Assembly (NCBI GenBank): GCA_020832655.1
Contig: JAFIEF010000002.1
Location: forward strand, 1-64,000
DNA: 64,000 nucleotides
From: Paracoccaceae bacterium
GTDB taxonomy: Bacteria; Pseudomonadota; Alphaproteobacteria; Rhodobacterales; Rhodobacteraceae
Direction of reading: 5' to 3'
In this document: in pieces, positions 1 to 64,000 of the stretch
Position numbering within the stretch: position 1 is the stretch's first letter
Layout of the letters: every line of letters begins with the position of its first letter
Notes under the pieces: model-generated
Database searches by the model: none
Told to the model about the DNA's origin: nothing
What the model saw: the letters and a program-made list of their open reading frames with translations, nothing else
Position numbers and translations under genes: made by a program

Positions 1-82
1 CCGCCAGACCTGCGATCCCCTTGCGCATGTCGGTTGCGCCACAAGCCAGATAGACACGAACACCGGTGCCCGGCCCGATCAT
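1..82 (-). CDS. tnpB: IS66 family TnpB, N-terminal fragment cut by the window edge
   Basis: The 27 readable codons begin MIGPGTGVRVYLACGATDMR, the conserved N-terminus of the IS66 accessory protein TnpB (often annotated Orf2). The ATG shares an ATGA overlap with the stop codon of the upstream tnpA-type gene, as usual in IS66 elements where the genes are translationally coupled. The rest of the gene and the expected large transposase TnpC lie outside the window, so it is unknown whether the element is complete. Confidence 0.85.
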   Translation of the reverse strand, partial: MIGPGTGVRVYLACGATDMRKGIAGLA

Positions 83-474
83 GCGCCATCTACCGCGCGG
101 ATCAGACGCGTCAGCGCCTTCTCGTCAATGTCACTCTCGAACCGCAGCACGCGCCCCTTCGTCAGACGAAGCTCAATCCAGACAGCAGGCGCAGGATTGG
201 TCATGGCGGGCAGATCCGAGATGGATGGCGCGTCAACCGGCAGAAACAGCGCCCCAGCATCCGGTGACCAGAGGCCCTTGCGCTTCAGCTCATGACGCCA
301 GGCATAAATCTGTTGCCGGGTCACATCGTGGCGCTGCGCGACCTGCGTCACCATCGCGCCGCCCACACCGACCGAGCTCACGATCGCCAGCTTCTCGTCA
401 TCATCCCAGCGCCGACGCCGTTCGATCCCCAGAATTTCGCCCCGCATGACCCCTCCGCGCATAAGAGACATCAT
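79..474 (-). CDS. tnpA: IS66 family accessory protein TnpA
   Basis: A protein of up to 131 residues with a helix-turn-helix segment around residues 22-62 (WDDDEKLAIV, VTQVAQRHDV, QQIYAWRHEL), typical of the small first gene of IS66 elements, which carries the DNA-binding part. The longest start is at 474; the internal ATG at 447 (MRGEILGIERRRRW) matches where homologues usually begin, so the true start may be there. It overlaps tnpB by four bases. The element runs leftwards out of the window. A truncated reading frame lies immediately to the right (575-703), which suggests the element inserted into an older gene. Confidence 0.85.
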   Translation of the reverse strand: MMSLMRGGVMRGEILGIERRRRWDDDEKLAIVSSVGVGGAMVTQVAQRHDVTRQQIYAWRHELKRKGLWSPDAGALFLPVDAPSISDLPAMTNPAPAVWIELRLTKGRVLRFESDIDEKALTRLIRAVDGA

Positions 475-501
475 TAACGACGTCGCTATGCACGTCTCTT
501 A
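462..501. repeat. 8-bp inverted repeat around the IS66 tnpA start
   Basis: TAAGAGAC (462-469) and GTCTCTTA (494-501) are perfect inverted copies flanking the upstream edge of tnpA. This could be a regulatory hairpin of the element or lie close to its end. The real terminal repeat of the IS66 element was not resolved; the stretch at 541-570 is a second candidate boundary. Confidence 0.35.
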
Positions 502-574
502 GGCCATCAGCTCGACCCAAGGCAGGCGGTGACAATCGGCCGGTTACCTTTTGAGACCACGCGGTGATCAATGA

Positions 575-703
575 CCGTTGGAGCGAGTGTTCTCTTGGGA
601 AAAGGACGGTACCTATATCATGGGTGGCACTGTGGCCGGCGATCCGGGCAGTGCCGCCAGTGCGATCCGCGCGGCAGGATACGAGCCTGAACTTCTTGCC
701 TGA
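575..703 (+). pseudogene. C-terminal remnant of an unidentified gene, possibly a heavy-metal-associated domain protein
   Basis: An open stretch of 42 codons with no start of its own, preceded by an in-frame TGA at 572-574 and ending at TGA 701-703. It reads WEKDGTYIMGGTV and ends AIRAAGYEPELLA, resembling the last beta-strand and helix of HMA-type metal-binding domains, where an AGYE motif is common. It begins just where the IS66 element should end, so the N-terminal part was probably lost to the insertion. Proximity to copA and cueR makes a CopZ-like copper protein attractive, but that is inference. Confidence 0.3.
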
Positions 704-747
704 ATGTCCCTGGCACGGCTTGTCCTTGCCAGCCTTGAAAACGGAAC

Positions 748-771
748 AAGCGGCCACCGATCTGGCCGCTT
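748..771. terminator. Probable bidirectional hairpin terminator
   Basis: AAGCGGCCA and TGGCCGCTT form a perfect 9-bp stem with a 6-base loop, between the remnant gene ending at 703 and the convergent cueR gene ending at 808. On the minus strand the stem is followed by a T-containing stretch (GTTCCGTTTTC), fitting termination of the copA-cueR transcript. Confidence 0.6.
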
Positions 772-807
772 GCTTTATGGCGTCACATGGGGTCCGCTGG
801 GGGCAGG

Positions 808-1266
808 TTACTGGCGTTGGGGGTACATCTTGGTGCTGATCGCGCCAGGGCGTTTCACGATCTCGATGCGTGCCGGGTCCGGCGCTTCCAGTTCCTTCAG
901 AATGGGGCAGTCAGGGCGGTCATTGCCGTGGCAACACTCCGCCAGCGTTTCCAACGTCGCGACCATGTCCTCAAGCTCGCGGAGCTTCTGTTTCAATTCA
1001 GTGACATGCGCAAGCGCCAGACGTTTGACATCTGCGCTGTGGCGCGAGCGGTCGCGCCACAGGCCGAGCAATTCACCGATCATGCTGACGCCGAAGCCAA
1101 GATCGCGGGCGCGGCGGATGAAGCGCAACATATGGATGTCCTGATCCCTATAGACCCGGTAGCCCGAGCCGGTGCGCAACGCTTGCGGGATCAGGCCGGT
1201 ATCTTCGTAATATCGGATCATCTTGGTAGAAACGCCTGTGGCCCGTGCCGTTTCGCCGATATTCAT
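808..1266 (-). CDS. cueR: Cu(I)-responsive MerR-family regulator CueR/HmrR
   Basis: A 152-residue MerR-family activator. The N-terminal winged helix (IGETARATGVSTKMIRYYE) recognises the operator; a dimerisation helix follows at about 80-110. The metal-binding loop has Cys112 and Cys120 (CCHGNDRPDC) and a Ser at position 77, the same positions that in E. coli CueR give selectivity for monovalent copper, silver and gold. Proteins of this class remodel promoters with long spacers, and such a promoter lies in front of copA. The gene follows copA with only 27 bases between, so both are probably one transcript and CueR would be induced along with the pump. Substrate class is well supported; the exact metal range is inferred. 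Confidence 0.92.
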   Translation of the reverse strand: MNIGETARATGVSTKMIRYYEDTGLIPQALRTGSGYRVYRDQDIHMLRFIRRARDLGFGVSMIGELLGLWRDRSRHSADVKRLALAHVTELKQKLRELEDMVATLETLAECCHGNDRPDCPILKELEAPDPARIEIVKRPGAISTKMYPQRQ

Positions 1267-1293
1267 GGTCGATGTCCTTCTGATGGTTTCAGA

Positions 1294-3804
<2,511 letters not shown>

Positions 3805-3839
3805 GGGTTTTCCTGTCATCGGATTCGCTGATCTGAAAG

Positions 3840-3870
3840 AAGATGAGGCTTCCAGCCATGGGAAGGTCAA
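3840..3870 (-). promoter_or_regulatory. CueR-type copA promoter and operator
   Basis: Read on the minus strand, TTGACC (-35, 3870-3865) is followed after 19 bases by CATCTT (-10, 3845-3840). The spacer contains the dyad CTTCC-N7-GGAAG (3849-3865). A 19-bp spacer with a CCTTCC/GGAAGG-like dyad is the hallmark of MerR/CueR-activated promoters. It ends about 35 bases before the chosen copA start. Confidence 0.8.
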
Positions 3871-4055
3871 TACCTCCATGAAAGATTCTACTTTAGTCAC
3901 CTCAACCTGCCGCAGCACGCAGACCTGTGTCGCAAGCACGCGATGCAGGAAGGTCAACCAGGTTTATAAGTCTAGGTGATCCATCCCGGATGATCACATT
4001 TCCCCTCGTCCCCCGTTTGACGCCACGACACATGGTTTGGGGTGAAGGGCGCCCG

Positions 4056-4080
4056 GAAATCTGTCCAGTGGACAGATTTC
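4056..4080. repeat. 25-bp palindrome with 11-bp arms
   Basis: GAAATCTGTCC (4056-4066) and GGACAGATTTC (4070-4080) are perfect inverted copies around AGT. It lies at the 3' end of a decayed prophage-like gene. It could be a transcription stop, a recombination or transposition end, or a protein-binding site. It has no T tract. Confidence 0.6.
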
Positions 4081-4089
4081 AACCCTGAA

Positions 4090-4409
4090 CGGTCAAAGCC
4101 CTGGGGCCGCCACCGCACATTGGGTGGCGAGCGCTTCGTCGGCGATGGTGCAGAGCGTGTCGAAAGCAGCGTCACTTTCCGCCCCCGCACGACAGCCCCG
4201 ATCCTGGCCCGATCCTGGCCCGGTGCTGGAAGTGATGGGCGAGCGGTGACAGCGCGACGCCCGGCTCGTCGGCTCGCCGTCGTGCAGGATCATGGGGCTG
4301 GCAGCAGGAACGCGCTCGGGCACAGGGCCACGCCGCGCAGGGTGGTGGCGGGAAGCACCTTGAGCCGCGCATGCAGCACGGCGAGGATGGTTTCGCGCGG
4401 AGTAGGCAT
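4090..4409 (-). pseudogene. Frameshifted remnant of a prophage-type tail-associated protein
   Basis: Starting at ATG 4409 the minus strand reads MPTPRETILAVLHARL, then shifts frame to PERVPAASPMILHDGEP, then to GVALSPLAHHFQHRARIG, then back to SDAAFDTLCTIADEALAT. In order these pieces match my recollection of a small protein found in Rhodobacteraceae prophage tail modules (often misnamed acyl-CoA transferase). At least two or three frameshifts and a missing C-terminus make it non-functional. No other phage gene is recognisable nearby, so this is a relic. The family assignment comes from memory and needs a search. Confidence 0.45.
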
Positions 4410-4463
4410 GGGAGCCGCTTTCTGATAATATCGGCTTCTATTGCCAGAATTGGAGGATTTCAG

Positions 4464-5207
4464 ATGCGCCTTTTTGTGCTGATTGGTTTTCTTGCAGCTA
4501 TCCTGCCCTCAATTGTGCCCGCTCAAACAGGGCTTGGATCGTTTGATTTCACTGGGAAACGGGAAAACCGCCCCGCCGTTCAGTCTGGATTTACCCATCC
4601 GAATGGGGCGCAGGTGAGCTGTTTTTCGCTTCCAGGAAACTCCTGCAATGGCGTGGATTGCCGGACTGATCGTGAACGTGCCCAGCTTTTACAGAGCAGG
4701 GCTGACAATCGGGCCGGGGAAGCCTACCGGTATACTGTCTCCATTTTCTTGCCGTCTGATTTCACGGATGTGCGACCGGCAAATCTCATACTTTGGGAGG
4801 TCAAGCCTCCCGGAACCGGCAAACCATCGGCCGTCGTCGAGATTATCGACGGACATCTGCAGTTCTCATTGTCGAACCCTGGCATGACACAGGCTGACAG
4901 AATGAATCCCGAACGGCCGGTGATCATAAGACGACTTGGTTCGATCCCCAGAGGTCAGTGGACCGAAATCATCCTGGATGCAAGATGGTCACACGGGTCC
5001 GATGGATTGCTGCATCTTTATCATAATGGTCGGCGTGTTGTTGATCACCGAGGGGCGAATATCGATGCTGACAGCTCTCGCCAGCAGGTGATGTATGGCC
5101 TGTACAGAAGTTTTATCAGCCGCTACCTGAATGCAAGGGGCGAAGAACAGATGCCACTGCAGCAGGCCTGCTTTGCAAATGTTTCCCGGCAGCGGATACA
5201 GTTCTAG
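4464..5207 (+). CDS. Secreted polysaccharide-lyase-like (heparin lyase I family) protein
   Basis: A 247-residue exported protein with a signal peptide (MRLFVLIGFLAAILPSIVPA, cleavage near residue 20). The body looks like a beta-jelly-roll polysaccharide lyase: YRYTVSIFLPSDF, ILWEVKPPG, and RGQWTEIILDARWSHGSDG leading into LHLYHNGRRV. Such proteins cleave uronic-acid polysaccharides or bind glycans outside the cell; the substrate cannot be told from sequence. The start at 4464 has a strong GGAGGA site at 4452-4457. Base composition is visibly lower in GC than its neighbours and it sits between a prophage relic and unrelated genes, so recent transfer is plausible. No transporter or regulator for sugar use is adjacent. 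Confidence 0.6.
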   Translation: MRLFVLIGFLAAILPSIVPAQTGLGSFDFTGKRENRPAVQSGFTHPNGAQVSCFSLPGNSCNGVDCRTDRERAQLLQSRADNRAGEAYRYTVSIFLPSDFTDVRPANLILWEVKPPGTGKPSAVVEIIDGHLQFSLSNPGMTQADRMNPERPVIIRRLGSIPRGQWTEIILDARWSHGSDGLLHLYHNGRRVVDHRGANIDADSSRQQVMYGLYRSFISRYLNARGEEQMPLQQACFANVSRQRIQF

Positions 5208-5241
5208 CGACCACCTGCAGATCGCTGATCAATCGTATCGC

Positions 5242-5652
5242 TCAAATTTGGGCCTGCACCCATTTCGCCACGACCGCGCCCGACAAGGCGTCCTGCGCGC
5301 GCTCTGTATCCCGCGCCAGATCCAGCCGTTTCGGCAGCTTGGTCTGCGGCACCAGCAGGAAGATCGGTACGGTCGTCACGCCCCGTCCGCGCACGACCAC
5401 CACGCCGATGGCGTCGGTGGCGCGCTGCTGCACCAGTTTGCACAAGGCCTCGGGGGTGGTGTCCTTGGTTTCGGAAAGGCTGGCTGGAACAACAACTTCG
5501 ACCATTGGGGCCGGGGCAAGGTCGGTCGGCAGATCGGGCAAATCCGAGATCGAAAGCGAGGTTTCCGCCCCATCGCCCCAGAGGTTCCAGGCGATGACAC
5601 CCGTCACGGCGAAGATGACCGCAAGAATGAAGCGCAGGTTAGAGCGTTTCAT
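5242..5652 (-). CDS. Small membrane-anchored protein of unknown function
   Basis: A 136-residue protein that I do not recognise. It starts MKRSNLRFILAVIFAVTGVIAWNLW, a single N-terminal membrane anchor or uncleaved signal, so most of the chain should be periplasmic. The C-terminal part (ALCKLVQQRATDAIGVVVVRGRGVTTVPIFLL) looks folded, with one Cys. The ATG at 5652 has an AAGGAG site 6 bases upstream, which rules out the longer open frame that reaches 5967. A strong inverted repeat lies in its leader (5675-5708). Confidence 0.6.
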   Translation of the reverse strand: MKRSNLRFILAVIFAVTGVIAWNLWGDGAETSLSISDLPDLPTDLAPAPMVEVVVPASLSETKDTTPEALCKLVQQRATDAIGVVVVRGRGVTTVPIFLLVPQTKLPKRLDLARDTERAQDALSGAVVAKWVQAQI

Positions 5653-5674
5653 GCAAGACTCCTTTCCTGCCCGC

Positions 5675-5708
5675 CCCTGACGCTTCGATGTCGCCTGAAG
5701 CGTCAGGG
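5675..5708. repeat. 12-bp inverted repeat in the leader of the small membrane protein gene
   Basis: CCCTGACGCTTC (5675-5686) and GAAGCGTCAGGG (5697-5708) are perfect inverted copies with a 10-base loop, ending 22 bases before the start at 5652. There is no T run, so a simple terminator is unlikely. It could be an operator or a leader hairpin. Confidence 0.5.
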
Positions 5709-5893
5709 ACGGGAGAAACCGCAGCGGCATCGCTGCCGCCGCGGCGCACCGGCAAAGGCGAGGGCGCGGGCGCGCGGGCGAATCGCGGAATTGTGGCCGC
5801 GGAATTCGGAAAACTTGAGCGGCGGCGCATACCCTCGATCCTGGGATCAGGCTTCGGCCATTTGCGTGCCGGTTCATGCGACGGTTTCTGCAT

Positions 5894-6190
5894 TCACTCG
5901 GCAAGGAATAGCCTTTGCAGCCCTCCGCCTTCTGCGCGACGGATCTCGCCTTTCGCTTCAAGGTCAAGCTTTACCGTGGTCACATGCCAGCCGACCGAGC
6001 CAAGCTCTGCCCGCGCCTTCGGATCAAGCCGGGCCGCCACCTTCTGGCTCAGATCCTTGAAGGGCAGGCCGGGCTTGTCGGCGAGTGTCGAGAGAATGCA
6101 GGCGCGCACCGCCTGATATTTCCAGCGCGGGATCCGCACACCCTGTTTTCCGTGCGTCGGGGTCTGGCACAGGGTCTTTTCCTCAGGCAT
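5894..6190 (-). CDS. DUF6958-like small protein
   Basis: A 98-residue soluble protein. The central segment (KYQAVRACILSTL, then LSQKVAARLDPKARAELGSVGWHVTTVKLDLEAKGEIRR) looks like a winged-helix fold and resembles the DUF6958 family, whose function is not established. The ATG at 6190 lies inside the end of the upstream TetR gene (8-base overlap) with AAGGA upstream, so the two are co-transcribed and probably translationally coupled. A role linked to the TetR regulator or its ABC exporter is possible but not shown. Confidence 0.55.
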   Translation of the reverse strand: MPEEKTLCQTPTHGKQGVRIPRWKYQAVRACILSTLADKPGLPFKDLSQKVAARLDPKARAELGSVGWHVTTVKLDLEAKGEIRRAEGGGLQRLFLAE

Positions 6191-6818
6191 CTGGTTTCCT
6201 TTCTTCGGCCTCCGGGAACGATCGCGCGATCAGGCGGTGGATGGTTGCATGCACCCAGGCGTCGCGGTCATCGCCCGTGAGGTGGTCGAACTGGCCCTGG
6301 ATCAGCAGTTCTGCAAAGCCGTGGGTCAGGGACCACAGCGCGATGACTGCGGCCTGCGGGGCAGGGCTGTCCATCGGGTCGGTGTCGCCGGTAAGTGCTG
6401 CGACCGCCGTGACCGGTAGCGCGAAGGCGTCGCGCGCCGCGTTCACGGCGCGCGCGTGCATAGGATCGAGCCGCTCATGGCGGAACATCAACCGAAACAG
6501 CGCCGGGTTCGCGCGGGCAAAGGCGACGTAGCCCTGCGCACAGGCAATGAGATGCGCGGTCGTGCCCGGTGTCTCGTCGGCGCATTCGCTGCGGATGGCG
6601 GTCGCAAGCCGCTCGAAGGCAATGGCCGCCAATTCCGACAAAAGCGCGGCGAGGCTGGAAAAATGGTTGGCCGGTGCGGCATGCGAAACACCGGCGCGCC
6701 GTGCGATGCCGCGCAGGGTCAGCGCCTCGACCCCTTTTTCTGCCAGCTCGGCCTGTGCCGCCTGAAGAAGTGCCGCACGCAAATCGCCGTGGTGGTAGGA
6801 TCTTGCTTCCGTGTTCAT
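6183..6818 (-). CDS. TetR/AcrR family transcriptional regulator
   Basis: A 211-residue repressor. The N-terminal helix-turn-helix (RAALLQAAQAELAEKG, LTLRGIARRAGVSHAAPANHF) is typical of TetR; the C-terminal part has the helical ligand pocket of the WHG type (HLIACAQGYVAFARANPALFRLMFR). The ATG at 6818 follows the divergent promoter region; the longer open frame to 6887 would translate that promoter. It is divergent to the drrAB-type ABC exporter and almost certainly controls it through the inverted repeat at 6844-6884. The inducing ligand is unknown. Confidence 0.85.
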   Translation of the reverse strand: MNTEARSYHHGDLRAALLQAAQAELAEKGVEALTLRGIARRAGVSHAAPANHFSSLAALLSELAAIAFERLATAIRSECADETPGTTAHLIACAQGYVAFARANPALFRLMFRHERLDPMHARAVNAARDAFALPVTAVAALTGDTDPMDSPAPQAAVIALWSLTHGFAELLIQGQFDHLTGDDRDAWVHATIHRLIARSFPEAEERKPDA

Positions 6819-6843
6819 TGCTCTGACGCTCGCCTCATGTAAA

Positions 6844-6884
6844 TTGACAGCGTCAATATAGCCTGTTAATATTTCCGCTGTCAA
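6844..6884. promoter_or_regulatory. Divergent overlapping promoters with a TetR-type operator
   Basis: Plus strand: TTGACA (6844-6849), 17-base spacer, TAATAT (6867-6872), 40 bases before the ABC gene. Minus strand: TTGACA (6884-6879), 18-base spacer, TATATT. The two -35 boxes lie inside a perfect 9-bp inverted repeat, TTGACAGCG (6844-6852) and CGCTGTCAA (6876-6884). A repressor bound here would shut both promoters, giving autoregulation of the TetR gene and control of the exporter. Confidence 0.75.
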
Positions 6885-6912
6885 CATTCGCGGTTATGGG
6901 GCTTGCTGGAAG

Positions 6913-7869
6913 ATGGATGACGCCATCGCGACCGAAGATCTGGTAAAGACCTATGGTGGCACACGGGCGCTTGATGGCATCAGCCTGCGCGTGCGGCGTG
7001 GGCAGGTGTTCGGGCTGCTGGGGCCGAACGGGGCGGGCAAGACCACTTTCGTGCGGGTGCTCTCTACCCTGATCCGGCCCACGCGCGGGCGCGCTGCTGT
7101 GCTGGGCCATGATGTGGTGGCCGACCCGGACGCGGTGCGGGCGCGGATCGCACTGACCGGACAATTCGCCTCGGTCGACGAGGATCTGACCGGGCGTGAG
7201 AACCTGATGCTGCTGGCGCGTCTGCTTGGGTTGTCGGGGTTGCAGGCGCGGGCGCGCTGCGCCGAATTGCTGGAAGCGTTCGAACTGACCGATGCCGCCG
7301 GGCGGCAGGTGCGCGGCTGGTCGGGCGGGATGCGGCGGCGGCTGGACATTGCCGCCTCGGTGATCGCGCGGCCCGAGTTGCTGTTTCTGGACGAGCCGAC
7401 CACCGGCCTTGACCCGCGTGCGCGTGCCGATGTCTGGGCCATTGTGCGGCGGCTGGCGCTGAGCGGCACCACCGTGTTGCTGACCACGCAGTATCTTGAG
7501 GAAGCCGACCAACTGGCCGACCGCATTGCGGTCATCGACCACGGACGGGTGATCGCCGAGGGCAGCGCCACCGAACTGAAGGCCCGCGTCGGCAGTAGAG
7601 TGCTGCGGCTGACCCTTGCAACGCGGTCCGATGCCGCGCAGGCGGCGGGGCTTGCTGCCCGGCTGGGGCTGGACGCGCATGCGCAGGATGATCCGCGCCT
7701 GCTGGAACTGCCGATGGTGGATGCCGCCAGCGCCTTGCCGCTGTTGACGGCCCTGGCCGCAGAGGGCATCGCGCCGGTCGATTTCGCCTTTGGCGAACCC
7801 AGCCTTGATGCCGTGTTCTTCGCCCTGACCCGCCATAGCCCCAAGACCGGGCGGAGGGCCGCGTCATGA
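6913..7869 (+). CDS. DrrA-type ABC transporter ATP-binding protein
   Basis: A 318-residue ATPase of the daunorubicin-resistance (DrrA) subfamily. Walker A is GPNGAGKTT (37-45), the signature is WSGGMRRRLDIA (from 136) and Walker B is LLFLDEP (156-162), followed by the D-loop TTGLDP. The C-terminal extension after residue 230 is typical of DrrA and contacts the permease. It works with the overlapping downstream permease to export a hydrophobic compound or lipid-like drug. The start at 6913 lies 40 bases after the -10 box; the ribosome-binding site (GGA) is weak and close. Confidence 0.88.
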   Translation: MDDAIATEDLVKTYGGTRALDGISLRVRRGQVFGLLGPNGAGKTTFVRVLSTLIRPTRGRAAVLGHDVVADPDAVRARIALTGQFASVDEDLTGRENLMLLARLLGLSGLQARARCAELLEAFELTDAAGRQVRGWSGGMRRRLDIAASVIARPELLFLDEPTTGLDPRARADVWAIVRRLALSGTTVLLTTQYLEEADQLADRIAVIDHGRVIAEGSATELKARVGSRVLRLTLATRSDAAQAAGLAARLGLDAHAQDDPRLLELPMVDAASALPLLTALAAEGIAPVDFAFGEPSLDAVFFALTRHSPKTGRRAAS

Positions 7870-8687
7870 GTCCCCGTGACACCCGCCTTGTCCGTGTTCT
7901 GGGGTCGGGCGCGGCGCCCACGTCCGGCTCCCGCCCGCTGGCCGAGACGCTGGCCTTTGCCTGGCGCGCCGTGCTGAAGATCCGACACACCCCCGAGCAG
8001 GCCATCGATGTGGTGGTGACGCCGGTGATGTTCACGGTGATGTTCACCTATCTGTTCGGCGGCGCGCTGGCGGGTTCGACCGATGCCTATCTGCAGTTCC
8101 TGCTGCCGGGCATTCTGGTGCAGACGGTGATGTTCACCTCTATCTACACCGGCTTCACGCTCAATCAGGACATCCGGCGGGGCGTGTTCGACCGCTTCCG
8201 CGCGCTGCCGATCTGGCGCCCGGCACCCATCGCCGGGGCGATCCTTGGCGATGTGCTGCGCTACACTGCCTCGGCGGTGCTGGTGTTCGCGGTGGGCTTT
8301 GCCTTGGGTTTCCGGGCCGACGGCGGGGTAGGTGCGCTGCTGGTCGCGCTGGTGCTGCTGAACGTCTTTGCACTGGGCATGGGCTGGATATTCACCGCCG
8401 TGGCGCTCATGGTGCGCACAACCGGCACGGTGATGACGCTTTCGTGGCTGGTGCTGATGCCGGTCACCTTCGGGTCGAACATCTATGTCGCGCCCCAGAC
8501 GATGCCGGGCTGGCTGCAGACCTTTGTTGCGCTCAACCCGGTCAGCCACATCACCACCGCATTGCGCGGCGTGCTTGGCGGCAACCCGGCGTTTGCGGCC
8601 ACCGGCCTCGCGCTGGTCACACCGCTGGCGGTGACGGCGATCTTCGCGCCGCTGTCGATGTGGCTTTACGGCCGCGAGCGGGGTTGA
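7866..8687 (+). CDS. DrrB-type ABC-2 transporter permease
   Basis: A 273-residue membrane protein with about six helices and the ABC-2 layout: an N-terminal cytosolic helix (AWRAVLKIRHTPEQ), then VVTPVMFTVMFTYLFGGAL, a glycine-rich core (LLPGILVQTVMFTSIYTGFTL) and the LNPVSHITTALRGVLGG segment near the end. It overlaps the ATPase gene by four bases (ATGA), so the pair is translationally coupled. Half-transporters of this type dimerise with two ATPase subunits and confer drug export; the substrate is unknown. Confidence 0.87.
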   Translation: MSPRDTRLVRVLGSGAAPTSGSRPLAETLAFAWRAVLKIRHTPEQAIDVVVTPVMFTVMFTYLFGGALAGSTDAYLQFLLPGILVQTVMFTSIYTGFTLNQDIRRGVFDRFRALPIWRPAPIAGAILGDVLRYTASAVLVFAVGFALGFRADGGVGALLVALVLLNVFALGMGWIFTAVALMVRTTGTVMTLSWLVLMPVTFGSNIYVAPQTMPGWLQTFVALNPVSHITTALRGVLGGNPAFAATGLALVTPLAVTAIFAPLSMWLYGRERG

Positions 8688-8825
8688 GGCCATGCCGTTC
8701 TGTTGGAGAACCTGCTTCTTCCGCTTCGGCTTTGGCCCGGAAGTCCGGTGCCCACCGATATCCGCAACGCTGCGGGCTGTGGCGGTGCGTTCATCACACC
8801 TGCGTCTTGGGAAAGGATGACGATC

Positions 8826-9308
8826 ATGGCTGACAGGATACCGGTTTCGGCGCACGCATATCCGTGGAAGATCTCCGACGTGGTGCTTTTTCCTGCCTTC
8901 GCGGCGGGCGGGGTGATCGAGTGGTTATTCCCGCTGCACATTCCGTTTCTGCCCGCGCCGCTGCGCTGGACACTCGGCGCGACGCTGGCCGCTCTCGGCG
9001 TCGGTCTCATCATCTGGTCCAAACGGGCGCTCGATGCGGCGGGCCAGCCCTCGCTGCCAGGAACGCCGACCACAAGGCTGGTGATGACGGCGCCGTTCTC
9101 GTTCTCGCGCAACCCGAATTACCTTGGCGCGCTGACGACCGGACTGGGCGGCGCGCTGCTCGTCAACGCGCCCTGGCTGATCGTTGCGGGGCTTGTCGCC
9201 GGGGCGATCCTGCAGGTCTGGATGATCCGGCCCGAAGAGGTCTATCTGCGCAGCCGTTTCGGTGCTGAATACGCTGATTACTGTCGGCGGGTCAGGCGCT
9301 GGCTCTGA
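8826..9308 (+). CDS. Isoprenylcysteine carboxyl methyltransferase-like membrane methyltransferase
   Basis: A 160-residue integral membrane protein with three to four helices. The C-terminal part carries FSRNPNYLGALTTGLGGALLVNAPW and RPEEVYLRSRFGAEYADYCRRVRRWL, matching the SAM-binding half of the ICMT/PEMT superfamily. Bacterial members methylate small lipids or unknown acceptors; the name does not imply prenylcysteine. The ATG at 8826 has AAGGA about 8 bases upstream. It lies 138 bases after the permease and may belong to the same transcript. Confidence 0.75.
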   Translation: MADRIPVSAHAYPWKISDVVLFPAFAAGGVIEWLFPLHIPFLPAPLRWTLGATLAALGVGLIIWSKRALDAAGQPSLPGTPTTRLVMTAPFSFSRNPNYLGALTTGLGGALLVNAPWLIVAGLVAGAILQVWMIRPEEVYLRSRFGAEYADYCRRVRRWL

Positions 9309-9323
9309 ACGCGGGGCTTTGCG

Positions 9324-9555
9324 ATGAAACCCGCAAACCGCTATTCCAGTGTCATGGACAGGATCAGCCCCGGAGTGATTACCTTGAGCGGTATCGTTGC
9401 CATGGTCCTTGCCGTGGTGGTCGGCCCCGCATTCTGCCCCCCGAGTTCTGCTGGCTGCGTCATTCGACTTCGGAACAGGCGGGGCAGAACACGCCCGGCG
9501 CGTGGATCATGCGCGCGGGCCTTGCGGGCTATGGTCTGGCGATACTGGGTGAAAG
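9324..9555 (+). pseudogene. Truncated, frameshifted DUF998-type membrane protein
   Basis: The reading frame begins MKPANRYSSVMDRISPGVITL and runs through one membrane helix to FCPP. There a run of six C residues (about 9437-9442) breaks the frame; the next frame continues FCWLRHSTSEQAGQNTPG and AWIMRAGLAGYGLAILGE, the conserved first part of DUF998 proteins. The normal protein is about 200 residues, so everything after the first 75-80 is missing, replaced by a transposase fragment. Confidence 0.6.
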
Positions 9556-9573
9556 TTCAGTGGCAGGTCAGTA

Positions 9574-9723
9574 CGGGCAAGGATCGCGGCGGAGTGCATG
9601 GTGCTGAAGTTGAAGGTCGCCGATGTCGCCCGCTAGCACGGAACCAGCCCGTGGCAGATCTACGATTGGCGCAAGCAGCTTCGCAATGGCGCGCCGATCA
9701 GCCATAGCATGAACCACACTTGA
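9574..9723 (+). pseudogene. IS66/IS3-type transposase helix-turn-helix remnant
   Basis: In frame with position 9604 the sequence reads AAECMVLKLKVADVAR, an in-frame TAG, then HGTSPWQIYDWRKQLRNGAP, ending at TGA 9721. This is the HTH of small transposase subunits (compare VAQRHDVTRQQIYAWRHEL in the IS66 gene at the left edge). It has a stop codon in the middle and lacks both ends, so it is dead. It marks a recombination junction immediately before the helicase gene. Confidence 0.55.
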
Positions 9724-9748
9724 CCACGGGGGCTGCGACGGATCAAAT
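9720..9748 (+). promoter_or_regulatory. Candidate promoter for the helicase fusion gene
   Basis: TTGACC (9720-9725), a 17-base spacer, and TCAAAT (9743-9748). Transcription would begin near 9755, only a few bases before the proposed TTG start at 9760, implying a nearly leaderless transcript. Confidence 0.35.
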
Positions 9749-9759
9749 AGACTAATAAT

Positions 9760-12700
9760 TTGAATAACATCACCGGTAGCACCCTGTCAGAGACCATCAA
9801 ACAGCCCGACCCGTTCCTGACGACCTGTGTGTCTGTTGACATCGAGGTCGATCCCAGGACAGCGCGCGTGTTCGACCTGGCCGCCGTCCACTGCACGAAG
9901 GCTGAGCCAATTCGCGGCCAGAAGGGCGGCGTGGCATCCGCGCTGGATAGGCTTGAGGCCGCTCTGGGGGATGCACGGCATCTGATCGGCCACAACATTC
10001 TGCGCCATGACCTGCCGCATCTGGCCGCCCTGCGCCCCCGTCTGGCGCAGCTTGCGCAGGCACCCATTGACACGCTCTGGCTTAATCCGCTCGCTTTTCC
10101 GCGCAACCCCTATCATCACTTGGTCAAGCATTATCATGATGGGCGGTTGCTGTCGGGCCATGTCAACGACCCCGAAGCAGATGCACGGCTTGTCTTTGAT
10201 GTGCTGAGCAACCAGCTGGGCGCCTTTCGTGCCCTGAATGCGCAATCACCCGATGCCGTTGCCGCCTATCACTTCCTCACATCGCGTGGGGAAAATGACA
10301 CCGGCTTCGGCGCGCTGTTTCAGTATGTGCGCGGGGCTGATGTGCCACCTGCTAATCAGGTGCGCCAAGCGATCAGGCGGCTGCTTGACGGGCAGACCTG
10401 TGCCTCGGCGCTCGAAGCAGTTCTGGATGAAATAGCGTCCACCACCATGGGTTGGCCACTCGCCTATGCGCTGTCATGGATATCTGTTGCAGGCGGGGAT
10501 TCAGTCATGCCGCCTTGGGTGCGGATGCAGTTTCCGGGTGCCGCGCGCATGGTGAAACGCCTGCGTGACACGGGCTGCGATGCGCCGGACTGCGCCTGGT
10601 GCCGCGAGAAGGGCGACCCGGTCAAAGCGTTGTCGCGGTGGTTCGGCTTTGACGCCTTTCGCCCTGTGCCGGTGGATGCTGATGGGCGCCCCTTGCAGGA
10701 ACGCATCGTCGACGAGGGGATGCGCGGCAAGAGTATACTTGGCATCCTGCCCACCGGGACGGGGAAATCCGTCTGCTACCAGATCCCGGCGCTGGCCAAG
10801 TTTGATCGGACCGGTGCGCTGAGCGTCGTCATCTCGCCGCTTGTCGCCCTGATGGCCGACCAGGTTGCAGGGATGGAGCGCGCGGGCATTTCTTCGGCCG
10901 TCACGGTGAACGGGATGCTCTCATTGCCCGAGAGGCAGGACGCACTGGAGAAGGTGCGCATGGGCGAAGCGGCTATGCTGCTTATCTCGCCCGAGCAGTT
11001 GCGCAGCGTCGGTGTGCGATCCGTGCTCGCGCAGCGCGAGATTGGCCTCTGGGTGCTGGATGAGGCGCATTGTGTCTCGAAATGGGGGCATGATTTCAGG
11101 CCCGATTATCGCTATATCGCGCGGTTCATCCGCGAAACCGCAGGCGATGCGGACCCCGCTCCCGTGATCTGTCTGACCGCGACTGCGAAGCCAGAGGTCG
11201 TGCGCGATATCCGCGACCATTTCCAGCAGCGGCTCGGGACGGAGCTGTTGTTGCTAGATGGCGGTGCATCGCGGACAAATCTGAGTTTCGAGGTGCGTGA
11301 AACAGGGAAGCGCACCAAGCTGGCCGACATTCTTGAGGTCATCGAACAGCGCCTGCCGCCCGAAGGTGTGTCCGGTGCCGTGGTCTATTGCGCAACACGC
11401 AAGGCGACCGAAGACGTGGCGCAGTTCCTGCAGTCGCAGGGGCTTTCGGCGGAACGCTACCATGCCGGGCTGACGCCCGACGAGAAGAAGACCATTCAGG
11501 AAAGGTTTCGGATCGGTGAGCTGCGGGTGATCGCGGCGACCAATGCTTTCGGGATGGGGATAGACAAGCCGGATATCCGGCTGGTCGTGCATGGCGACAT
11601 TCCCGGCTCGCTCGAGAACTACCTGCAGGAGGCAGGCCGCGCTGGTCGCGACCGGGACCATGCGAATTGCGTGCTTCTGTTTGCGGCCGATGATGTTGAA
11701 CGACAGTTCCAGCTTTCGGCGCGCTCGCGCCTCGCCCGGCATGAGATCGGTGCCATCCTGAAGGCCGTGCGGCGCATGGATGCCCGGACGCGCAGCACAG
11801 GAACTGTGGTTGCGACCGCAGGTGAAATCGTGCGCAACGAGCAGGATCGCGAGTTTCAGCGTGAAAGCGCCACGGATGATACGCGGGTCAAGACAGCGCT
11901 GTCCTGGCTGGAAGAGGCGAAACTGCTTACCCGAGAGGAAAACCGCGTGCAGGTTTTTCCATCCTCGCTGCGCGTGCGCAGCCTTGAAGATGCGAAAGCC
12001 TTGCTGGACAAGGCGCAGATCACGGGTACGCGGCGCGTCCAACTGATGGATATCGTCCGCCATCTGATCAATGCGCCGCCGGATGAGGGTATCTCTACGG
12101 ATGAGTTGACCGGGATCAGCGGGCTGACCGGAGGGCAATTGACCAAGGCGCTGGCCGATCTCGAAGCGCTGGGGATTGCGCGCAACGACACCGCTGTGAC
12201 GGTCTTTGTGCATCATCATGGTCCGGACAGTTCGCTCAAGCGGTTGGGACAGGCGATGCGGCTGGAAACCGACCTTATCGCCCTGATGCGCGAAGAGGCA
12301 CCTGACGCGGATGAACAAATCAGCACTCCCTTGAACCTGCAACTGGCCTCTCAGAAGCTGCGCGACGGCGGGCACAGCCATGTGCGCCCCGATGTGGTCG
12401 AGAAGCTCTTGCGCGGCATGGCGCGCGATGGTCGTGACCTTGATGGTGGCAAGGGAAATCTGCGCCTGCGCAAGGCTTCGCGTCACACGCTGCTCATAGC
12501 GCTGCAACGCTCATGGTGGGTGATCGAACAGTCAGCCGCCCTGCGCCAGCAGGCGGGCGAAGCATTGGTCGAGCATCTGCTGGGCCGCCTGGCGAAAGGC
12601 CAGCGCGGCAAGGATCTTCAGGTCGAGACGACGCTGGGCGATATGCTGGCCAGCCTGTCCGGCGATGCGTTCCTGCGCGCACAGGTCAAGGAAATGACAC

Positions 12701-14889
12701 GGCTGATGGATCGCGCGCTGATGTGGCTGCACGAGCAGGATGTGGTGACGCTTGGCAAGGGGCTGACCGTGTTCCGGCCTGCGATGACAGTGCAGCTTGC
12801 CCCCGGAAAGGGGCAATTCCTGGTCAAGGATTTCGCGCCCCTGCAACAGCATTACGACGAACAGACCGTGCAGACCCATGTCATGGCCACCTATGCCGAG
12901 GCGGGGCTCGCCTCGATGCCCGATGCGATGCGCCTGTCAGAGGATTACTTCACTCTCGATCAAGAGGCCTTCATGGGCCGCTGGATGAAAGGCAGAACCA
13001 CAGAGGTTAAGCGCCAGACAACCGGCAAGTCATGGACCGCAGTTGTCGAGGCATTGGGCAACCCGGTTCAACAAAAGATCGTGGCGGATGATCGAGATGC
13101 GACCAATGTGCTGGTTCTGGCCGGGCCGGGGTCGGGCAAGACGCGGGTGCTGGTGCATCGCATCGCCTATCTGATCCGGGTCCGGCGCGAGGATCCGCGC
13201 AGCATTCTTGTGCTCAGCTATAACCGTCACGCCGCAGTCGAAATCAGGGCGCGGCTCCGGCATCTTGTGGGGGATGAGGCTTACGGCGTGACAGTATCTA
13301 CCTGCCACGCGCTGGCCATGCGGCTTGTGGGGGCGAGTTTCGCCGGATCGCGGGCCGAAAGCCGCGACTTCGACGGCGTTGTCATGGAGGCCGTGCGCCA
13401 GTTGACCGGCGAAGGGCTGAGCAAGACCGAGGCCGAAGCCCAGCGCGAGACGCTGATTCAGGGCTATCGGTGGATCCTTGTGGATGAGTATCAGGATGTT
13501 GGGCCCCAGGAGTATGCGCTGATAGCAGCGGTAGCCGGGCGGACGATTGAGGATGAAGACCTTCGCCTGAGCCTTTTTGCTGTCGGGGATGACGATCAGA
13601 ACATCTATGCCTTTTCCGGTGCCTCGATCCGCTACATTCGTCAGTTTGAACAGGATTACCGGGCGAAGCCGGAATACCTGGTCGAGAACTACCGGTCGAC
13701 CCGGCATATCATCGAGGCGTCGAATATCGTGATCTCCGGAGCCGCAGACCGGATGAAGCGCGGCCACGACATCATGATCGATCGCAAGCGCCGTCGTGAC
13801 CCGACAGGTGGCGTGATGGCACAACGCGATCCGGTGGGGCAGGGGCGTGTTCAACTGCTGGATTGTCCGCCGGGTGACCGAGCACAAGCCATCGCAGCGA
13901 TCGGCGAGTTGCAGCGTCTGGCCGCGCTGGAAGAGGGTTGGAACTGGTCGCGCACAGCGATCATCGCGCGCAACTGGCGGCAGCTTGCCCCGGCGCGCGC
14001 CTATGCCGAGGCGCAGGGCATCCCGGTCGAAATGGCCAATGAGAGCCTGCCGAGCCTGTGGCGCATGCGCGAAATGCGCCTGTTGATCGAGGCGATCAGT
14101 CGCGACCGGACGCGCCTGCTGAACGTGCCTGACCTGATAGAGATCGCGAACACATTGCCGCGCAACCGTTGGTCTGATCTTGTTGCCGAGGGCGTCGCCG
14201 CCCTGGCGCAGGAGATCGGGGCGGGCGCAGCATCGGTTCCCGACCTGATCGAATGGTTCGGTGAATGGGCGCGCGACGCACGAGGCGAGCAGCGCGGGCT
14301 GCTTTTGATGACCGCGCACCGCGCCAAGGGGCTGGAATTCGATGATGTGGTGATCCTGAACGGCGGATGGGACCATCCGTCGCAGAACGAGGATGCGGAC
14401 GCGCCCCGGCGGCTGTTCTATGTCGCGATGACACGCGCACGCCGCAGCCTAGCAGTGATGACGCAAGGGGCACATGCCTTTGTGCCTGCCGCCGGTAACA
14501 ATATCCTGAGGCGACAGGTTACGCTGCCCGATCTGCACGATCTGCCACCAGAGCGGCATTACCTGATGCCCGAGCTTGGCCAGGTCTTCATTGATTGGGC
14601 CGGGCGCTTGCCAGCGGGCGACCGCAGTCTTGGGGCTATCGAACAAGCTCGGGTCGGCGCCCCCGTCACCGTGGCGCAAAAACACGGACGCTGGTTTGTC
14701 ATGGACAGGCAGGGGCGGCGGTTGTCTGCGATGCGGGGTGATTGGGCTGTGCCTGCGGGGCGACGGATCGTATCTGCCCAGATCGGGGCAATCGTGACAC
14801 GTCATGCGCATGAAAGTGGCGAAGAGCATCGCTCACGGCTGAGCCGAGAGAGATGGGAAGTTGTTCTGCCCGAGATAGTGCTGGAGTGA
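9760..14889 (+). CDS. Giant fusion helicase: DEDD exonuclease-like domain, RecQ (SF2) helicase and UvrD/PcrA-like (SF1) helicase
   Basis: A 1709-residue protein with three enzymatic modules. Residues about 20-155 resemble a DEDD 3'-5' exonuclease: VSVDIEVDP, then GHNILRHDLPHL, then HVNDPEADARLVFDVL. Three cysteines near 273-281 (CDAPDCAWC) could bind metal. The RecQ module has Walker A PTGTGKS (about 330), DEAHCVSKWGHDF (about 434), LTATAKPEV, VVYCATRKATEDVAQFL, and GMGIDKPDIRLVVH with QEAGRAGRD. The C-terminal SF1 module has Walker A AGPGSGKTR (about 1121), DEYQDVGPQ (about 1240), GDDDQNIYAFSGAS, ENYRSTRHI, TAHRAKGLEFDDVV and FYVAMTRARRSL. Both motors look intact. The start is TTG at 9760, just after an in-frame TAG; no ATG is available before residue 240 and no clear ribosome-binding site is seen. 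Repair, recombination or antiphage roles are all possible; none is shown by the sequence. Confidence 0.88.
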   Translation: MNNITGSTLSETIKQPDPFLTTCVSVDIEVDPRTARVFDLAAVHCTKAEPIRGQKGGVASALDRLEAALGDARHLIGHNILRHDLPHLAALRPRLAQLAQAPIDTLWLNPLAFPRNPYHHLVKHYHDGRLLSGHVNDPEADARLVFDVLSNQLGAFRALNAQSPDAVAAYHFLTSRGENDTGFGALFQYVRGADVPPANQVRQAIRRLLDGQTCASALEAVLDEIASTTMGWPLAYALSWISVAGGDSVMPPWVRMQFPGAARMVKRLRDTGCDAPDCAWCREKGDPVKALSRWFGFDAFRPVPVDADGRPLQERIVDEGMRGKSILGILPTGTGKSVCYQIPALAKFDRTGALSVVISPLVALMADQVAGMERAGISSAVTVNGMLSLPERQDALEKVRMGEAAMLLISPEQLRSVGVRSVLAQREIGLWVLDEAHCVSKWGHDFRPDYRYIARFIRETAGDADPAPVICLTATAKPEVVRDIRDHFQQRLGTELLLLDGGASRTNLSFEVRETGKRTKLADILEVIEQRLPPEGVSGAVVYCATRKATEDVAQFLQSQGLSAERYHAGLTPDEKKTIQERFRIGELRVIAATNAFGMGIDKPDIRLVVHGDIPGSLENYLQEAGRAGRDRDHANCVLLFAADDVERQFQLSARSRLARHEIGAILKAVRRMDARTRSTGTVVATAGEIVRNEQDREFQRESATDDTRVKTALSWLEEAKLLTREENRVQVFPSSLRVRSLEDAKALLDKAQITGTRRVQLMDIVRHLINAPPDEGISTDELTGISGLTGGQLTKALADLEALGIARNDTAVTVFVHHHGPDSSLKRLGQAMRLETDLIALMREEAPDADEQISTPLNLQLASQKLRDGGHSHVRPDVVEKLLRGMARDGRDLDGGKGNLRLRKASRHTLLIALQRSWWVIEQSAALRQQAGEALVEHLLGRLAKGQRGKDLQVETTLGDMLASLSGDAFLRAQVKEMTRLMDRALMWLHEQDVVTLGKGLTVFRPAMTVQLAPGKGQFLVKDFAPLQQHYDEQTVQTHVMATYAEAGLASMPDAMRLSEDYFTLDQEAFMGRWMKGRTTEVKRQTTGKSWTAVVEALGNPVQQKIVADDRDATNVLVLAGPGSGKTRVLVHRIAYLIRVRREDPRSILVLSYNRHAAVEIRARLRHLVGDEAYGVTVSTCHALAMRLVGASFAGSRAESRDFDGVVMEAVRQLTGEGLSKTEAEAQRETLIQGYRWILVDEYQDVGPQEYALIAAVAGRTIEDEDLRLSLFAVGDDDQNIYAFSGASIRYIRQFEQDYRAKPEYLVENYRSTRHIIEASNIVISGAADRMKRGHDIMIDRKRRRDPTGGVMAQRDPVGQGRVQLLDCPPGDRAQAIAAIGELQRLAALEEGWNWSRTAIIARNWRQLAPARAYAEAQGIPVEMANESLPSLWRMREMRLLIEAISRDRTRLLNVPDLIEIANTLPRNRWSDLVAEGVAALAQEIGAGAASVPDLIEWFGEWARDARGEQRGLLLMTAHRAKGLEFDDVVILNGGWDHPSQNEDADAPRRLFYVAMTRARRSLAVMTQGAHAFVPAAGNNILRRQVTLPDLHDLPPERHYLMPELGQVFIDWAGRLPAGDRSLGAIEQARVGAPVTVAQKHGRWFVMDRQGRRLSAMRGDWAVPAGRRIVSAQIGAIVTRHAHESGEEHRSRLSRERWEVVLPEIVLE

Positions 14890-15242
14890 CGGCAGGCGTC
14901 TTCACGAGATTTGCGGCCTCGGCATTTTCTTCGATGTCGGCTATGCTGGCGCTGTGAAATCCGCATTTGACGACTCTGGTGGTCCCGCACCGCCGCGTTG
15001 CAGCTATGCGCGCCGCCGGTCTTGCCAGGTCAGATGTCAAAGCGAGCGGCGCTTCGTGTGATGTTCGCTTCGACAGAATGGCAGACAGGCGATAGCCCCA
15101 AGGACGCCCGAAATGACCGGCCACCTGCAAAGCACGTGACGCGCGGTGCATGCCGACCGGGTGTCACACTCGCCCGAGCATGAATGGCAGTGTCAGTTGC
15201 AGGGCTGATCCTGACTGCCGCCCGCGCCACATTACGAGTCCG
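14890..15242. other. Gene-free stretch between the helicase and fbpB
   Basis: About 350 bases between two convergent genes. Short open frames exist on both strands, but none has a recognisable family, a ribosome-binding site or a clear start. I see no strong terminator. It may be further decayed mobile DNA, like the region upstream of the helicase. Confidence 0.4.
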
Positions 15243-16907
15243 TCACCTGTTCATCGCGCGGCTTAGGATGATGACGGGTAGGATCCCCACAACCACGATC
15301 AGCAGGGCGGAGGTAGAGGCTTCTTCCAGCCTGCCATCCTGCGCGAGCCGGAAGGTGCGGATGGCGAGCGTGTCGAAATTGAATGGCCGCAAGATGATGG
15401 TGGCGGGAAGTTCCTTCATCACATCGGCAAAGACGAAGATCGCCGCCGCCAGCACACCCCGGCGCAAGAGCGGGACATGGACGCGCAGCAGCACGCCCGA
15501 TGGGTTTTCGCCCAGATTGCGCGCTGCGTCATCCATGCTTGGCGGGATGCGCTGAAAGGCGGTGTCCACAGTCTTCAGCGCCACGGCCAGATAGCGCACC
15601 ACATAAGCAAACAGCAGCGCAACGATGGTGCCGCTTAGCAGCAGGCCCGTCGAGATGCCGAAATTGGCACGCATGAAACTGTCAACTGTATTGTCGAAAT
15701 ACCCTAAGGGCACCAGTACGCCGACCGCGATCACGGCTCCGGGCATGGCATATCCCATCGACGCCGCCTGCATCGCGCCGCTGATGGCCATCCCCCCCTG
15801 CTGGCGGCGGGCATAACTTAGGAAAATCGCGAGACAGATCAGTATCAGCGCGGCACTGCCCGCCAGAAATACACTGTTGCGGATGAAGGCAAAGAAGCGC
15901 GGTCCCCAAAACGGATCGCCTGCGATGATCGACAGGCGCAGCAATTCGCCCGCTGGCAGCAGAAAACCCAGAAGGACCGGAACAGCACAGACCAGAGCGG
16001 CCAATGCGGCCTGTCCACGACCCAGTTTCATGCGCTTGAGTGACCGCGAGCGCCCGCCGCGATTCGAATCAAAGCGCCTGCTGCCGCGGATAACGCGCTC
16101 GATCAGAAAAGCGGTGGCTACGAAACAGACCAGAAGGGCGGCAAGCTGCGACGCTGCAACAGGCGCACCCCGCCCGAACCATGTGCGGAATATCCCCGTG
16201 GTCATGGTCTGCACGCCCAGATGCACCATCGCGCCATATTCGGCCAGCGTTTCCATCGCGACGAAAGCCGCGCCTGCGGCAATCGCGGGCCAGGCCATCG
16301 GCAGGGCGACGCTGCGGAAGGCGCGCGCGCGGCTGTGCCCCAGCGCGCGGGCCGAATCCATCATGTCCTGCGACTGGCTGAGAAAGGCCGCGCGCGACAG
16401 CAGATAGACATAAGGATAAAGCACCAGCGACATCAGCACGATTGCCCCTGGCAGTGACGCCATCTGCGGAAACCAGTAATCGCCGCGTCCCCAGTCGAAC
16501 GTGCCGCGCAGCCAGGTCTGGACCGGCCCCCAATAGCTTAGCCGGTCGAAATACACATAGGCGATCACATAGGCGGGCATTGCCATAGGCAACATCAGCG
16601 CCCACTCAAAAACGCGCCGACCGGGAAAATCATAGGCCGCCACCAGCCAACCTGTCGTCACCCCGATAAGTGTTGCGATGGTAAGCACGCCCGCCACCAT
16701 GAACAGCGAATTCTGCACATAAAGCGGCAGCACCGTATCGGCGACCTGCGCCCAGACCCCGTCCGAGGACACGAAGACGCGGCTGAGCACAGTCACGATC
16801 GGCAACAGGATGACGGCGATGATAAGGACCGCAACGCTGGTCCAGGGCGAGGGGCGCCAGCTTGCAAGGCTTGACGGGCGCGGTTGTGAGTCCGAGGTGG
16901 TGGTCAT
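15243..16907 (-). CDS. fbpB: Fe(3+) ABC transporter permease FbpB
   Basis: A 554-residue inner-membrane protein made of two fused six-helix permease halves, the normal form for FbpB/AfuB/SfuB. Each half contains an ATPase-docking loop: ARALGHSRARAFRSVALPMAWPAI in the first and the segment DDAARNLGENPSGVLLRVHVPLL in the second. It passes ferric iron, delivered by the periplasmic protein FbpA, through the inner membrane. It is divergent from fbpA across a 172-base control region. The usual cytoplasmic ATPase FbpC is only a stump here (18369-18494), so the permease must borrow an ATPase encoded elsewhere or be non-functional. Confidence 0.92.
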   Translation of the reverse strand: MTTTSDSQPRPSSLASWRPSPWTSVAVLIIAVILLPIVTVLSRVFVSSDGVWAQVADTVLPLYVQNSLFMVAGVLTIATLIGVTTGWLVAAYDFPGRRVFEWALMLPMAMPAYVIAYVYFDRLSYWGPVQTWLRGTFDWGRGDYWFPQMASLPGAIVLMSLVLYPYVYLLSRAAFLSQSQDMMDSARALGHSRARAFRSVALPMAWPAIAAGAAFVAMETLAEYGAMVHLGVQTMTTGIFRTWFGRGAPVAASQLAALLVCFVATAFLIERVIRGSRRFDSNRGGRSRSLKRMKLGRGQAALAALVCAVPVLLGFLLPAGELLRLSIIAGDPFWGPRFFAFIRNSVFLAGSAALILICLAIFLSYARRQQGGMAISGAMQAASMGYAMPGAVIAVGVLVPLGYFDNTVDSFMRANFGISTGLLLSGTIVALLFAYVVRYLAVALKTVDTAFQRIPPSMDDAARNLGENPSGVLLRVHVPLLRRGVLAAAIFVFADVMKELPATIILRPFNFDTLAIRTFRLAQDGRLEEASTSALLIVVVGILPVIILSRAMNR

Positions 16908-16924
16908 GACCAGCTTTCAATAAG

Positions 16925-16966
16925 AGACAAATTTGTCTTTACGGACTGTTGAGTGTTCTTGTCAAC
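16925..16966. promoter_or_regulatory. Iron-responsive control region candidates between fbpB and fbpA
   Basis: Two symmetrical elements lie side by side. AGACAAATTTGTCT (16925-16938) is a perfect 14-bp palindrome. GTTGA-N9-TCAAC (16948-16966) contains TGA-N9-TCA, the core described for RirA/iron-rhodo boxes in Alphaproteobacteria. The divergent iron-uptake genes make iron control likely; which regulator uses which element is inference. Confidence 0.55.
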
Positions 16967-17079
16967 TATTCTGAAATGCGTTAACTGATGCGCGAGGCAG
17001 GCATCCGCCTGCCCGAATGGCCAACCCAGCGGGCAAGCTGTGCCCCAGGCAGGCAAGACACAATCAAAGGAGTCTTTCC

Positions 17080-18090
17080 ATGTTTCGAGTCGCAGCTGTC
17101 TCGACCCTTGCGCTGAGCGTCGCGCTTCCTGTCTTCGCTGATGAGGTCAACCTTTATTCGTCGCGTCACTACGACACTGATTATGCCATCTTCGAGGCAT
17201 TCACCGAGGCTACCGGGATAAAGGTGAACCTGATCGAGGCGTCCGGCGACGAACTGGTCGCCCGGATCGAATCCGAGGGCGTGAACAGCCCCGCCGATCT
17301 GTTCTGGACGGTGGATGCCGGACGCCTGCATATGGCGGTCGCGCGTGATCTGTTCCAGCCTGTGCAAAGCGATTTGCTTGAAGAGCGGGTGCCGGCTGAT
17401 CTGCGCCATCCCGATGGCCTGTTTTTCGGCGTGACCACACGCGCCCGCGTGATCTACTACAATGTTGAGAACGGACGCCCGGAAAACGTGAACACTTACG
17501 AGGATCTGGCCGATCCCGATCTGGGTCTGACAGTGTGCCTGCGCACCTCCTCGAATATCTACAATCTGTCGCTGATGGCCGAGATGATCGAGGTGCACGG
17601 CGAAGAGGGCGCCGAGCAATGGGCGCGCGGCTTCCTTGGCAATCTGGCACGCCAGCCGCAGGGTGGCGATACCGATCAGATTCGCGCCGTTGCCGCAGGT
17701 GAATGCGATCTTTCCGTGGCCAACAGCTACTACTGGGGGCGTCTGCAAACCTCGCAAAACCCGGCCGACCGTGAAGCTGCTGCGCGCGTGCTGCCGATCT
17801 TCCCCAATCAGGATGATCGTGGAACGCATGTGAACATGTCCGGCATGGGCGTGCTGGCGAACGCCCCGAACCCCGAGAATGCCGTTGCCCTGATCGAGTT
17901 CATGACGTCGCCGACGGTTCAGTCGATCCTGGCGGACCAGAACAATGAATGGCCCGCCGTTGAAGGTGTGACAATCACTGGTCCAATGCGCGACTGGGTG
18001 GATTTCAAGCGCAGCGACACCAATGTCGCCGTCTATGGCACCAATCAGGGGGCAGCAATCAGCGTATGGGATCGTGTCGGTTTCCCCTGA
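17080..18090 (+). CDS. fbpA: Periplasmic Fe(3+)-binding protein FbpA
   Basis: A 336-residue solute-binding protein with a signal peptide (MFRVAAVSTLALSVALPVFA). The mature start DEVNLYSSRHYDTDYAIFEAF and the tandem tyrosines in VANSYYWGRL are features of the FbpA/FutA class, in which tyrosines coordinate ferric iron. An earlier in-frame codon exists at 17017, but the ATG at 17080 has an AAAGGAG site 8 bases upstream and starts the signal peptide. It is divergent to fbpB and presumably delivers iron to it. A terminator-like hairpin follows. Confidence 0.93.
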   Translation: MFRVAAVSTLALSVALPVFADEVNLYSSRHYDTDYAIFEAFTEATGIKVNLIEASGDELVARIESEGVNSPADLFWTVDAGRLHMAVARDLFQPVQSDLLEERVPADLRHPDGLFFGVTTRARVIYYNVENGRPENVNTYEDLADPDLGLTVCLRTSSNIYNLSLMAEMIEVHGEEGAEQWARGFLGNLARQPQGGDTDQIRAVAAGECDLSVANSYYWGRLQTSQNPADREAAARVLPIFPNQDDRGTHVNMSGMGVLANAPNPENAVALIEFMTSPTVQSILADQNNEWPAVEGVTITGPMRDWVDFKRSDTNVAVYGTNQGAAISVWDRVGFP

Positions 18091-18118
18091 TCACAGCTTG
18101 AGACCCGAGCAGTTGTGA

Positions 18119-18142
18119 AGGCCAGCGCACCCGCGCTGGCCT
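18119..18142 (+). terminator. Hairpin after fbpA
   Basis: AGGCCAGCGC and GCGCTGGCCT form a perfect 10-bp stem with a 4-base loop, 28 bases after the fbpA stop. The following bases (ATTCCC) are not T-rich, so termination may be incomplete or the hairpin may protect the mRNA end. Confidence 0.5.
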
Positions 18143-18368
18143 ATTCCCGATTGACCGAGCCGCTCACACAGGGGGGGGCGCGCGGAAGCTTCGGCGCATG
18201 GCTGGCCCGCTTGCATGCATGGGGGCGACGGGCAGGTCGGACTGCCTGTTGCCAGCCCTGGCAGGATCGGCTTCAGAAACTCCCCCGAACATCGAGCAGA
18301 AAACCCTGTTGCCCAGCACCGTTGCCGCATTTTCGGGCAAGGCCTGAACCGAACTCACGGATCGCGCC

Positions 18369-18494
18369 GTGCTTTCCGTATCCGCGCTGAACAAGCGCTT
18401 CGCCTCTGGCGGAACAGTCGCCGCAGATGCGCTGTCCTTCACCTTGCAGGACGGTGAAATACTGGCGCATCTGCGACTGTGGTGCGCCGCTTGA
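18369..18494 (+). pseudogene. fbpC: N-terminal stump of the iron ABC transporter ATPase gene fbpC
   Basis: From GTG 18369 the frame reads VLSVSALNKRFASGGTVAAD, then ALSFTLQDGEIL, which is the start of FbpC-type ATPases up to just before Walker A (normally LLGPSGCGKTT). It then diverges (AHLRLWCAA) and stops at TGA 18494. The 41 residues contain none of the ATPase motifs; about 300 are missing. The stump lies 278 bases after fbpA, so an fbpA-fbpC arrangement once existed and most of the ATPase was deleted. Confidence 0.65.
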
Positions 18495-18519
18495 ATCCCG
18501 GACACCGGATCAGGACGGA

Positions 18520-18550
18520 TTGACAAAGCCAAGTGTTTCTGTCAGATAAT
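18520..18550 (+). promoter_or_regulatory. Candidate hemP promoter
   Basis: TTGACA (18520-18525) and GATAAT (18545-18550) are separated by 19 bases, about 120 bases upstream of hemP. The boxes are good but the spacing is long, so an activator may be needed. Confidence 0.35.
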
Positions 18551-18672
18551 ACCCATTGCCTAGCCAGAACACCCTGTCAGCCCGGCGCATCCAGTACCAG
18601 CTCCAGGAGCGCGCCAGATGTGCAAGCCCTCTATTCCTGCGATCCGACCGACGCCCGGCCAAGGTGGGACAT

Positions 18673-18855
18673 ATGCGTGAAGATCCCCGACGCCTGAAAC
18701 CTCTCGAGCAATGCAAGGCGCATGCCGTCCACAGCATTCCGATCCACCGCGCGCAAAGCCTGACAAAAGATGGCAACACAGTGCATATTGATCTTGATGG
18801 CCAGATCTACACGCTGCGCATCACCCGCGCCGGAAAGCTGATCCTCACCAAATAA
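18673..18855 (+). CDS. hemP: Hemin uptake protein HemP
   Basis: A 60-residue basic protein ending NTVHIDLDGQIYTLRITRAG, then KLILTK, the diagnostic C-terminus of the HemP family. HemP is a small cytosolic factor associated with heme and iron uptake; in some bacteria it activates heme receptor expression. An in-frame extension upstream to 18556 lacks family similarity, so the ATG at 18673 (MREDPRRLKPL) is preferred. No heme receptor or heme ABC transporter is in the window, but the neighbours (FbpAB, Dps) are iron genes. Confidence 0.88.
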   Translation: MREDPRRLKPLEQCKAHAVHSIPIHRAQSLTKDGNTVHIDLDGQIYTLRITRAGKLILTK

Positions 18856-18893
18856 CCCAGCCGCCTGCCAATGCAGGCCCGTCAGGTCATCGC

Positions 18894-19133
18894 ATGAGCA
18901 AAATCCCTTCCCCCTGCATCGGTGTCTGCAAGTTCAGGCGCGAGGGCCATTGCATCGGCTGTTCGATGACGAAGGCGCAGAAGTCGATGTTCAGGAAGCT
19001 GAAAAAAGAAAAGCACCAGCAGGCCTTTATCGACATGCTGGTGCATCAGCAGAATGACCTTGGAAAATACCGCCATTGGGCCGCAGCCTATGAACGGCGC
19101 TGCGACAAGAAGGGCGTCAAGCTCCCGCTATAG
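18894..19133 (+). CDS. DUF1289 cysteine-rich small protein
   Basis: A 79-residue protein starting MSKIPSPCIGVCKFRREGHCIGCSM. The pattern CIGVC-x6-C-x2-C is the DUF1289 signature and probably binds a metal or an iron-sulfur cluster. The rest is basic and helical (KKEKHQQAFIDMLVHQQ). The function is not established. It lies 38 bases downstream of hemP in the same direction and may be co-transcribed, consistent with a link to iron. Confidence 0.85.
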   Translation: MSKIPSPCIGVCKFRREGHCIGCSMTKAQKSMFRKLKKEKHQQAFIDMLVHQQNDLGKYRHWAAAYERRCDKKGVKLPL

Positions 19134-19148
19134 ACTGGCCGGATCGCC

Positions 19149-19619
19149 TCAGCCCAGATGCGCGCGCAGCAGCCAGGCGAATTTCTCATGCACCTGTCCG
19201 CGCCCGATGGCCATATCCTGCGTCAGAAGATCACCATGTTCTTCGGCTATTGCGGCTGTGCCGGCCAATGTCGCTGCAAGTGTTTCCTGCGCTTTGGCCA
19301 GCGTCTCTAGCATCACCTCGGCCGGGGCGTGGCCGTCATGTTCGTCGACTTTTGAGCGCTTGAGCATTGCGGACAACTGCCCTTCGGCATGGCCACCAAG
19401 TGCCTTGATGCGCTCGGCCAGATCATCCTGCGCAGTGAAATGATCTTCGTAAATCTTCTGGAACAGGTCATGCAGCGGGCCAAAGGCCATGCCGGTCACG
19501 TTCCAGTGGAAATTCTGTGCCAGCATCGTGGTGACAGCGGTTTCGGCCACGGCCTGATTGAGCGCTTCGCAAATTGCTTCTTTCGCGCTGGGTGTCAATT
19601 GTTCTGCTGTCTGGGTCAT
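19149..19619 (-). CDS. dps: DNA-binding ferritin-like protein Dps
   Basis: A 156-residue Dps. The ferroxidase residues are present: FHWNVTG followed by HDLFQKIYEDHFTAQDDLAER. Dps assembles into a 12-subunit shell that oxidises Fe(II) with hydrogen peroxide, stores iron and protects DNA in starvation and oxidative stress. The ATG at 19619 has a strong GGAGGGG site. It is convergent with the DUF1289 gene and separated from it by 15 bases. Confidence 0.93.
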   Translation of the reverse strand: MTQTAEQLTPSAKEAICEALNQAVAETAVTTMLAQNFHWNVTGMAFGPLHDLFQKIYEDHFTAQDDLAERIKALGGHAEGQLSAMLKRSKVDEHDGHAPAEVMLETLAKAQETLAATLAGTAAIAEEHGDLLTQDMAIGRGQVHEKFAWLLRAHLG

Positions 19620-19749
19620 GACCCCTCCATTTCGTGTTATGATATCCTGAAGAATGACAACACGGAACTGGCTGGCAACTGGCTGGCTATCCGCTTGGGA
19701 TTACAGATAGCGCAGCAGAGAGGTCGATGCAAGGACTTTTAGAAAGATT

Positions 19750-20184
19750 CTAAGCTTGAGGATTTCGCTCGGTCATTGCCTCCATCCGCTGCACCAGTTC
19801 CGCAGCCAGCCAGCCCACGGGGCGGCGCAGATGCAGCGGCAGTCTTGCGCGCAGCAGAAAGGTCGCGCTGGAATGGTCGTCGCGCCCCAGCGCCGCGAAC
19901 AATGCCAGCAGCCAGTTCTCGTCAAAAGACCGCTCCTGCGCGCGCAGATCATGGATCACCGGCCCTTTTGGCAAGGCCTGACCCAGAATGCGCAGCAATG
20001 CATCGGCATAATCCTGCGCTCCCTCGCGCGGGTTATGCATCAACAGCCTGCAGGTCTCGAACACCTCGACCCGCGCCTTTGCGCGGCATTGCCGCATCAG
20101 AAGGCGCAACAATGTCAGCGCCGGCGTATGTCCCGGTGCCGAGGGCGTGGAAAATGGGGCAAGAGCGGCGGGTTGCATCGACAT
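19750..20184 (-). CDS. Hypothetical protein
   Basis: A protein of up to 144 residues that I do not recognise. It is mostly helical and rich in Arg and Leu (LTLLRLLMRQCRAKARVEVFETCRLLM; AQERSFDENWLLALFAALGRDDHSSATFLLRARL), with no signal peptide or membrane segment. Starts at ATG 20184 or 20178 (MSMQPAALAPF) are both possible; the longer frame to 20277 has no ribosome-binding site. The coding bias (third-position GC) supports a real gene. It lies upstream of dps in the same direction, 130 bases away. Confidence 0.5.
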   Translation of the reverse strand: MSMQPAALAPFSTPSAPGHTPALTLLRLLMRQCRAKARVEVFETCRLLMHNPREGAQDYADALLRILGQALPKGPVIHDLRAQERSFDENWLLALFAALGRDDHSSATFLLRARLPLHLRRPVGWLAAELVQRMEAMTERNPQA

Positions 20185-20296
20185 GTCCGTGAAGCTTGAA
20201 GCGCTTATACTGCCTTCTGTGCGATTGATCCAGTCTATTCCGACAAAACTACTTGGTTTTGATGTGAAGGTCGGCACCCTCGCAACATCGCATCAG

Positions 20297-20620
20297 TCAT
20301 CCATGTCGCACCGCCTTTCGGAAATCTGCCTCGAACGCTGTTTGCGCAGGCAGTCCGGGTCGTGACAGGATGAACAAGGTGCAAAGCGGCTGGACGACCG
20401 CCTGCACCCGGAACACATGGCTTGTCGCCCCCAAGCCCACGCTGATCAGCGGTGTTGCCGCCAGCGCGACGATTGCCCGGAACGCCGCGGCCAGCCGCGC
20501 GGCCCCGAATGCCGGGCCAAGGTCGGGGTCTTCGACCGCATCACGATGAAGAATGATGCCCAGCATATCTGCGAATTCGAAGGGAATACCGCGCAGAATT
20601 TTGTGGCCATGCGCTGCTAA
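20297..20620 (-). pseudogene. Possible remnant of an FGGY sugar kinase (xylulokinase-like) C-terminus
   Basis: The minus strand reads HKILRGIPFEFADMLGIILH, then DPDLGPAFGAARLAA. A GPAFGAARLA motif preceded by a nucleotide-pocket-like segment occurs near the end of xylulokinases. After it, similarity is lost, suggesting frameshifts. There is no start and no other part of the gene, so this is at best a relic; the similarity is short and may be chance. Confidence 0.25.
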
Positions 20621-20680
20621 AGCAATTTCAGAAAAAGTTGACAGACTTTTTTGGTTCGAAATTGCGACAGAACAAAAGGT

Positions 20681-20722
20681 TAAAGCATTGAAGGCGATTC
20701 AACGAAAAGTCGAAACGCTTTA
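20681..20722. repeat. Small AT-rich inverted repeat, candidate dispersed element
   Basis: TAAAGC (20681-20686) and GCTTTA (20717-20722) bound a block containing CGAAACGCTTTA. Short palindromic units of similar look (AAAGCGTTTCGACTTTT on the other strand) are scattered between genes in many Alphaproteobacteria. Whether this copy belongs to such a family was not tested. Confidence 0.35.
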
Positions 20723-20963
20723 TCATACACAGTTCTTTCGAAGGCGAGCTCGAACTGTCTTTCAGAAAACAGGGTATGATGAGCGCCCCCCCCCGCATGC
20801 CAAGACGCAGTCCGATCATAGTTGTCAGGCAATCCTGACCTATATCGCGGGTATCACCGTGAATGATGCGATGCAGGCGGTCCTTTCCAGACAGTTGTTG
20901 TGTTGCTCGATGGTCCCGGAAGCGGCCGCTCAGGCCGCGCCAGGTGAAAACCCCCGGCCCGAT

Positions 20964-22202
20964 TCAAGCGTCAAGCCGAGTGCGATCATGAAGCATCAGC
21001 ACGACCAACGCCACACCAAGCGCTGCGCCGAACAATAGCAGCGAGCCGGTCAGATCCTCCATCAGCCCCGGTTTCAGCGCCAGTGCCCCGGCCAGCGCCA
21101 CCATGACCATGCCACCGACCAGTTTGAGCGCGCGGCCGTGGCGTTCACCCATGCGCCCCAGACTCATCCCGGTCACCGCAACGGCGAATATCACCAGCTC
21201 GACGCCCAGATAGATCAGCACGTAAAGCGCCAGAAACCCCCAGAAACCCGCCCCGGCGATCACGCCCCGTTCAGCAAGTATCCCTGACCAGATCACCGGA
21301 AACCCTGCCGTGCAGGGCAGTTCCACCAGTGCGATCCCAGCAGCCATGCCAACCGTTGCGGTAATCAGCGCGGGCGTGCCAAGATCTTGCTGACGCAATT
21401 GGCGGATGCGGGCATATATGCCGGGTTTCTGCCCTTCGGGAATGGAAAAACTGACCCCGCGTCCGTGCCAGAAATAGTCCTTGATGCTGACCAACCCGAA
21501 TCCCAGCGCAAAGAGCGCCACCGCCCAGCGGACCCAAGGCAGCGCGAAGGCCCAGGCCATGACACTGAACAGCCCGGCAATGAAGGCGCCATAGATCAGC
21601 GCCGTGGTCAGCAGAAAGCTGACCCCCACCACCGCCACGCGCTTGCGCGACCCAGAGGCGATGACCATGCCCAGTAGCAGCGTAAGCACCCAAAGCGAGC
21701 AGGGGTTGAAGCCGTCAACAAAGGCGATCAGCACCGTTACCCCTGCCAGCGAGGCGGCAGCTGCATCGACCTCGCCCCAGATTGGCAGGCGCAGGGCGTT
21801 GTCCGGGGCGGGTTCCACGCCTGCCAGCGTGGCTGCGATTGCCGCCTCGATCTGGGCGCGCTGGGCGGGTGTGTCGCCCACCCAGACGTCGCTGCCCAGC
21901 ATCAGCGTGGGCACGAATTCCGCGCGGATGCCGCGTTGCGCCGCCATTTCTTCGAACCGCGCATGGTTGTCCTCGGATCGCGACAATTCCATTGCATCCA
22001 CGGCCAAGCCCGGAAAACGGGCCTCCAGCGCGTCAATCCACGGTTTCTGGCGGATGCATACCGGGCAGGTCAGGCTCCAGAACACATGCAGCACGGGGCC
22101 ATTCGCGTCTGGAGTTCCGTCCGCAGCCGAGGCTGCGCTGGCGGATAGCAGCGCCAAAGCCAGCCACAGTGCGGCCAGCGCCCGTGTTGCGATGCGCGTC
22201 AT
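20964..22202 (-). CDS. Periplasmic thioredoxin-like domain fused to a CcdA/DsbD-like membrane domain
   Basis: A 412-residue two-domain protein. A signal peptide (ALAALWLALALLSASAASA) leads to a thioredoxin-fold domain (about 35-125) with the redox motif CPVC in VFWSLTCPVCIRQKPW and a cis-Pro segment FVPTLML. From about 150 on there are about seven or eight helices with one Cys in GFNPCSLW and another in ELPCTAGFP, the paired membrane cysteines by which CcdA/DsbD carry electrons across the membrane. It probably moves reducing power from cytoplasmic thiols to the periplasmic domain. It is the last gene of the acs-E1-E2-ACP operon, 5 bases after the ACP gene. Its link to that metabolism is unexplained. 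Confidence 0.75.
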   Translation of the reverse strand: MTRIATRALAALWLALALLSASAASAADGTPDANGPVLHVFWSLTCPVCIRQKPWIDALEARFPGLAVDAMELSRSEDNHARFEEMAAQRGIRAEFVPTLMLGSDVWVGDTPAQRAQIEAAIAATLAGVEPAPDNALRLPIWGEVDAAAASLAGVTVLIAFVDGFNPCSLWVLTLLLGMVIASGSRKRVAVVGVSFLLTTALIYGAFIAGLFSVMAWAFALPWVRWAVALFALGFGLVSIKDYFWHGRGVSFSIPEGQKPGIYARIRQLRQQDLGTPALITATVGMAAGIALVELPCTAGFPVIWSGILAERGVIAGAGFWGFLALYVLIYLGVELVIFAVAVTGMSLGRMGERHGRALKLVGGMVMVALAGALALKPGLMEDLTGSLLLFGAALGVALVVLMLHDRTRLDA

Positions 22203-22207
22203 GCCTG

Positions 22208-22456
22208 TCAGCCCGCCGGCGCCTTGCCCAGATAGCGCACGGCCTGCGCGGTGGTGGCCAGTTCGGGATAATCCGCTTCCGGGATCGGCAGGCCGAAACG
22301 CTTGTGCAGCGCGCTGACCAGATTCAGGAAATCCATCGAATCAAGGCCCAGATCGTCCTGAAGGTGTTCGTCGTCATCCAGCAGGTCGGGGTCGATGTCC
22401 GGGGCGACCGAAGTCAGATCCTCGATAAAGGCGGCGCGGATATCTTTTGGGGTCAT
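22208..22456 (-). CDS. Acyl carrier protein
   Basis: An 82-residue acidic helical protein with the phosphopantetheine site DDLGLDSMDFLNLV (Ser40). It would need activation by a holo-ACP synthase. It is not the fatty-acid AcpP: it differs in length and context, being overlapped by the E2 gene (ATGA, four bases) and lying in an operon with an acyl-CoA synthetase and 2-oxoacid dehydrogenase subunits. It likely carries a dedicated acyl group for that pathway. Confidence 0.88.
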   Translation of the reverse strand: MTPKDIRAAFIEDLTSVAPDIDPDLLDDDEHLQDDLGLDSMDFLNLVSALHKRFGLPIPEADYPELATTAQAVRYLGKAPAG

Positions 22457-23726
22457 AATGTCTCTGGCTCCTGCAGCAATTGGTCTATTTCGGCAAGCAA
22501 GATTGCCCCGCGGCGGCCATCGCTGACGCGGTGGTCAGCCGCCAGCGTGGCGGTTACACAGACCCGCGCGGCAACCGCGCCGTCATGGGCCAGGGCTTCA
22601 GCGCGCGGCGCGCCAAAACCCACCAGCGCCACCTGTGGCGGGTAGATGACGCCATAAAGTGCATCTACCCCGGTCTCGCCCAGGCTGGAAATGGTGATCG
22701 TGCCCTGCGTGATCTCGCTGTTTCTAAGTCGCCCGGTGCGGGTGCGGGCGACAAGGTCACGCATCGCCGCCATGATCTCATCCAGTGCCTTGCCCTGCGC
22801 ATCCATGATCGCCGGTGCAATCAACCCGCCGCCGCGCATGGCCACCGCCATGCCGCAATGGATATCTTCGGCGGGCGTGTAGTGCGCGCCCTCGAAGCGG
22901 CCGTTCAGCTCGGGCACCTTGGCCAATGCGCGCACTGTGGCGCGGATCAGAAGCGCGCCCATCAGCAGGCGTTTGTCGGGGCTGCGCTCGGCATTTGTCG
23001 CGCCCAGCCAGTCCTGCGCGGCTTGCAGGTCGATCCGGTGCGACAGGTAGTAATGCGGGATCTCGCGCTTGGACCGGCTCATGGCGGTGGCGATGGCGCG
23101 GCGCATTTCGGCCATGTCCAGCCCCGGCTTGCCCCTCGCTGCGGGCTTGGCGGCTGGCTTGGCGGCGGGTGTTTCCAGGGTCTCTTTTGTGGCGGGAGCA
23201 GTCTTGAGGTAATTCTCCACATCGGCCAGCAACACCGCTCCGCCGGGGCCGGAGCCTGTGACTTGGGTCAGATCAAGCCCGGCTTCTGCCGCGCGGGCCT
23301 TGGCGGCGGGCGAGGCCAGCACCCCGGTTGCATCCGCCCCGCCCGGTGCTTTGGCACCGGGCAGCGCCCGCGAGGCGCGCCGGGGTGGGTGGGTGGGATG
23401 CGCCGAGCGGGCGCTTTCTTCCGGCTCCGCCGGGGCGGTCGTCCTGGGCGATTCCGGCACTGCCCTGGGTGCAGGCGCGTCGTCCTGCACCTCGCCGGGT
23501 TTGCGCATCCGCGCCAATGGTGCGCCCACGGGCAGGGTCTGGCCCGGCTCGGCGATCAGTTCCGCCACTTCGCCCGCCTCGAATATCTCGATCTCGATGG
23601 CACCTTTCTGGGTTTCGACCACCGCCACGATATCGCCGCGCGCGACGCTGTCACCGGGCTTGACCAGCCATTCGACCAGCGTGCCTTCTTCCATATCCGC
23701 GCCCAGCGAGGGCATCTTGAACGTGC

Positions 23727-23730
<4 letters not shown>
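22453..23730 (-). CDS. 2-oxoacid dehydrogenase E2, lipoyl-dependent acyltransferase
   Basis: A 425-residue E2. The lipoyl domain (1-80) carries the lipoylation lysine in [10 protein letters not shown] (Lys42). A proline- and alanine-rich linker follows, then a peripheral subunit-binding domain ([19 protein letters not shown] with [13 protein letters not shown]), a second linker and the catalytic domain with DHRVSDG near the end (His and Asp of the active site are kept). It takes an acyl group from E1 and passes it to CoA or possibly to the neighbouring ACP. The substrate (pyruvate, acetoin or a branched 2-oxoacid) cannot be read from sequence. It overlaps both neighbours by four bases. Confidence 0.9.
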
Positions 23731-25714
<1,984 letters not shown>

Positions 25715-25718
<4 letters not shown>

Positions 25719-27436
25719 TTTGCGTCCTCCTCCAGCGTGGACAGATCGCCCTCGGGCAGGCCCAGTTCGCGCGCGCGCAACAGGCGGCGCATGATCTTGC
25801 CCGAGCGTGTGCGCGGCAGGCTGTCGCGGAAGACGATCTCGCGCGGGGCCACGGCGGGGCCGAGTTTCTTGCGGGCATGGCCGCGCAATTCGCGTTCCAG
25901 TTCCTCGCCCGGCTCGAAGCCTGCCTTGAGGGTGACGAAAGCCTTGACCACCTCGCCCGCGGTTTCGTCCGGCACGCCGATCACCGCGGCCTCGGCCACC
26001 GCTTCATGTTCGATCAGCGCGCTTTCCACTTCGAAGGGGCCGATCAGATGGCCTGCGGATTTGATCAGGTCATCGGCGCGGCCCACGAACCAGAAATACC
26101 CATCCGTGTCGCGCATCGCCAGATCGCCGGTCAGGTACCAGCCGCCCTTGAACACCTTGGCATAGCGTTCCGGCTGGCCCAGATAGGCGCGCATCATCGA
26201 TGGCCAGCCGGGGCGCAGCGCCAGTTCGCCGATTTCGCCATCGGGCAGTTCGGTGACGTGCGCGCCCTCGACCTGCACGATCCCGGCCTCGATCCCCGGC
26301 AGGGGCTTGCCCATCGCGCCGGGCTTGATGTCCATCGCGGCGGTGTTGGCAATCATGATGCCGCCGGTTTCCGACTGCCACCAATTGTCATGGAAGGGCA
26401 GGCCGAAAACCTGCTGGCCCCATAAAACACATTCGGAATTTAGCGGCTCGCCCACCGAGGCCAGAAACCGCAGCGCGCTGAAATCATGCCCCTTTGCGGC
26501 CTCGGTTCCCGCGCGCATCATCATGCGTATCGCGGTGGGGGCCGTGTACCAGACCTGCACAGCTTCGCGTTCCAGAATGGAATACCAGCGCTGAAGGTCG
26601 AATTCGGCCTCGTCCACCACCAGTGTCACGCGGTTGCACAAGGGCGCGATGATGCCATAGCTCATCCCTGTGACCCAGCCGGGATCGGCGGTGCACCAGT
26701 AGATGTCACCGGGGCGCAGATCCAGCGCCAGCCGCCCGGTTTCCGAATGCGCCACCACCGCCTGATGCACATGCACCACCCCTTTGGGCAATCCGGTGGT
26801 GCCAGAGGTGAAGTGCAAAAGCGCCATATCCTCCGGGTCGGTGGCTTCGGTTTCGAAGCGGTCAGACGCCTTGGTCATCGCTGGCCCCAGCGCCACGCAG
26901 CCTTCGGGCGCGTCATCACCGATGATCAGCACCAGCTTCAGCCCCGGCATCTGGTCGCGCCAGGGGGCCACCTTGCGCTTGTAATGCTGCGCGGTCGTCA
27001 CCAGCACCGAGGCCGCGCCGATTTCCATGCGCGCCCGCACCGGTTCCGGGCCGAAGGCCGCGAAAAGCGGGCTGACCACCACCCCCGCCTTGAGCGCGCC
27101 CAGCGTGGCGGCGTAAAGTTCCGGCACCCGACCCGAGAGCAGGAACAGCCGTTCGCCGGGGTGAATGCCATGCGCGCGCAGGGCATTGGCAAAGCGCGCG
27201 GCGTCGGCAGCCAGATCGGCATAGCTCTGAACCAGCCGCGCGCCATCCTTGCCCAGCCAGATCAGCGCGGGTTGATCGCCATGCCCTGCGGCCACATGGC
27301 GGTCGAGCGCCTCATGCGCGATGTTCAGCCCACCCCCTTGCAGCCCCTGAAGGCGGGTGCGGGCAGCCTGCCAGCCAGTGGACAGGCCCGCCGGGTCGGG
27401 CAGGGATGCCTTCTTGATGATGTCTGTCTTCGCCAC
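25715..27436 (-). CDS. Acyl-CoA synthetase, acetate-CoA ligase-like (AMP-forming)
   Basis: A 573-residue member of the ANL superfamily. Motifs in order: [18 protein letters not shown] (adenylate/phosphate binding), [44 protein letters not shown] and the C-terminal [11 protein letters not shown] with the catalytic, acetylatable Lys. The start is probably GTG 27436, with GGGAGGGG just upstream, rather than ATG 27460. It activates a carboxylic acid to the CoA (or, given the context, ACP) thioester. It overlaps the E1 gene by four bases and heads the operon. The tryptophan in the NWWQSE motif is typical of enzymes for short acids, but acid specificity is inferred. Confidence 0.88.
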
Positions 27437-27842
27437 GGTCCCCTCCCTTAGCGAAATCAAATCTCACGCGGTTGATCGAACTCTGCTTGGCCAGAATTGT
27501 ACCGCCCCAAGCGTGTTGTAGCCTGATGCGGAATTCCTGACCTGTCTTTGATGCAGGTCAGTATGTGGCAGATGCGCAGATCTGCAAACACCTCGGTATC
27601 TGCGGCATATGAAGGCGTCGGCGCGTAGGACGAAAACGTGGCATCCGCCCGCCGTTATCGATTGCACGACGCTAGAACGCCCGGACGCTTTCGCTTTTCT
27701 TGGGGCACAGTCCAGTCTGTATCATATCTGATGAGGTGGCGGCGCAAGAAAACAACAGCCAAGGTCAGAGGCGCGCGGACTGATCGTTTCACCGACCGAA
27801 GTCGCTGCCCTTTGACCACCAGTAACCCCAAGGCGCTTGAAG
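27437..27842. other. Upstream region of the acyl-CoA synthetase operon
   Basis: About 400 bases with no supported gene. It should hold the promoter of the minus-strand operon and the end of the lacI-type gene. One 10-bp palindrome, GCAGATCTGC (27576-27585), is visible about 140 bases upstream of the acs start. No convincing -35/-10 pair was found. Confidence 0.4.
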
Positions 27843-28883
27843 TCAGGATTGCGGTGCTTCAGCAGGTGGGAAAACCGGGGCGTCGATCTGCTGCATATGC
27901 GATGCGCCCGCCTGACTGATTTCGTTCAATGCCGCGCGGGCAAGAAATGCACCGGCCTTGCGGACATCTTCATGTTCGACCTTGATGTCGCGCGGGACAA
28001 GATCGAGGATTGGAAAGGTTTCCTTGGCGACGATGTCGATATCCCGACCGATGGTCAGGCCCGCATCCTCCAGTGCGGCGATGACGGCCAGCGCGGCATT
28101 GGGCGAGGCCACAATCACCCCATCGGGTCGGGGCTGCGCTGCCAGCGCGTCATGAACGGCCTTTCGCACATCCGCGCGCGACGAATCACTGCTCAGCCCC
28201 GCAGGTGCAAGCAATGCCAGACCGTGTTCGCTGATCGCTGCGTCAGCGCCTGCGCGCATCTCGCGACCATAGGTTTCGGTATCGGGTGGGGCAATCAGCA
28301 AGAGATTGCGCCGCCCGCGCCCGACCAGATAGGTGACGGCGCGACGCCCGAACCCCTTATTGTCATAATCGAACCAGGCATGATCGCCATGCCAGTCCGA
28401 GCGGCCATGCGTGGCGAAGGGAAAGCCCTTGTCGCGCAGATAGGCAATGCGGGGGTCTTGTGGTTGGATGCGATTGAAGATGACTGCATCGGCCGAGCGG
28501 GTTTCCACCACATAGCGCACCGGGTCGATCAGCGACTGGCCCGGCATTTCGGGCACCACGACCAGATGATAGCGCGTGCCGCTCAACGCGCCTGCGATGG
28601 CCGCAACCAGCCGCGAGGTCATGTTCAGCGCGTCTTCATCCATCGGCAGAACAACCGCGATGACATTGGTGCGGCCGGTGCGCAGCCGCACGCCCGCCCG
28701 GTCGGGCACATAGCCCACCTCCTGGGCGATCCTGCGCACAAGGTTCTTGGACTCGGCGCTGATATCCGGCGCATCGCCCAGCGCGCGCGAAACGGTTGTC
28801 ACCGCCAGCCCGCTGAGTTCCGCGATGGTCCGCAATGTCGGGCGCTTCCGGGGTGTCTGTGTCGAAGAAGGGGTTCGGACCAT
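27843..28883 (-). CDS. LacI family transcriptional regulator
   Basis: A 346-residue regulator. The N-terminal HTH (LRTIAELSGLAVTTVSRALGD) and hinge region (residues about 15-70) are followed by a sugar-binding periplasmic-protein-like core with NVIAVVLP, DAVIFNR, GHDAL-like and GVIVASPNAAL segments. It is divergent from a GH1 beta-glucosidase, and two operators lie between them, so it most likely represses the glucosidase until a beta-glucoside or its product is present. The ligand cannot be named. Confidence 0.88.
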   Translation of the reverse strand: MVRTPSSTQTPRKRPTLRTIAELSGLAVTTVSRALGDAPDISAESKNLVRRIAQEVGYVPDRAGVRLRTGRTNVIAVVLPMDEDALNMTSRLVAAIAGALSGTRYHLVVVPEMPGQSLIDPVRYVVETRSADAVIFNRIQPQDPRIAYLRDKGFPFATHGRSDWHGDHAWFDYDNKGFGRRAVTYLVGRGRRNLLLIAPPDTETYGREMRAGADAAISEHGLALLAPAGLSSDSSRADVRKAVHDALAAQPRPDGVIVASPNAALAVIAALEDAGLTIGRDIDIVAKETFPILDLVPRDIKVEHEDVRKAGAFLARAALNEISQAGASHMQQIDAPVFPPAEAPQS

Positions 28884-28936
28884 ATCTGCTTTCCCGGTCT
28901 GCGTTTCCTTCTTGTCACAACCTATCGTTGACCAGT

Positions 28937-28989
28937 CAATCTGTAACGTTGTAGGCAGCGAAAGCCACGCCCTGTAACGTTACAGATTG
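28937..28989. promoter_or_regulatory. Paired LacI-type operators
   Basis: CTGTAACGTTACAG (28972-28985) is a perfect palindrome. A second, imperfect copy CTGTAACGTTGTAG lies at 28941-28954, its centre 31 bases away (about three helical turns). Taken together, CAATCTGTAACGTT (28937-28950) and AACGTTACAGATTG (28976-28989) are perfect 14-bp inverted arms. The central CG and symmetry fit LacI-family sites. Confidence 0.8.
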
Positions 28990-29065
28990 TGATTCCCAAC
29001 ATGGTGGGACGAGCATATGTTGCGAACCTCTGTGTCCGTCGGCACCCAACTGGAGAAAGACCATT

Positions 29066-30415
29066 ATGTCAGATGCCACCTTTACTGAACCGAACCCCGC
29101 AATGCCCAGGCGTTCGGACTTTCCCAAGGGCTTCGTCTTTGGCGCGGCGACGGCGGCCTATCAGATCGAAGGCCACGGTTTTGGCGGTGCCGGCCCCTGC
29201 CACTGGGACAGTTTTGCCGCGACCGGGCGCAATGTGGCGGGCAATGAGGATGGCGCGCGCGCCTGCGAGCATTACCTTCGCTGGGCAGAGGATCTGGACC
29301 TGATCCGCGATGCCGGGCTGGATGCCTACCGCTTCTCGACTTCCTGGGCGCGGGTCATGCCCGATGGCGTGACGGTCAACCCCGAGGGGCTGGATTTCTA
29401 CGACCGGCTTGTCGATGGCATGATCGAGCGCGGGCTGACACCCTATCTGACGCTTTATCACTGGGATCTGCCCTCGGCGCTGGCCGACAAAGGCGGTTGG
29501 GCCAACCGCGAGACCGCCGAAGCCTTTGCCGAATACGCAGCAGTGGTGATGGACCGCATCGGCGACCGGGTCGCCCGCACCGCCACCATCAACGAGCCGT
29601 GGTGCGTAAGCTGGCTGTCGCATTACGAAGGCCACCATGCGCCCGGACTGCGCGACATTCGCGCCACGGCGCGGTCGATGCATCACATCCAGCTGGCGCA
29701 TGGGCTGGCACTGGCACGCCTGCGCGCGGCAGGGCACAGGAACCTTGGCATTGTGCTGAACTTTTCCGAAATACTGCCCGCCGGACCGGGCGAAGAGGCG
29801 GCGGTGGACCTGTCCGATGCGATTTCAAACCGCTGGTTCATTGAATCCGTCGCGCGCGGAACCTACCCGCAAGTGGTACTGGATGGGCTGGGGGGCCACA
29901 TGCCGCAGGGCTGGGAAGCCGATATGCCCACCATCGCCGCGCCGCTGGACTGGCTTGGCGTGAATTATTATACGCGCGCCATCGTGTCGCATGACAAGGG
30001 TGCGGCCTGGCCCGCAACCCGCGCGCATGAGGGGCCGTTGCCCAAGACGCAGATGGGCTGGGAAATCTATCCGCAGGGCTTGCGCAACCTGCTGGTGCGC
30101 ATGGCGCGCGACTATGTGGGCGATCTGCCGATTGTCGTGACAGAGAACGGCATGGCCTGGGATGATCATGTGCAGGATGGTCAGGTGGCGGATGCTGTGC
30201 GGCGCAACTACATCGCCGCACATCTGGGTGCTGCCCGTCAGGCCATTGCCGAGGGGGCCAATCTGCAGGGCTTCTTCTACTGGTCGCTTCTGGACAATTA
30301 CGAATGGGCCTTTGGCTACGCCAGGCGCTTCGGCCTTGTTCATGTCGATTTCGATACCATGAAGCGCACCCCCAAAGCATCCTATCACGCCCTGAAGGCG
30401 GCGGTGTCGCGCTAG
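29066..30415 (+). CDS. GH1 family beta-glucosidase
   Basis: A 449-residue enzyme of glycoside hydrolase family 1. The N-terminal signature FVFGAATAAYQIEG, the acid/base motif TINEPWC (Glu about 177) and the nucleophile motif VTENGMAWDD (Glu about 359) are intact. There is no signal peptide, so it acts in the cytoplasm on imported beta-glucosides or cellobiose. The start has GGAGAAAG upstream. It is divergent to the LacI regulator; no sugar transporter is adjacent, so the substrate must enter through a system encoded elsewhere. Confidence 0.94.
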   Translation: MSDATFTEPNPAMPRRSDFPKGFVFGAATAAYQIEGHGFGGAGPCHWDSFAATGRNVAGNEDGARACEHYLRWAEDLDLIRDAGLDAYRFSTSWARVMPDGVTVNPEGLDFYDRLVDGMIERGLTPYLTLYHWDLPSALADKGGWANRETAEAFAEYAAVVMDRIGDRVARTATINEPWCVSWLSHYEGHHAPGLRDIRATARSMHHIQLAHGLALARLRAAGHRNLGIVLNFSEILPAGPGEEAAVDLSDAISNRWFIESVARGTYPQVVLDGLGGHMPQGWEADMPTIAAPLDWLGVNYYTRAIVSHDKGAAWPATRAHEGPLPKTQMGWEIYPQGLRNLLVRMARDYVGDLPIVVTENGMAWDDHVQDGQVADAVRRNYIAAHLGAARQAIAEGANLQGFFYWSLLDNYEWAFGYARRFGLVHVDFDTMKRTPKASYHALKAAVSR

Positions 30416-30622
30416 ACGGCAAAAGGGCGGACGAACCGGCTTGCGCGCACAGCCATCGGCGCGCCGCGATCTGTGTGGCCAGTCACAGCCCCAAAGATGC
30501 GTGGACATCTGCAAGCGCCGGGGCGCATGAAACGGCCATGCACTTCTGGCGAACAGGAATTGGTTGCCGCCGCCGCCGCGCAGCCCTACGCTTGAGACCA
30601 TCAAAACAAAGGAGTGCGCGTG

Positions 30623-31554
30623 ATGAGCTGGAATCCCACGCTGGACCCTGGCTGCCCCGATGAGATCGGTGCCGAAGCCATCGAAACCCTGATCGTGCCG
30701 CGCGCGCGCGACATTGGCGGCTTCGAGGTGCGCCGCGCCCTGCCTGCGCCCAAGCGGCAGATGGTGGGGCCGTTCATCTTCTTCGATCAGGCCGGTCCGG
30801 CCGAATTCCTGACCGGGCAGGGGGTGGATGTGCGCCCGCATCCGCATATCGGGCTGGGCACGTGACCTATCTTTATCGCGGCAGTTTCCACCACCGCGAC
30901 AGCACTGGCGCCGATCAGATCATTGAACCCGGCGCGCTGAACTGGATGGTGGCGGGGCGCGGTGTCACCCATTCCGAACGCACCCCGGAAGCCGCGCGCA
31001 AGGGGCCGTCAAGCCTGTTCGGCATCCAGACATGGATTGCCCTGCCCGAAGCGCAGGAAGATGATGCGCCGAGTTTCGAGCATCACGACAAGGATGCGCT
31101 GCCCGAAATCACCGATACCGGCATCACCGCGCGGCTGATCCTTGGCACGGCCTATGGCGCATCCGCGCCCGCGACGCTGCATTCGGAAACCTTCTATCTG
31201 GATGTGGTGCTTGCCCCCGGCATGCGATTCCCGCTGCCCGATGATCATGAAGATCGCGGGCTTTACATCACCGAAGGCGCGGTCAGCATTGCCGGACAGA
31301 GCTTCGAGGCCGGTCGGATGATGGTGTTCCGTCCCGGCGACAGGATCACGGTGCAGGCCGGTGCGCAGGGCGCGCGGCTGATGGCGCTGGGCGGGGTAAC
31401 GATGAACGGCCCGCGCTATATCTGGTGGAACTTCGTCGCCTCCTCGCGCGAGCGGATCGAGGCGGCAAAACAGGAATGGCGTGCCGAACGCTGGGGGCAG
31501 GGCCGCTTTGATCTGCCGCCCCAGGATCGCGAAGAGCATGTTCCGCTGCCCTGA
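30623..31554 (+). pseudogene. Pirin family protein, split by a frameshift
   Basis: The first frame (from ATG 30623, with AAAGGAG upstream) reads pirin-like sequence to [10 protein letters not shown], then HPHIGLGT and stops at TGA 30863-30865. The second frame begins at GTG 30862 (TYLYRGSFHHRDSTG) and continues to 31554 with the bicupin core and C-terminus. Family members read HPHIGLATVTYL without a break, so one base seems lost near 30858-30861. The metal-site residues (HPH, H in FHHRD, later HSERTP) are present across both parts. It may be a recent pseudogene, a sequencing error, or two coupled chains through the GTGA overlap. Confidence 0.75.
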
Positions 31555-31592
31555 CGGTCAAGTCTGCGCCGGATGCGACAATGCGCAAAAAC

Positions 31593-32171
31593 TCAGGCCG
31601 CGCGGTAGGCTTGCAGCTTGCCGGTGGCTTCTGCCGCAATCTCGCCCGGTGTCATTCCGGGGGTGATTTCCATCAGCGCGATCCCCGCCTTGCGCAGGGC
31701 TTCGCGTTTGACCGCATCGCGCAGATGCGCGGTGCTGCCCAGATAATGCCCGCTGCCCTGCACCTCTACCGCCAGCACGCCATATCCGGCGCTGTCGATG
31801 ATCAGGAAATCAACCCGCTTGCTGTTGGTTGCGCCATGCCCCTCGATCCGGCGGATCTTTGGCGCGTCAGGGTCGGGGCGCAGGAATTCGCCAAGATTGG
31901 GTTGCGCCATTACGCGAAACTCGCCCCCCATCCGCGCCACGATCGTATCAAGCTGGCGCAACACGCGGTATTCGCCCTTGTTCATCAGCGCCACCGGCTC
32001 GAACCCCACGCGCTTGACCGCGTCAAGCTGGACCTTCGGGTCACGCATGTCGCGGGGTTTGCGCGGCCCTGCAAACAGCCGCCGGATCAGCCAGACCAGC
32101 GCATAAAACCCCAGAAATGCCGCGACAATCAGCCCGAAAGGTGCGTCAATCTGGGGAAGCGTGTCGAACAT
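31593..32171 (-). CDS. DUF2726 protein with PD-(D/E)XK-like domain
   Basis: A 192-residue protein with one N-terminal membrane helix (APFGLIVAAFLGFYALVWLI) and a cytosolic DUF2726 domain: GEYRVLRQLD, then KRVDFLIIDSAGYGVLAVEVQGSGHY, where D and ExQ resemble the catalytic core of the restriction-endonuclease-like fold. The function is not known. It is convergent with the pirin remnant and downstream of ribF in the same direction, 155 bases away. Confidence 0.75.
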   Translation of the reverse strand: MFDTLPQIDAPFGLIVAAFLGFYALVWLIRRLFAGPRKPRDMRDPKVQLDAVKRVGFEPVALMNKGEYRVLRQLDTIVARMGGEFRVMAQPNLGEFLRPDPDAPKIRRIEGHGATNSKRVDFLIIDSAGYGVLAVEVQGSGHYLGSTAHLRDAVKREALRKAGIALMEITPGMTPGEIAAEATGKLQAYRAA

Positions 32172-32326
32172 CTTGTGCTCCGGGCGGGGGATGCTTCTTT
32201 ATCTGGTGCCGCCTTTGCCGGATCATGTCAATCTTTGCGTCATCTCATTGCCTGCCTGCCGCGCGCTGCACTGGCCAGTATGGCCCGACGGCTTTCAAGA
32301 TGCTCGGCACTGCCGCAGGCGGGACG

Positions 32327-33256
32327 TCAGGGCAGCTGCGCCAGAATGCGCCGCGCCTGATCGCTGTCGGCATCCATCTGCGCAACCAGCGCGTCCAGAC
32401 TGTCAAACCGCGCTTCATCGCGCAGATGTTCGACCAGTGCGACCGACAGATGCGTGCCATACAGATCGCCGTCGAAATCAAAGATGTAGGTCTCGATATT
32501 GGGCAGGTTTTCCCCAAACATCGGGCGCACGCCCACCGAAGCCACGCCGTGATAGCTGCCCTGATGCGGCCCGCCCAGCACATCAACCAGCACGGCATAG
32601 ACCCCGAAGCGCGGCGGGTGCAGCCCGGTGATGGACATGTTCGCGGTCGGATAACCCAGCTCGCGCCCGCGCTTGGCACCGTGCAGCACCTCGCCATCGA
32701 TGCGGTGCCAGTGACCCAGCATCGCGGCAGCATCGCGCGGGCGGCCCTGTGACAGCGCGTCGCGGATCGCGGTCGAGGAAAACACCTTGTCGCCATCCTG
32801 CACCAGCGGCGCAATCGTGACTTCAAACCCCATCGCGCGGCCAAATTCTGCAAGATCGGTGGCCGTGCCCTTGCGCCCCTTGCCGAAACAGAAATCCTGC
32901 CCCACCACGACATGGCGCACGCCCAAGCCCTGCACCAGCACATCGCGGGCAAAGGCGTCGGGCGTCAGCCCTGCCAGTTCCGGCCCGAAAGGAAGCTGAT
33001 AGAGCCGCTCTACCCCCATCCGCGTCAGGCGGTTGGCGCGGCTTTCGGCATTCATCAGGCGAAAGGGCGGGGCGTTTGGGGCAAAGACCTCGCGCGGGTG
33101 CGGCTCGAAGGTGATGATGCCCAAAGGGGCGTCGGGGCGGCGTGCCAGCCCGATCACATGCTGATGGCCCAGATGCACGCCGTCGAAATTGCCCATCGCC
33201 ACGGATGCGCCCTTGGCCTGTGCGTCCAGTTCCCGCCAGTGGCTGTATATCTGCAT
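32327..33256 (-). CDS. ribF: Bifunctional riboflavin kinase/FAD synthetase RibF
   Basis: A 309-residue enzyme that phosphorylates riboflavin to FMN and adenylates FMN to FAD. The N-terminal adenylyltransferase domain has MGNFDGVHLGHQHVI and VVGQDFCFGKGRKG; the C-terminal flavokinase domain has GRELGYPTANM, GVYAV and LYGTHL. The ATG at 33256 (MQIYSHWREL) fits the family and has GGGGGC upstream; 33274 is a less likely start. Housekeeping gene. Confidence 0.94.
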   Translation of the reverse strand: MQIYSHWRELDAQAKGASVAMGNFDGVHLGHQHVIGLARRPDAPLGIITFEPHPREVFAPNAPPFRLMNAESRANRLTRMGVERLYQLPFGPELAGLTPDAFARDVLVQGLGVRHVVVGQDFCFGKGRKGTATDLAEFGRAMGFEVTIAPLVQDGDKVFSSTAIRDALSQGRPRDAAAMLGHWHRIDGEVLHGAKRGRELGYPTANMSITGLHPPRFGVYAVLVDVLGGPHQGSYHGVASVGVRPMFGENLPNIETYIFDFDGDLYGTHLSVALVEHLRDEARFDSLDALVAQMDADSDQARRILAQLP

Positions 33257-33289
33257 CTGCCCCCTGCGGGGCATATGCGCGCCCCTGAC

Positions 33290-33748
33290 CTAGTCGAATT
33301 TCCGGCTTGGGGCCAGCACAGTGGCTTCCCCCTTCAGCACAGTCCTATCACCCACACGGCAGCGACAATCAAGAGTGACGCGGCGCTTTGCATAGTCGAT
33401 ATTCAGCACGGTGACTTCGGCAAGTACCACATCGCCGGGGCGCACCGGGCCGAGGAATTTCAGCGTCTGGCCCATATAGATGGTGCCGTGGCCCGGAAGC
33501 TGTTCGCCGATCACGGCTGAAATCAGCCCGGCGGTCAGCATGCCATGCGCGATGCGGCCTTCGAAAATCGTGTCCTGGGCGTAGTCATCATCCAGATGCA
33601 CGGGGTTGCGGTCGGTTGAAACCTCGGCAAACAGCTCGATATCGCGGTCGGTGATTTCCTTGCGCAGATAGCGCATCATGCCGATTTCCAGATCCTCGAT
33701 GCAGATCGTGCCGCGGGGAAGGTTGTCTGTCATTGCGTTGTCCAACAT
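33290..33748 (-). CDS. MaoC family dehydratase, (R)-enoyl-CoA hydratase-like
   Basis: A 152-residue hot-dog-fold protein. The catalytic dyad is in FAEVSTDRNPVHLDDDYA (D and H), followed by GRIAHGMLTAGLISAVIG. Such enzymes hydrate enoyl-CoA to (R)-3-hydroxyacyl-CoA for lipid oxidation or polyhydroxyalkanoate synthesis, or act on related thioesters. Starts at 33748 and 33733 are both possible; neither has a strong ribosome-binding site. It lies 33 bases upstream of ribF, in the same direction. Confidence 0.85.
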   Translation of the reverse strand: MLDNAMTDNLPRGTICIEDLEIGMMRYLRKEITDRDIELFAEVSTDRNPVHLDDDYAQDTIFEGRIAHGMLTAGLISAVIGEQLPGHGTIYMGQTLKFLGPVRPGDVVLAEVTVLNIDYAKRRVTLDCRCRVGDRTVLKGEATVLAPSRKFD

Positions 33749-33929
33749 CGCTATTTGCCTTTTGCAGCGCCGAATCCGGCATCATGTTGCAGCGCAGCAA
33801 TACTTGATCGCGGCCTTGAAAGCAAGTGACGTGCGTAATTTTGCGTCAAAAATGCGCCTATAGTCGTAATTATATTGCGGAAGTGCAGTGTCGCACTGCG
33901 CGGCGCAAGGGGCGTCCGGGCGTGCCGGA

Positions 33930-34538
33930 TCAGCGCAGTTCCAGCTCTGCCGAGGGGATCACAGGGAAGAATTGCCCCCCCGACCAAAGCCCGAACCAGC
34001 TTTCGCCCGCATGCCGGGCATGGCGGCCAAGCTCGACCAGACGATAAAAGCTTTTGCGGTCGATCAGCGCCTCCAGCCCTGCGCGGATCATCACATAGGG
34101 CGATGGCTCGCCGGTTTCGGGGTCGCGTTGAACGCGGATCGGGTGGTCCGCCCCGGCAGTGGCCAGATCGCCGACATTGGTCTGGAAGGTCAGGCTTTGA
34201 TCCTCGCCTGTCCCCGCGACCTGAAAATCAACGGCCACGAATGGTGCGTCATCGACCGTGATGCCCACTTTTTCGACCGGTGTGACAAGGTAGTAGCGTC
34301 CGTCTTCCAGCTTCAGGATGGTGGAAAACAGCCGCACCAGCGCGGGCCGCCCGATGGGGGTGCCCTGATAGAACCATGTTCCGTCACGGGCGATGCGCAT
34401 ATCCAGATCGCCGCAAAAGGGCGGGTTCCATTTATCCACCGGCGGCAGACCCTTGCCCTTGCTGGCGGACTTTGCCGCCTGTGCAAGCGCATCGGCCGAA
34501 GGTGTCACGGTCTTTTGTTCATGCGTGGTTTTTGTCAT
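33930..34538 (-). CDS. DUF1285 domain protein
   Basis: A 202-residue soluble protein. After a basic N-terminal tail come GLPPVDKWNPPFCGDLDMRIARDGTWFYQGTPIGRPALVRLFSTIL and YYLVTPVEKVGI, the DUF1285 signature. The fold is known structurally but the role is not. It is divergent to the moxR operon, with 78 bases between the starts, so both may share a control region. The open frame continues far upstream antisense to moxR, but the ATG at 34538 is the start that fits the family. Confidence 0.85.
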   Translation of the reverse strand: MTKTTHEQKTVTPSADALAQAAKSASKGKGLPPVDKWNPPFCGDLDMRIARDGTWFYQGTPIGRPALVRLFSTILKLEDGRYYLVTPVEKVGITVDDAPFVAVDFQVAGTGEDQSLTFQTNVGDLATAGADHPIRVQRDPETGEPSPYVMIRAGLEALIDRKSFYRLVELGRHARHAGESWFGLWSGGQFFPVIPSAELELR

Positions 34539-34616
34539 TGGTGTCCTGTGCGATAACTCTACACTAACACATATGATGCCAGAGCAGAAAATCATCCCCC
34601 GAAACGGAGCATGCGC

Positions 34617-35624
34617 ATGACCACTGATACTGACCTCGTGGCCCGGATTGAAGCCTTGGGCGGAAAGCTGGCCCAGGCGCGCGCCAGCATCAACCGCCGG
34701 TTCATCGGCCAGACCAATGTCGTTGATCTGACGCTGACGGCCATGCTGTGCGGTGGCCACGGGCTGCTGATCGGCTTGCCGGGCCTGGGCAAGACGCGGC
34801 TGGTGGACACGCTGTCGACCGTTATGGGGCTGAAGGGAAGCCGCATCCAGTTCACCCCCGATCTGATGCCCGCCGATATTCTGGGGTCTGAGGTTCTGGA
34901 TGTGGCCGAGGATGGCAAGCGCAGCTTTCGTTTCATCGAAGGGCCGATCTTCTGCCAGTTGCTGATGGCCGATGAGATCAACCGCGCCAGCCCGCGCACG
35001 CAGGCCGCGCTGTTGCAGGCGATGCAGGAAGGCGAGGTCACGGTCGCGGGCACGCATCACCGGCTGGAGCGGCCCTTCCATGTTCTGGCCACGCAAAACC
35101 CGATTGAACAGGAAGGCACCTATCCACTGCCCGAAGCCCAGCTTGACCGTTTTCTGGTGCAGATCGATGTCACCTATCCCGACCGCGACACCGAACGCGA
35201 CATCCTGCTGGCCACCACCGGGCTGGAGGAAGACCGCGCGCATGAAGTGTTTTCTGCCGGTGATCTGCTGGACGCGCAGCGGGTGCTGCGGCGCATGCCT
35301 GTGGGCGACTCTGTGGTCGAGGCGATACTGGATCTGGTGCGTGCCTGCCGGCCCGACACCCCGGATGCACCGCAGATCGTGCAGGACGCTGTCAGCTGGG
35401 GGCCGGGGCCGCGCGCAGCGCAGGCGCTGATGCTGACGGTGCGGGCGCGGGCGCTGCTTGATGGTCGGCTGGCACCCTCGGTCGCTGATGTGGCAGCACT
35501 TGCGCGGCCCGTTCTGTCGCACCGCATGGCGCTGGGCTTTACCGCGCGCGCGCAAGGGGTGCGGCTGGGGGATGTGATCGATCAGGTAGCACAGCAGGCC
35601 ACCGGGCTGGAGGATGCGGCTTGA
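34617..35624 (+). CDS. MoxR-type AAA+ ATPase
   Basis: A 335-residue ATPase. Walker A is GLPGLGKTR; Walker B and the following motif read LLMADEINRASPRTQAALLQAMQE; sensor 1 is VLATQNPIEQEGTYPLPEAQLDRF. MoxR proteins act as chaperones that activate or assemble partners carrying von Willebrand A domains. The ATG at 34617 has GGAG with 7-base spacing; the ATG at 34611 is too close to it. It is first in a four-gene operon whose genes overlap. Confidence 0.93.
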   Translation: MTTDTDLVARIEALGGKLAQARASINRRFIGQTNVVDLTLTAMLCGGHGLLIGLPGLGKTRLVDTLSTVMGLKGSRIQFTPDLMPADILGSEVLDVAEDGKRSFRFIEGPIFCQLLMADEINRASPRTQAALLQAMQEGEVTVAGTHHRLERPFHVLATQNPIEQEGTYPLPEAQLDRFLVQIDVTYPDRDTERDILLATTGLEEDRAHEVFSAGDLLDAQRVLRRMPVGDSVVEAILDLVRACRPDTPDAPQIVQDAVSWGPGPRAAQALMLTVRARALLDGRLAPSVADVAALARPVLSHRMALGFTARAQGVRLGDVIDQVAQQATGLEDAA

Positions 35625-36511
35625 CCCCAGCGCCTGGTCTTGCCGAGTTCCGCAGCCGCGCCGAAGCGCTGGCGGTTGCGCTGCCCGCGCTGCTGGCGCA
35701 GGCAGAGCATCTGGCGGCTTCCGTCCTGCCGGGGGTGCATGGGCGCAGGCGTTCAGGCGCGGGCGATGAATTCTGGCAATACCGGCAGGCCACGGCGTCT
35801 GATTGGGGCGCGCGGATCGACTGGCGGCGCTCGGCGCGGGCAGATGTGCATTTCGTGCGCGAAACCGAATGGCAGGCGGCGCAGGCGGTCACGCTGTGGG
35901 TGGATCACTCGCAGGCGATGGGTTTCAGCGGGCACAAATCGCGGCCCAGCAAGGCCGCGCGCGCGCAGCTTCTGGCGCTGGCCTTGGCGGTGCTGCTGCT
36001 GAAGGGGGGCGAAAGGGTGGGGCTGATGCCCGATCTGCCTGCGCGCAGCGGGCGCGCGCAGCTTGACCCGCTGGCCGCGCATCTGTGTGGCGCAGCCGAT
36101 GCGGCGGATTACGGCAGCCCGCCTCTGGCGGAACTGCCCCCGCATTCGCAGGCTGTGTTCCTGTCGGATTTTCTGGGCGCGCCGGAAGCGGTGCGGCAGG
36201 CAGTGGGGCAGGCGGCAGATCGCGGCGTGCGCGGCGTTCTGCTGCATGTGCTGGATCCGGCCGAAGAGGCATTCCCCTATCAGGGGCGGTCGATCTTTAC
36301 CTCTATGGCGGGGGGCTTGCGCCATGAAACCCTGCGCGCGGCGGATTTGCAGGCGCGTTACCGCGCGCGGCTGGCCGAGCGCAAGGAAATGCTGGCCAGT
36401 CTTGCCCGCGCCACGGGCTGGCAGGTGCTGACCCACCACACCGATCAGCCCCCGGCTACTGCGCTGATGGGGCTGTGGCAGCTTGTTGATGCAGGGCGGG
36501 GGCGGATCTGA
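35621..36511 (+). CDS. DUF58 domain protein (vWA-like partner of MoxR)
   Basis: A 296-residue protein with the DUF58 core: RRSGAGDEFWQYRQATASDWGARIDWRRSARAD, then WQAAQAVTLWVDHSQAM, which occupies the position of the vWA MIDAS strand. It starts at TTG 35621, whose TTGA overlaps the moxR stop; GGAGG lies 7 bases upstream. It is the expected client or adaptor of the MoxR ATPase. Confidence 0.9.
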   Translation: MTPAPGLAEFRSRAEALAVALPALLAQAEHLAASVLPGVHGRRRSGAGDEFWQYRQATASDWGARIDWRRSARADVHFVRETEWQAAQAVTLWVDHSQAMGFSGHKSRPSKAARAQLLALALAVLLLKGGERVGLMPDLPARSGRAQLDPLAAHLCGAADAADYGSPPLAELPPHSQAVFLSDFLGAPEAVRQAVGQAADRGVRGVLLHVLDPAEEAFPYQGRSIFTSMAGGLRHETLRAADLQARYRARLAERKEMLASLARATGWQVLTHHTDQPPATALMGLWQLVDAGRGRI

Positions 36512-39267
36512 TGCTGACGCTTGGTCCCATCGGTTTTGCAACACCGGCGCTGTTGCTGGCGCTGCTGGCGCTGCCGGTGCTGTGGTGGCTGCTGCGCGCG
36601 ATCCCGCCTGCGCCGGTCATCCACCGCTTTCCCGGTGTTGCGCTGCTGATCGGGCTGAAGGACACCGAGACCGAAACCGACCGCACCCCCTGGTGGCTGC
36701 TGGCGCTGCGCGCGCTGGCGGTGGCGGCGCTGATCCTTGCCTTTTCCGGCCCGGTCCTGAACCCGCAACCAGTCATTGTAAGTGACAGGCCGCTGCTGGT
36801 GATCACCGATGCCAGCTGGGCCAGCGCGCGGGACTGGCCGCAGCGCGAGGCCCGCATGGCCGAGATTCTGCGCGAGGCGCAGCGCATGGGCCGCCCGGTT
36901 GATCTGGTCGCGCTGACCGATCTGCCTTCCGTCCATAGCGGGTTTCGCGCGGCTGACTACTGGGCTGACCGGCTGCCCGCGATCCAGCCTGCGCCCTTTG
37001 TGGCGGATGCGGCGCAGATCGCGGCCTGGGCTGAAACCCTGCCAGATCGTTTTGACAGCTATTGGCTGTCGGACGGGCTGGACCACCCCTATCGCGCCGC
37101 GCTGCTGGACCAGCTTCAGACGCGCGGCGCGGTCACGGCGTTTGAAACCTCGCGCGTGCCGCTGGCGCTGGCCCCGCCCGTGCTGCGCGACGGGGTGGTC
37201 GAAATCACCGCCCATCGCCCCGATGGCCTGCCCGCGCAAGAGGTGCAGATCACCGCAACCGGGCGCGACCCGGCGGGGATTGAACGCATTCTGGCCAGCG
37301 GCAGCGCGGGCTTCGCCGATGGCGCGACCAAGGCGCGGATGGATCTGACCTTGCAGCCGGAACTGCGCAACCGCATCGCACGCTTCCAGATCGGGGGCGA
37401 ACGCAGTGCGGGGGCAGTGGCGCTGACCGATGATGCCTTGCAACGGCGCAAGGTGGCGCTTCTGACCGGGCGCGAAGGGCGCGAGGGGCTGGATCTGCTG
37501 TCGCCCTTCTTCTATCTGCGTCAGGCGCTGTCGCCGGTGGCCGAACTGATTGAAAGCCCATCTGTGGATGATCTGCTGCTGACCTCGCCTGATGTCGTGA
37601 TTCTGGTAGACGTCGCGCGGTTATCCGAGGTTGAGAGCGCCCAGATGTTGGATTTTGTAAATGATGGCGGGATGCTGTTGCGCTTTGCCGGTCCCCGGCT
37701 GGCGGCCAGCGACGTCGCCCGCAGCGAAGAAGACCCGCTGATGCCGGTGCGGCTGCGCATCGGCGGGCGCACGGTTGGTGGCGCGATGAGCTGGGGCGAA
37801 CCGCAGCATCTGCGCGACTTTGCAGAAGGCTCGCCCTTTGAAGGGCTGCGCATCCCCGACGAGGTCACGATCAGCGCGCAGGTGCTGGCCCAGCCCGACC
37901 CGTTCCTGTCGGATCGCACCATCGCTTCGCTCGCCGATGGCACCCCGCTGATCACGCGCAAATTCAGCGGCAATGGTCAGGTTGTGCTGATCCACACCAC
38001 CGCCAATTCCGAATGGTCCGGGCTGCCCTTGTCGGGGCTGTTCGTCGAGATGCTGGAACGGCTGGCAGTGTCGACCCGGCCAGCGGCACCGGATGTCGAT
38101 GAGCTGGCCGCGCTTCAGTGGCAGCCGCAGCGCGCACTGGACGGGTTCGGGCAGGTGCTGGATGCAAGCAGCGCGCCCGTGGTCGAGGGCGACAAGCTTG
38201 CGGATCGTGCCTTTTCCCAGACCCTTCCGCCGGGGATCTATTCCAGCGCGGCGGGCAGTTTCGCGCTGAATGTCGGTCAGGCGGATATGCAGCTTTTGCG
38301 CGCGGGTTGGCCGGCCTCTGTGAGTGTCGAGCGCGACAGTGTCGCGCAGGAGCGTGAACTGGCCTCGCTGTTCCTGCTGATTGCTTTCGGCGCGCTGATG
38401 GTGGATTTGCTGGCGGCGCTGTGGGTTTCAGGGCGGTTGCGGCGCGGGGCGGTTGCTGCGCTGGGGCTGGTGGCGATGCTGCTGGCGGCCCCACAGGCCA
38501 GCGCCGATGATGACCGGCTTGCGCGGGTCGCCACATCCGAAGTGGTGCTGGCGCATGTGCTGACGGGCGATGCGCGCGTCGATCAGGTGACAGAGGCTGG
38601 CTTGCGCGGGCTGGGGCAGGTGCTGCGGCTGCGCACCTCGGTCGAACCCGGCGCGCCGATCGGCGTTGATATTGAACGCGACGAGCTGACCTTCTTTCCG
38701 TTCCTTTACTGGCCGATCACCGAGGACATGCCGATCCCGTCAGACAGCGCCTATGCCAGGCTCAACAGCTATCTGCGCGGGGGCGGCATGATCATGTTCG
38801 ACACCCGCGATGCCGAACTGGCGGGGTTGACCCGCACCACGCCGGAAGCGCGCCGCCTGCAGGCGATTGCCCGCGCGCTGGATATCCCGCCGCTGGAACC
38901 TGTGCCCGATGATCATGTGCTGACCCGCACCTTCTATCTGATGCAGGAATTTCCGGGCCGCCATACCGGGCGCGATGTCTGGGTCGAGGCCGGGCCGCCC
39001 GATGCCGAACTGGCCGAGGGGATGCCGTTTCGCAACCTCAATGACGGGGTGACGCCGGTGATCATTGGCGGGCATGACTGGGCCGCCGCCTGGGCGGTGG
39101 ATGAAAGCGGCCTGCCGATGTTTCGCATCGGGCAGGGGATCACGGGCGAGCGCCAGCGCGAAATGGCCTATCGCTTCGGGGTCAATCTGATCACCCATGT
39201 GCTGACCGGAAATTACAAATCCGATCAGGTGCATGTGCCTGCGCTGCTGGAAAGGCTGGGGCAATGA
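36511..39267 (+). CDS. BatA-like N-terminal and DUF4159 membrane protein
   Basis: A 918-residue inner-membrane protein. The N-terminal BatA-type segment (TPALLLALLALPVLWWLLRAI, then VALLIGL, with a second helix near 70) is followed by a long periplasmic or cytosolic region with a vWA-like stretch, a helix around 620-665 (LFLLIAFGALMVDLLAALWV and GAVAALGLVAMLLAAP), and a C-terminal DUF4159 domain (about 670-918: VATSEVVLAHVLTG, FFPFLYWPITEDM, GGGMIMFDTRD, TGRDVWVEAG). DUF4159 has a glutamine-amidotransferase-like fold. It overlaps DUF58 by one base and the next gene by four. Confidence 0.88.
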   Translation: MLTLGPIGFATPALLLALLALPVLWWLLRAIPPAPVIHRFPGVALLIGLKDTETETDRTPWWLLALRALAVAALILAFSGPVLNPQPVIVSDRPLLVITDASWASARDWPQREARMAEILREAQRMGRPVDLVALTDLPSVHSGFRAADYWADRLPAIQPAPFVADAAQIAAWAETLPDRFDSYWLSDGLDHPYRAALLDQLQTRGAVTAFETSRVPLALAPPVLRDGVVEITAHRPDGLPAQEVQITATGRDPAGIERILASGSAGFADGATKARMDLTLQPELRNRIARFQIGGERSAGAVALTDDALQRRKVALLTGREGREGLDLLSPFFYLRQALSPVAELIESPSVDDLLLTSPDVVILVDVARLSEVESAQMLDFVNDGGMLLRFAGPRLAASDVARSEEDPLMPVRLRIGGRTVGGAMSWGEPQHLRDFAEGSPFEGLRIPDEVTISAQVLAQPDPFLSDRTIASLADGTPLITRKFSGNGQVVLIHTTANSEWSGLPLSGLFVEMLERLAVSTRPAAPDVDELAALQWQPQRALDGFGQVLDASSAPVVEGDKLADRAFSQTLPPGIYSSAAGSFALNVGQADMQLLRAGWPASVSVERDSVAQERELASLFLLIAFGALMVDLLAALWVSGRLRRGAVAALGLVAMLLAAPQASADDDRLARVATSEVVLAHVLTGDARVDQVTEAGLRGLGQVLRLRTSVEPGAPIGVDIERDELTFFPFLYWPITEDMPIPSDSAYARLNSYLRGGGMIMFDTRDAELAGLTRTTPEARRLQAIARALDIPPLEPVPDDHVLTRTFYLMQEFPGRHTGRDVWVEAGPPDAELAEGMPFRNLNDGVTPVIIGGHDWAAAWAVDESGLPMFRIGQGITGERQREMAYRFGVNLITHVLTGNYKSDQVHVPALLERLGQ

Positions 39268-41345
39268 CGGGCGCGCAAGAGATCATATTAGCGCCGCTGT
39301 TGCCGGTCTGGGCATTATGGGCGCTGGGCGGGCTGGCGCTGGCCATCGCGGTGCTGGCGCTGTGGCAGGGCTTGCGCGGCTGGTGGCTGCGCGGTCTGGC
39401 GGGGCTGGCGCTGGTGGCGGCGCTGGCCAACCCGTCGCTGCAAATCGAGGAACGCGATGCGTTGCAGGATATCGCGCTGGTGGTGGTTGATGAGACAGCG
39501 TCAAACCGCATAGGCGGGCGCGATGCGCAGACCGCCGAGGCGCTGGCGCATCTGACGGCTGAATTGCAGGCAAGCGCGCTGGACACGCGGCTTGTCACTG
39601 TGGGCGATGGTCCGCGCAATACCGGCACCCAGATCAACACCGCCCTGGCCGAGGCGTTGGCCGAACTGCCGCGCGACCGGCTGGCAGGGGTGTTCATCAT
39701 CTCTGACGGGCAGGTGCATGACGCGGAGTTGCCGCTTTCGATCCCCGCCCCGGCGCATCTGCTGCTGAGTGGGCAGCGCTCTGACTGGGACCGGCGGTTG
39801 ATCATCCGCAACGCGCCTTCTTTCGCGATACTGGGTGAGCCGATCTCGATGACGCTGGAGGTCGAGGATCAGGGCGCCGTGCCGCCAGAGGCGGGCAATA
39901 CCGCCACGCTGCATTACCGCATCGACAGCGGTCCGCGCCAGACCACACAGGTTCCGGTGGGGGCAGAGATCCCCATCAGGATGACGCTGGATCGCGGCGG
40001 CATCAATGTCATCCAGTTCGAACTGGAACAGGCGCCCGGCGAATTGACCACCCGCAACAATGCCGCCATCATCCAGATCAATGGCGTGCGCGACCGGCTG
40101 AGCGTGCTGCTGGTCTCGGGCGAACCGAATGCAGGCCAGCGCACATGGCGCAACCTGCTGAAATCCGACCCGGCGGTGGATCTGGTGCATTTCACCATTC
40201 TGCGCCCGCCCGACAAGCATGATGGCGTGCCCGCCGATGAATTGTCGCTGATCGCCTTTCCCACGCGCGAGCTGTTCATCGAAAAGATCGATGAGTTCGA
40301 TCTGATCATCTTTGACCGCTATCGCCGCAGGGGTATTCTGCCCAATGCCTATTTCGCCAATATCGCCCGCTATGTGCAGGATGGCGGCGCGCTGCTGGTG
40401 GTGGGCGGGCCGGAATTTGCCGGGGCAGAATCGATCTGGCGGTCGCCTCTGGGCGAGGTGTTTCCCGCCCGCCCCACCGCGCGGGTGATCGAGGACGGGT
40501 TCCGCCCGCAGGTAACCGAACTGGGTGCGCGCCATCCGGTGACAGCGGGGCTGAGCGAGCTGGCCCCGCCAGATGCAGATGGCAATCCCGCCTGGGGACG
40601 CTGGTTCCGCCAGATCGAGGTGGAACCGCTGGATGGTCAGGTGGTGATGTCAGGCGCGGATGGGCGTCCGCTATTGATGCTGGATCGGGTGGGCGCGGGG
40701 CGGCTGGCGCTGCTGGCCTCGGATCAGACATGGCTGTGGGATCGCGGTTTCGAAGGCGGCGGGCCGCAGCTGGAATTGCTGCGCAGGCTGGCACATTGGA
40801 TGATGAAGGAGCCAGAGCTGGAGGAAGAGACCCTGAGCGCCGAAGCTGACGGCCAGCGCCTGATCATTTCACGCCACAGCCTTGGTGACGCGGTCGGCGA
40901 TGTCACCATCACCGCGCCTGACGGGACCGAAACCACACTGCCCATGCACGAACATGCTCCGGGCGCGTATCGCGCCGAATGGGATGCCCCTGAATTCGGG
41001 TTGTATCTGTTGCAGGAAGGAGAGTTGAGCGCTGCCGCCGCGCTTGGTCCCAGCGCGCCGCGCGAGTTCGAGGAAACCATCGCCACAGCAGACAAGCTGC
41101 GCCCGTTGATCGATCACAATCGCGGGGGTGTGGTGCGGATCGAGGATGGTCTGCCCGATCTGCGACAGATCCGCGAAGGCCGCGCGGCGGCGGGGCGCGG
41201 CTGGCTGGGTGTGACGCCGCGCGATGCCTATGTCACCACCGATCTGCGCAGCGCCGCCTTGTTGCCCGGCTGGGTCTGGCTGTTGCTGGCAGCGGGGCTG
41301 GCCGTGGGGGCGTGGCTGCGCGAAGGCCGCAATGCACAAACCTGA
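39264..41345 (+). CDS. Membrane protein with glutamine-amidotransferase-like domain
   Basis: A 693-residue protein, membrane-anchored at both ends (VWALWALGGLALAIAVLALW plus a second helix at about 40-55, and LLPGWVWLLLAAGLAVGAWL at the end). Between them lie a vWA-like stretch (IALVVVDETASNRIGGRDAQ, VFIISDGQVHD) and a class I amidotransferase-like domain (LSVLLVSGEPNAGQRTWRNLL, FDLIIFDRYRRRGIL, GGALLVVGGPEF). The catalytic Cys of true amidotransferases is not evident, so it is probably non-enzymatic. It is the last gene of the MoxR operon. Confidence 0.8.
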   Translation: MTGAQEIILAPLLPVWALWALGGLALAIAVLALWQGLRGWWLRGLAGLALVAALANPSLQIEERDALQDIALVVVDETASNRIGGRDAQTAEALAHLTAELQASALDTRLVTVGDGPRNTGTQINTALAEALAELPRDRLAGVFIISDGQVHDAELPLSIPAPAHLLLSGQRSDWDRRLIIRNAPSFAILGEPISMTLEVEDQGAVPPEAGNTATLHYRIDSGPRQTTQVPVGAEIPIRMTLDRGGINVIQFELEQAPGELTTRNNAAIIQINGVRDRLSVLLVSGEPNAGQRTWRNLLKSDPAVDLVHFTILRPPDKHDGVPADELSLIAFPTRELFIEKIDEFDLIIFDRYRRRGILPNAYFANIARYVQDGGALLVVGGPEFAGAESIWRSPLGEVFPARPTARVIEDGFRPQVTELGARHPVTAGLSELAPPDADGNPAWGRWFRQIEVEPLDGQVVMSGADGRPLLMLDRVGAGRLALLASDQTWLWDRGFEGGGPQLELLRRLAHWMMKEPELEEETLSAEADGQRLIISRHSLGDAVGDVTITAPDGTETTLPMHEHAPGAYRAEWDAPEFGLYLLQEGELSAAAALGPSAPREFEETIATADKLRPLIDHNRGGVVRIEDGLPDLRQIREGRAAAGRGWLGVTPRDAYVTTDLRSAALLPGWVWLLLAAGLAVGAWLREGRNAQT

Positions 41346-41499
41346 TCGGGTTTGCGCCGTGTCAGGCGTTGGTGGTGGTGCGTGAGCGGTCACATCTGAC
41401 GTTGCATCAGTTGTGTCAGCAGCGCGGCATTGCATGCAATTGGGTGTTTCGCACTTGAAAGCTCGCCTGCGCGCCTTGGCGCAGCAGACATGCCTGATC

Positions 41500-41706
41500 T
41501 TATTTGCGCTTCTTCGGCGGTTTGCCCAAACCCCGCGCCGCCTGTGCCGCGCCGCGCAGTTCCTCGGCGATTTCATCGGCCTCGTCGGGGTCGAAATCCA
41601 GCGGCAGGTCTATGCCTTCCCCCGCAATATAGATGCGCACCATGCCCAGATCGGTTGGGCCGATCTGAAGATTGGCGGTAATGTCGCTTTCGGAATTGAT
41701 ACCCAT
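41500..41706 (-). CDS. DUF6324 family protein
   Basis: A 68-residue acidic protein starting MGINSESDITANLQIGPTDL and containing IPLDFDP-like LPLDFDPDEADEIAEELR, then a basic tail (KPPKKRK). This matches a small conserved protein of Rhodobacteraceae (DUF6324) of unknown function. A longer in-frame extension to 41772 lacks family similarity. Confidence 0.7.
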   Translation of the reverse strand: MGINSESDITANLQIGPTDLGMVRIYIAGEGIDLPLDFDPDEADEIAEELRGAAQAARGLGKPPKKRK

Positions 41707-41823
41707 GCTGCGCGCCCCTGTACGATTGCGTGTCTGCGCCAAAGCGTTACGGTGCGCAACGGCATTTTTCAACCCGTTGCCCTATTGCATTTGTAGGGCG
41801 CGGGCGCTAAATCGCCCTTGCGT

Positions 41824-41900
41824 GCCGCCTTAGCTCAGTTGGTTAGAGCGCTGGATTGTGGATCCAGAGGTCCCCCGTTCAAGCCGGGGAGGCGGTACCA
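41824..41900 (+). tRNA. tRNA-His (anticodon GTG)
   Basis: A 77-base cloverleaf: acceptor GCCGCCT paired with AGGCGGT, D-arm GCTC/GAGC, anticodon stem CTGGA/TCCAG with loop TTGTGGA, T-arm CCCCG/CGGGG with TTCAAGC, discriminator A73 and an encoded CCA. There is no G-1 opposite the discriminator and the first pair is G1:U72. This is the alphaproteobacterial type of tRNA-His, recognised by a divergent HisRS. Confidence 0.97.
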
Positions 41901-42029
41901 TCACCCCTCGTGCTGTGCTTCATCCGTGTTCGCTGCAAAAGCCGGCTTGGCAGACTTGCTTTCGCCAAAGCGCGCGCCTATTGGCATGATCTGCGCCACG
42001 CAAGCCAGAACAGATGAAAGGGTCGCCCG

Positions 42030-42638
42030 GTGTCAGTCCTGCCGCGCCATAACCTGCCCAACGCCCCCAAAGGGGCGGTGATCGGCGTGTTCGGCGGTTC
42101 TTTCGACCCTGCGCATCATGGCCATGCCCATGTCAGCCGACATGCCTTGCGCGCGCTGGCGCTGGACCAGCTCTGGTGGCTGGTCTCGCCGGGCAATCCG
42201 CTGAAACAGAACGGCCCGGCACCATTGCCGCAGCGCCTGACGCGCGCGCGCGCGCTGGTCAATGACCCGCGTATCCATGTCACCGATATCGAGGCGAAGC
42301 TGGGCACGCGCTATACAGCGGACACGTTGCGCGAATTGGGGCGCCTTTATCCGCAGCGCCGGTTCGTCTGGATCATGGGGGCCGATAATCTGGCCGGGCT
42401 GGACAGATGGGAGAACTGGCGCTGGATCATGCGCAATGTGCCCGTTGCCGTGATTGCCCGCCCCGGACAGCAGCGTAATGCGCTGACTTCGGTCGCGGCG
42501 CGCAGCTTCGCGCAGGCGCGCCTGTCACCGCGCGCCGCCCCGATGCTGGCCCGGATGCACGCGCCGGCCTGGCTGTTCCTGACCATTCCCATGCGCGATA
42601 TTTCGTCCACCCAGATCCGCGCCGCCGGGGGCTGGTGA
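42030..42638 (+). CDS. nadD: Nicotinate-nucleotide adenylyltransferase NadD
   Basis: A 202-residue enzyme of NAD synthesis. The N-terminal nucleotidyltransferase motif is GVFGGSFDPAHHGHAHVS, the middle has WIMGADNLAGLDRWENWR and the C-terminus has the ISSTQIR motif. The start is GTG 42030 with AAAGGG upstream. Single housekeeping gene downstream of the tRNA. Confidence 0.94.
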   Translation: MSVLPRHNLPNAPKGAVIGVFGGSFDPAHHGHAHVSRHALRALALDQLWWLVSPGNPLKQNGPAPLPQRLTRARALVNDPRIHVTDIEAKLGTRYTADTLRELGRLYPQRRFVWIMGADNLAGLDRWENWRWIMRNVPVAVIARPGQQRNALTSVAARSFAQARLSPRAAPMLARMHAPAWLFLTIPMRDISSTQIRAAGGW

Positions 42639-42813
42639 CAGGCTGTTGTTGCCAGTCTGGAAACGATGTGTTTTCGTTATCTGTCCAAACGGAATTTTGT
42701 TTCGAAACACTCCGAATCGAGGTTAACATCGCCCGAATCCGCGCCTGTTCTGCGCGCGGGCCGGTGTCGGTATTGATGGATTGATAAGAAGATATTTTCG
42801 GGAGAGGGTCTTC

Positions 42814-44307
42814 ATGACGGACGCGATGCTGCGGTCACGACGCGAAGTCTTGCGACTACTTTGCGCGACCGGTGCGCTTGGGGCATTGCCCGCCTGCGCC
42901 GAAGCGCCCGAACGTTCGCCGCGCCCCTCTCTGCGCCCGGCACAGCCTTCTGACCGGATTGTTGCGCGCGCTGGGCTGGGCGGGGATCTGTCCTATGCGG
43001 TCATGGATGTCGGCAGCGGCAATCTGCTGGAAGGGCGCGGCGCGAATGCGCCTCTGCCACCGGCCAGCGTGGCAAAGGCCGTTACGGCGCTTTACGGGCT
43101 GGAGGTTCTGGGCGGTGCCTATCAGTTCGCCACCCGCGTCATCGCAACCGGCCCTGTCACTGACGGTGTTCTGAAGGGAGATCTGGTGCTGGCGGGCGGC
43201 GGCGATCCGACGCTGGGCACCGATGATCTGGCGCAGATGGCTGCCGCGCTGGCGCGCACCGGGCTGCGCCGGGTCGAGGGGCAGTTTCTGGTATGGGGCG
43301 GCGCGCTGCCTTTTGTTCCGGAAATCGCCGATGATCAGGCGCCGCAAGCGGGTTACAACGCAACCGTGTCAGGGCTGAACCTGAACTTCAACCGCGTTCA
43401 TTTCGGCTGGGCGCGCGCCAGCGGGGGTGGTTACACGATCACGATGGATGCGCGTTCAGACCGCCATCGCCCTGACATCCAGATGGCGCGGATGCAGGTG
43501 GTCAGGCGCGCCAGCCCGATCTACACCTATCGCAGAGGCGAGGGCGTTGATGAATGGACCGTGGCGGGCGCGGCGCTTGGTAATTCCGGCTCGCGCTGGC
43601 TGCCTGTGCGCCAGCCCGAACTGTATGCCGGTCAGGCGTTTCGCGCGCTTGCGACGGGGCAGGGGATCACCCTGCCAGCGCCCCGGATCACGCACAGCCA
43701 GCCGCAGGGACAGGCGTTGACCACGCATCGCTCGCGCGCGTTAAGTGAAATGCTGCGCGACATGCTGCGGTTTTCCACCAACATCACCGCCGAAGCGATC
43801 GGCCTGATGGCCAGCAGCGTGCAGGCAGGCCGCGCGCCGCAAGGGCTGGCCGCGTCGGGCGCGCAGATGTCGGGCTGGGCGCAGCAGCGTTATGGCATGT
43901 CCAGCCTGCGTATGGTCGATCACTCGGGCCTTGGGGCCGCGTCGCGGGTTTCTATGGTTGATCTGTGCAACATGTTCCGGCGTGCCGGGCAGGATAGCGC
44001 GCTGCGCACCTTGCTGCGCGAGCACCCCTTTCGCGATACCAATGGGCGCGTGGTCTCGAATGCGGGACTTGATGTGCGCGCCAAGACCGGCACGCTGTTC
44101 TTCGTTTCGGTGCTTGGCGGCTATCTGGCGGCACCGGGGGGGCGGGATCTGGCCTTTGCAATGTGTTCGGCCGATCTGGCGCGCCGAAGCAGCGTGGCGG
44201 GCGGCTCGGTGGATCGCCCTGACGGAACGGTGGAATGGGCACGCGCAGCGCGCGCGATGCAGCAAGACATGCTGCATCGCTGGGCGCAGGTGCATTCCTT
44301 GGCCTGA
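42814..44307 (+). CDS. dacB: D-alanyl-D-alanine carboxypeptidase/endopeptidase (PBP4 class, S13), predicted Tat-exported lipoprotein
   Basis: A 497-residue peptidase that trims and cleaves peptidoglycan cross-links. The serine triad motifs are present: SVAK (SxxK), STN (SxN, in RFSTNITAE) and KTGTL. The N-terminus SRREVLRLLCATGALGALPAC combines a twin-arginine motif and a lipobox ending in Cys, so it may be folded before export and lipid-anchored. The ATG at 42814 has GGAGAGG with 6-base spacing; the TTG at 42781 is less likely. The gene is convergent to trxB. Confidence 0.9.
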   Translation: MTDAMLRSRREVLRLLCATGALGALPACAEAPERSPRPSLRPAQPSDRIVARAGLGGDLSYAVMDVGSGNLLEGRGANAPLPPASVAKAVTALYGLEVLGGAYQFATRVIATGPVTDGVLKGDLVLAGGGDPTLGTDDLAQMAAALARTGLRRVEGQFLVWGGALPFVPEIADDQAPQAGYNATVSGLNLNFNRVHFGWARASGGGYTITMDARSDRHRPDIQMARMQVVRRASPIYTYRRGEGVDEWTVAGAALGNSGSRWLPVRQPELYAGQAFRALATGQGITLPAPRITHSQPQGQALTTHRSRALSEMLRDMLRFSTNITAEAIGLMASSVQAGRAPQGLAASGAQMSGWAQQRYGMSSLRMVDHSGLGAASRVSMVDLCNMFRRAGQDSALRTLLREHPFRDTNGRVVSNAGLDVRAKTGTLFFVSVLGGYLAAPGGRDLAFAMCSADLARRSSVAGGSVDRPDGTVEWARAARAMQQDMLHRWAQVHSLA

Positions 44308-44328
44308 ACGGCCCCGCCCGCGCAGCGA

Positions 44329-45291
<963 letters not shown>

Positions 45292-45367
45292 TCAGTATGG
45301 GCGCAATTTATGCAGTTGCGGCGCAGGCACAAGGGGCTTTGATCTGGGCAGACAGATGACAAAAAAA

Positions 45368-45395
45368 TTGCGCAGCTTTGAAATATTATTGCGCA
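45368..45395. promoter_or_regulatory. Direct repeat ATTGCGCA in the trxB-lrp intergenic region
   Basis: TTGCGCA occurs at 45368-45374 and 45389-45395, both preceded by A, 21 bases apart (two helical turns) in an AT-rich stretch 50-77 bases upstream of the lrp start. The phasing fits two protein molecules on one DNA face, such as Lrp autoregulation. The -35/-10 boxes are unclear. Confidence 0.45.
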
Positions 45396-45444
45396 CGAAC
45401 TGCCTTCAGCTTACATAAGGCGCAAATCTCTAGGAGTGTAACGT

Positions 45445-45945
45445 ATGTCAGGCAGCAAGCTTGATCCCATTGATCGCAAGATTCTGGCTGAACTGCAGGC
45501 CGATGGCCGCATGACCAATGTCGAACTGGCCAAGCGGGTCGGGATCTCGGCGCCGCCCTGTCTGCGGCGCGTGCGCACGCTGGAAGAGGCGGGCCTTATC
45601 ACTGGCTTTCATGCGCGGGTCAATGCACGCGCGCTGGGTTTCGAAGTGCAGGTCTTTGCAATGGTGGGGCTGAATTCGCAGGCCGAAGCCGATCTGTCGC
45701 GCTTCGAGGCGCGCTGCCGCGACTGGCCCTTTGTGCGCGAATGTCACATGCTCAATGGCGAGATCGATTTCATCCTGAAATGCGTGGCCCCCGACCTGTC
45801 GAGTTTCCAGTCCTTCCTGACCGAGGAATTACTGGCCGCCGACAATGTCGCCACTGTCAAGACATCGCTGGTGATCCGCTGCGCCAAGGCCGAACCCGGC
45901 GTGCCATTCGACATTCTGGAAGAGCGCGCGGTTGACGTGATCTGA
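45445..45945 (+). CDS. lrp: Lrp/AsnC family transcriptional regulator
   Basis: A 166-residue regulator. The N-terminal HTH (LDPIDRKILAELQADGRM, TNVELAKRVGISAPPCLRRVRTLEEAGLI) is followed by the RAM effector domain (FEVQVFAMVGLN, CRDWPFVRECHMLNGEIDFILK). It probably responds to amino acids such as leucine. AGGAG lies 8-9 bases before the ATG. It is convergent with the AAA+ ATPase gene with 10 bases between stops. Confidence 0.92.
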   Translation: MSGSKLDPIDRKILAELQADGRMTNVELAKRVGISAPPCLRRVRTLEEAGLITGFHARVNARALGFEVQVFAMVGLNSQAEADLSRFEARCRDWPFVRECHMLNGEIDFILKCVAPDLSSFQSFLTEELLAADNVATVKTSLVIRCAKAEPGVPFDILEERAVDVI

Positions 45946-45955
45946 CCTTGCCGCG

Positions 45956-47269
45956 TCAGCGCGTGATCTCTTCGGTCTGGACAAACATGTTCTTCCACGC
46001 CCGGTCAATCAATTCCGGCGACATGTGACGCGGCTTGCCCTCGAAGTCGCAGATCTGGATCATCTGGTCGATCAGAAAGACCGGCTGGTAATTGGCATAG
46101 ACATTGTCGATGCCGGGGTATTTCTTGCGGATCAGATAGATGATGGTTTCTTCATCCAGCGCGATCTTGCGCTTGCGCGCCACCAGCGCAAAGATTTTCA
46201 GGAAGTCAGCCTGACTTGGCCCGTCGACCTTGATCTTGTAGAAGATCCGCCGCAGCGCGGCCTGGTCGAAGATTTCATTGGGGTGGAAATTGGTTGAAAA
46301 GATCATCAGCGTGTCGAAGGGGGCGATGAATTTCTCGCCCGAGGCCAGGGTGAGGATGTCGTAACTCATCTCCATCGGGACGATCCAGCGATTGACGATG
46401 GCTTGCGGGGGGTCTTCCTGCCGCCCCAGATCATCGATGATGAATACCCCGCCTGTGGCCTTGAATTGCAGCGGTGCCTGATAGGTCTTGGAGGCCGGGT
46501 TGTATTTCAGATCCAGCATGTCCAGCGTCAACTCGCCGCCGGTAACGACAGTGGGGCGTTCGCAATAGACATAGCGGTTGTCAAAGCGGTTCCCGCTCTG
46601 GCGCAGCAGATTGGGGTTGTCGTCCGATGTGGCCACCGGCTTGTGGATGATCGGGTCATAGACACTGATGATCTGCCCGGCATGTTCCACTGCGCGGGGC
46701 ACATAGATCCGCTCGCCCATTGCCGCGCGAATGCCGTTGGAGATGGAAGACTTGCCATTCCCCGGCGGGCCATACATCAGGATTGACCGCCCCGAACTGA
46801 CCGCCGGACCAAGATCATCCATCAGGCTGGGCGGCAGGATCAGATCACCCATTGCGATTCTCAGATCACGCCTTGTGACCTGGATGTTGCGGATTGACTG
46901 ACGGTCGATCTGCTCGCGGTAGCTTTCCAGCGGCACCGGCATGGCCCCGTAATATTCCGACAGCGCCAGAGCATCCTGCGCGCGCGCCTTGCCGGTATCG
47001 GTCAGGTCGAACCGGGCCTCGTCGCTATCCTCATCGATCCGGTTGGTCGCGGCCTCCAGAAGCCGGTCGCGGCGCAGGAAATCGATCAGTTCGATGGTTT
47101 GCGGGATCGGCAGGCAAATCTGACGCGCAATGTCGGTCACTTTCGACAATGACATGCGATAGATGGTTTTCAGCGCAACCTCGCGCATCAGCACCGGCGA
47201 CAAGCCGGTATCGGCAAGGGATTTGATCGCCGGGGGTGCCTTGATTGTCGGGGGGGACTGAATATTCAT
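45956..47269 (-). CDS. AAA+ ATPase at the end of the Tad pilus operon
   Basis: A 437-residue ATPase. An N-terminal winged-helix-like segment (LSKVTDIARQICLPIPQTIELIDFLRRDRLLE) precedes the AAA core: Walker A MYGPPGNGKSS, Walker B GGVFIIDDLGRQEDPPQ, and sensor 1 FSTNFHPNEIFD. The ATG at 47269 fits the start MNIQSPPTIKAPP; upstream open frame is spurious. Its closeness to tadV (66 bases) and shared direction suggest the pilus operon. It differs from the known Tad motor TadA/CpaF; a regulatory or assembly role is inferred. Confidence 0.75.
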   Translation of the reverse strand: MNIQSPPTIKAPPAIKSLADTGLSPVLMREVALKTIYRMSLSKVTDIARQICLPIPQTIELIDFLRRDRLLEAATNRIDEDSDEARFDLTDTGKARAQDALALSEYYGAMPVPLESYREQIDRQSIRNIQVTRRDLRIAMGDLILPPSLMDDLGPAVSSGRSILMYGPPGNGKSSISNGIRAAMGERIYVPRAVEHAGQIISVYDPIIHKPVATSDDNPNLLRQSGNRFDNRYVYCERPTVVTGGELTLDMLDLKYNPASKTYQAPLQFKATGGVFIIDDLGRQEDPPQAIVNRWIVPMEMSYDILTLASGEKFIAPFDTLMIFSTNFHPNEIFDQAALRRIFYKIKVDGPSQADFLKIFALVARKRKIALDEETIIYLIRKKYPGIDNVYANYQPVFLIDQMIQICDFEGKPRHMSPELIDRAWKNMFVQTEEITR

Positions 47270-47334
47270 ACCGTGTTGCCTTGCTGCTGAAGCCGCCCTT
47301 GGGCCAACTTTACGCATGAAGCCTGCATGGCAGG

Positions 47335-47841
47335 TTAACCCAGCGCGATCCGGCCTGACATCGCGCCAAGCGCCAGATAGAATAACAGACTCGGGCCTAA
47401 TGCCAGCCCGAGCGGAAACTCGCGGCGCTGCCAGCTTTCCCATTCCGGCACAAGCCGATGCGCCAGCGCAGTCTTGCGCGCCAAGCGGTGCGCGATGAAG
47501 CTGATGATGACCACGCTGGCGAGCAGCAGCAGGAACAGGCTCAGATCCCCAAGTGCGATAAAGGGGGCCATCGCTGCTGCGAATTTCGCATCGCCCGCGC
47601 CCAGCAAGCCGACCGAGCTGAGCACGAAGCCCGCCGCCAGCACAACGGCGAAATGTGCCCATCCCCAGACCCAGCCCTGAAGCGGCAAGGCGATGAAGCC
47701 AACCACCAGATAGACCACCAGCAGCGCCAGAACCGCCTTGTTGTGAATCTTCATCCATTTCATGTCGGACCATGCCACCCATAGCGCGATAGGGGCGACA
47801 AAGGGCAGAAACCAAAGCGCGGCGGTGGCGTCCAGCATCAT
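47335..47841 (-). CDS. tadV: Prepilin peptidase TadV/CpaA
   Basis: A 168-residue inner-membrane aspartyl protease (A24 family) with about five helices. The two catalytic Asp lie in WVAWSDMKWMKIHN (near residue 26) and LLGAGDAKF. It is the short type that lacks the methyltransferase half and matures the Flp pilin. It shares one base with the upstream tadD gene. Confidence 0.9.
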   Translation of the reverse strand: MMLDATAALWFLPFVAPIALWVAWSDMKWMKIHNKAVLALLVVYLVVGFIALPLQGWVWGWAHFAVVLAAGFVLSSVGLLGAGDAKFAAAMAPFIALGDLSLFLLLLASVVIISFIAHRLARKTALAHRLVPEWESWQRREFPLGLALGPSLLFYLALGAMSGRIALG

Positions 47842-48698
47842 CAGCCGCGCCCTCCGCTTTCCAGCGCGCGCAGGGCGCGCACGGCCTCGTCGAAATGCTG
47901 CGGATGGGTGTCGATGGCTTCTTCCAGCAAGGTCCGTCCGATGGTCGTATCGCCCTTGCGGATCGCTGCAATCGCCATGCTGTGCAGCATGATCGCGCGT
48001 TCCTGCTGGGTCATGCGCACCAGAGGCAGGCTGTAATTGCCCTGTGCTGCGCGCGACAGCGCCAGATTGTTCTTGGCGGTGAACAGGTTGGGGTCATGTT
48101 TCAGCGACTGCATGAACAGCGCCTCTGCGTCGCGCGGCGCACCACGGGTCAGTTTGGAAAACCCCCAATTGTTATAGACATTGGCCGGGCGCGTGGTCAG
48201 CCCTGCGGCAATTTCGTAGAAATGATCGGCCTTGTCCCATTGCTTCTTGCTGTCGGCAATCATGGCTTCCAGCCGGTAGCGGTCGAAGCTTTCATGCGTG
48301 GGCGGGATTGCGTTCAGCGTGGCTTCTGCGCGATCCCACCTGTTGGCGCGGATATAGGCATCGGCCAGCATCACCCGGTCATCATTCGTGGCATCGGGGT
48401 GTTCTGAAGCCTTGCGCCAGACCGGCAGCGCGTCTGACGCATGCCCGGCGCGCACCAGCGAACGTGCAAGCCCGCGCAGGCTGGGCAGATGGTCAGGGTC
48501 GCGATCAACGCGCGATTTGAAATAGCTGACGGCTTCGTCGGGGTTGCCCGCCGACAACATCAGTTCCGCCATGTTCTGATTGTCGATATCGGTGACATTG
48601 TCGATGGCACGCGATACTGCGGCTTGCCGACTGTCTTCACAACCGGAAACCGCCAAAACGCTGCCAGCCAGCAGCGCAATCACTATAGGGTGGCGCAT
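47841..48698 (-). CDS. tadD: TadD-like tetratricopeptide lipoprotein
   Basis: A 285-residue lipoprotein (signal MRHPIVIALLAGSVLAVSGC) with about five TPR units: LMLSAGNPDEAVSYFKSRVDRD, LARSLVRAGHASDALPVWRK, ADAYIRANRWDRAEATLNAIP, NWGFSKLTRGAPRDAEALFMQ and NLALSRAAQGNYSLPL. TadD proteins act as pilotins or scaffolds for the Tad outer-membrane complex. A second TPR lipoprotein gene lies just upstream, so the locus has two. Confidence 0.88.
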   Translation of the reverse strand: MRHPIVIALLAGSVLAVSGCEDSRQAAVSRAIDNVTDIDNQNMAELMLSAGNPDEAVSYFKSRVDRDPDHLPSLRGLARSLVRAGHASDALPVWRKASEHPDATNDDRVMLADAYIRANRWDRAEATLNAIPPTHESFDRYRLEAMIADSKKQWDKADHFYEIAAGLTTRPANVYNNWGFSKLTRGAPRDAEALFMQSLKHDPNLFTAKNNLALSRAAQGNYSLPLVRMTQQERAIMLHSMAIAAIRKGDTTIGRTLLEEAIDTHPQHFDEAVRALRALESGGRG

Positions 48699-48722
48699 TT
48701 TTGCGTCCTCACTGCTCTTTTT

Positions 48723-49316
48723 TTACAGGGGTGTAGACAGCAACAGATACCTGCCACTCCCCCGCCGCATCAGCGAAAGCTGATGTGCCTCTTGCGCATC
48801 ATACCCTGTTTCCGCGGTCTTTTCGATTGCTAAACGCAGATTTTCGCGGATTTCGCGCGACTGCCCGCTGTCAAAGGCAAAAGCGTTGCGAAAATGCAAT
48901 TGTGCCTCGGCCCATTTTCCCTGTTCGGCAAGGGCCACGCCCAGATTGTTATGCGCGGGTACGAAGCGCTGATCCTGTTCCAGCGCACGGCGCAGGATCT
49001 GTTCGGCCTGCTGCACCCGCCCCAGACGCAGATTGGCCGAGCCGATGGCCGACAGCGCATCGACCGAACTGCCCTGTTCCGCCATCGCGCGGTAATAGGC
49101 TTTCAGCGCAAGCTCGTATTCCCCGGCTGCCATCAATCTGTGGCCGATGACCAGCCCGTCCACCGCTTCGGGGATGTCGCTGCGCGTGGCACGGGCGGGC
49201 AGCATCTGGTCCGGGCCGCGGCCCAGAAGCGCGTCAGCCCCGCTGTCACGCGGGGCCGGTGTGCAAGCCGCCAGCACTGCCGCAAGGCATAGCGCAATGA
49301 AAAAACGGCCCATCAA
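48723..49316 (-). CDS. tadD: TadD-like tetratricopeptide lipoprotein, second copy
   Basis: A 197-residue lipoprotein (MMGRFFIALCLAAVLAAC as signal and lipobox) with three to four TPR units (GHRLMAAGEYELALKAYYRA, AIGSANLRLGRVQQAEQIL, NLGVALAEQGKWAEAQLHFRNAFAF). It is related to the next gene but shorter. It overlaps tadC by four bases (ATGA). Confidence 0.88.
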   Translation of the reverse strand: MMGRFFIALCLAAVLAACTPAPRDSGADALLGRGPDQMLPARATRSDIPEAVDGLVIGHRLMAAGEYELALKAYYRAMAEQGSSVDALSAIGSANLRLGRVQQAEQILRRALEQDQRFVPAHNNLGVALAEQGKWAEAQLHFRNAFAFDSGQSREIRENLRLAIEKTAETGYDAQEAHQLSLMRRGSGRYLLLSTPL

Positions 49317-50293
49317 TTCCCCATGATCGCGCCTGCATTCAGTTCCTGCATCACACCCACAACCGATGGACCGATCAGGATGATCAGCAGGGGTGGCACA
49401 GTGAACATCATAGTGCCCAATGTCATCTTGGTGGGCAAGAGGTTGGCTTTCTCTTCCACGCGCATGATCCGTTTGTCGCGCATTTCGGCGGCGAAGACCC
49501 GCAAGGCTTGCGTGATCGAGGTGCCATAGGTCGATGCCTGCGCCATCACCGTCGCGAAAGAGGTGATGTCCTGCAGATTGATGCGCCGCGCCATTTCCTT
49601 GAGCACCTCGCCGCGGTCGCGCCCGGCGCGGATCTGCTCGCTTACAGTGGTCAATTCCTCGCCAAGGGGGGGGCAGGCCGGGGCGATGTCCCCTGCAACG
49701 CGCTGGATGCTCTGGTCAAGCGACTGCCCTGCCTCGACACAGATCAGCATCATGTCAAGCGCATCGGGGAAGCCGGCCATGATTTCGTCCCGGCGGGCCT
49801 CGGCGCGTTGTTCCACCCAGCGGCGCGGTCCGAAATACCCCGCCAGCATGGGAGAGATCATGGTGATTGCCAGAAGCGGCAGATTGTCAAAGCGTTCGGG
49901 CATGATGACGAAGACCAGCAGCAGCGAGACAAGCAGCCCTGCAATTGCCAGCAGGAATTGCAGCGCATGCATGTCGCGCACGGCATTCCTGCCGTGATAG
50001 CCCGCCTGCTTCAACTTGCGACGGGCTTCGCCAAGCTCTTCATCATCTTGCGGCGTCAGATATTCGGCATATTTTTCCAAAGCCTGAAAGTTCCTGCCAC
50101 CGCTTGTGCGACGCAGGGCCAAAGCGTCACCACTGTCGGTTTTCAGCGCCTGCTTGCTGATCTTGTCGAATTTTTCCATCGGGTCAGCGCGGCTGCCCCC
50201 GACAAAGGCGATCCCCGCAATGCCGATCAGGGCCAGCCCGCCCAAGCCGGTCAGCATCATCATGCCGGATGGGCCTTGAAACAGTTCCATCAT
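49313..50293 (-). CDS. tadC: Tad pilus inner-membrane platform protein TadC
   Basis: A 326-residue type II secretion F-domain protein. The T2SSF core includes FPDALDMMLICVEAGQSLDQSIQRVA and DITSFATVMAQASTYGTSITQALRVFA, ending in a helix (MFTVPPLLIILIGPSVVGVM). TadC pairs with TadB to form the platform on which the Flp pilus is built. Last membrane core gene before the TPR genes. Confidence 0.92.
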   Translation of the reverse strand: MMELFQGPSGMMMLTGLGGLALIGIAGIAFVGGSRADPMEKFDKISKQALKTDSGDALALRRTSGGRNFQALEKYAEYLTPQDDEELGEARRKLKQAGYHGRNAVRDMHALQFLLAIAGLLVSLLLVFVIMPERFDNLPLLAITMISPMLAGYFGPRRWVEQRAEARRDEIMAGFPDALDMMLICVEAGQSLDQSIQRVAGDIAPACPPLGEELTTVSEQIRAGRDRGEVLKEMARRINLQDITSFATVMAQASTYGTSITQALRVFAAEMRDKRIMRVEEKANLLPTKMTLGTMMFTVPPLLIILIGPSVVGVMQELNAGAIMGN

Positions 50294-50347
50294 ATCTTTC
50301 GCCCTTGTTCCGAACAGCAGTTGGGGGTCCGACGCATAGAGGCTGCG

Positions 50348-51319
50348 TCACACTTTGATATTGGTCATTTTCCGCATGTAGAGGATATTCACGATCAGGA
50401 AGGCACAGACCACGATGGCCAACGGGATGAAAAGCGGGGTCTCCTTGACGTTGTCATAGTAGTCCGGCTTGATCATCTGGATCCCCACCATCGCTGCGAT
50501 CGGAAAACCCGACAGGAACATGCCCGACCATTTCGCCTCTGCAGTGATTGCCTTGATGCGGCGAAACAGTTTGAAGCGCGCGCGGATCACATTCGCCAGC
50601 CCTTCAAGGATTTCGGCAAGATTGCCGCCCGATTTCTGCTGGATGCTGACAGCGACGGCCAGAAAGCGCAGATCCTGCATCTCCATGCGCTCGCCAAATT
50701 CGCCAATGGCTTCGCCCGCATCGCGGCCATAAGCGATTTCATCGGCGATCAGGCCCAGCTCGGTGCCCAGCGGGTCGGCGATCTCTTCCGATGCGATGGT
50801 CAGCGCGGCCCCGAAAGGGTGCCCCACGCGCAGGCTGCGCACGATCAGTTCGATGGCTTCGGGAAGCTGTTCCTCTATCGCCGCATAGCGTTTCTTGGCC
50901 TTGTGCGCCAGCCAGACATAGACCCCGCCAAAGCCGAAAGCTGCCGCCATCACCATGCGCACGGCCGGGGGTGTCGTGGTCGCCAATGTCAGCAATACAA
51001 AGCTGAACACCGCCAGCACCATCATCAGCAGCATCAGTGTAGACGGGGTGAAGGCCACATTCGCCTTGCGCGCATGCGCTTCCAGCAGGCCGTAGATCGG
51101 CAGCGCCGAACTGCCGCTGCCATGCGCACTGCGTTCCTTGCGCAGATGCTCCATGATCTCCTGCTTGCTCTGGCCTTTCTCCAGCATCGCCAGACGGCGA
51201 TTCATCTTGTTGCTGTGTTCGATGCTCTTGCCGAAAGCGACCAGATAGATGCCCTGGATGATCATGATCACCGCGCCGAAAATGGCCAGATAGATCAGCG
51301 GGCTGAATGTCAGTTCCAT
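50348..51319 (-). CDS. tadB: Tad pilus inner-membrane platform protein TadB
   Basis: A 323-residue type II secretion F-domain protein. An N-terminal helix (PLIYLAIFGAVIMIIQGIYL), two middle helices and the T2SSF core (EEQLPEAIELIVRSLRVGHPFGAAL; DLRFLAVAVSIQQKSGGNLAEILE) are present, with a final helix near 300. It interacts with TadC and the TadA ATPase. Only 3 bases separate it from cpaF. Confidence 0.92.
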   Translation of the reverse strand: MELTFSPLIYLAIFGAVIMIIQGIYLVAFGKSIEHSNKMNRRLAMLEKGQSKQEIMEHLRKERSAHGSGSSALPIYGLLEAHARKANVAFTPSTLMLLMMVLAVFSFVLLTLATTTPPAVRMVMAAAFGFGGVYVWLAHKAKKRYAAIEEQLPEAIELIVRSLRVGHPFGAALTIASEEIADPLGTELGLIADEIAYGRDAGEAIGEFGERMEMQDLRFLAVAVSIQQKSGGNLAEILEGLANVIRARFKLFRRIKAITAEAKWSGMFLSGFPIAAMVGIQMIKPDYYDNVKETPLFIPLAIVVCAFLIVNILYMRKMTNIKV

Positions 51320-51322
51320 ATC

Positions 51323-52771
51323 TTACCTCGCGCTGGCGTGATCATAGATGCTGGCAGGCAGATCGAAGCCCCAGCGATGGAAACGCTCGGAATAATGCGA
51401 GCGCAGCCCGCAGCCGGTGAAATGGCCCAGAATGGTGCCATCGGGTTCGATGCCGGTGCGTTCGAAGCGGAAGACTTCCTGCATGGTGATGATTTCGCCC
51501 TCCATGCCGGTGATCTCTGTGATCGACATCATCCGGCGCGAACCGTCCTGAAGCCGGGACACCTGCACGATCAGATTGACGGCCGATCCGATCTGGCTGC
51601 GCACGGCGCGCAGCGGCATCTCTATCCCGGCCATCGCCACCATGTTTTCAAGGCGGCTGATCCCGTCGCGGGCGCTGTTGGCGTGGATTGTTGTCATCGA
51701 CCCATCATGGCCGGTATTCATGGCCTGAAGCATGTCGATCACTTCCTCGCCGCGGGTTTCGCCGACGATGATGCGGTCAGGGCGCATGCGCAGCGCGTTG
51801 CGCAGACAGTCGCGCTGGGTCACGGCCCCTTTGCCTTCCATATTGGCAGGGCGGCTTTCCATACGCCCGACATGTTCCTGCTGCAATTGCAGTTCGGCGG
51901 TGTCCTCGATGGTCAGCACGCGCTCGGTATTGCCGATGAAGCTGGACAGCGCGTTCAATGTCGTCGTCTTGCCCGAGCCGGTCCCGCCGGAAACGATGAC
52001 ATTCAGACGCGTTGCCACGGCAGCTTCCAGATACAGCGCCATTTCCGGCGAGAATGCCCCGAATTCGACCAGTTCAGGGATGCTGAGCTTGTCTTTCTTG
52101 AATTTGCGGATCGACACCAGCGCCCCGTCAACCGCAACCGGAGAGACCATCGCATTGAAACGCGATCCATCGCGCAGCCGCGCATCGACATAGGGGTTCG
52201 ACTCATCGACACGACGCCCCACCGCCGAGACGATCTTGTCGATGATGCGCATCAGATGGCGGTCATCGCGGAAGGTGATATCGCTGAGTTCCAGCTTGCC
52301 CTTGCGTTCGATGAAGATCTTCTTGGGGCCATTGATCAGGATATCGTTGATTGATTCATCGGCCAGCAATGGCTCCAGCGGGCCAAGTCCCATCACCTCG
52401 TGATACAGATCCTTGTTCAGTTGCTGGCGTTCTTCCTGATTCAGAACGATGTCGAAATCCGAAAGCGACTCGGCGGTGATGGCTGCGATTTCTCCGCGCA
52501 CTTCGGCTTCGGGGGCTTTTTCCAGCGCTGCCAGATTCAGATCTTCCAGCAGGCGCTTGTGCATTTCGCTTTTGATGTGGTTGATGCGCTGCTTGCGCTT
52601 CTCGGATGCGTCGGGCTGCGCCATATCGGCAGGACGCGCCGGTTTCGGTTTCGGCGAAGGGCGGCTCTGGGCGACCGGCGCGCGATTGACCGGCGGTGCC
52701 GGGGGCACCTGGTCAATGCCGGTAATCGTCACCGGCTGGCTTTGCGTATCCCTGCGGTATCTTGAAAACAT
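51323..52771 (-). CDS. cpaF: Tad pilus motor ATPase CpaF/TadA
   Basis: A 482-residue secretion ATPase of the VirB11/PulE superfamily. An N-terminal proline-rich tail (about 1-50) leads to a helical domain, Walker A GGTGSGKTTTLNAL, the Asp box, Walker B (IIVGETRGEEVIDMLQAMNTG) and the His box TIHANSARDGISRLENM. It powers pilus assembly and often also retraction. It is 20 bases downstream of cpaE. Confidence 0.95.
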   Translation of the reverse strand: MFSRYRRDTQSQPVTITGIDQVPPAPPVNRAPVAQSRPSPKPKPARPADMAQPDASEKRKQRINHIKSEMHKRLLEDLNLAALEKAPEAEVRGEIAAITAESLSDFDIVLNQEERQQLNKDLYHEVMGLGPLEPLLADESINDILINGPKKIFIERKGKLELSDITFRDDRHLMRIIDKIVSAVGRRVDESNPYVDARLRDGSRFNAMVSPVAVDGALVSIRKFKKDKLSIPELVEFGAFSPEMALYLEAAVATRLNVIVSGGTGSGKTTTLNALSSFIGNTERVLTIEDTAELQLQQEHVGRMESRPANMEGKGAVTQRDCLRNALRMRPDRIIVGETRGEEVIDMLQAMNTGHDGSMTTIHANSARDGISRLENMVAMAGIEMPLRAVRSQIGSAVNLIVQVSRLQDGSRRMMSITEITGMEGEIITMQEVFRFERTGIEPDGTILGHFTGCGLRSHYSERFHRWGFDLPASIYDHASAR

Positions 52772-52791
52772 CTACGCTACTCTCTTCATTG

Positions 52792-54024
52792 TCACTGTGC
52801 TGCAATCTTTGCGGCGGTCTCTACTTGCGGCATCGCCAGCGCGATCTTTCGGATTTCGCGCGCCACCGGGTTTTTCGGAGCATATTCCGCCAGCGGCAGG
52901 CCGTGGTCATTGGCCTCGCGGTGCTGGGCGCCGCCATCGGGAAGCTGGGCAAAAAACTCCAGCCCCAGGCTTTCGGACAGCCGCTTGGCGCGCGATTTCC
53001 CGGCCAGATCGGTAAAACGCGGCGCCCGGTTCAGGACAAAGCGGAAGCAGTCCATCGGAACGCTGTCGGCTTTCAGCGCGCGGATCAGGCGCAGCGTGTT
53101 CTGCGCGCAGCGCATGTCCAGCTCCATCAGCGCGAAATACTGGGCCGAGGCATTCAGCACCGTTTCGGTCCACTGGACGATGCATTGGGGCATGTCGATA
53201 ATGATGATGTCGAAGCACCCTCGCGCTGTTGCAATGATGCGCCCGATTTCATCCGGGGACAGGATGTCCAGTGGCAGCATGTCGGCAGGCGCGGTCAGGA
53301 CATGAAGCTTGTCCTGAAAGCTTTGCAGCGCGGCGCGAAACGAATCCGCATCCATTGCGTTGGTTTGCGACAGCATCTCATAGACTTTTTCCGTGCGCGG
53401 TATGTCCAGATATGTCGAGACAGAGCCATACTGGAAATCGAAATCGAGAATGCAGACCGAAGGCGGCGTTGCGGATTTGATCTGGCACAGCTCCCAGGCC
53501 AGATTGACAGCAAAGCTGGTGGCCCCGGCCCCGCCAGCCAGAGCTTGCACGGCAATCACCATGCCACCTTCTGCACCATTCATGCCGTCATGTCCGCGGC
53601 TGGCAGCGTGGACAGTGTTGCGCGCATTGCGGCGCAGACGTTCGATGGCTTCCCGCAGGGCGTTTTCGGGCAGCGGATAGGGCACGAAATCATCGGCCCC
53701 TGCGCGTAGCAATTGATGCAGCAGGATCGGCGACAGCGCTTCGGCGATCAGCAGAACGCGAATGGACCTTGCAGCGGCCTGTTCGATGATCTTCAGGATC
53801 AGGCTGGTTTGCGGTTCATCTTCGTCATCAAGCGCAATCGCCAGCAGTTCAAGGCTGGCGGCTTCGGGGTCGTTGATGAATGCCAGGGTTTCCACGACGG
53901 TCAATTCGCCCCATGCCTGTGGAAACTCCTGTTCCATATCTTCGATCAGCAGGTCGAAATTCTGCACATCGCGGCACACTGTGCAGGCGCGGATCGCTGG
54001 CTCTGTTATGGTGTTGTGCGCCAT
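52792..54024 (-). CDS. cpaE: Tad pilus localisation protein CpaE/TadZ
   Basis: A 410-residue ParA/MinD-like protein. The N-terminal receiver-like domain (RVLLIAEALSPILLHQLLRAGADDF) is followed by the ATPase domain from about 155 (GGMVIAVQALAGGAGATSFAVNLAWELC). Its P-loop GGAGATS lacks the usual Lys of Walker A, as seen in TadZ proteins. It targets the Tad machinery to the cell pole. ATG at 54024. Confidence 0.9.
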   Translation of the reverse strand: MAHNTITEPAIRACTVCRDVQNFDLLIEDMEQEFPQAWGELTVVETLAFINDPEAASLELLAIALDDEDEPQTSLILKIIEQAAARSIRVLLIAEALSPILLHQLLRAGADDFVPYPLPENALREAIERLRRNARNTVHAASRGHDGMNGAEGGMVIAVQALAGGAGATSFAVNLAWELCQIKSATPPSVCILDFDFQYGSVSTYLDIPRTEKVYEMLSQTNAMDADSFRAALQSFQDKLHVLTAPADMLPLDILSPDEIGRIIATARGCFDIIIIDMPQCIVQWTETVLNASAQYFALMELDMRCAQNTLRLIRALKADSVPMDCFRFVLNRAPRFTDLAGKSRAKRLSESLGLEFFAQLPDGGAQHREANDHGLPLAEYAPKNPVAREIRKIALAMPQVETAAKIAAQ

Positions 54025-54363
54025 ATGGCACTCCTAATGACTTGCTCGATGCTCACAGAACGGTGTTGCGAGCCTTGGCGACACAGCGCCCATGCGTAAC
54101 TTTCACGGGATGAAGATTGTCGACAAATCTGGCAAGAATTAGGCCAAAGAGCTTCAATTGTTCGGCAATACAAGCAGCATGAAACGTTTGTTGCGCGCGC
54201 TGCGGCGCGGCTGGTTTCATCGGGTTGATGCGATGATGCCCTGATCAGGGCGGCACAGGGCAGGGGCAACACATTGCCCCGGCGATCCCTTGCCGGACGC
54301 GCTTATCGCACGAAAGCTGCGACTGCGGTTCGGGAAAGACGCCCCGCCATCGGGCAAGTGGGA
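54025..54363. other. Gap within the Tad operon between ompA-like gene and cpaE
   Basis: About 340 bases without a supported gene. Base composition is slightly AT-richer around 54110-54200. It could hold an internal promoter or a processing site; I see no clear -35/-10 pair or hairpin. Confidence 0.4.
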
Positions 54364-54969
54364 TCAGTTCGCTGCACTGCGGACATAGTCGCGGTGCAGG
54401 ATTTGCGCATATTGCCCGTGCATCACAGTCGGGTGGCGCCGGATCATGCCCGCGATCTCTGTCACAGTGCGCCGGTTCGCAGGTTCGCGCCCTTGCGTCA
54501 CGATCAGGGGCTGGCGCTCGCCACGCGACACTGTCGCGATGATGCTTTCGCGCGCAACGCCCTGACGGACCAGATAGTCGCGCACGGCATTGGCCCGGCG
54601 TTGACCCAGCCGCATGTTATAGGCATCGCTTCCGACCAGATCGGTATGCCCGTAGATGCGGAAGCGCAATTCCGGGAACTGCTTCATCCAATGCGCCTGA
54701 CGGCGCAGGATGGCTTGCGCTTCGGCGTCAAGCCGCGCACTGTCGAAGGCGAAATTGACCATCGAGGGGACTTCGGCATCAAACCGCCGCGACATGATTT
54801 CCGCGATGTTCAGCTTTCCTGTATGCACCAGCGTGTTGTGCATGGTCGGATTGCCGAACGCACCTTCGTCAGTTTCGATCCCGGCTTCACGGTTGAAGGG
54901 ATGGTCCGGGCCAGCGCAGGCGCCCAGCCCAAGACCGGCTGCGCCCAACAGAAAAAAGCGTCGCTTCAT
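54364..54969 (-). CDS. OmpA family lipoprotein in the Tad operon
   Basis: A 201-residue lipoprotein (MKRRFFLLGAAGLGLGAC, lipobox ending in Cys) with a C-terminal OmpA peptidoglycan-binding domain: FAFDSARLDAEAQAILRRQ, RIYGHTDLVGSDAYNMRLGQRRA, VRDYLVRQGV. The ATG at 54969 (third of three in a row) has the best spacing to GGGG; the start could be 54975. It probably anchors the Tad outer-membrane complex to the cell wall. Confidence 0.85.
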   Translation of the reverse strand: MKRRFFLLGAAGLGLGACAGPDHPFNREAGIETDEGAFGNPTMHNTLVHTGKLNIAEIMSRRFDAEVPSMVNFAFDSARLDAEAQAILRRQAHWMKQFPELRFRIYGHTDLVGSDAYNMRLGQRRANAVRDYLVRQGVARESIIATVSRGERQPLIVTQGREPANRRTVTEIAGMIRRHPTVMHGQYAQILHRDYVRSAAN

Positions 54970-55023
54970 CATCATCCCCTGCAAGCTGGCCTGTTCCCCT
55001 GATTGTCTTCCGTAAAATGGCTG

Positions 55024-56430
55024 TCAGTCAAGGACATAGCCATATGATCCGGTGAAGTCCTGCCGCGCGACTTCGCCCACTGCGCCGCTGTCGCGCCCGG
55101 TCATGCGCCCGCCCAGAAACAGGTCACGCTCTGACGGGGGGCGCACGCGGTCGGTGGGCAGCATCAACGCCTCGCCCCGTGTCGGTGTGACCAGATGTGC
55201 CGAGATGATGATCACAAGCTCCGTCTGTTCGCGGTTGTAGCTTGCGCTGCGGAAAAGCGCGCCAAGGATAGGAAGGTCTGAAAGCCAGGGAACGCTGCTG
55301 GATGACGCGCTGAAATCATCTTTCAGCAACCCGGCAATGGCGAAGCTTTCGCCGTCGCGCAGTTCGACCGTTGTCTGGGTGGATCGTCTGCTGAATTCGC
55401 TGGCCGGAATGCCGCCAGCGGCAATGCCGCCCGTGTCGCTGATCGAACTGACCGAGGCATCAAGCGTCAGGTTGATGACATTGTCGTCCAGCACGCGCGG
55501 GGTGAATTTCAACTCCACGCCGAACGGGCGATACTGCACTGTCACACCTGCATCGGTCGCCACCGGAACAGGCACTTCGCCACCGGCAAGGAAAGACGCG
55601 CTCTGCCCCGAAAGTGCGGTCAGATTGGGTTCGGCCAGCGTTCGTGCCATGCCTTGGGTTTCCAGCGCTTCCAGCAGCACCTGCGCAGTCAGGCTGCCGC
55701 CGCCGATACGAAAGCCCGCCGCGCCCTGGCTGGATGTCGGGTCAACCGGCAAGAAATTGTCGACACGAATATCTTCCGGGACAATGGGGTTGTGACTCAG
55801 CAGCCCGGAACCGGCAACGCCTGTGGTGCCGCCGGTAATGCGCAAGCTGGTGCCCAGCGATTTGCGCACCGAACGATCCATTTCGGAAAAGCGCACCTTC
55901 AGCATGACCTGCTGTGTGCCGCCCACGCTCATCAGGTTCGAGACCCGCTCGGGCGCATAGCGCTGCGCCAGTTCCATCGCGGCATCCAGCCGCGCCTTGG
56001 TCGACACGATCCCCGACAGCACGATGCCGTCATTGGCGGTGCGCACTTCGATACTCTCATTGGGCAGGATCTGGCGCAGTCTTTCGCGGAATTCGGAAAC
56101 ATCCGGTGTGACCTGGACTTCGACATTGGACATAAGGTTGCCATCAGGTCCAAGGATCGTCAGGGTGGTACGCCCCGGTGTCTTGCCCAGCAGATAGATT
56201 GACCGGTTCGACAGGGTCGAGATATCGGCAATGCCGGGATTGGCGATGGACAATTCTGCGAAGGGGGTGTCGGTTTCCACCACCACGGCCCGGTTCATTG
56301 CCACGCGCAGGGTTGACGCGGCCTGACCGTTCAGGATGCGAAGCGTCGTGTCGGCATAGCCTGCCGAAGGCATCACCAAGGCCATAGCGGCCCCTGTCAG
56401 CAGCGCGACTGCCCATCTTTTGAAAACCAT
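55024..56430 (-). CDS. cpaC: Tad pilus outer-membrane secretin CpaC/RcpA
   Basis: A 468-residue secretin. A signal peptide (LLTGAAMALVMPSAGYA) is followed by an N-terminal pilus-assembly domain, a BON-like region and the C-terminal secretin domain with VPWLSDLPILGALFRS and ELVIIISAHLVTP. It forms the outer-membrane pore through which the Flp pilus emerges. Confidence 0.94.
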   Translation of the reverse strand: MVFKRWAVALLTGAAMALVMPSAGYADTTLRILNGQAASTLRVAMNRAVVVETDTPFAELSIANPGIADISTLSNRSIYLLGKTPGRTTLTILGPDGNLMSNVEVQVTPDVSEFRERLRQILPNESIEVRTANDGIVLSGIVSTKARLDAAMELAQRYAPERVSNLMSVGGTQQVMLKVRFSEMDRSVRKSLGTSLRITGGTTGVAGSGLLSHNPIVPEDIRVDNFLPVDPTSSQGAAGFRIGGGSLTAQVLLEALETQGMARTLAEPNLTALSGQSASFLAGGEVPVPVATDAGVTVQYRPFGVELKFTPRVLDDNVINLTLDASVSSISDTGGIAAGGIPASEFSRRSTQTTVELRDGESFAIAGLLKDDFSASSSSVPWLSDLPILGALFRSASYNREQTELVIIISAHLVTPTRGEALMLPTDRVRPPSERDLFLGGRMTGRDSGAVGEVARQDFTGSYGYVLD

Positions 56431-56691
56431 CTGAACCTGCCTTGCTCAACTGCTCTTGATCGAGGCGATCAGGTCGCCCGCTTTTGGCGCAGCATGCCTG
56501 AAACGGAATTTATTTTCAAGTTTCCTGTATTTGGATGTTGAACTTGATGTTTTTCATGCAACGCCAAAGGGCGCTCATCCTGCATGTTGATGGTGGCGGC
56601 CCCGTCAGGACTGCATCTTGAGATGACGGCGGGGGAGCTGTGGGCTGGTCGGGCATGGCCAGCGCCACGCCCGACAGCGCATTTCCGCGCC

Positions 56692-57528
56692 CTAATTGGT
56701 GCAGGGGATTTCAATCACCACAAGTTCATTGCCGCGGCGGGTACGGATATGGCACGCCTCCTGCGGTTCTTCGGCGACACGCTCTTCGCGGATGATGCCC
56801 AGCAGCCGATCCTGCGTCATTTCGACCGCGCTGGACACCGAGTCGTCATTGATGCCGACCAGCGCCAGCGACAGGCGCCCCGAATTCTGTGCCTGTGCCA
56901 GTGCGGCGGCCTGTTCCGGCGTTGCCTCTACCGTGACATTGCGCGCGGGGCGGGCTTCGACATTGCGTTCCATATTGGCGCTTTGGTCGACCGCGATCAG
57001 GCGCAGCCGCGCTTCGATCAGCTGCGTGATTTCCGAGCCGTCCTGGCGCCCGGTCCAGAATACATCGACATGGTCGCCGGGCCGAAGAAAACCCGCAACC
57101 CCGCTGGTCTGGTTGACATCAATGGTGAAGGCGCGCTTGCCCGGCGAAAGATGAGAGGTGATGCCCGCTTCCTTGCCCGGTTCCGTCAGCTTGGTGGCCA
57201 GCAGCGGCTCGCGCGTATCCATTGCGCGCAGAACCGTGCGATGGGTGATACCTGTGGGGAAGATGTCATCCAGAGAGGTATAGGCGCCGCGCGGGATTGC
57301 ATCGGCAGGAAACTCTGCCGTCATCAGATCGCCACGAGTCAGACGCTCGCCATATTGCAGGTCGCGCCGGGTGATGAAGACATCCACAGTGTCGATGTTG
57401 CGGGGTTGGGCCGCGCGGGCTTCCAGCAATTCGCGTTCGATCTGGCTGACATATTGCTGGGTCTGGAAGGCCGCGAAGCCCGCAAGCCCCAGACCGGCCA
57501 AGAGGATAGCTGCGAAAACAAGGCGCAT
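56692..57528 (-). CDS. cpaB: Tad pilus assembly protein CpaB/RcpC
   Basis: A 278-residue protein with one N-terminal membrane helix (LVFAAILLAGLGLAGFAAF) and a SAF domain (VDVFITRRDLQYGERLTRGDL) followed by the RcpC domain (GFLRPGDHVDVFWTG). Thought to bind peptidoglycan or regulate the secretin. It is separated from flp by a long hairpin at 57680-57713. Confidence 0.92.
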   Translation of the reverse strand: MRLVFAAILLAGLGLAGFAAFQTQQYVSQIERELLEARAAQPRNIDTVDVFITRRDLQYGERLTRGDLMTAEFPADAIPRGAYTSLDDIFPTGITHRTVLRAMDTREPLLATKLTEPGKEAGITSHLSPGKRAFTIDVNQTSGVAGFLRPGDHVDVFWTGRQDGSEITQLIEARLRLIAVDQSANMERNVEARPARNVTVEATPEQAAALAQAQNSGRLSLALVGINDDSVSSAVEMTQDRLLGIIREERVAEEPQEACHIRTRRGNELVVIEIPCTN

Positions 57529-57679
57529 GATGTGGTTTCCTTCGGTACTGATACAGGCACTGGCATGATGATTAGTGCTTGATCATCACCTATACACCGC
57601 GATTGTGGCACAATGTTGCGCTGAACAGGACGTGACCGCGACAGATGATCGTGCCGTGCGGATAGTGGCATTTGCAGCA

Positions 57680-57713
57680 CTTGCGCCGCGCATCCGGGAA
57701 TGCGCGGCGCAAG
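57680..57713 (-). terminator. 14-bp-stem hairpin between flp and cpaB
   Basis: CTTGCGCCGCGCAT (57680-57693) and ATGCGCGGCGCAAG (57700-57713) pair perfectly around a 6-base loop, 31 bases after the flp stop. No T run follows on the minus strand, so it probably acts as a partial terminator or mRNA 3'-end stabiliser that keeps the pilin message more abundant than the downstream tad genes. Confidence 0.65.
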
Positions 57714-57743
57714 ACATCTTGGAAGCCGGGGTTCGGGCGTTGA

Positions 57744-57956
57744 TTACTGGTTCACGCCCAGAGTGCCCAGGGTGGCCACGCTTGCACCGGTCAGCGACGA
57801 CTGGATGTTGCCGGCCAGATCAGACGTGCCGGTGCGCACCGATGCGATCACGGCGATGCCCAGGCCCACAATGGCTGCGGTCAGAACAACCCAGTCAACG
57901 GTCACGGCACCAGATTCGTCGGCTGCGAAGCTTTTGATGTTTGCGAACAGTTTCAT
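57744..57956 (-). CDS. flp: Flp/Fap family type IVb pilin
   Basis: A 70-residue prepilin. The leader MKLFANIKSFAADESG ends in Gly, and the mature hydrophobic helix begins AVTVDWVVLTAAIVGLGIAV. The usual Glu at +5 of mature Flp is replaced by Asp (VDW instead of IEY). GGAG lies 8 bases upstream. TadV would cleave after Gly. It is the first gene of the locus and presumably the most expressed. Confidence 0.93.
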   Translation of the reverse strand: MKLFANIKSFAADESGAVTVDWVVLTAAIVGLGIAVIASVRTGTSDLAGNIQSSLTGASVATLGTLGVNQ

Positions 57957-58272
57957 GATGTATCTCCATCTATTACATTTCTACTCAGCCGACGGTTACT
58001 CAGACCATGTAATGTTCACCGCTTGGCTGACACCGAATAAGCCAGCGAATCGTGACTGAAATGGGGCACGAAAAGGACGATTTTGAAGCGATTCACGGTT
58101 TTTTCACTTTACGCGGAATGTTTGCGGGGGTTTGCCGGTCTGTTGCGGCAATCGTCCCTGATTGATGCCTTGCATGGCGCGTGCGGATCTCCGCCGGATG
58201 ACAATATTTCTGGACGCAAGGGGGGCAGGGCAGGCATATTGGCGCAAAACACAAGACAGAGCAGTTCACCCC
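57957..58272. other. Divergent upstream region of flp and the lytic transglycosylase gene
   Basis: About 315 bases between divergent genes. It must contain the Tad operon promoter; no convincing sigma-70 pair or CtrA-type site was found by eye. No gene is supported. Confidence 0.4.
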
Positions 58273-59169
58273 ATGCCGCCGACCTTGCAGAAATATCTGC
58301 CGTTGACGCTTGCCTTCCCCCTGATGGTCGCGGGTGGGGTATGGCTGGGCATGACGCGCGCATTGCATGCAGACCCGCCCGAAGACGCAATCACCGCGCC
58401 CGCACGGGATTTCACCTTTCGGCGTATTGCAGTGCCAGACGTACAGGACGGCCCACGCATCCGCGTGCAGATTGACCCCGACGAACAGGCGCAGTTGCTG
58501 GCGCTTCGCCCGGCTGTGCCGCCGCGCCCCCCGGCGGGCAGCGGATTGCTGACACCCGAAAGTGGCGGGCAGGTCGGCGCGCTGGCCTGGTTCTGGGACC
58601 ATGTTTCGCCCGCGCGCGGCGATGGGGCCGGGCGCTTTGTGAAGGCGCAGGCGGTGCTGACAACGCCACCAGATGGCCAGCGCGTACCCGCCCCGCGCAT
58701 GCAGGTTTTGCAAGACATCGCGCAGGCGCATGGGCCGGATCTGCTGCGCGCCTCGGTCGGCACTCGGGTGTCGCCTGCCCTGGCGCTGGCGGTGATCGCG
58801 GTTGAATCGGCGGGTCGGCCGGAAGCTGTCAGCTCTGCCGGGGCGCAGGGGCTGATGCAGCTGATCCCCGCGACCGCCGAACGTTTCGCGGTGCAGAACA
58901 GTTTTGATGCGGCGCAGAATATTCGCGGCGGCATTGCCTATCTGGATTGGTTGCTGCGCGAGTTCGACAATGATGTGGTGCTGGCGCTGGCAGGCTATAA
59001 TGCAGGCGAAGGTGCCGTGCAGCGCCATGATGGTGTGCCCCCCTTTGCCGAAACGCGCGATTATGTGCCCAAGGTGCTGGCCGCATGGCTGGTGGCGCGG
59101 GGGCTGTGCACCACTTTGCCGGAACTGCCCAGCGATGGCTGCGTGTTCCGCGTCGGTCAGGCGGGCTGA
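58273..59169 (+). CDS. Lytic transglycosylase (SLT family)
   Basis: A 298-residue exported protein (signal LPLTLAFPLMVAGGVWLGM). The SLT domain (about 160-285) has the catalytic Glu in VIAVESAGRPEAV, then SSAGAQGLMQLIPATAERF, GGIAYLDWLL and ALAGYNAGEGAVQ. It cleaves peptidoglycan and may open the wall for a secretion machine; it lies beside the Tad operon but points away from it. The ATG at 58273 fits the signal peptide; its ribosome-binding site is weak. Confidence 0.88.
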   Translation: MPPTLQKYLPLTLAFPLMVAGGVWLGMTRALHADPPEDAITAPARDFTFRRIAVPDVQDGPRIRVQIDPDEQAQLLALRPAVPPRPPAGSGLLTPESGGQVGALAWFWDHVSPARGDGAGRFVKAQAVLTTPPDGQRVPAPRMQVLQDIAQAHGPDLLRASVGTRVSPALALAVIAVESAGRPEAVSSAGAQGLMQLIPATAERFAVQNSFDAAQNIRGGIAYLDWLLREFDNDVVLALAGYNAGEGAVQRHDGVPPFAETRDYVPKVLAAWLVARGLCTTLPELPSDGCVFRVGQAG

Positions 59170-59265
59170 ACGGCTGGTTCCGGTCACAAGCGCGTATGCG
59201 GGGTTGAAGCGGCTGGCGCAGGCTGTAGCTTCTGACACAACCTGTCCCGACTAAAGAGAGTCGCC

Positions 59266-60684
59266 ATGCCGGATCAAGCCGCAGCCATGCAAAACCGGGG
59301 GATGGTCGCGCGTCCGGCCTTGTGGCGTCGCGTTGTCGCGCTGGCTGTGCTTGCCGGTGCAGCCGCGCTTTGGGCTGCGACATCCGCAATGGCCAGCCCC
59401 GTCACCCACAGCACGCTGGATAACGGGCTGGATGTGGTGGTGATCGAGGATCGTCGCGCCCCTGTGGTGGTGCATATGGTCTGGTATCGGGTTGGCGCGG
59501 CCGATGAGCCGCCGCTGAAATCGGGCATCGCGCATTTTCTGGAACATCTGATGTTCAAGGGCACGGACAGCATGGCTCCGGGCGAGTTTTCTGCTGTGGT
59601 AGAGGCCAATGGCGGGCGCGACAATGCCTTTACCAGTTGGGATTATACGGGGTATTTCCAGCGCGTGGCCTCGGACCGGCTGGAACTGATGATGCAGATG
59701 GAGGCCGACCGCATGGCCAATCTGTCCTTCACCGAGGCCGAATGGCTGCCCGAACGCGCGGTGATTCTGGAAGAACGCGGGCAGGTGCTGGAAAGCCAGG
59801 TCGGGCGGCAGTTCAACGAATCGATCATGGCTGCGCTTTACAAGTCGCACCCTTACGGCATTCCGATCATTGGCTGGCGCCATGAAATGGAAACCCTGAC
59901 GGGCGCGGATGCGATGGATTTCTATCGCCAGCATTACGGCCCCAACAATGCGATATTGGTGATTGCTGGCGATGTCGCGGCAGACGAAGTGCTGGAAAAG
60001 GCGCAGCGCATCTATGGCCCGATTGATCCCAACCCCGATGTCACGCGCACCGCCCGCCCGGCTGAACCGCCGCACCTGGCCGAACGGCGGCTGGTATTCG
60101 AAGATCCGCGCGTGGGCACGCCCTATGTCAGTCGCATGTACAAAGCCCCTGTGCGCCGCGCAGGCGATCAGCAGGAAGCCGCGGCATTGCAGATGCTCGC
60201 AGCCCTTCTGGGCGGCAGCAGCACCTCGGTTCTGGAACGGCGGCTGAATTTCGAGGAAGGCATCGCCCTGTCGGCCTGGGCGGGATATAGCGGCCTTGCG
60301 CGCGACTACGGCACTTTTTCTTTGGGTATAGCGCCGGTCGACGGGGTGTCCCTGCCCGAGGCCGAAGCTGCGCTGGACCGTGTGGTGGCAGAGTTTCTGG
60401 AAGAAGGCGTTGATCCGGACCAGTTCGCCCGCGTGCAGCGCCAGATCCGGGCCTCTGAAATCTATGCGCTGGATGATGTGCAGGGCCGCGCGCGCCAATA
60501 TGGTGTGGGCCTGTCGGTTGGGCTGGGTGTCGCCGATATCGATGGCTGGATCGACGCGCTGGATGCCGTGACCCCCGAACAGGTGATCGCGGCGGGCCAG
60601 ATGCTGCTGGACCGGCGCGCCTCTGTCACCGGCTATCTGACCACCCCGCCCGCCGATGATGTTGAAGAAGAGGTGTCGCAATGA
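59266..60684 (+). CDS. M16 family zinc metallopeptidase, active subunit
   Basis: A 472-residue exported protease (signal VVALAVLAGAAALWAATSAMA). The inverted zinc motif HFLEH is in SGIAHFLEHLMFKGT, with the downstream Glu in the helix after it. These pitrilysin-like proteins work as pairs with an inactive partner, here the overlapping next gene. The role in the periplasm (peptide turnover) is inferred. Confidence 0.92.
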   Translation: MPDQAAAMQNRGMVARPALWRRVVALAVLAGAAALWAATSAMASPVTHSTLDNGLDVVVIEDRRAPVVVHMVWYRVGAADEPPLKSGIAHFLEHLMFKGTDSMAPGEFSAVVEANGGRDNAFTSWDYTGYFQRVASDRLELMMQMEADRMANLSFTEAEWLPERAVILEERGQVLESQVGRQFNESIMAALYKSHPYGIPIIGWRHEMETLTGADAMDFYRQHYGPNNAILVIAGDVAADEVLEKAQRIYGPIDPNPDVTRTARPAEPPHLAERRLVFEDPRVGTPYVSRMYKAPVRRAGDQQEAAALQMLAALLGGSSTSVLERRLNFEEGIALSAWAGYSGLARDYGTFSLGIAPVDGVSLPEAEAALDRVVAEFLEEGVDPDQFARVQRQIRASEIYALDDVQGRARQYGVGLSVGLGVADIDGWIDALDAVTPEQVIAAGQMLLDRRASVTGYLTTPPADDVEEEVSQ

Positions 60685-61988
60685 CCCGCCTGTTCGCCCC
60701 GCTTCTGGGGCTGTTGCTGCTGCTGGCCACGCCGTCACGCGCGGAAATAGAGATCACGCCGGTCACTTCGGATGGCGGGTTGCAGGCGTGGCTGGTCGAG
60801 GAACGCTCGATCCCCATTGTCGCGCTGGAACTGATCTTTGCTGGTGGGTCAACGCTGGATGCCGATGACAAGGCCGGGGCCACGGGGCTGATGGCCGCGC
60901 TTTTGTCCGAAGGCGCAGGCGATCTGGATGCGCAAGGTTTCGCCATCCGGACCGAGGAACTGGCCGCGCGGATCAGCTTTGATGCCGGGCGCGACACTGT
61001 CTCGGTCTCGGCGCGCTTCCTGTCCGAGGACGCCGATGCGGTGATCGATCATCTGCGCATGGCCCTGACCCAGCCGCGCTTTGATGACGATGCCATCGCG
61101 CGGCTGCGCGGCCAGCTACTGGCCAAGCTGCGCCGCGATGCGCTGAACCCCAACAATATCGCCTCGGTCGCGTTCAACCGCGCGGCCTTTGGCGACCACC
61201 CTTATGGGCGCGAAAGCGATGGCACGCCTGAAACCGTGGCGGCGCTGGGACGCGATGATCTGATTGCGGCCCATCGAAACGCGATTGCACGCGACCGTGT
61301 CCATATCGGCGCGGCCGGGGATATCAGTGCTGACGAACTGGGCGCGCTGCTGGATCGGCTGTTTGACGGGGTGCCGGACACGGCCACGCCTTTGCCCGAG
61401 CGGGCGGTGTTTCAGGCCGGGGGCGGGCTGGAAATCATCCCCTTTGACGGGCCGCAATCGGTGATTGCCTTCGGCCATGACGGGATTGCCCGCGATGACC
61501 CGGATTTCCTGACGGCCTTTGTCCTTAACGAGGTGTTCGGCGGTGGGCGGTTTGGCACCAGGCTGATGGAATCGCTGCGCGTCCAGCGCGGGCTGACCTA
61601 TGGTGTGGGCAGTTTTCTGGCCGCGGGCCTGCTGGGCGAAAGCTATCAGGGCCGCATGTCCACCGACAATGCCAATGCTGGCGCGGCCATCGAATTGCTG
61701 CGCGAAGAATGGGCCGCCATCGCCCGCGACGGCATTACCGAGGAAGAGTTGTCGCGCATCCAGACCTATCTGACCGGCGCTTATCCGCTGCGCTTTGACG
61801 GCAATGCCTCGATCGCGTCGATCATGGCGTCAATGCAGTATCAGGGCTTTGACATCGATTATGTCAATATCCGCAATGATCTGATTGATGCGCTTACGCT
61901 GGAACAGGTCACTGACATGGCCGCGCGGCTGTTTGATGCCGATGCACTGTATTTTGTGGTGGTGGGGCGGCCCGAAGGGCTGAACTGA
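60681..61988 (+). CDS. M16 family peptidase-like protein, inactive partner subunit
   Basis: A 435-residue exported protein (signal LLGLLLLLATPSRA) of the M16 fold. The position of the zinc motif reads AGATGLMAALLSEGAGD, without HxxEH, so it cannot bind zinc. The C-terminal part retains the substrate-contact motif RVQRGLTYGVGSF. It overlaps the active subunit gene by four bases, which supports a 1:1 heterodimer. Confidence 0.92.
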   Translation: MTRLFAPLLGLLLLLATPSRAEIEITPVTSDGGLQAWLVEERSIPIVALELIFAGGSTLDADDKAGATGLMAALLSEGAGDLDAQGFAIRTEELAARISFDAGRDTVSVSARFLSEDADAVIDHLRMALTQPRFDDDAIARLRGQLLAKLRRDALNPNNIASVAFNRAAFGDHPYGRESDGTPETVAALGRDDLIAAHRNAIARDRVHIGAAGDISADELGALLDRLFDGVPDTATPLPERAVFQAGGGLEIIPFDGPQSVIAFGHDGIARDDPDFLTAFVLNEVFGGGRFGTRLMESLRVQRGLTYGVGSFLAAGLLGESYQGRMSTDNANAGAAIELLREEWAAIARDGITEEELSRIQTYLTGAYPLRFDGNASIASIMASMQYQGFDIDYVNIRNDLIDALTLEQVTDMAARLFDADALYFVVVGRPEGLN

Positions 61989-62029
61989 TCGCTTGGCAGG
62001 GTGCCGGCGTGCATGCTATATCCTGTGGT

Positions 62030-63889
62030 ATGAACAAGGCCCACCGCAATATCCGCCCTCAGATTCGTCAGCTTGACGATGCCTGTGCCAATCGCATTGC
62101 CGCAGGCGAGGTGGTGGAACGTCCTGCCTCGGCGGTCAAGGAACTGGTCGAAAACGCGCTGGATGCGGGCGCGGCGCGGGTCGATGCGACCTATGCCGAT
62201 GGCGGCAAGACGCTGATCCGCGTGGGTGATGACGGGCATGGCATGGCCCCGGATGATCTGCCACTGGCGTTGTCGCGCCATGCGACATCAAAAATCGATG
62301 GCGCGGATTTGCTCAATATCCGCTCTTTCGGGTTTCGCGGGGAAGCGCTGCCCTCGCTGGGGGCCGTGGGGCGGCTGTGCATCACCTCGCGCGCGGCGGG
62401 GATGGAGGGCGCGACCATCACCGTTGATGGTGGGCGATTGGGGCCGTTGCGGCCAGAGGCCGCGCAATATGGCACGCTGGTCGAATTGCGCGACCTGTTC
62501 CATGCCACACCCGCACGGCTGAAATTCATGCGCTCCGACCGCGCCGAGGCGCAGGCGATTGCCGATGTCATCCGCCGTCTGGCTATGGCAGAGCCTTATG
62601 TCAGCTTCACCCTGTCGGATCTGTCACAGGACAAGCCGCGCCAGATCCTGCGGTTCGATGCCGCGCAAGGGGCGCTGTTTGACGCGTTGGAGGAACGTCT
62701 GGCCGATATCATCGGGCGCGATTTCACCGATAATGCCTTGCGCATAGATGCCGAACGCGACGGGCTGCGACTGACGGGGTTTGCCGGGCTGCCGACCTAT
62801 GCGCGCGGCGCTGCGGTGGCGCAATATGTCTTCGTCAATGGCCGCCCGGTGCGCGACAAGCTGCTGCTGGGGGCAGTGCGCGCGGCCTATATGGATCTGC
62901 TGTCGCGTGACCGGCATCCGGTGGTGGCGCTGTTCATCGATTGCGCGCCCGAACTGGTCGATGTCAATGTCCACCCGGCCAAGGCCGAAGTGCGCTTTCG
63001 CGACCCAGGCAGCGCGCGGGGGCTGGTGGTCAGCGGCTTGCGCCATGCGCTTGCCGGGGCGGGGCATCGCGCCTCTGGCACGCTGGGCGGGGCGATGCTG
63101 GGTGAATTGGGCAAGGGGGCAGGGGGCAGTATGGGGGCCGGGCGCTATCAGGCAAGCTGGCCAAGCCCCGGCGCATGCGGGGCAGCGCAGGCGCTGCAAG
63201 CGCCCCCGCAGATGCAGGAAGCCCCGGCGCTGTGGGCGGGCGCGGCGCTGGAATCGGCGCGCGGGTTTCGGGGTGATGTGGCCGACACCCCGCCCGTTGA
63301 GACCGCAGATGCGCCGCTGGGTGCAGCACGCGCGCAGCTTCATGAAAACTACATCATCGCCCAGACCCGGCACGGCATGGTGATTGTCGATCAGCACGCC
63401 GCGCATGAGCGGCTGGTCTATGAAAAGCTAAAGCGTCAGCGGGCCGAGGCAAATGTTCCCGCGCAAGCGCTGCTGATCCCCGAAATCATCGAACTTCCCC
63501 CGCTTCAGGCCGCGCAACTGCTGGAACTGGCCGAGATGCTGGCCAGTTTGGGGCTGGTGGTGGAACCGTTCGGGGCCGGGGCGGTGGTGGTGCGCGAAAC
63601 CCCGGCGATACTGGGCCAGATCGATGCCCGCGCGCTGATTGCAGAGATTGTCGATGATCTGGCCGATCTGGGCCATAGCGAGCGGCTGGAAGCGCAGATC
63701 GACGCGGTGCTGTCGCGCATGGCCTGCCACGGCTCGGTCCGGTCAGGCCGCCAGATGCGCGTCGAGGAAATGAATGCGCTTTTGCGCGAGATGGAGGCCA
63801 CGCCCCATTCCGGCCAGTGCAATCATGGCCGCCCGACCTATGTCGAGCTGAGCCTTCCCCAGATCGAAAAACTGTTCGGGCGGCGATAG
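62030..63889 (+). CDS. mutL: DNA mismatch repair protein MutL
   Basis: A 619-residue protein. The GHKL ATPase motifs are IAAGEVVERPASAVKELVEN, DDGHGM and GFRGEALPSL. The C-terminal domain has the endonuclease motif DQHAAHERLVYE (DQHA-x2-E-x4-E) and the metal-binding CNHGRPT, so this MutL should nick DNA itself rather than rely on MutH. The ATG at 62030 fits the family; 62009 is the longer alternative. Confidence 0.95.
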   Translation: MNKAHRNIRPQIRQLDDACANRIAAGEVVERPASAVKELVENALDAGAARVDATYADGGKTLIRVGDDGHGMAPDDLPLALSRHATSKIDGADLLNIRSFGFRGEALPSLGAVGRLCITSRAAGMEGATITVDGGRLGPLRPEAAQYGTLVELRDLFHATPARLKFMRSDRAEAQAIADVIRRLAMAEPYVSFTLSDLSQDKPRQILRFDAAQGALFDALEERLADIIGRDFTDNALRIDAERDGLRLTGFAGLPTYARGAAVAQYVFVNGRPVRDKLLLGAVRAAYMDLLSRDRHPVVALFIDCAPELVDVNVHPAKAEVRFRDPGSARGLVVSGLRHALAGAGHRASGTLGGAMLGELGKGAGGSMGAGRYQASWPSPGACGAAQALQAPPQMQEAPALWAGAALESARGFRGDVADTPPVETADAPLGAARAQLHENYIIAQTRHGMVIVDQHAAHERLVYEKLKRQRAEANVPAQALLIPEIIELPPLQAAQLLELAEMLASLGLVVEPFGAGAVVVRETPAILGQIDARALIAEIVDDLADLGHSERLEAQIDAVLSRMACHGSVRSGRQMRVEEMNALLREMEATPHSGQCNHGRPTYVELSLPQIEKLFGRR

Positions 63890-63896
63890 AGAGCAG

Positions 63897-63920
63897 GGCG
63901 CGCGCTGCGCAGCGCGCGCC
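63897..63920. terminator. Bidirectional terminator between mutL and fumC
   Basis: A 24-bp self-complementary sequence (arms GGCGCGCGCTGC and GCAGCGCGCGCC) lies between the convergent stops of mutL (63889) and the fumarase gene (63928). No T tract is present, but the extreme stem and the position suit a shared terminator. Confidence 0.6.
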
Positions 63921-63927
63921 GGGACCA

Positions 63928-64000
63928 TCACTCCTTCGGGCCGATCATCTGCTCGGGGCGGACCACACGATCAAAGGTTTCCTCATCGACGAAGCCCAGC
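63928..64000 (-). CDS. fumC: Class II fumarate hydratase FumC, C-terminal end
   Basis: The last 23 codons read LGFVDEETFDRVVRPEQMIG then PKE and a TGA stop. The F-D-x-V-V-x-P-E-x-M pattern is the C-terminus of class II fumarases (and the related aspartases). The rest lies outside the window. Confidence 0.7.
   Translation of the reverse strand, partial: LGFVDEETFDRVVRPEQMIGPKE

What the first reader, a model, noticed from the sequence alone, without database searches (positions are those of the whole stretch)
20964..27436. Operon joining acyl-CoA ligase, fused E1, E2, acyl carrier protein and a Trx-CcdA protein
Five genes overlap by four bases or lie within 5 bases. An ACP between a 2-oxoacid dehydrogenase E2 and a periplasmic thiol-redox protein is not a standard pathway. 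The E3 dihydrolipoamide dehydrogenase is absent. One reading is that acyl groups made by E1/E2 or by the ligase are loaded on the ACP for a dedicated product. A bolder one is that dihydrolipoyl electrons leave through the CcdA-like protein.
Basis: partly seen in the sequence, partly recalled or inferred. Interest (0 to 1): 0.75.

Follow-up and report, generated by a model that had tools for sequence, protein, structure and literature searches.

The report
Low-oxygen pyruvate dehydrogenase with own ACP
The five genes are real; four of them (an acetate-activating enzyme, the first two parts of a pyruvate dehydrogenase and a private acyl carrier protein) form a unit that bacteria of several phyla keep together and carry on plasmids, probably used when oxygen runs low, while the fifth, a thiol-redox membrane protein, is a local add-on.

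Summary
Observation confirmed: on the minus strand, ligase, fused E1, E2 and ACP overlap by 4 bp each, and Trx-CcdA follows after 5 bp. E3 lies elsewhere in the genome. Ligase-E1-E2-ACP is a conserved module: ACP follows E2 in 101 of 101 testable loci, ligase precedes E1 in 100 of 101 (E1-found subset 58 of 58 and 60 of 61, five phyla). Its E2s form one clade. Trx-CcdA is whole in only 5 of 113 loci, so the electron-exit idea fails. FNR-type boxes lie upstream of the ligase in 17 of 26 dereplicated Pseudomonadota loci against 37 of 173 other genes there, one 111 bp upstream of the window's ligase. Neighbours include stress proteins and PEP synthase; plasmids carry it. The ACP lacks the acidic helix II of ordinary ACPs. 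Best reading: a mobile hypoxia module making acetyl units from pyruvate and acetate and handing them to its own ACP, with a borrowed E3. Acetyl-ACP is inferred; QncN/L/M and SclQ1-4 are precedents. Lone ACPs (4 of 38 profile hits) speak against a fixed pair. No paper on it was found.

The parts
25715..27436 (-). AMP-forming acetate--CoA ligase (AcsA type), first gene of the operon, GTG start at 27436
   Evidence: PRK04319 852.6 bits, cut-off 729; WWQ[TS]ETG motif in 103 of 104 cassette ligases scoring over 300 bits (that this Trp marks acetate specificity is recalled)
23727..25718 (-). fused pyruvate dehydrogenase E1 alpha+beta, 663 aa
   Evidence: TIGR03182 and PRK09212 above cut-off; 45% / 44% identical to the genome's own PDH E1 beta / alpha at C11:38144-40491
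22453..23730 (-). E2: one lipoyl domain (ETQKG), E3-binding domain, catalytic domain (DHRVSDG)
   Evidence: Pfam PF00364, PF02817, PF00198; member of one E2 clade, SH-aLRT support 100
22208..22456 (-). dedicated acyl carrier protein, 82 aa, phosphopantetheine site S40
   Evidence: PF00550; D39-S40 in 102 of 102 cassette ACPs, E60 in 99, D62 in 98, Y63 in 97
20964..22202 (-). thioredoxin-like (CPVC) plus CcdA-like membrane protein; accessory gene, not conserved with the module
27548..27561 (.). FNR-type box (one mismatch; reads CTGACCTGCATCAA towards the operon), 111 bp upstream of the ligase start
   Evidence: position shared with near relatives (L033, L034, L036); enrichment tested; not more than chance within this window alone

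Best explanation
The operon carries a mobile, oxygen-responsive acetyl-generating module. E1 decarboxylates pyruvate and acetylates the lipoyl arm of E2. E2 passes the acetyl group to the phosphopantetheine of the co-encoded ACP, alone or besides CoA. The AMP-forming ligase activates acetate into the same acetyl pool, or runs backwards to recover ATP. The dihydrolipoyl arm is reoxidised by the housekeeping E3, which docks on the E2's E3-binding domain. The Trx-CcdA gene is an accessory gained in some Rhodobacteraceae and is not part of the cycle. Shown: the gene set, its conservation, the missing E3, the kept E3-binding domain, the clade, plasmid carriage, FNR-box enrichment and the kinds of neighbours. 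Inferred: pyruvate as substrate (from E1 family and adjacent PEP synthase), acetyl-ACP as product, FNR control, and the hypoxic role.
For: Order ligase-E1-E2-ACP: ligase in 100 of 101 and ACP in 101 of 101 testable loci; E1-found subset 60 of 61 and 58 of 58, the 58 from Pseudomonadota 52, Actinomycetota 3, Chloroflexota, Gemmatimonadota and Spirochaetota 1 each. 4-bp overlaps in 83 of 101 E2/ACP junctions. ACP profile: 14 places at 83 bits or more in Pseudomonadota, all 14 beside E2 and E1, while 16 of 16 fetched lower-scoring loci are not. The ACP looks private: helix II net charge mean -0.25 against -4.95 in 20 ordinary ACPs (17 from its genus, 3 from its class). E2s: one clade on a long stem; Arg299 in 75 of 75 with a one-residue insertion beside it in 75 of 75, absent from the 6 other E2s aligned, which have E, D, K or P there; DHR kept (75 of 75). 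Acetate-type ligase motif in 103 of 104. PEP synthase on the same strand next to the cassette in L044, L096, L160, L203, L211. FNR boxes; Crp/Fnr, Usp, Hsp20, FtsH, CBS neighbours. Precedent for E1/E2/ACP: QncN/L/M and SclQ1-4 (PMC6335953, passages).
Against: No assay shows acetyl-ACP. The CoA-binding side of E2 could not be mapped, so loss of CoA binding is not shown. A cassette-type ACP stands without a neighbouring E2 in 4 of 38 profile hits at 72 bits or more (L190, L194, L199, L206), and with only an E2 remnant in one (L195); in G798, G807 and G871 no cassette-level E2 was found at all, and G488 has its E2 on another contig. I saw no gene for using acetyl-ACP that recurs with the module. 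FNR boxes: 0 of 16 Actinomycetota loci have one, and DosR-like boxes are only weakly enriched there (6 of 16 against mean 1.74, maximum 5 of 200 draws); 11 of 29 Pseudomonadota representatives have none. 73 of 113 loci show none of the scored stress genes in the held flank (40 do; many flanks are cut by contig ends), and no background rate for these neighbours was computed.
Confidence: 0.5

Rival explanations
1. A second, ordinary pyruvate dehydrogenase plus acetyl-CoA synthetase for low oxygen: E2 makes acetyl-CoA as usual, and the ACP has an accessory role (structural or regulatory, octanoyl donor for lipoylation, or another).
For: E1 passes pyruvate dehydrogenase models, the E2 catalytic DHR motif is intact, the ligase is of the acetate--CoA type; lone cassette-type ACPs exist.
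Against: An ACP in 101 of 101 testable loci with a 4-bp overlap to E2 in 83 of 101 is hard to explain by an accessory role; no lipoylation gene is named among the annotated neighbours of nine plasmid loci (that annotation is incomplete, and such genes were not searched for by profile).
Confidence: 0.3
2. The ligase, not E2, is the partner of the ACP: an acetyl-ACP ligase whose product is then used by an unknown acceptor.
For: The ligase is nearly as constant as the ACP (100 of 101).
Against: L044 keeps E1-E2-ACP without the ligase (PEP synthase stands in its place); the ACP gene overlaps E2, not the ligase; the ligase passes the CoA-ligase model by a wide margin.
Confidence: 0.12
3. One reading: dihydrolipoyl electrons leave through Trx-CcdA, replacing E3.
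For: Trx-CcdA lies 5 bp behind the ACP here and 3-5 bp behind it in L033, L036, L044, L056; all four cysteines are invariant.
Against: Whole in 5 of 113 loci only; E3-binding domain in 24 of 26 E2s; two E3 genes above cut-off in the genome; the Trx domain follows a signal-like hydrophobic segment, so it should face away from the cytoplasmic E2 (inference).
Confidence: 0.03
4. A biosynthetic starter module of the QncN/QncL/QncM kind that takes a C2 unit from a ketose phosphate to an ACP for a secondary metabolite.
For: Same part list, E1, E2 and ACP (PMC6335953, passages).
Against: No NRPS or PKS gene is named among the annotated neighbours read, apart from two AMP-binding proteins in L162; stress-type neighbours and an acetate ligase; five phyla with one conserved set.
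Confidence: 0.05

Closest known systems
Pyruvate dehydrogenase complex (alpha2beta2 E1, E2, E3)
   Same: E1 and E2 domains, lipoyl lysine, E3-binding domain, catalytic DHR motif
   Different: E1 fused here, own ACP and acetate ligase, no E3 gene, separate E2 clade on a long stem, shorter E2 C-terminus (26-27 residues from DHR to the end in 81 of 96 cassette E2s, 29 in the genome's own PDH E2), FNR-type boxes
QncN/QncL/QncM (quinocarcin) and SclQ1-4 (scleric acid)
   Same: E1 + E2 + ACP, where a C2 unit ends on the ACP (PMC6335953, passages only)
   Different: those are read as taking a ketose phosphate and feeding a peptide assembly line in Streptomyces; here an acetate ligase and PEP synthase neighbours.
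DevR/DosR cluster of Mycobacterium smegmatis (msmeg_3926-3955) and FNR-controlled stress islands
   Same: PEP synthase, universal stress proteins, [NiFe] hydrogenase, response regulator (PMC11303327, passages; compare L163 and L196)
   Different: the passages read do not place an E1/E2/ACP module in that cluster
ScsC-like, DsbA-like and CcdA thiol-redox proteins (for Trx-CcdA)
   Same: Trx-like domain closest to copper/metal-resistance and DsbA-like chains (E 0.0015-0.0023), two membrane cysteines
   Different: no Pfam family reached, membrane half not modelled with confidence

Membership tests
pyruvate dehydrogenase complex | E1 of the pyruvate dehydrogenase alpha/beta families | tested here: met
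   TIGR03182 422 over 393.85; PRK09212 403 over 321
pyruvate dehydrogenase complex | E2 with lipoyl, E3-binding and catalytic domain | tested here: met
   window; lipoyl and catalytic in 26 of 26, E3-binding in 24 of 26 scanned
pyruvate dehydrogenase complex | E2 above the curated cut-off of a named E2 family | tested here: not met
   best 257.9 against 445
pyruvate dehydrogenase complex | own E3 gene in the operon | tested here: not met
   E3 at C34 and C86 of the genome
pyruvate dehydrogenase complex | pyruvate as substrate and CoA as acceptor | not testable with these tools
   needs an assay
acetoin dehydrogenase operon | acetoin E2 model above cut-off | tested here: not met
   71.9 against 307
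QncN/L/M-SclQ glycolyl-ACP system | E1, E2 and ACP encoded together | tested here: met
   window; ACP in 101 of 101 testable loci
QncN/L/M-SclQ glycolyl-ACP system | NRPS assembly line beside it | tested here: not met
   none recognised in the window's ORF list (by eye) nor named in nine annotated plasmid loci, save two AMP-binding proteins in L162
QncN/L/M-SclQ glycolyl-ACP system | sequence kinship with QncN/QncL/QncM | not tested
   their sequences were not found in what I had at hand
ordinary (fatty-acid) ACP | curated ACP model above cut-off and acidic helix II | tested here: not met
   best model 41.8 against 71; helix II net charge -0.25 against -4.95 on average
FNR-regulated operon | conserved FNR-type box upstream | tested here: met
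   17 of 26 against 37 of 173 in Pseudomonadota, 0 of 16 in Actinomycetota; consensus recalled, binding not shown
DsbD/ScsB/CcdA thiol transporter (Trx-CcdA) | Trx fold with CXXC and two membrane cysteines | tested here: inconclusive
   motif and Trx half yes; membrane fold not confident

The most novel reading that the evidence does not exclude
A CoA-sparing pyruvate dehydrogenase for hypoxia or dormancy: E2 is built to acetylate a protein carrier. Its core may be a free trimer, because the hydrophobic C-terminal tail is shortened, which would open the CoA side of the channel to the ACP. The AMP-forming ligase then turns acetyl-ACP into acetate and ATP, a fermentative route that avoids free CoA and Pta-AckA and has spread on plasmids and across five phyla.
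Probability: 0.2. Interest if true: 0.88.

Novelty: new variant of a known kind. Interest (0 to 1): 0.68.

Why it matters
Pyruvate dehydrogenase is textbook metabolism and is thought to hand acetyl groups to CoA. A widespread, horizontally moving version that carries its own ACP and sits in low-oxygen and stress gene islands would mean that a protein-bound acetyl group is part of how many bacteria live through oxygen shortage. The module can be tested with a few purified proteins, and the private ACP gives a handle (its acyl group) for finding the product.

Tried and rejected
Electron exit through Trx-CcdA: rejected because the gene is not conserved with the module. Acetoin operon: rejected on curated scores and gene set. 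ACP as an ordinary fatty-acid ACP: rejected. An apparent E2-ACP fusion in L195 and L221 was first read as a fusion; it proved to be a decayed E2 end running into the ACP frame, in L221 next to a transposase-like ORF. Mapping the CoA site of E2 through the literature led nowhere usable. Structure search of Trx-CcdA gave no match at E up to 0.001; most of the 50 rows shown are thioredoxins. First gene calling by longest ORF chose shadow ORFs and was replaced by a codon model. Searches for papers on the module listed none whose title or opening abstract describes it; some searches sought background.

Limits: the E1 scan kept the best 80 of 191 relatives. Loci L188-L225 were mostly chosen because their ACP scored, so the E1-found subset is the fairer count for the ACP, and the ACP-found set is the one that shows lone ACPs. 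Gene calls and labels in unannotated loci are mine; six loci (L190, L194, L195, L199, L206, L221) had no training genes, got no calls there and are outside the 113. In one search one of the two E3 queries was a shadow ORF; one search repeats the search with both true E3 sequences and gives the same four genes. Neighbour names rest on one Pfam-scanned representative per cluster and on record annotation. The FNR control was random stretches of the same loci, mostly coding; the stricter control, upstream regions of other genes of the same loci, is.
Full report
Observation. The five minus-strand genes are present at the stated coordinates with three 4-bp overlaps and one 5-bp gap. Domain and curated-family scores identify an AcsA-type acetate--CoA ligase, a fused pyruvate-type E1, an E2 with lipoyl, E3-binding and catalytic domains, and an ACP. 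The fifth gene carries a CPVC thioredoxin-like domain and two membrane cysteines in a CcdA-like arrangement (the CcdA likeness is recalled); the six aligned sequences keep all four cysteines, but Pfam does not name it, a profile search of solved structures matches essentially its Trx half, and the model is confident only there (fold search). The genome has a separate PDH (E1 at C11, 44-45% identity to this one) and two E3 genes above the curated cut-off.

Conservation. A scan with E1 found 191 relatives, of which 80 (78 loci) were kept; eight are other E1 families and serve as outgroups (L074, L077, L078, L087, L090, L099, L101, L107). In the remaining 70, wherever the contig runs on far enough, the ACP follows E2 (58 of 58) and the ligase precedes E1 (60 of 61). 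Adding plasmid loci and genomes found through the ACP gives 101 of 101 and 100 of 101. The exception, L044, has a PEP synthase in the ligase's place, overlapping E1 by 4 bp. E1 is fused in 43 and split in 23 of the E1-found loci. An ACP profile (alignment A1) separates well from other ACPs in 398 Pseudomonadota genomes: 14 places (own genome included) at 83 bits or more, all beside E2 and E1; the next place, 59.9 bits, is a decayed copy, and the other places listed are at 54.5 or less (the list is capped). In Actinomycetota 19 of 396 and in Chloroflexota 4 of 201 genomes have it (each count includes the seed genome). Of the 38 places in these three scans, 33 have an E2 beside them (some cut by a contig end), one has only a remnant and 4 have none. 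This speaks against the idea that ACP and E2 are inseparable; G488 has its E2 on another contig, and G798, G807 and G871 have none at cassette level.

Mobility and age. In a tree of 81 E2s the 75 cassette members are one side of a branch with SH-aLRT support 100 and a stem of 1.5 changes per column; Actinomycetota, Chloroflexota, Gemmatimonadota, Spirochaetota and Pseudomonadota are interleaved, many inner branches being weak (quick method, several long branches). The module sits on plasmids of Leisingera, Burkholderia savannae (conjugative type), Sulfitobacter, Tropicibacter, Rhodococcus, Methylocystis and Cupriavidus by annotation, and of Streptomyces and Photobacterium by my own search. In the window's own genus 3 of 36 genomes have the ACP (many are fragmentary assemblies). 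All 19 plasmid ACP hits lie beside an E2, by annotation or by the coordinates of the E2 search.

Control and context. An FNR-type box (TTGAYNNNNRTCAA, consensus recalled) with at most one mismatch lies in the 300 bp upstream or first 60 bp of the ligase in 54 of 97 loci, the window included, against a mean of 4.05 and a maximum of 6 in 20 draws of random stretches. After dereplication to E1s below 80% identity it is 18 of 29 in Pseudomonadota (mean 1.59, maximum 6 of 200 draws) and exact in 9 of 29 (mean 0.51, maximum 3). Against upstream regions of other genes in the same loci it is 17 of 26 versus 37 of 173, p=1.2e-5, and exact 8 of 26 versus 17 of 173, p=0.007. The window's own site, 27548-27561, has one mismatch and on its own is no more than chance (4 such sites in 64 kb, 4.13 expected); what counts is its shared position with relatives. 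None of 16 Actinomycetota loci has a box; there a DosR-like motif (recalled, up to two mismatches) occurs in 6 of 16 against a mean of 1.74 and a maximum of 5, which is only suggestive; over all 97 loci it was 15 against 7.5, maximum 14. Of the eight outgroup loci one (L107) has a one-mismatch FNR-type site. Neighbour clusters within the held flanks include PEP synthase (11 of 113 loci), Hsp20 (11), two Usp clusters (11 and 8), P-type ATPase (10), PhaC (10), FtsH (7), CBS proteins (7) and Crp/Fnr (6); 40 of 113 have at least one of P-type ATPase, Hsp20, Usp, CBS, FtsH or PEP synthase. No background rate was computed. In Rhodococcus pDK1 (L163) the cassette lies with PEP synthase, a sugar kinase, a Rv2632c-like protein, Usp, a GAF sensor kinase and a LuxR-type regulator. 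The M. smegmatis cluster msmeg_3926-3955 has PEP synthase, five Usp, the Hyd3 hydrogenase and DevR (PMC11303327, passages read); a [NiFe] hydrogenase-type gene cluster lies near the cassette in L093, L196, L197, L201 and L209.

Mechanism. Pyruvate is the likely substrate: E1 falls in pyruvate families, and PEP synthase, which uses pyruvate, is a same-strand neighbour in five loci, two of Rhodobacteraceae-type, two from the Actinomycetota and one Photobacterium plasmid (L044, L211, L096, L203, L160). The ligase keeps WWQ[TS]ETG in 103 of 104, which by recalled work on acetyl-CoA synthetase points to acetate. The E2 keeps its DHR motif (75 of 75) and, in 24 of 26 scanned, the E3-binding domain, so a borrowed E3 is the simplest way to close the cycle. 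The ACP is not an ordinary one: its helix II has a mean net charge of -0.25 against -4.95 in 20 ordinary ACPs (17 of the genus, 3 of the class), with N45 (89 of 102), H51 (72) and R53 (79) where those have Glu (20 of 20), so it should not dock well on fatty-acid enzymes (inference from recalled work on ACP recognition). The natural partner, by gene overlap and constancy, is E2. E2 differs from six other E2s by Arg299 and a one-residue insertion beside it (75 of 75 against 0 of 6) and by a C-terminus that stops 26-27 residues from the DHR motif in 81 of 96, against 29 in the genome's own PDH E2, which ends in a hydrophobic tail. In E. coli E2, CoA enters from inside the core (PMC8421416, passages); a shortened tail could leave a free trimer open to an ACP. 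This last step is speculation. The precedent that a lipoyl-linked E1/E2 can serve an ACP is QncN/L/M and SclQ1-4 (PMC6335953, passages).

Verdict. The module is real, conserved and mobile, and tied to low-oxygen and stress islands (I hold this at about 0.85). That E2 acetylates the ACP is my best reading (0.5 for the whole statement). The Trx-CcdA gene is a local addition. I found no paper on the module in the library searched, which holds open-licence papers only.

Noticed in passing
window 9760-14889 (+): A 1709-aa ORF joins a DEAD-type helicase (residues about 310-631, looks RecQ-like) to a UvrD-type helicase (about 1101-1567).
   Followed up: no
L190, L194, L199, L206: Cassette-type ACPs without a neighbouring E1 or E2; by eye those of L194 and L206 lie among CBS, Usp or P-type ATPase-like genes. 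Their partner is unknown.
   Followed up: partly
L221 8929-9444 and L195 8535-9167: Decayed copies: the end of an E2 runs into the ACP frame; L221 has a transposase-like ORF next to it. Described only.
   Followed up: partly
L044 2860-5283: PEP synthase takes the ligase's place and overlaps E1 by 4 bp; in L096 PEP synthase overlaps the ACP gene by 4 bp.
   Followed up: yes
L093, L196, L197, L201, L209: A gene cluster of the [NiFe] hydrogenase large-subunit type near the cassette, with NAD-binding and small-subunit-like genes in L196.
   Followed up: partly
L126 205-5329: Sulfitobacter plasmid: a PhaC-cluster protein, FabI, enoyl-CoA hydratase/phosphate acetyltransferase and acetate kinase just upstream of the cassette.
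   Followed up: no
window 27843-28883 (-): A LacI-family regulator lies upstream of the ligase on the same strand, beside a divergent family 1 glycosidase; whether it acts on the operon is open.
   Followed up: no
window 1294-3957 (-): Heavy-metal P-type ATPase with HMA domains.
   Followed up: no
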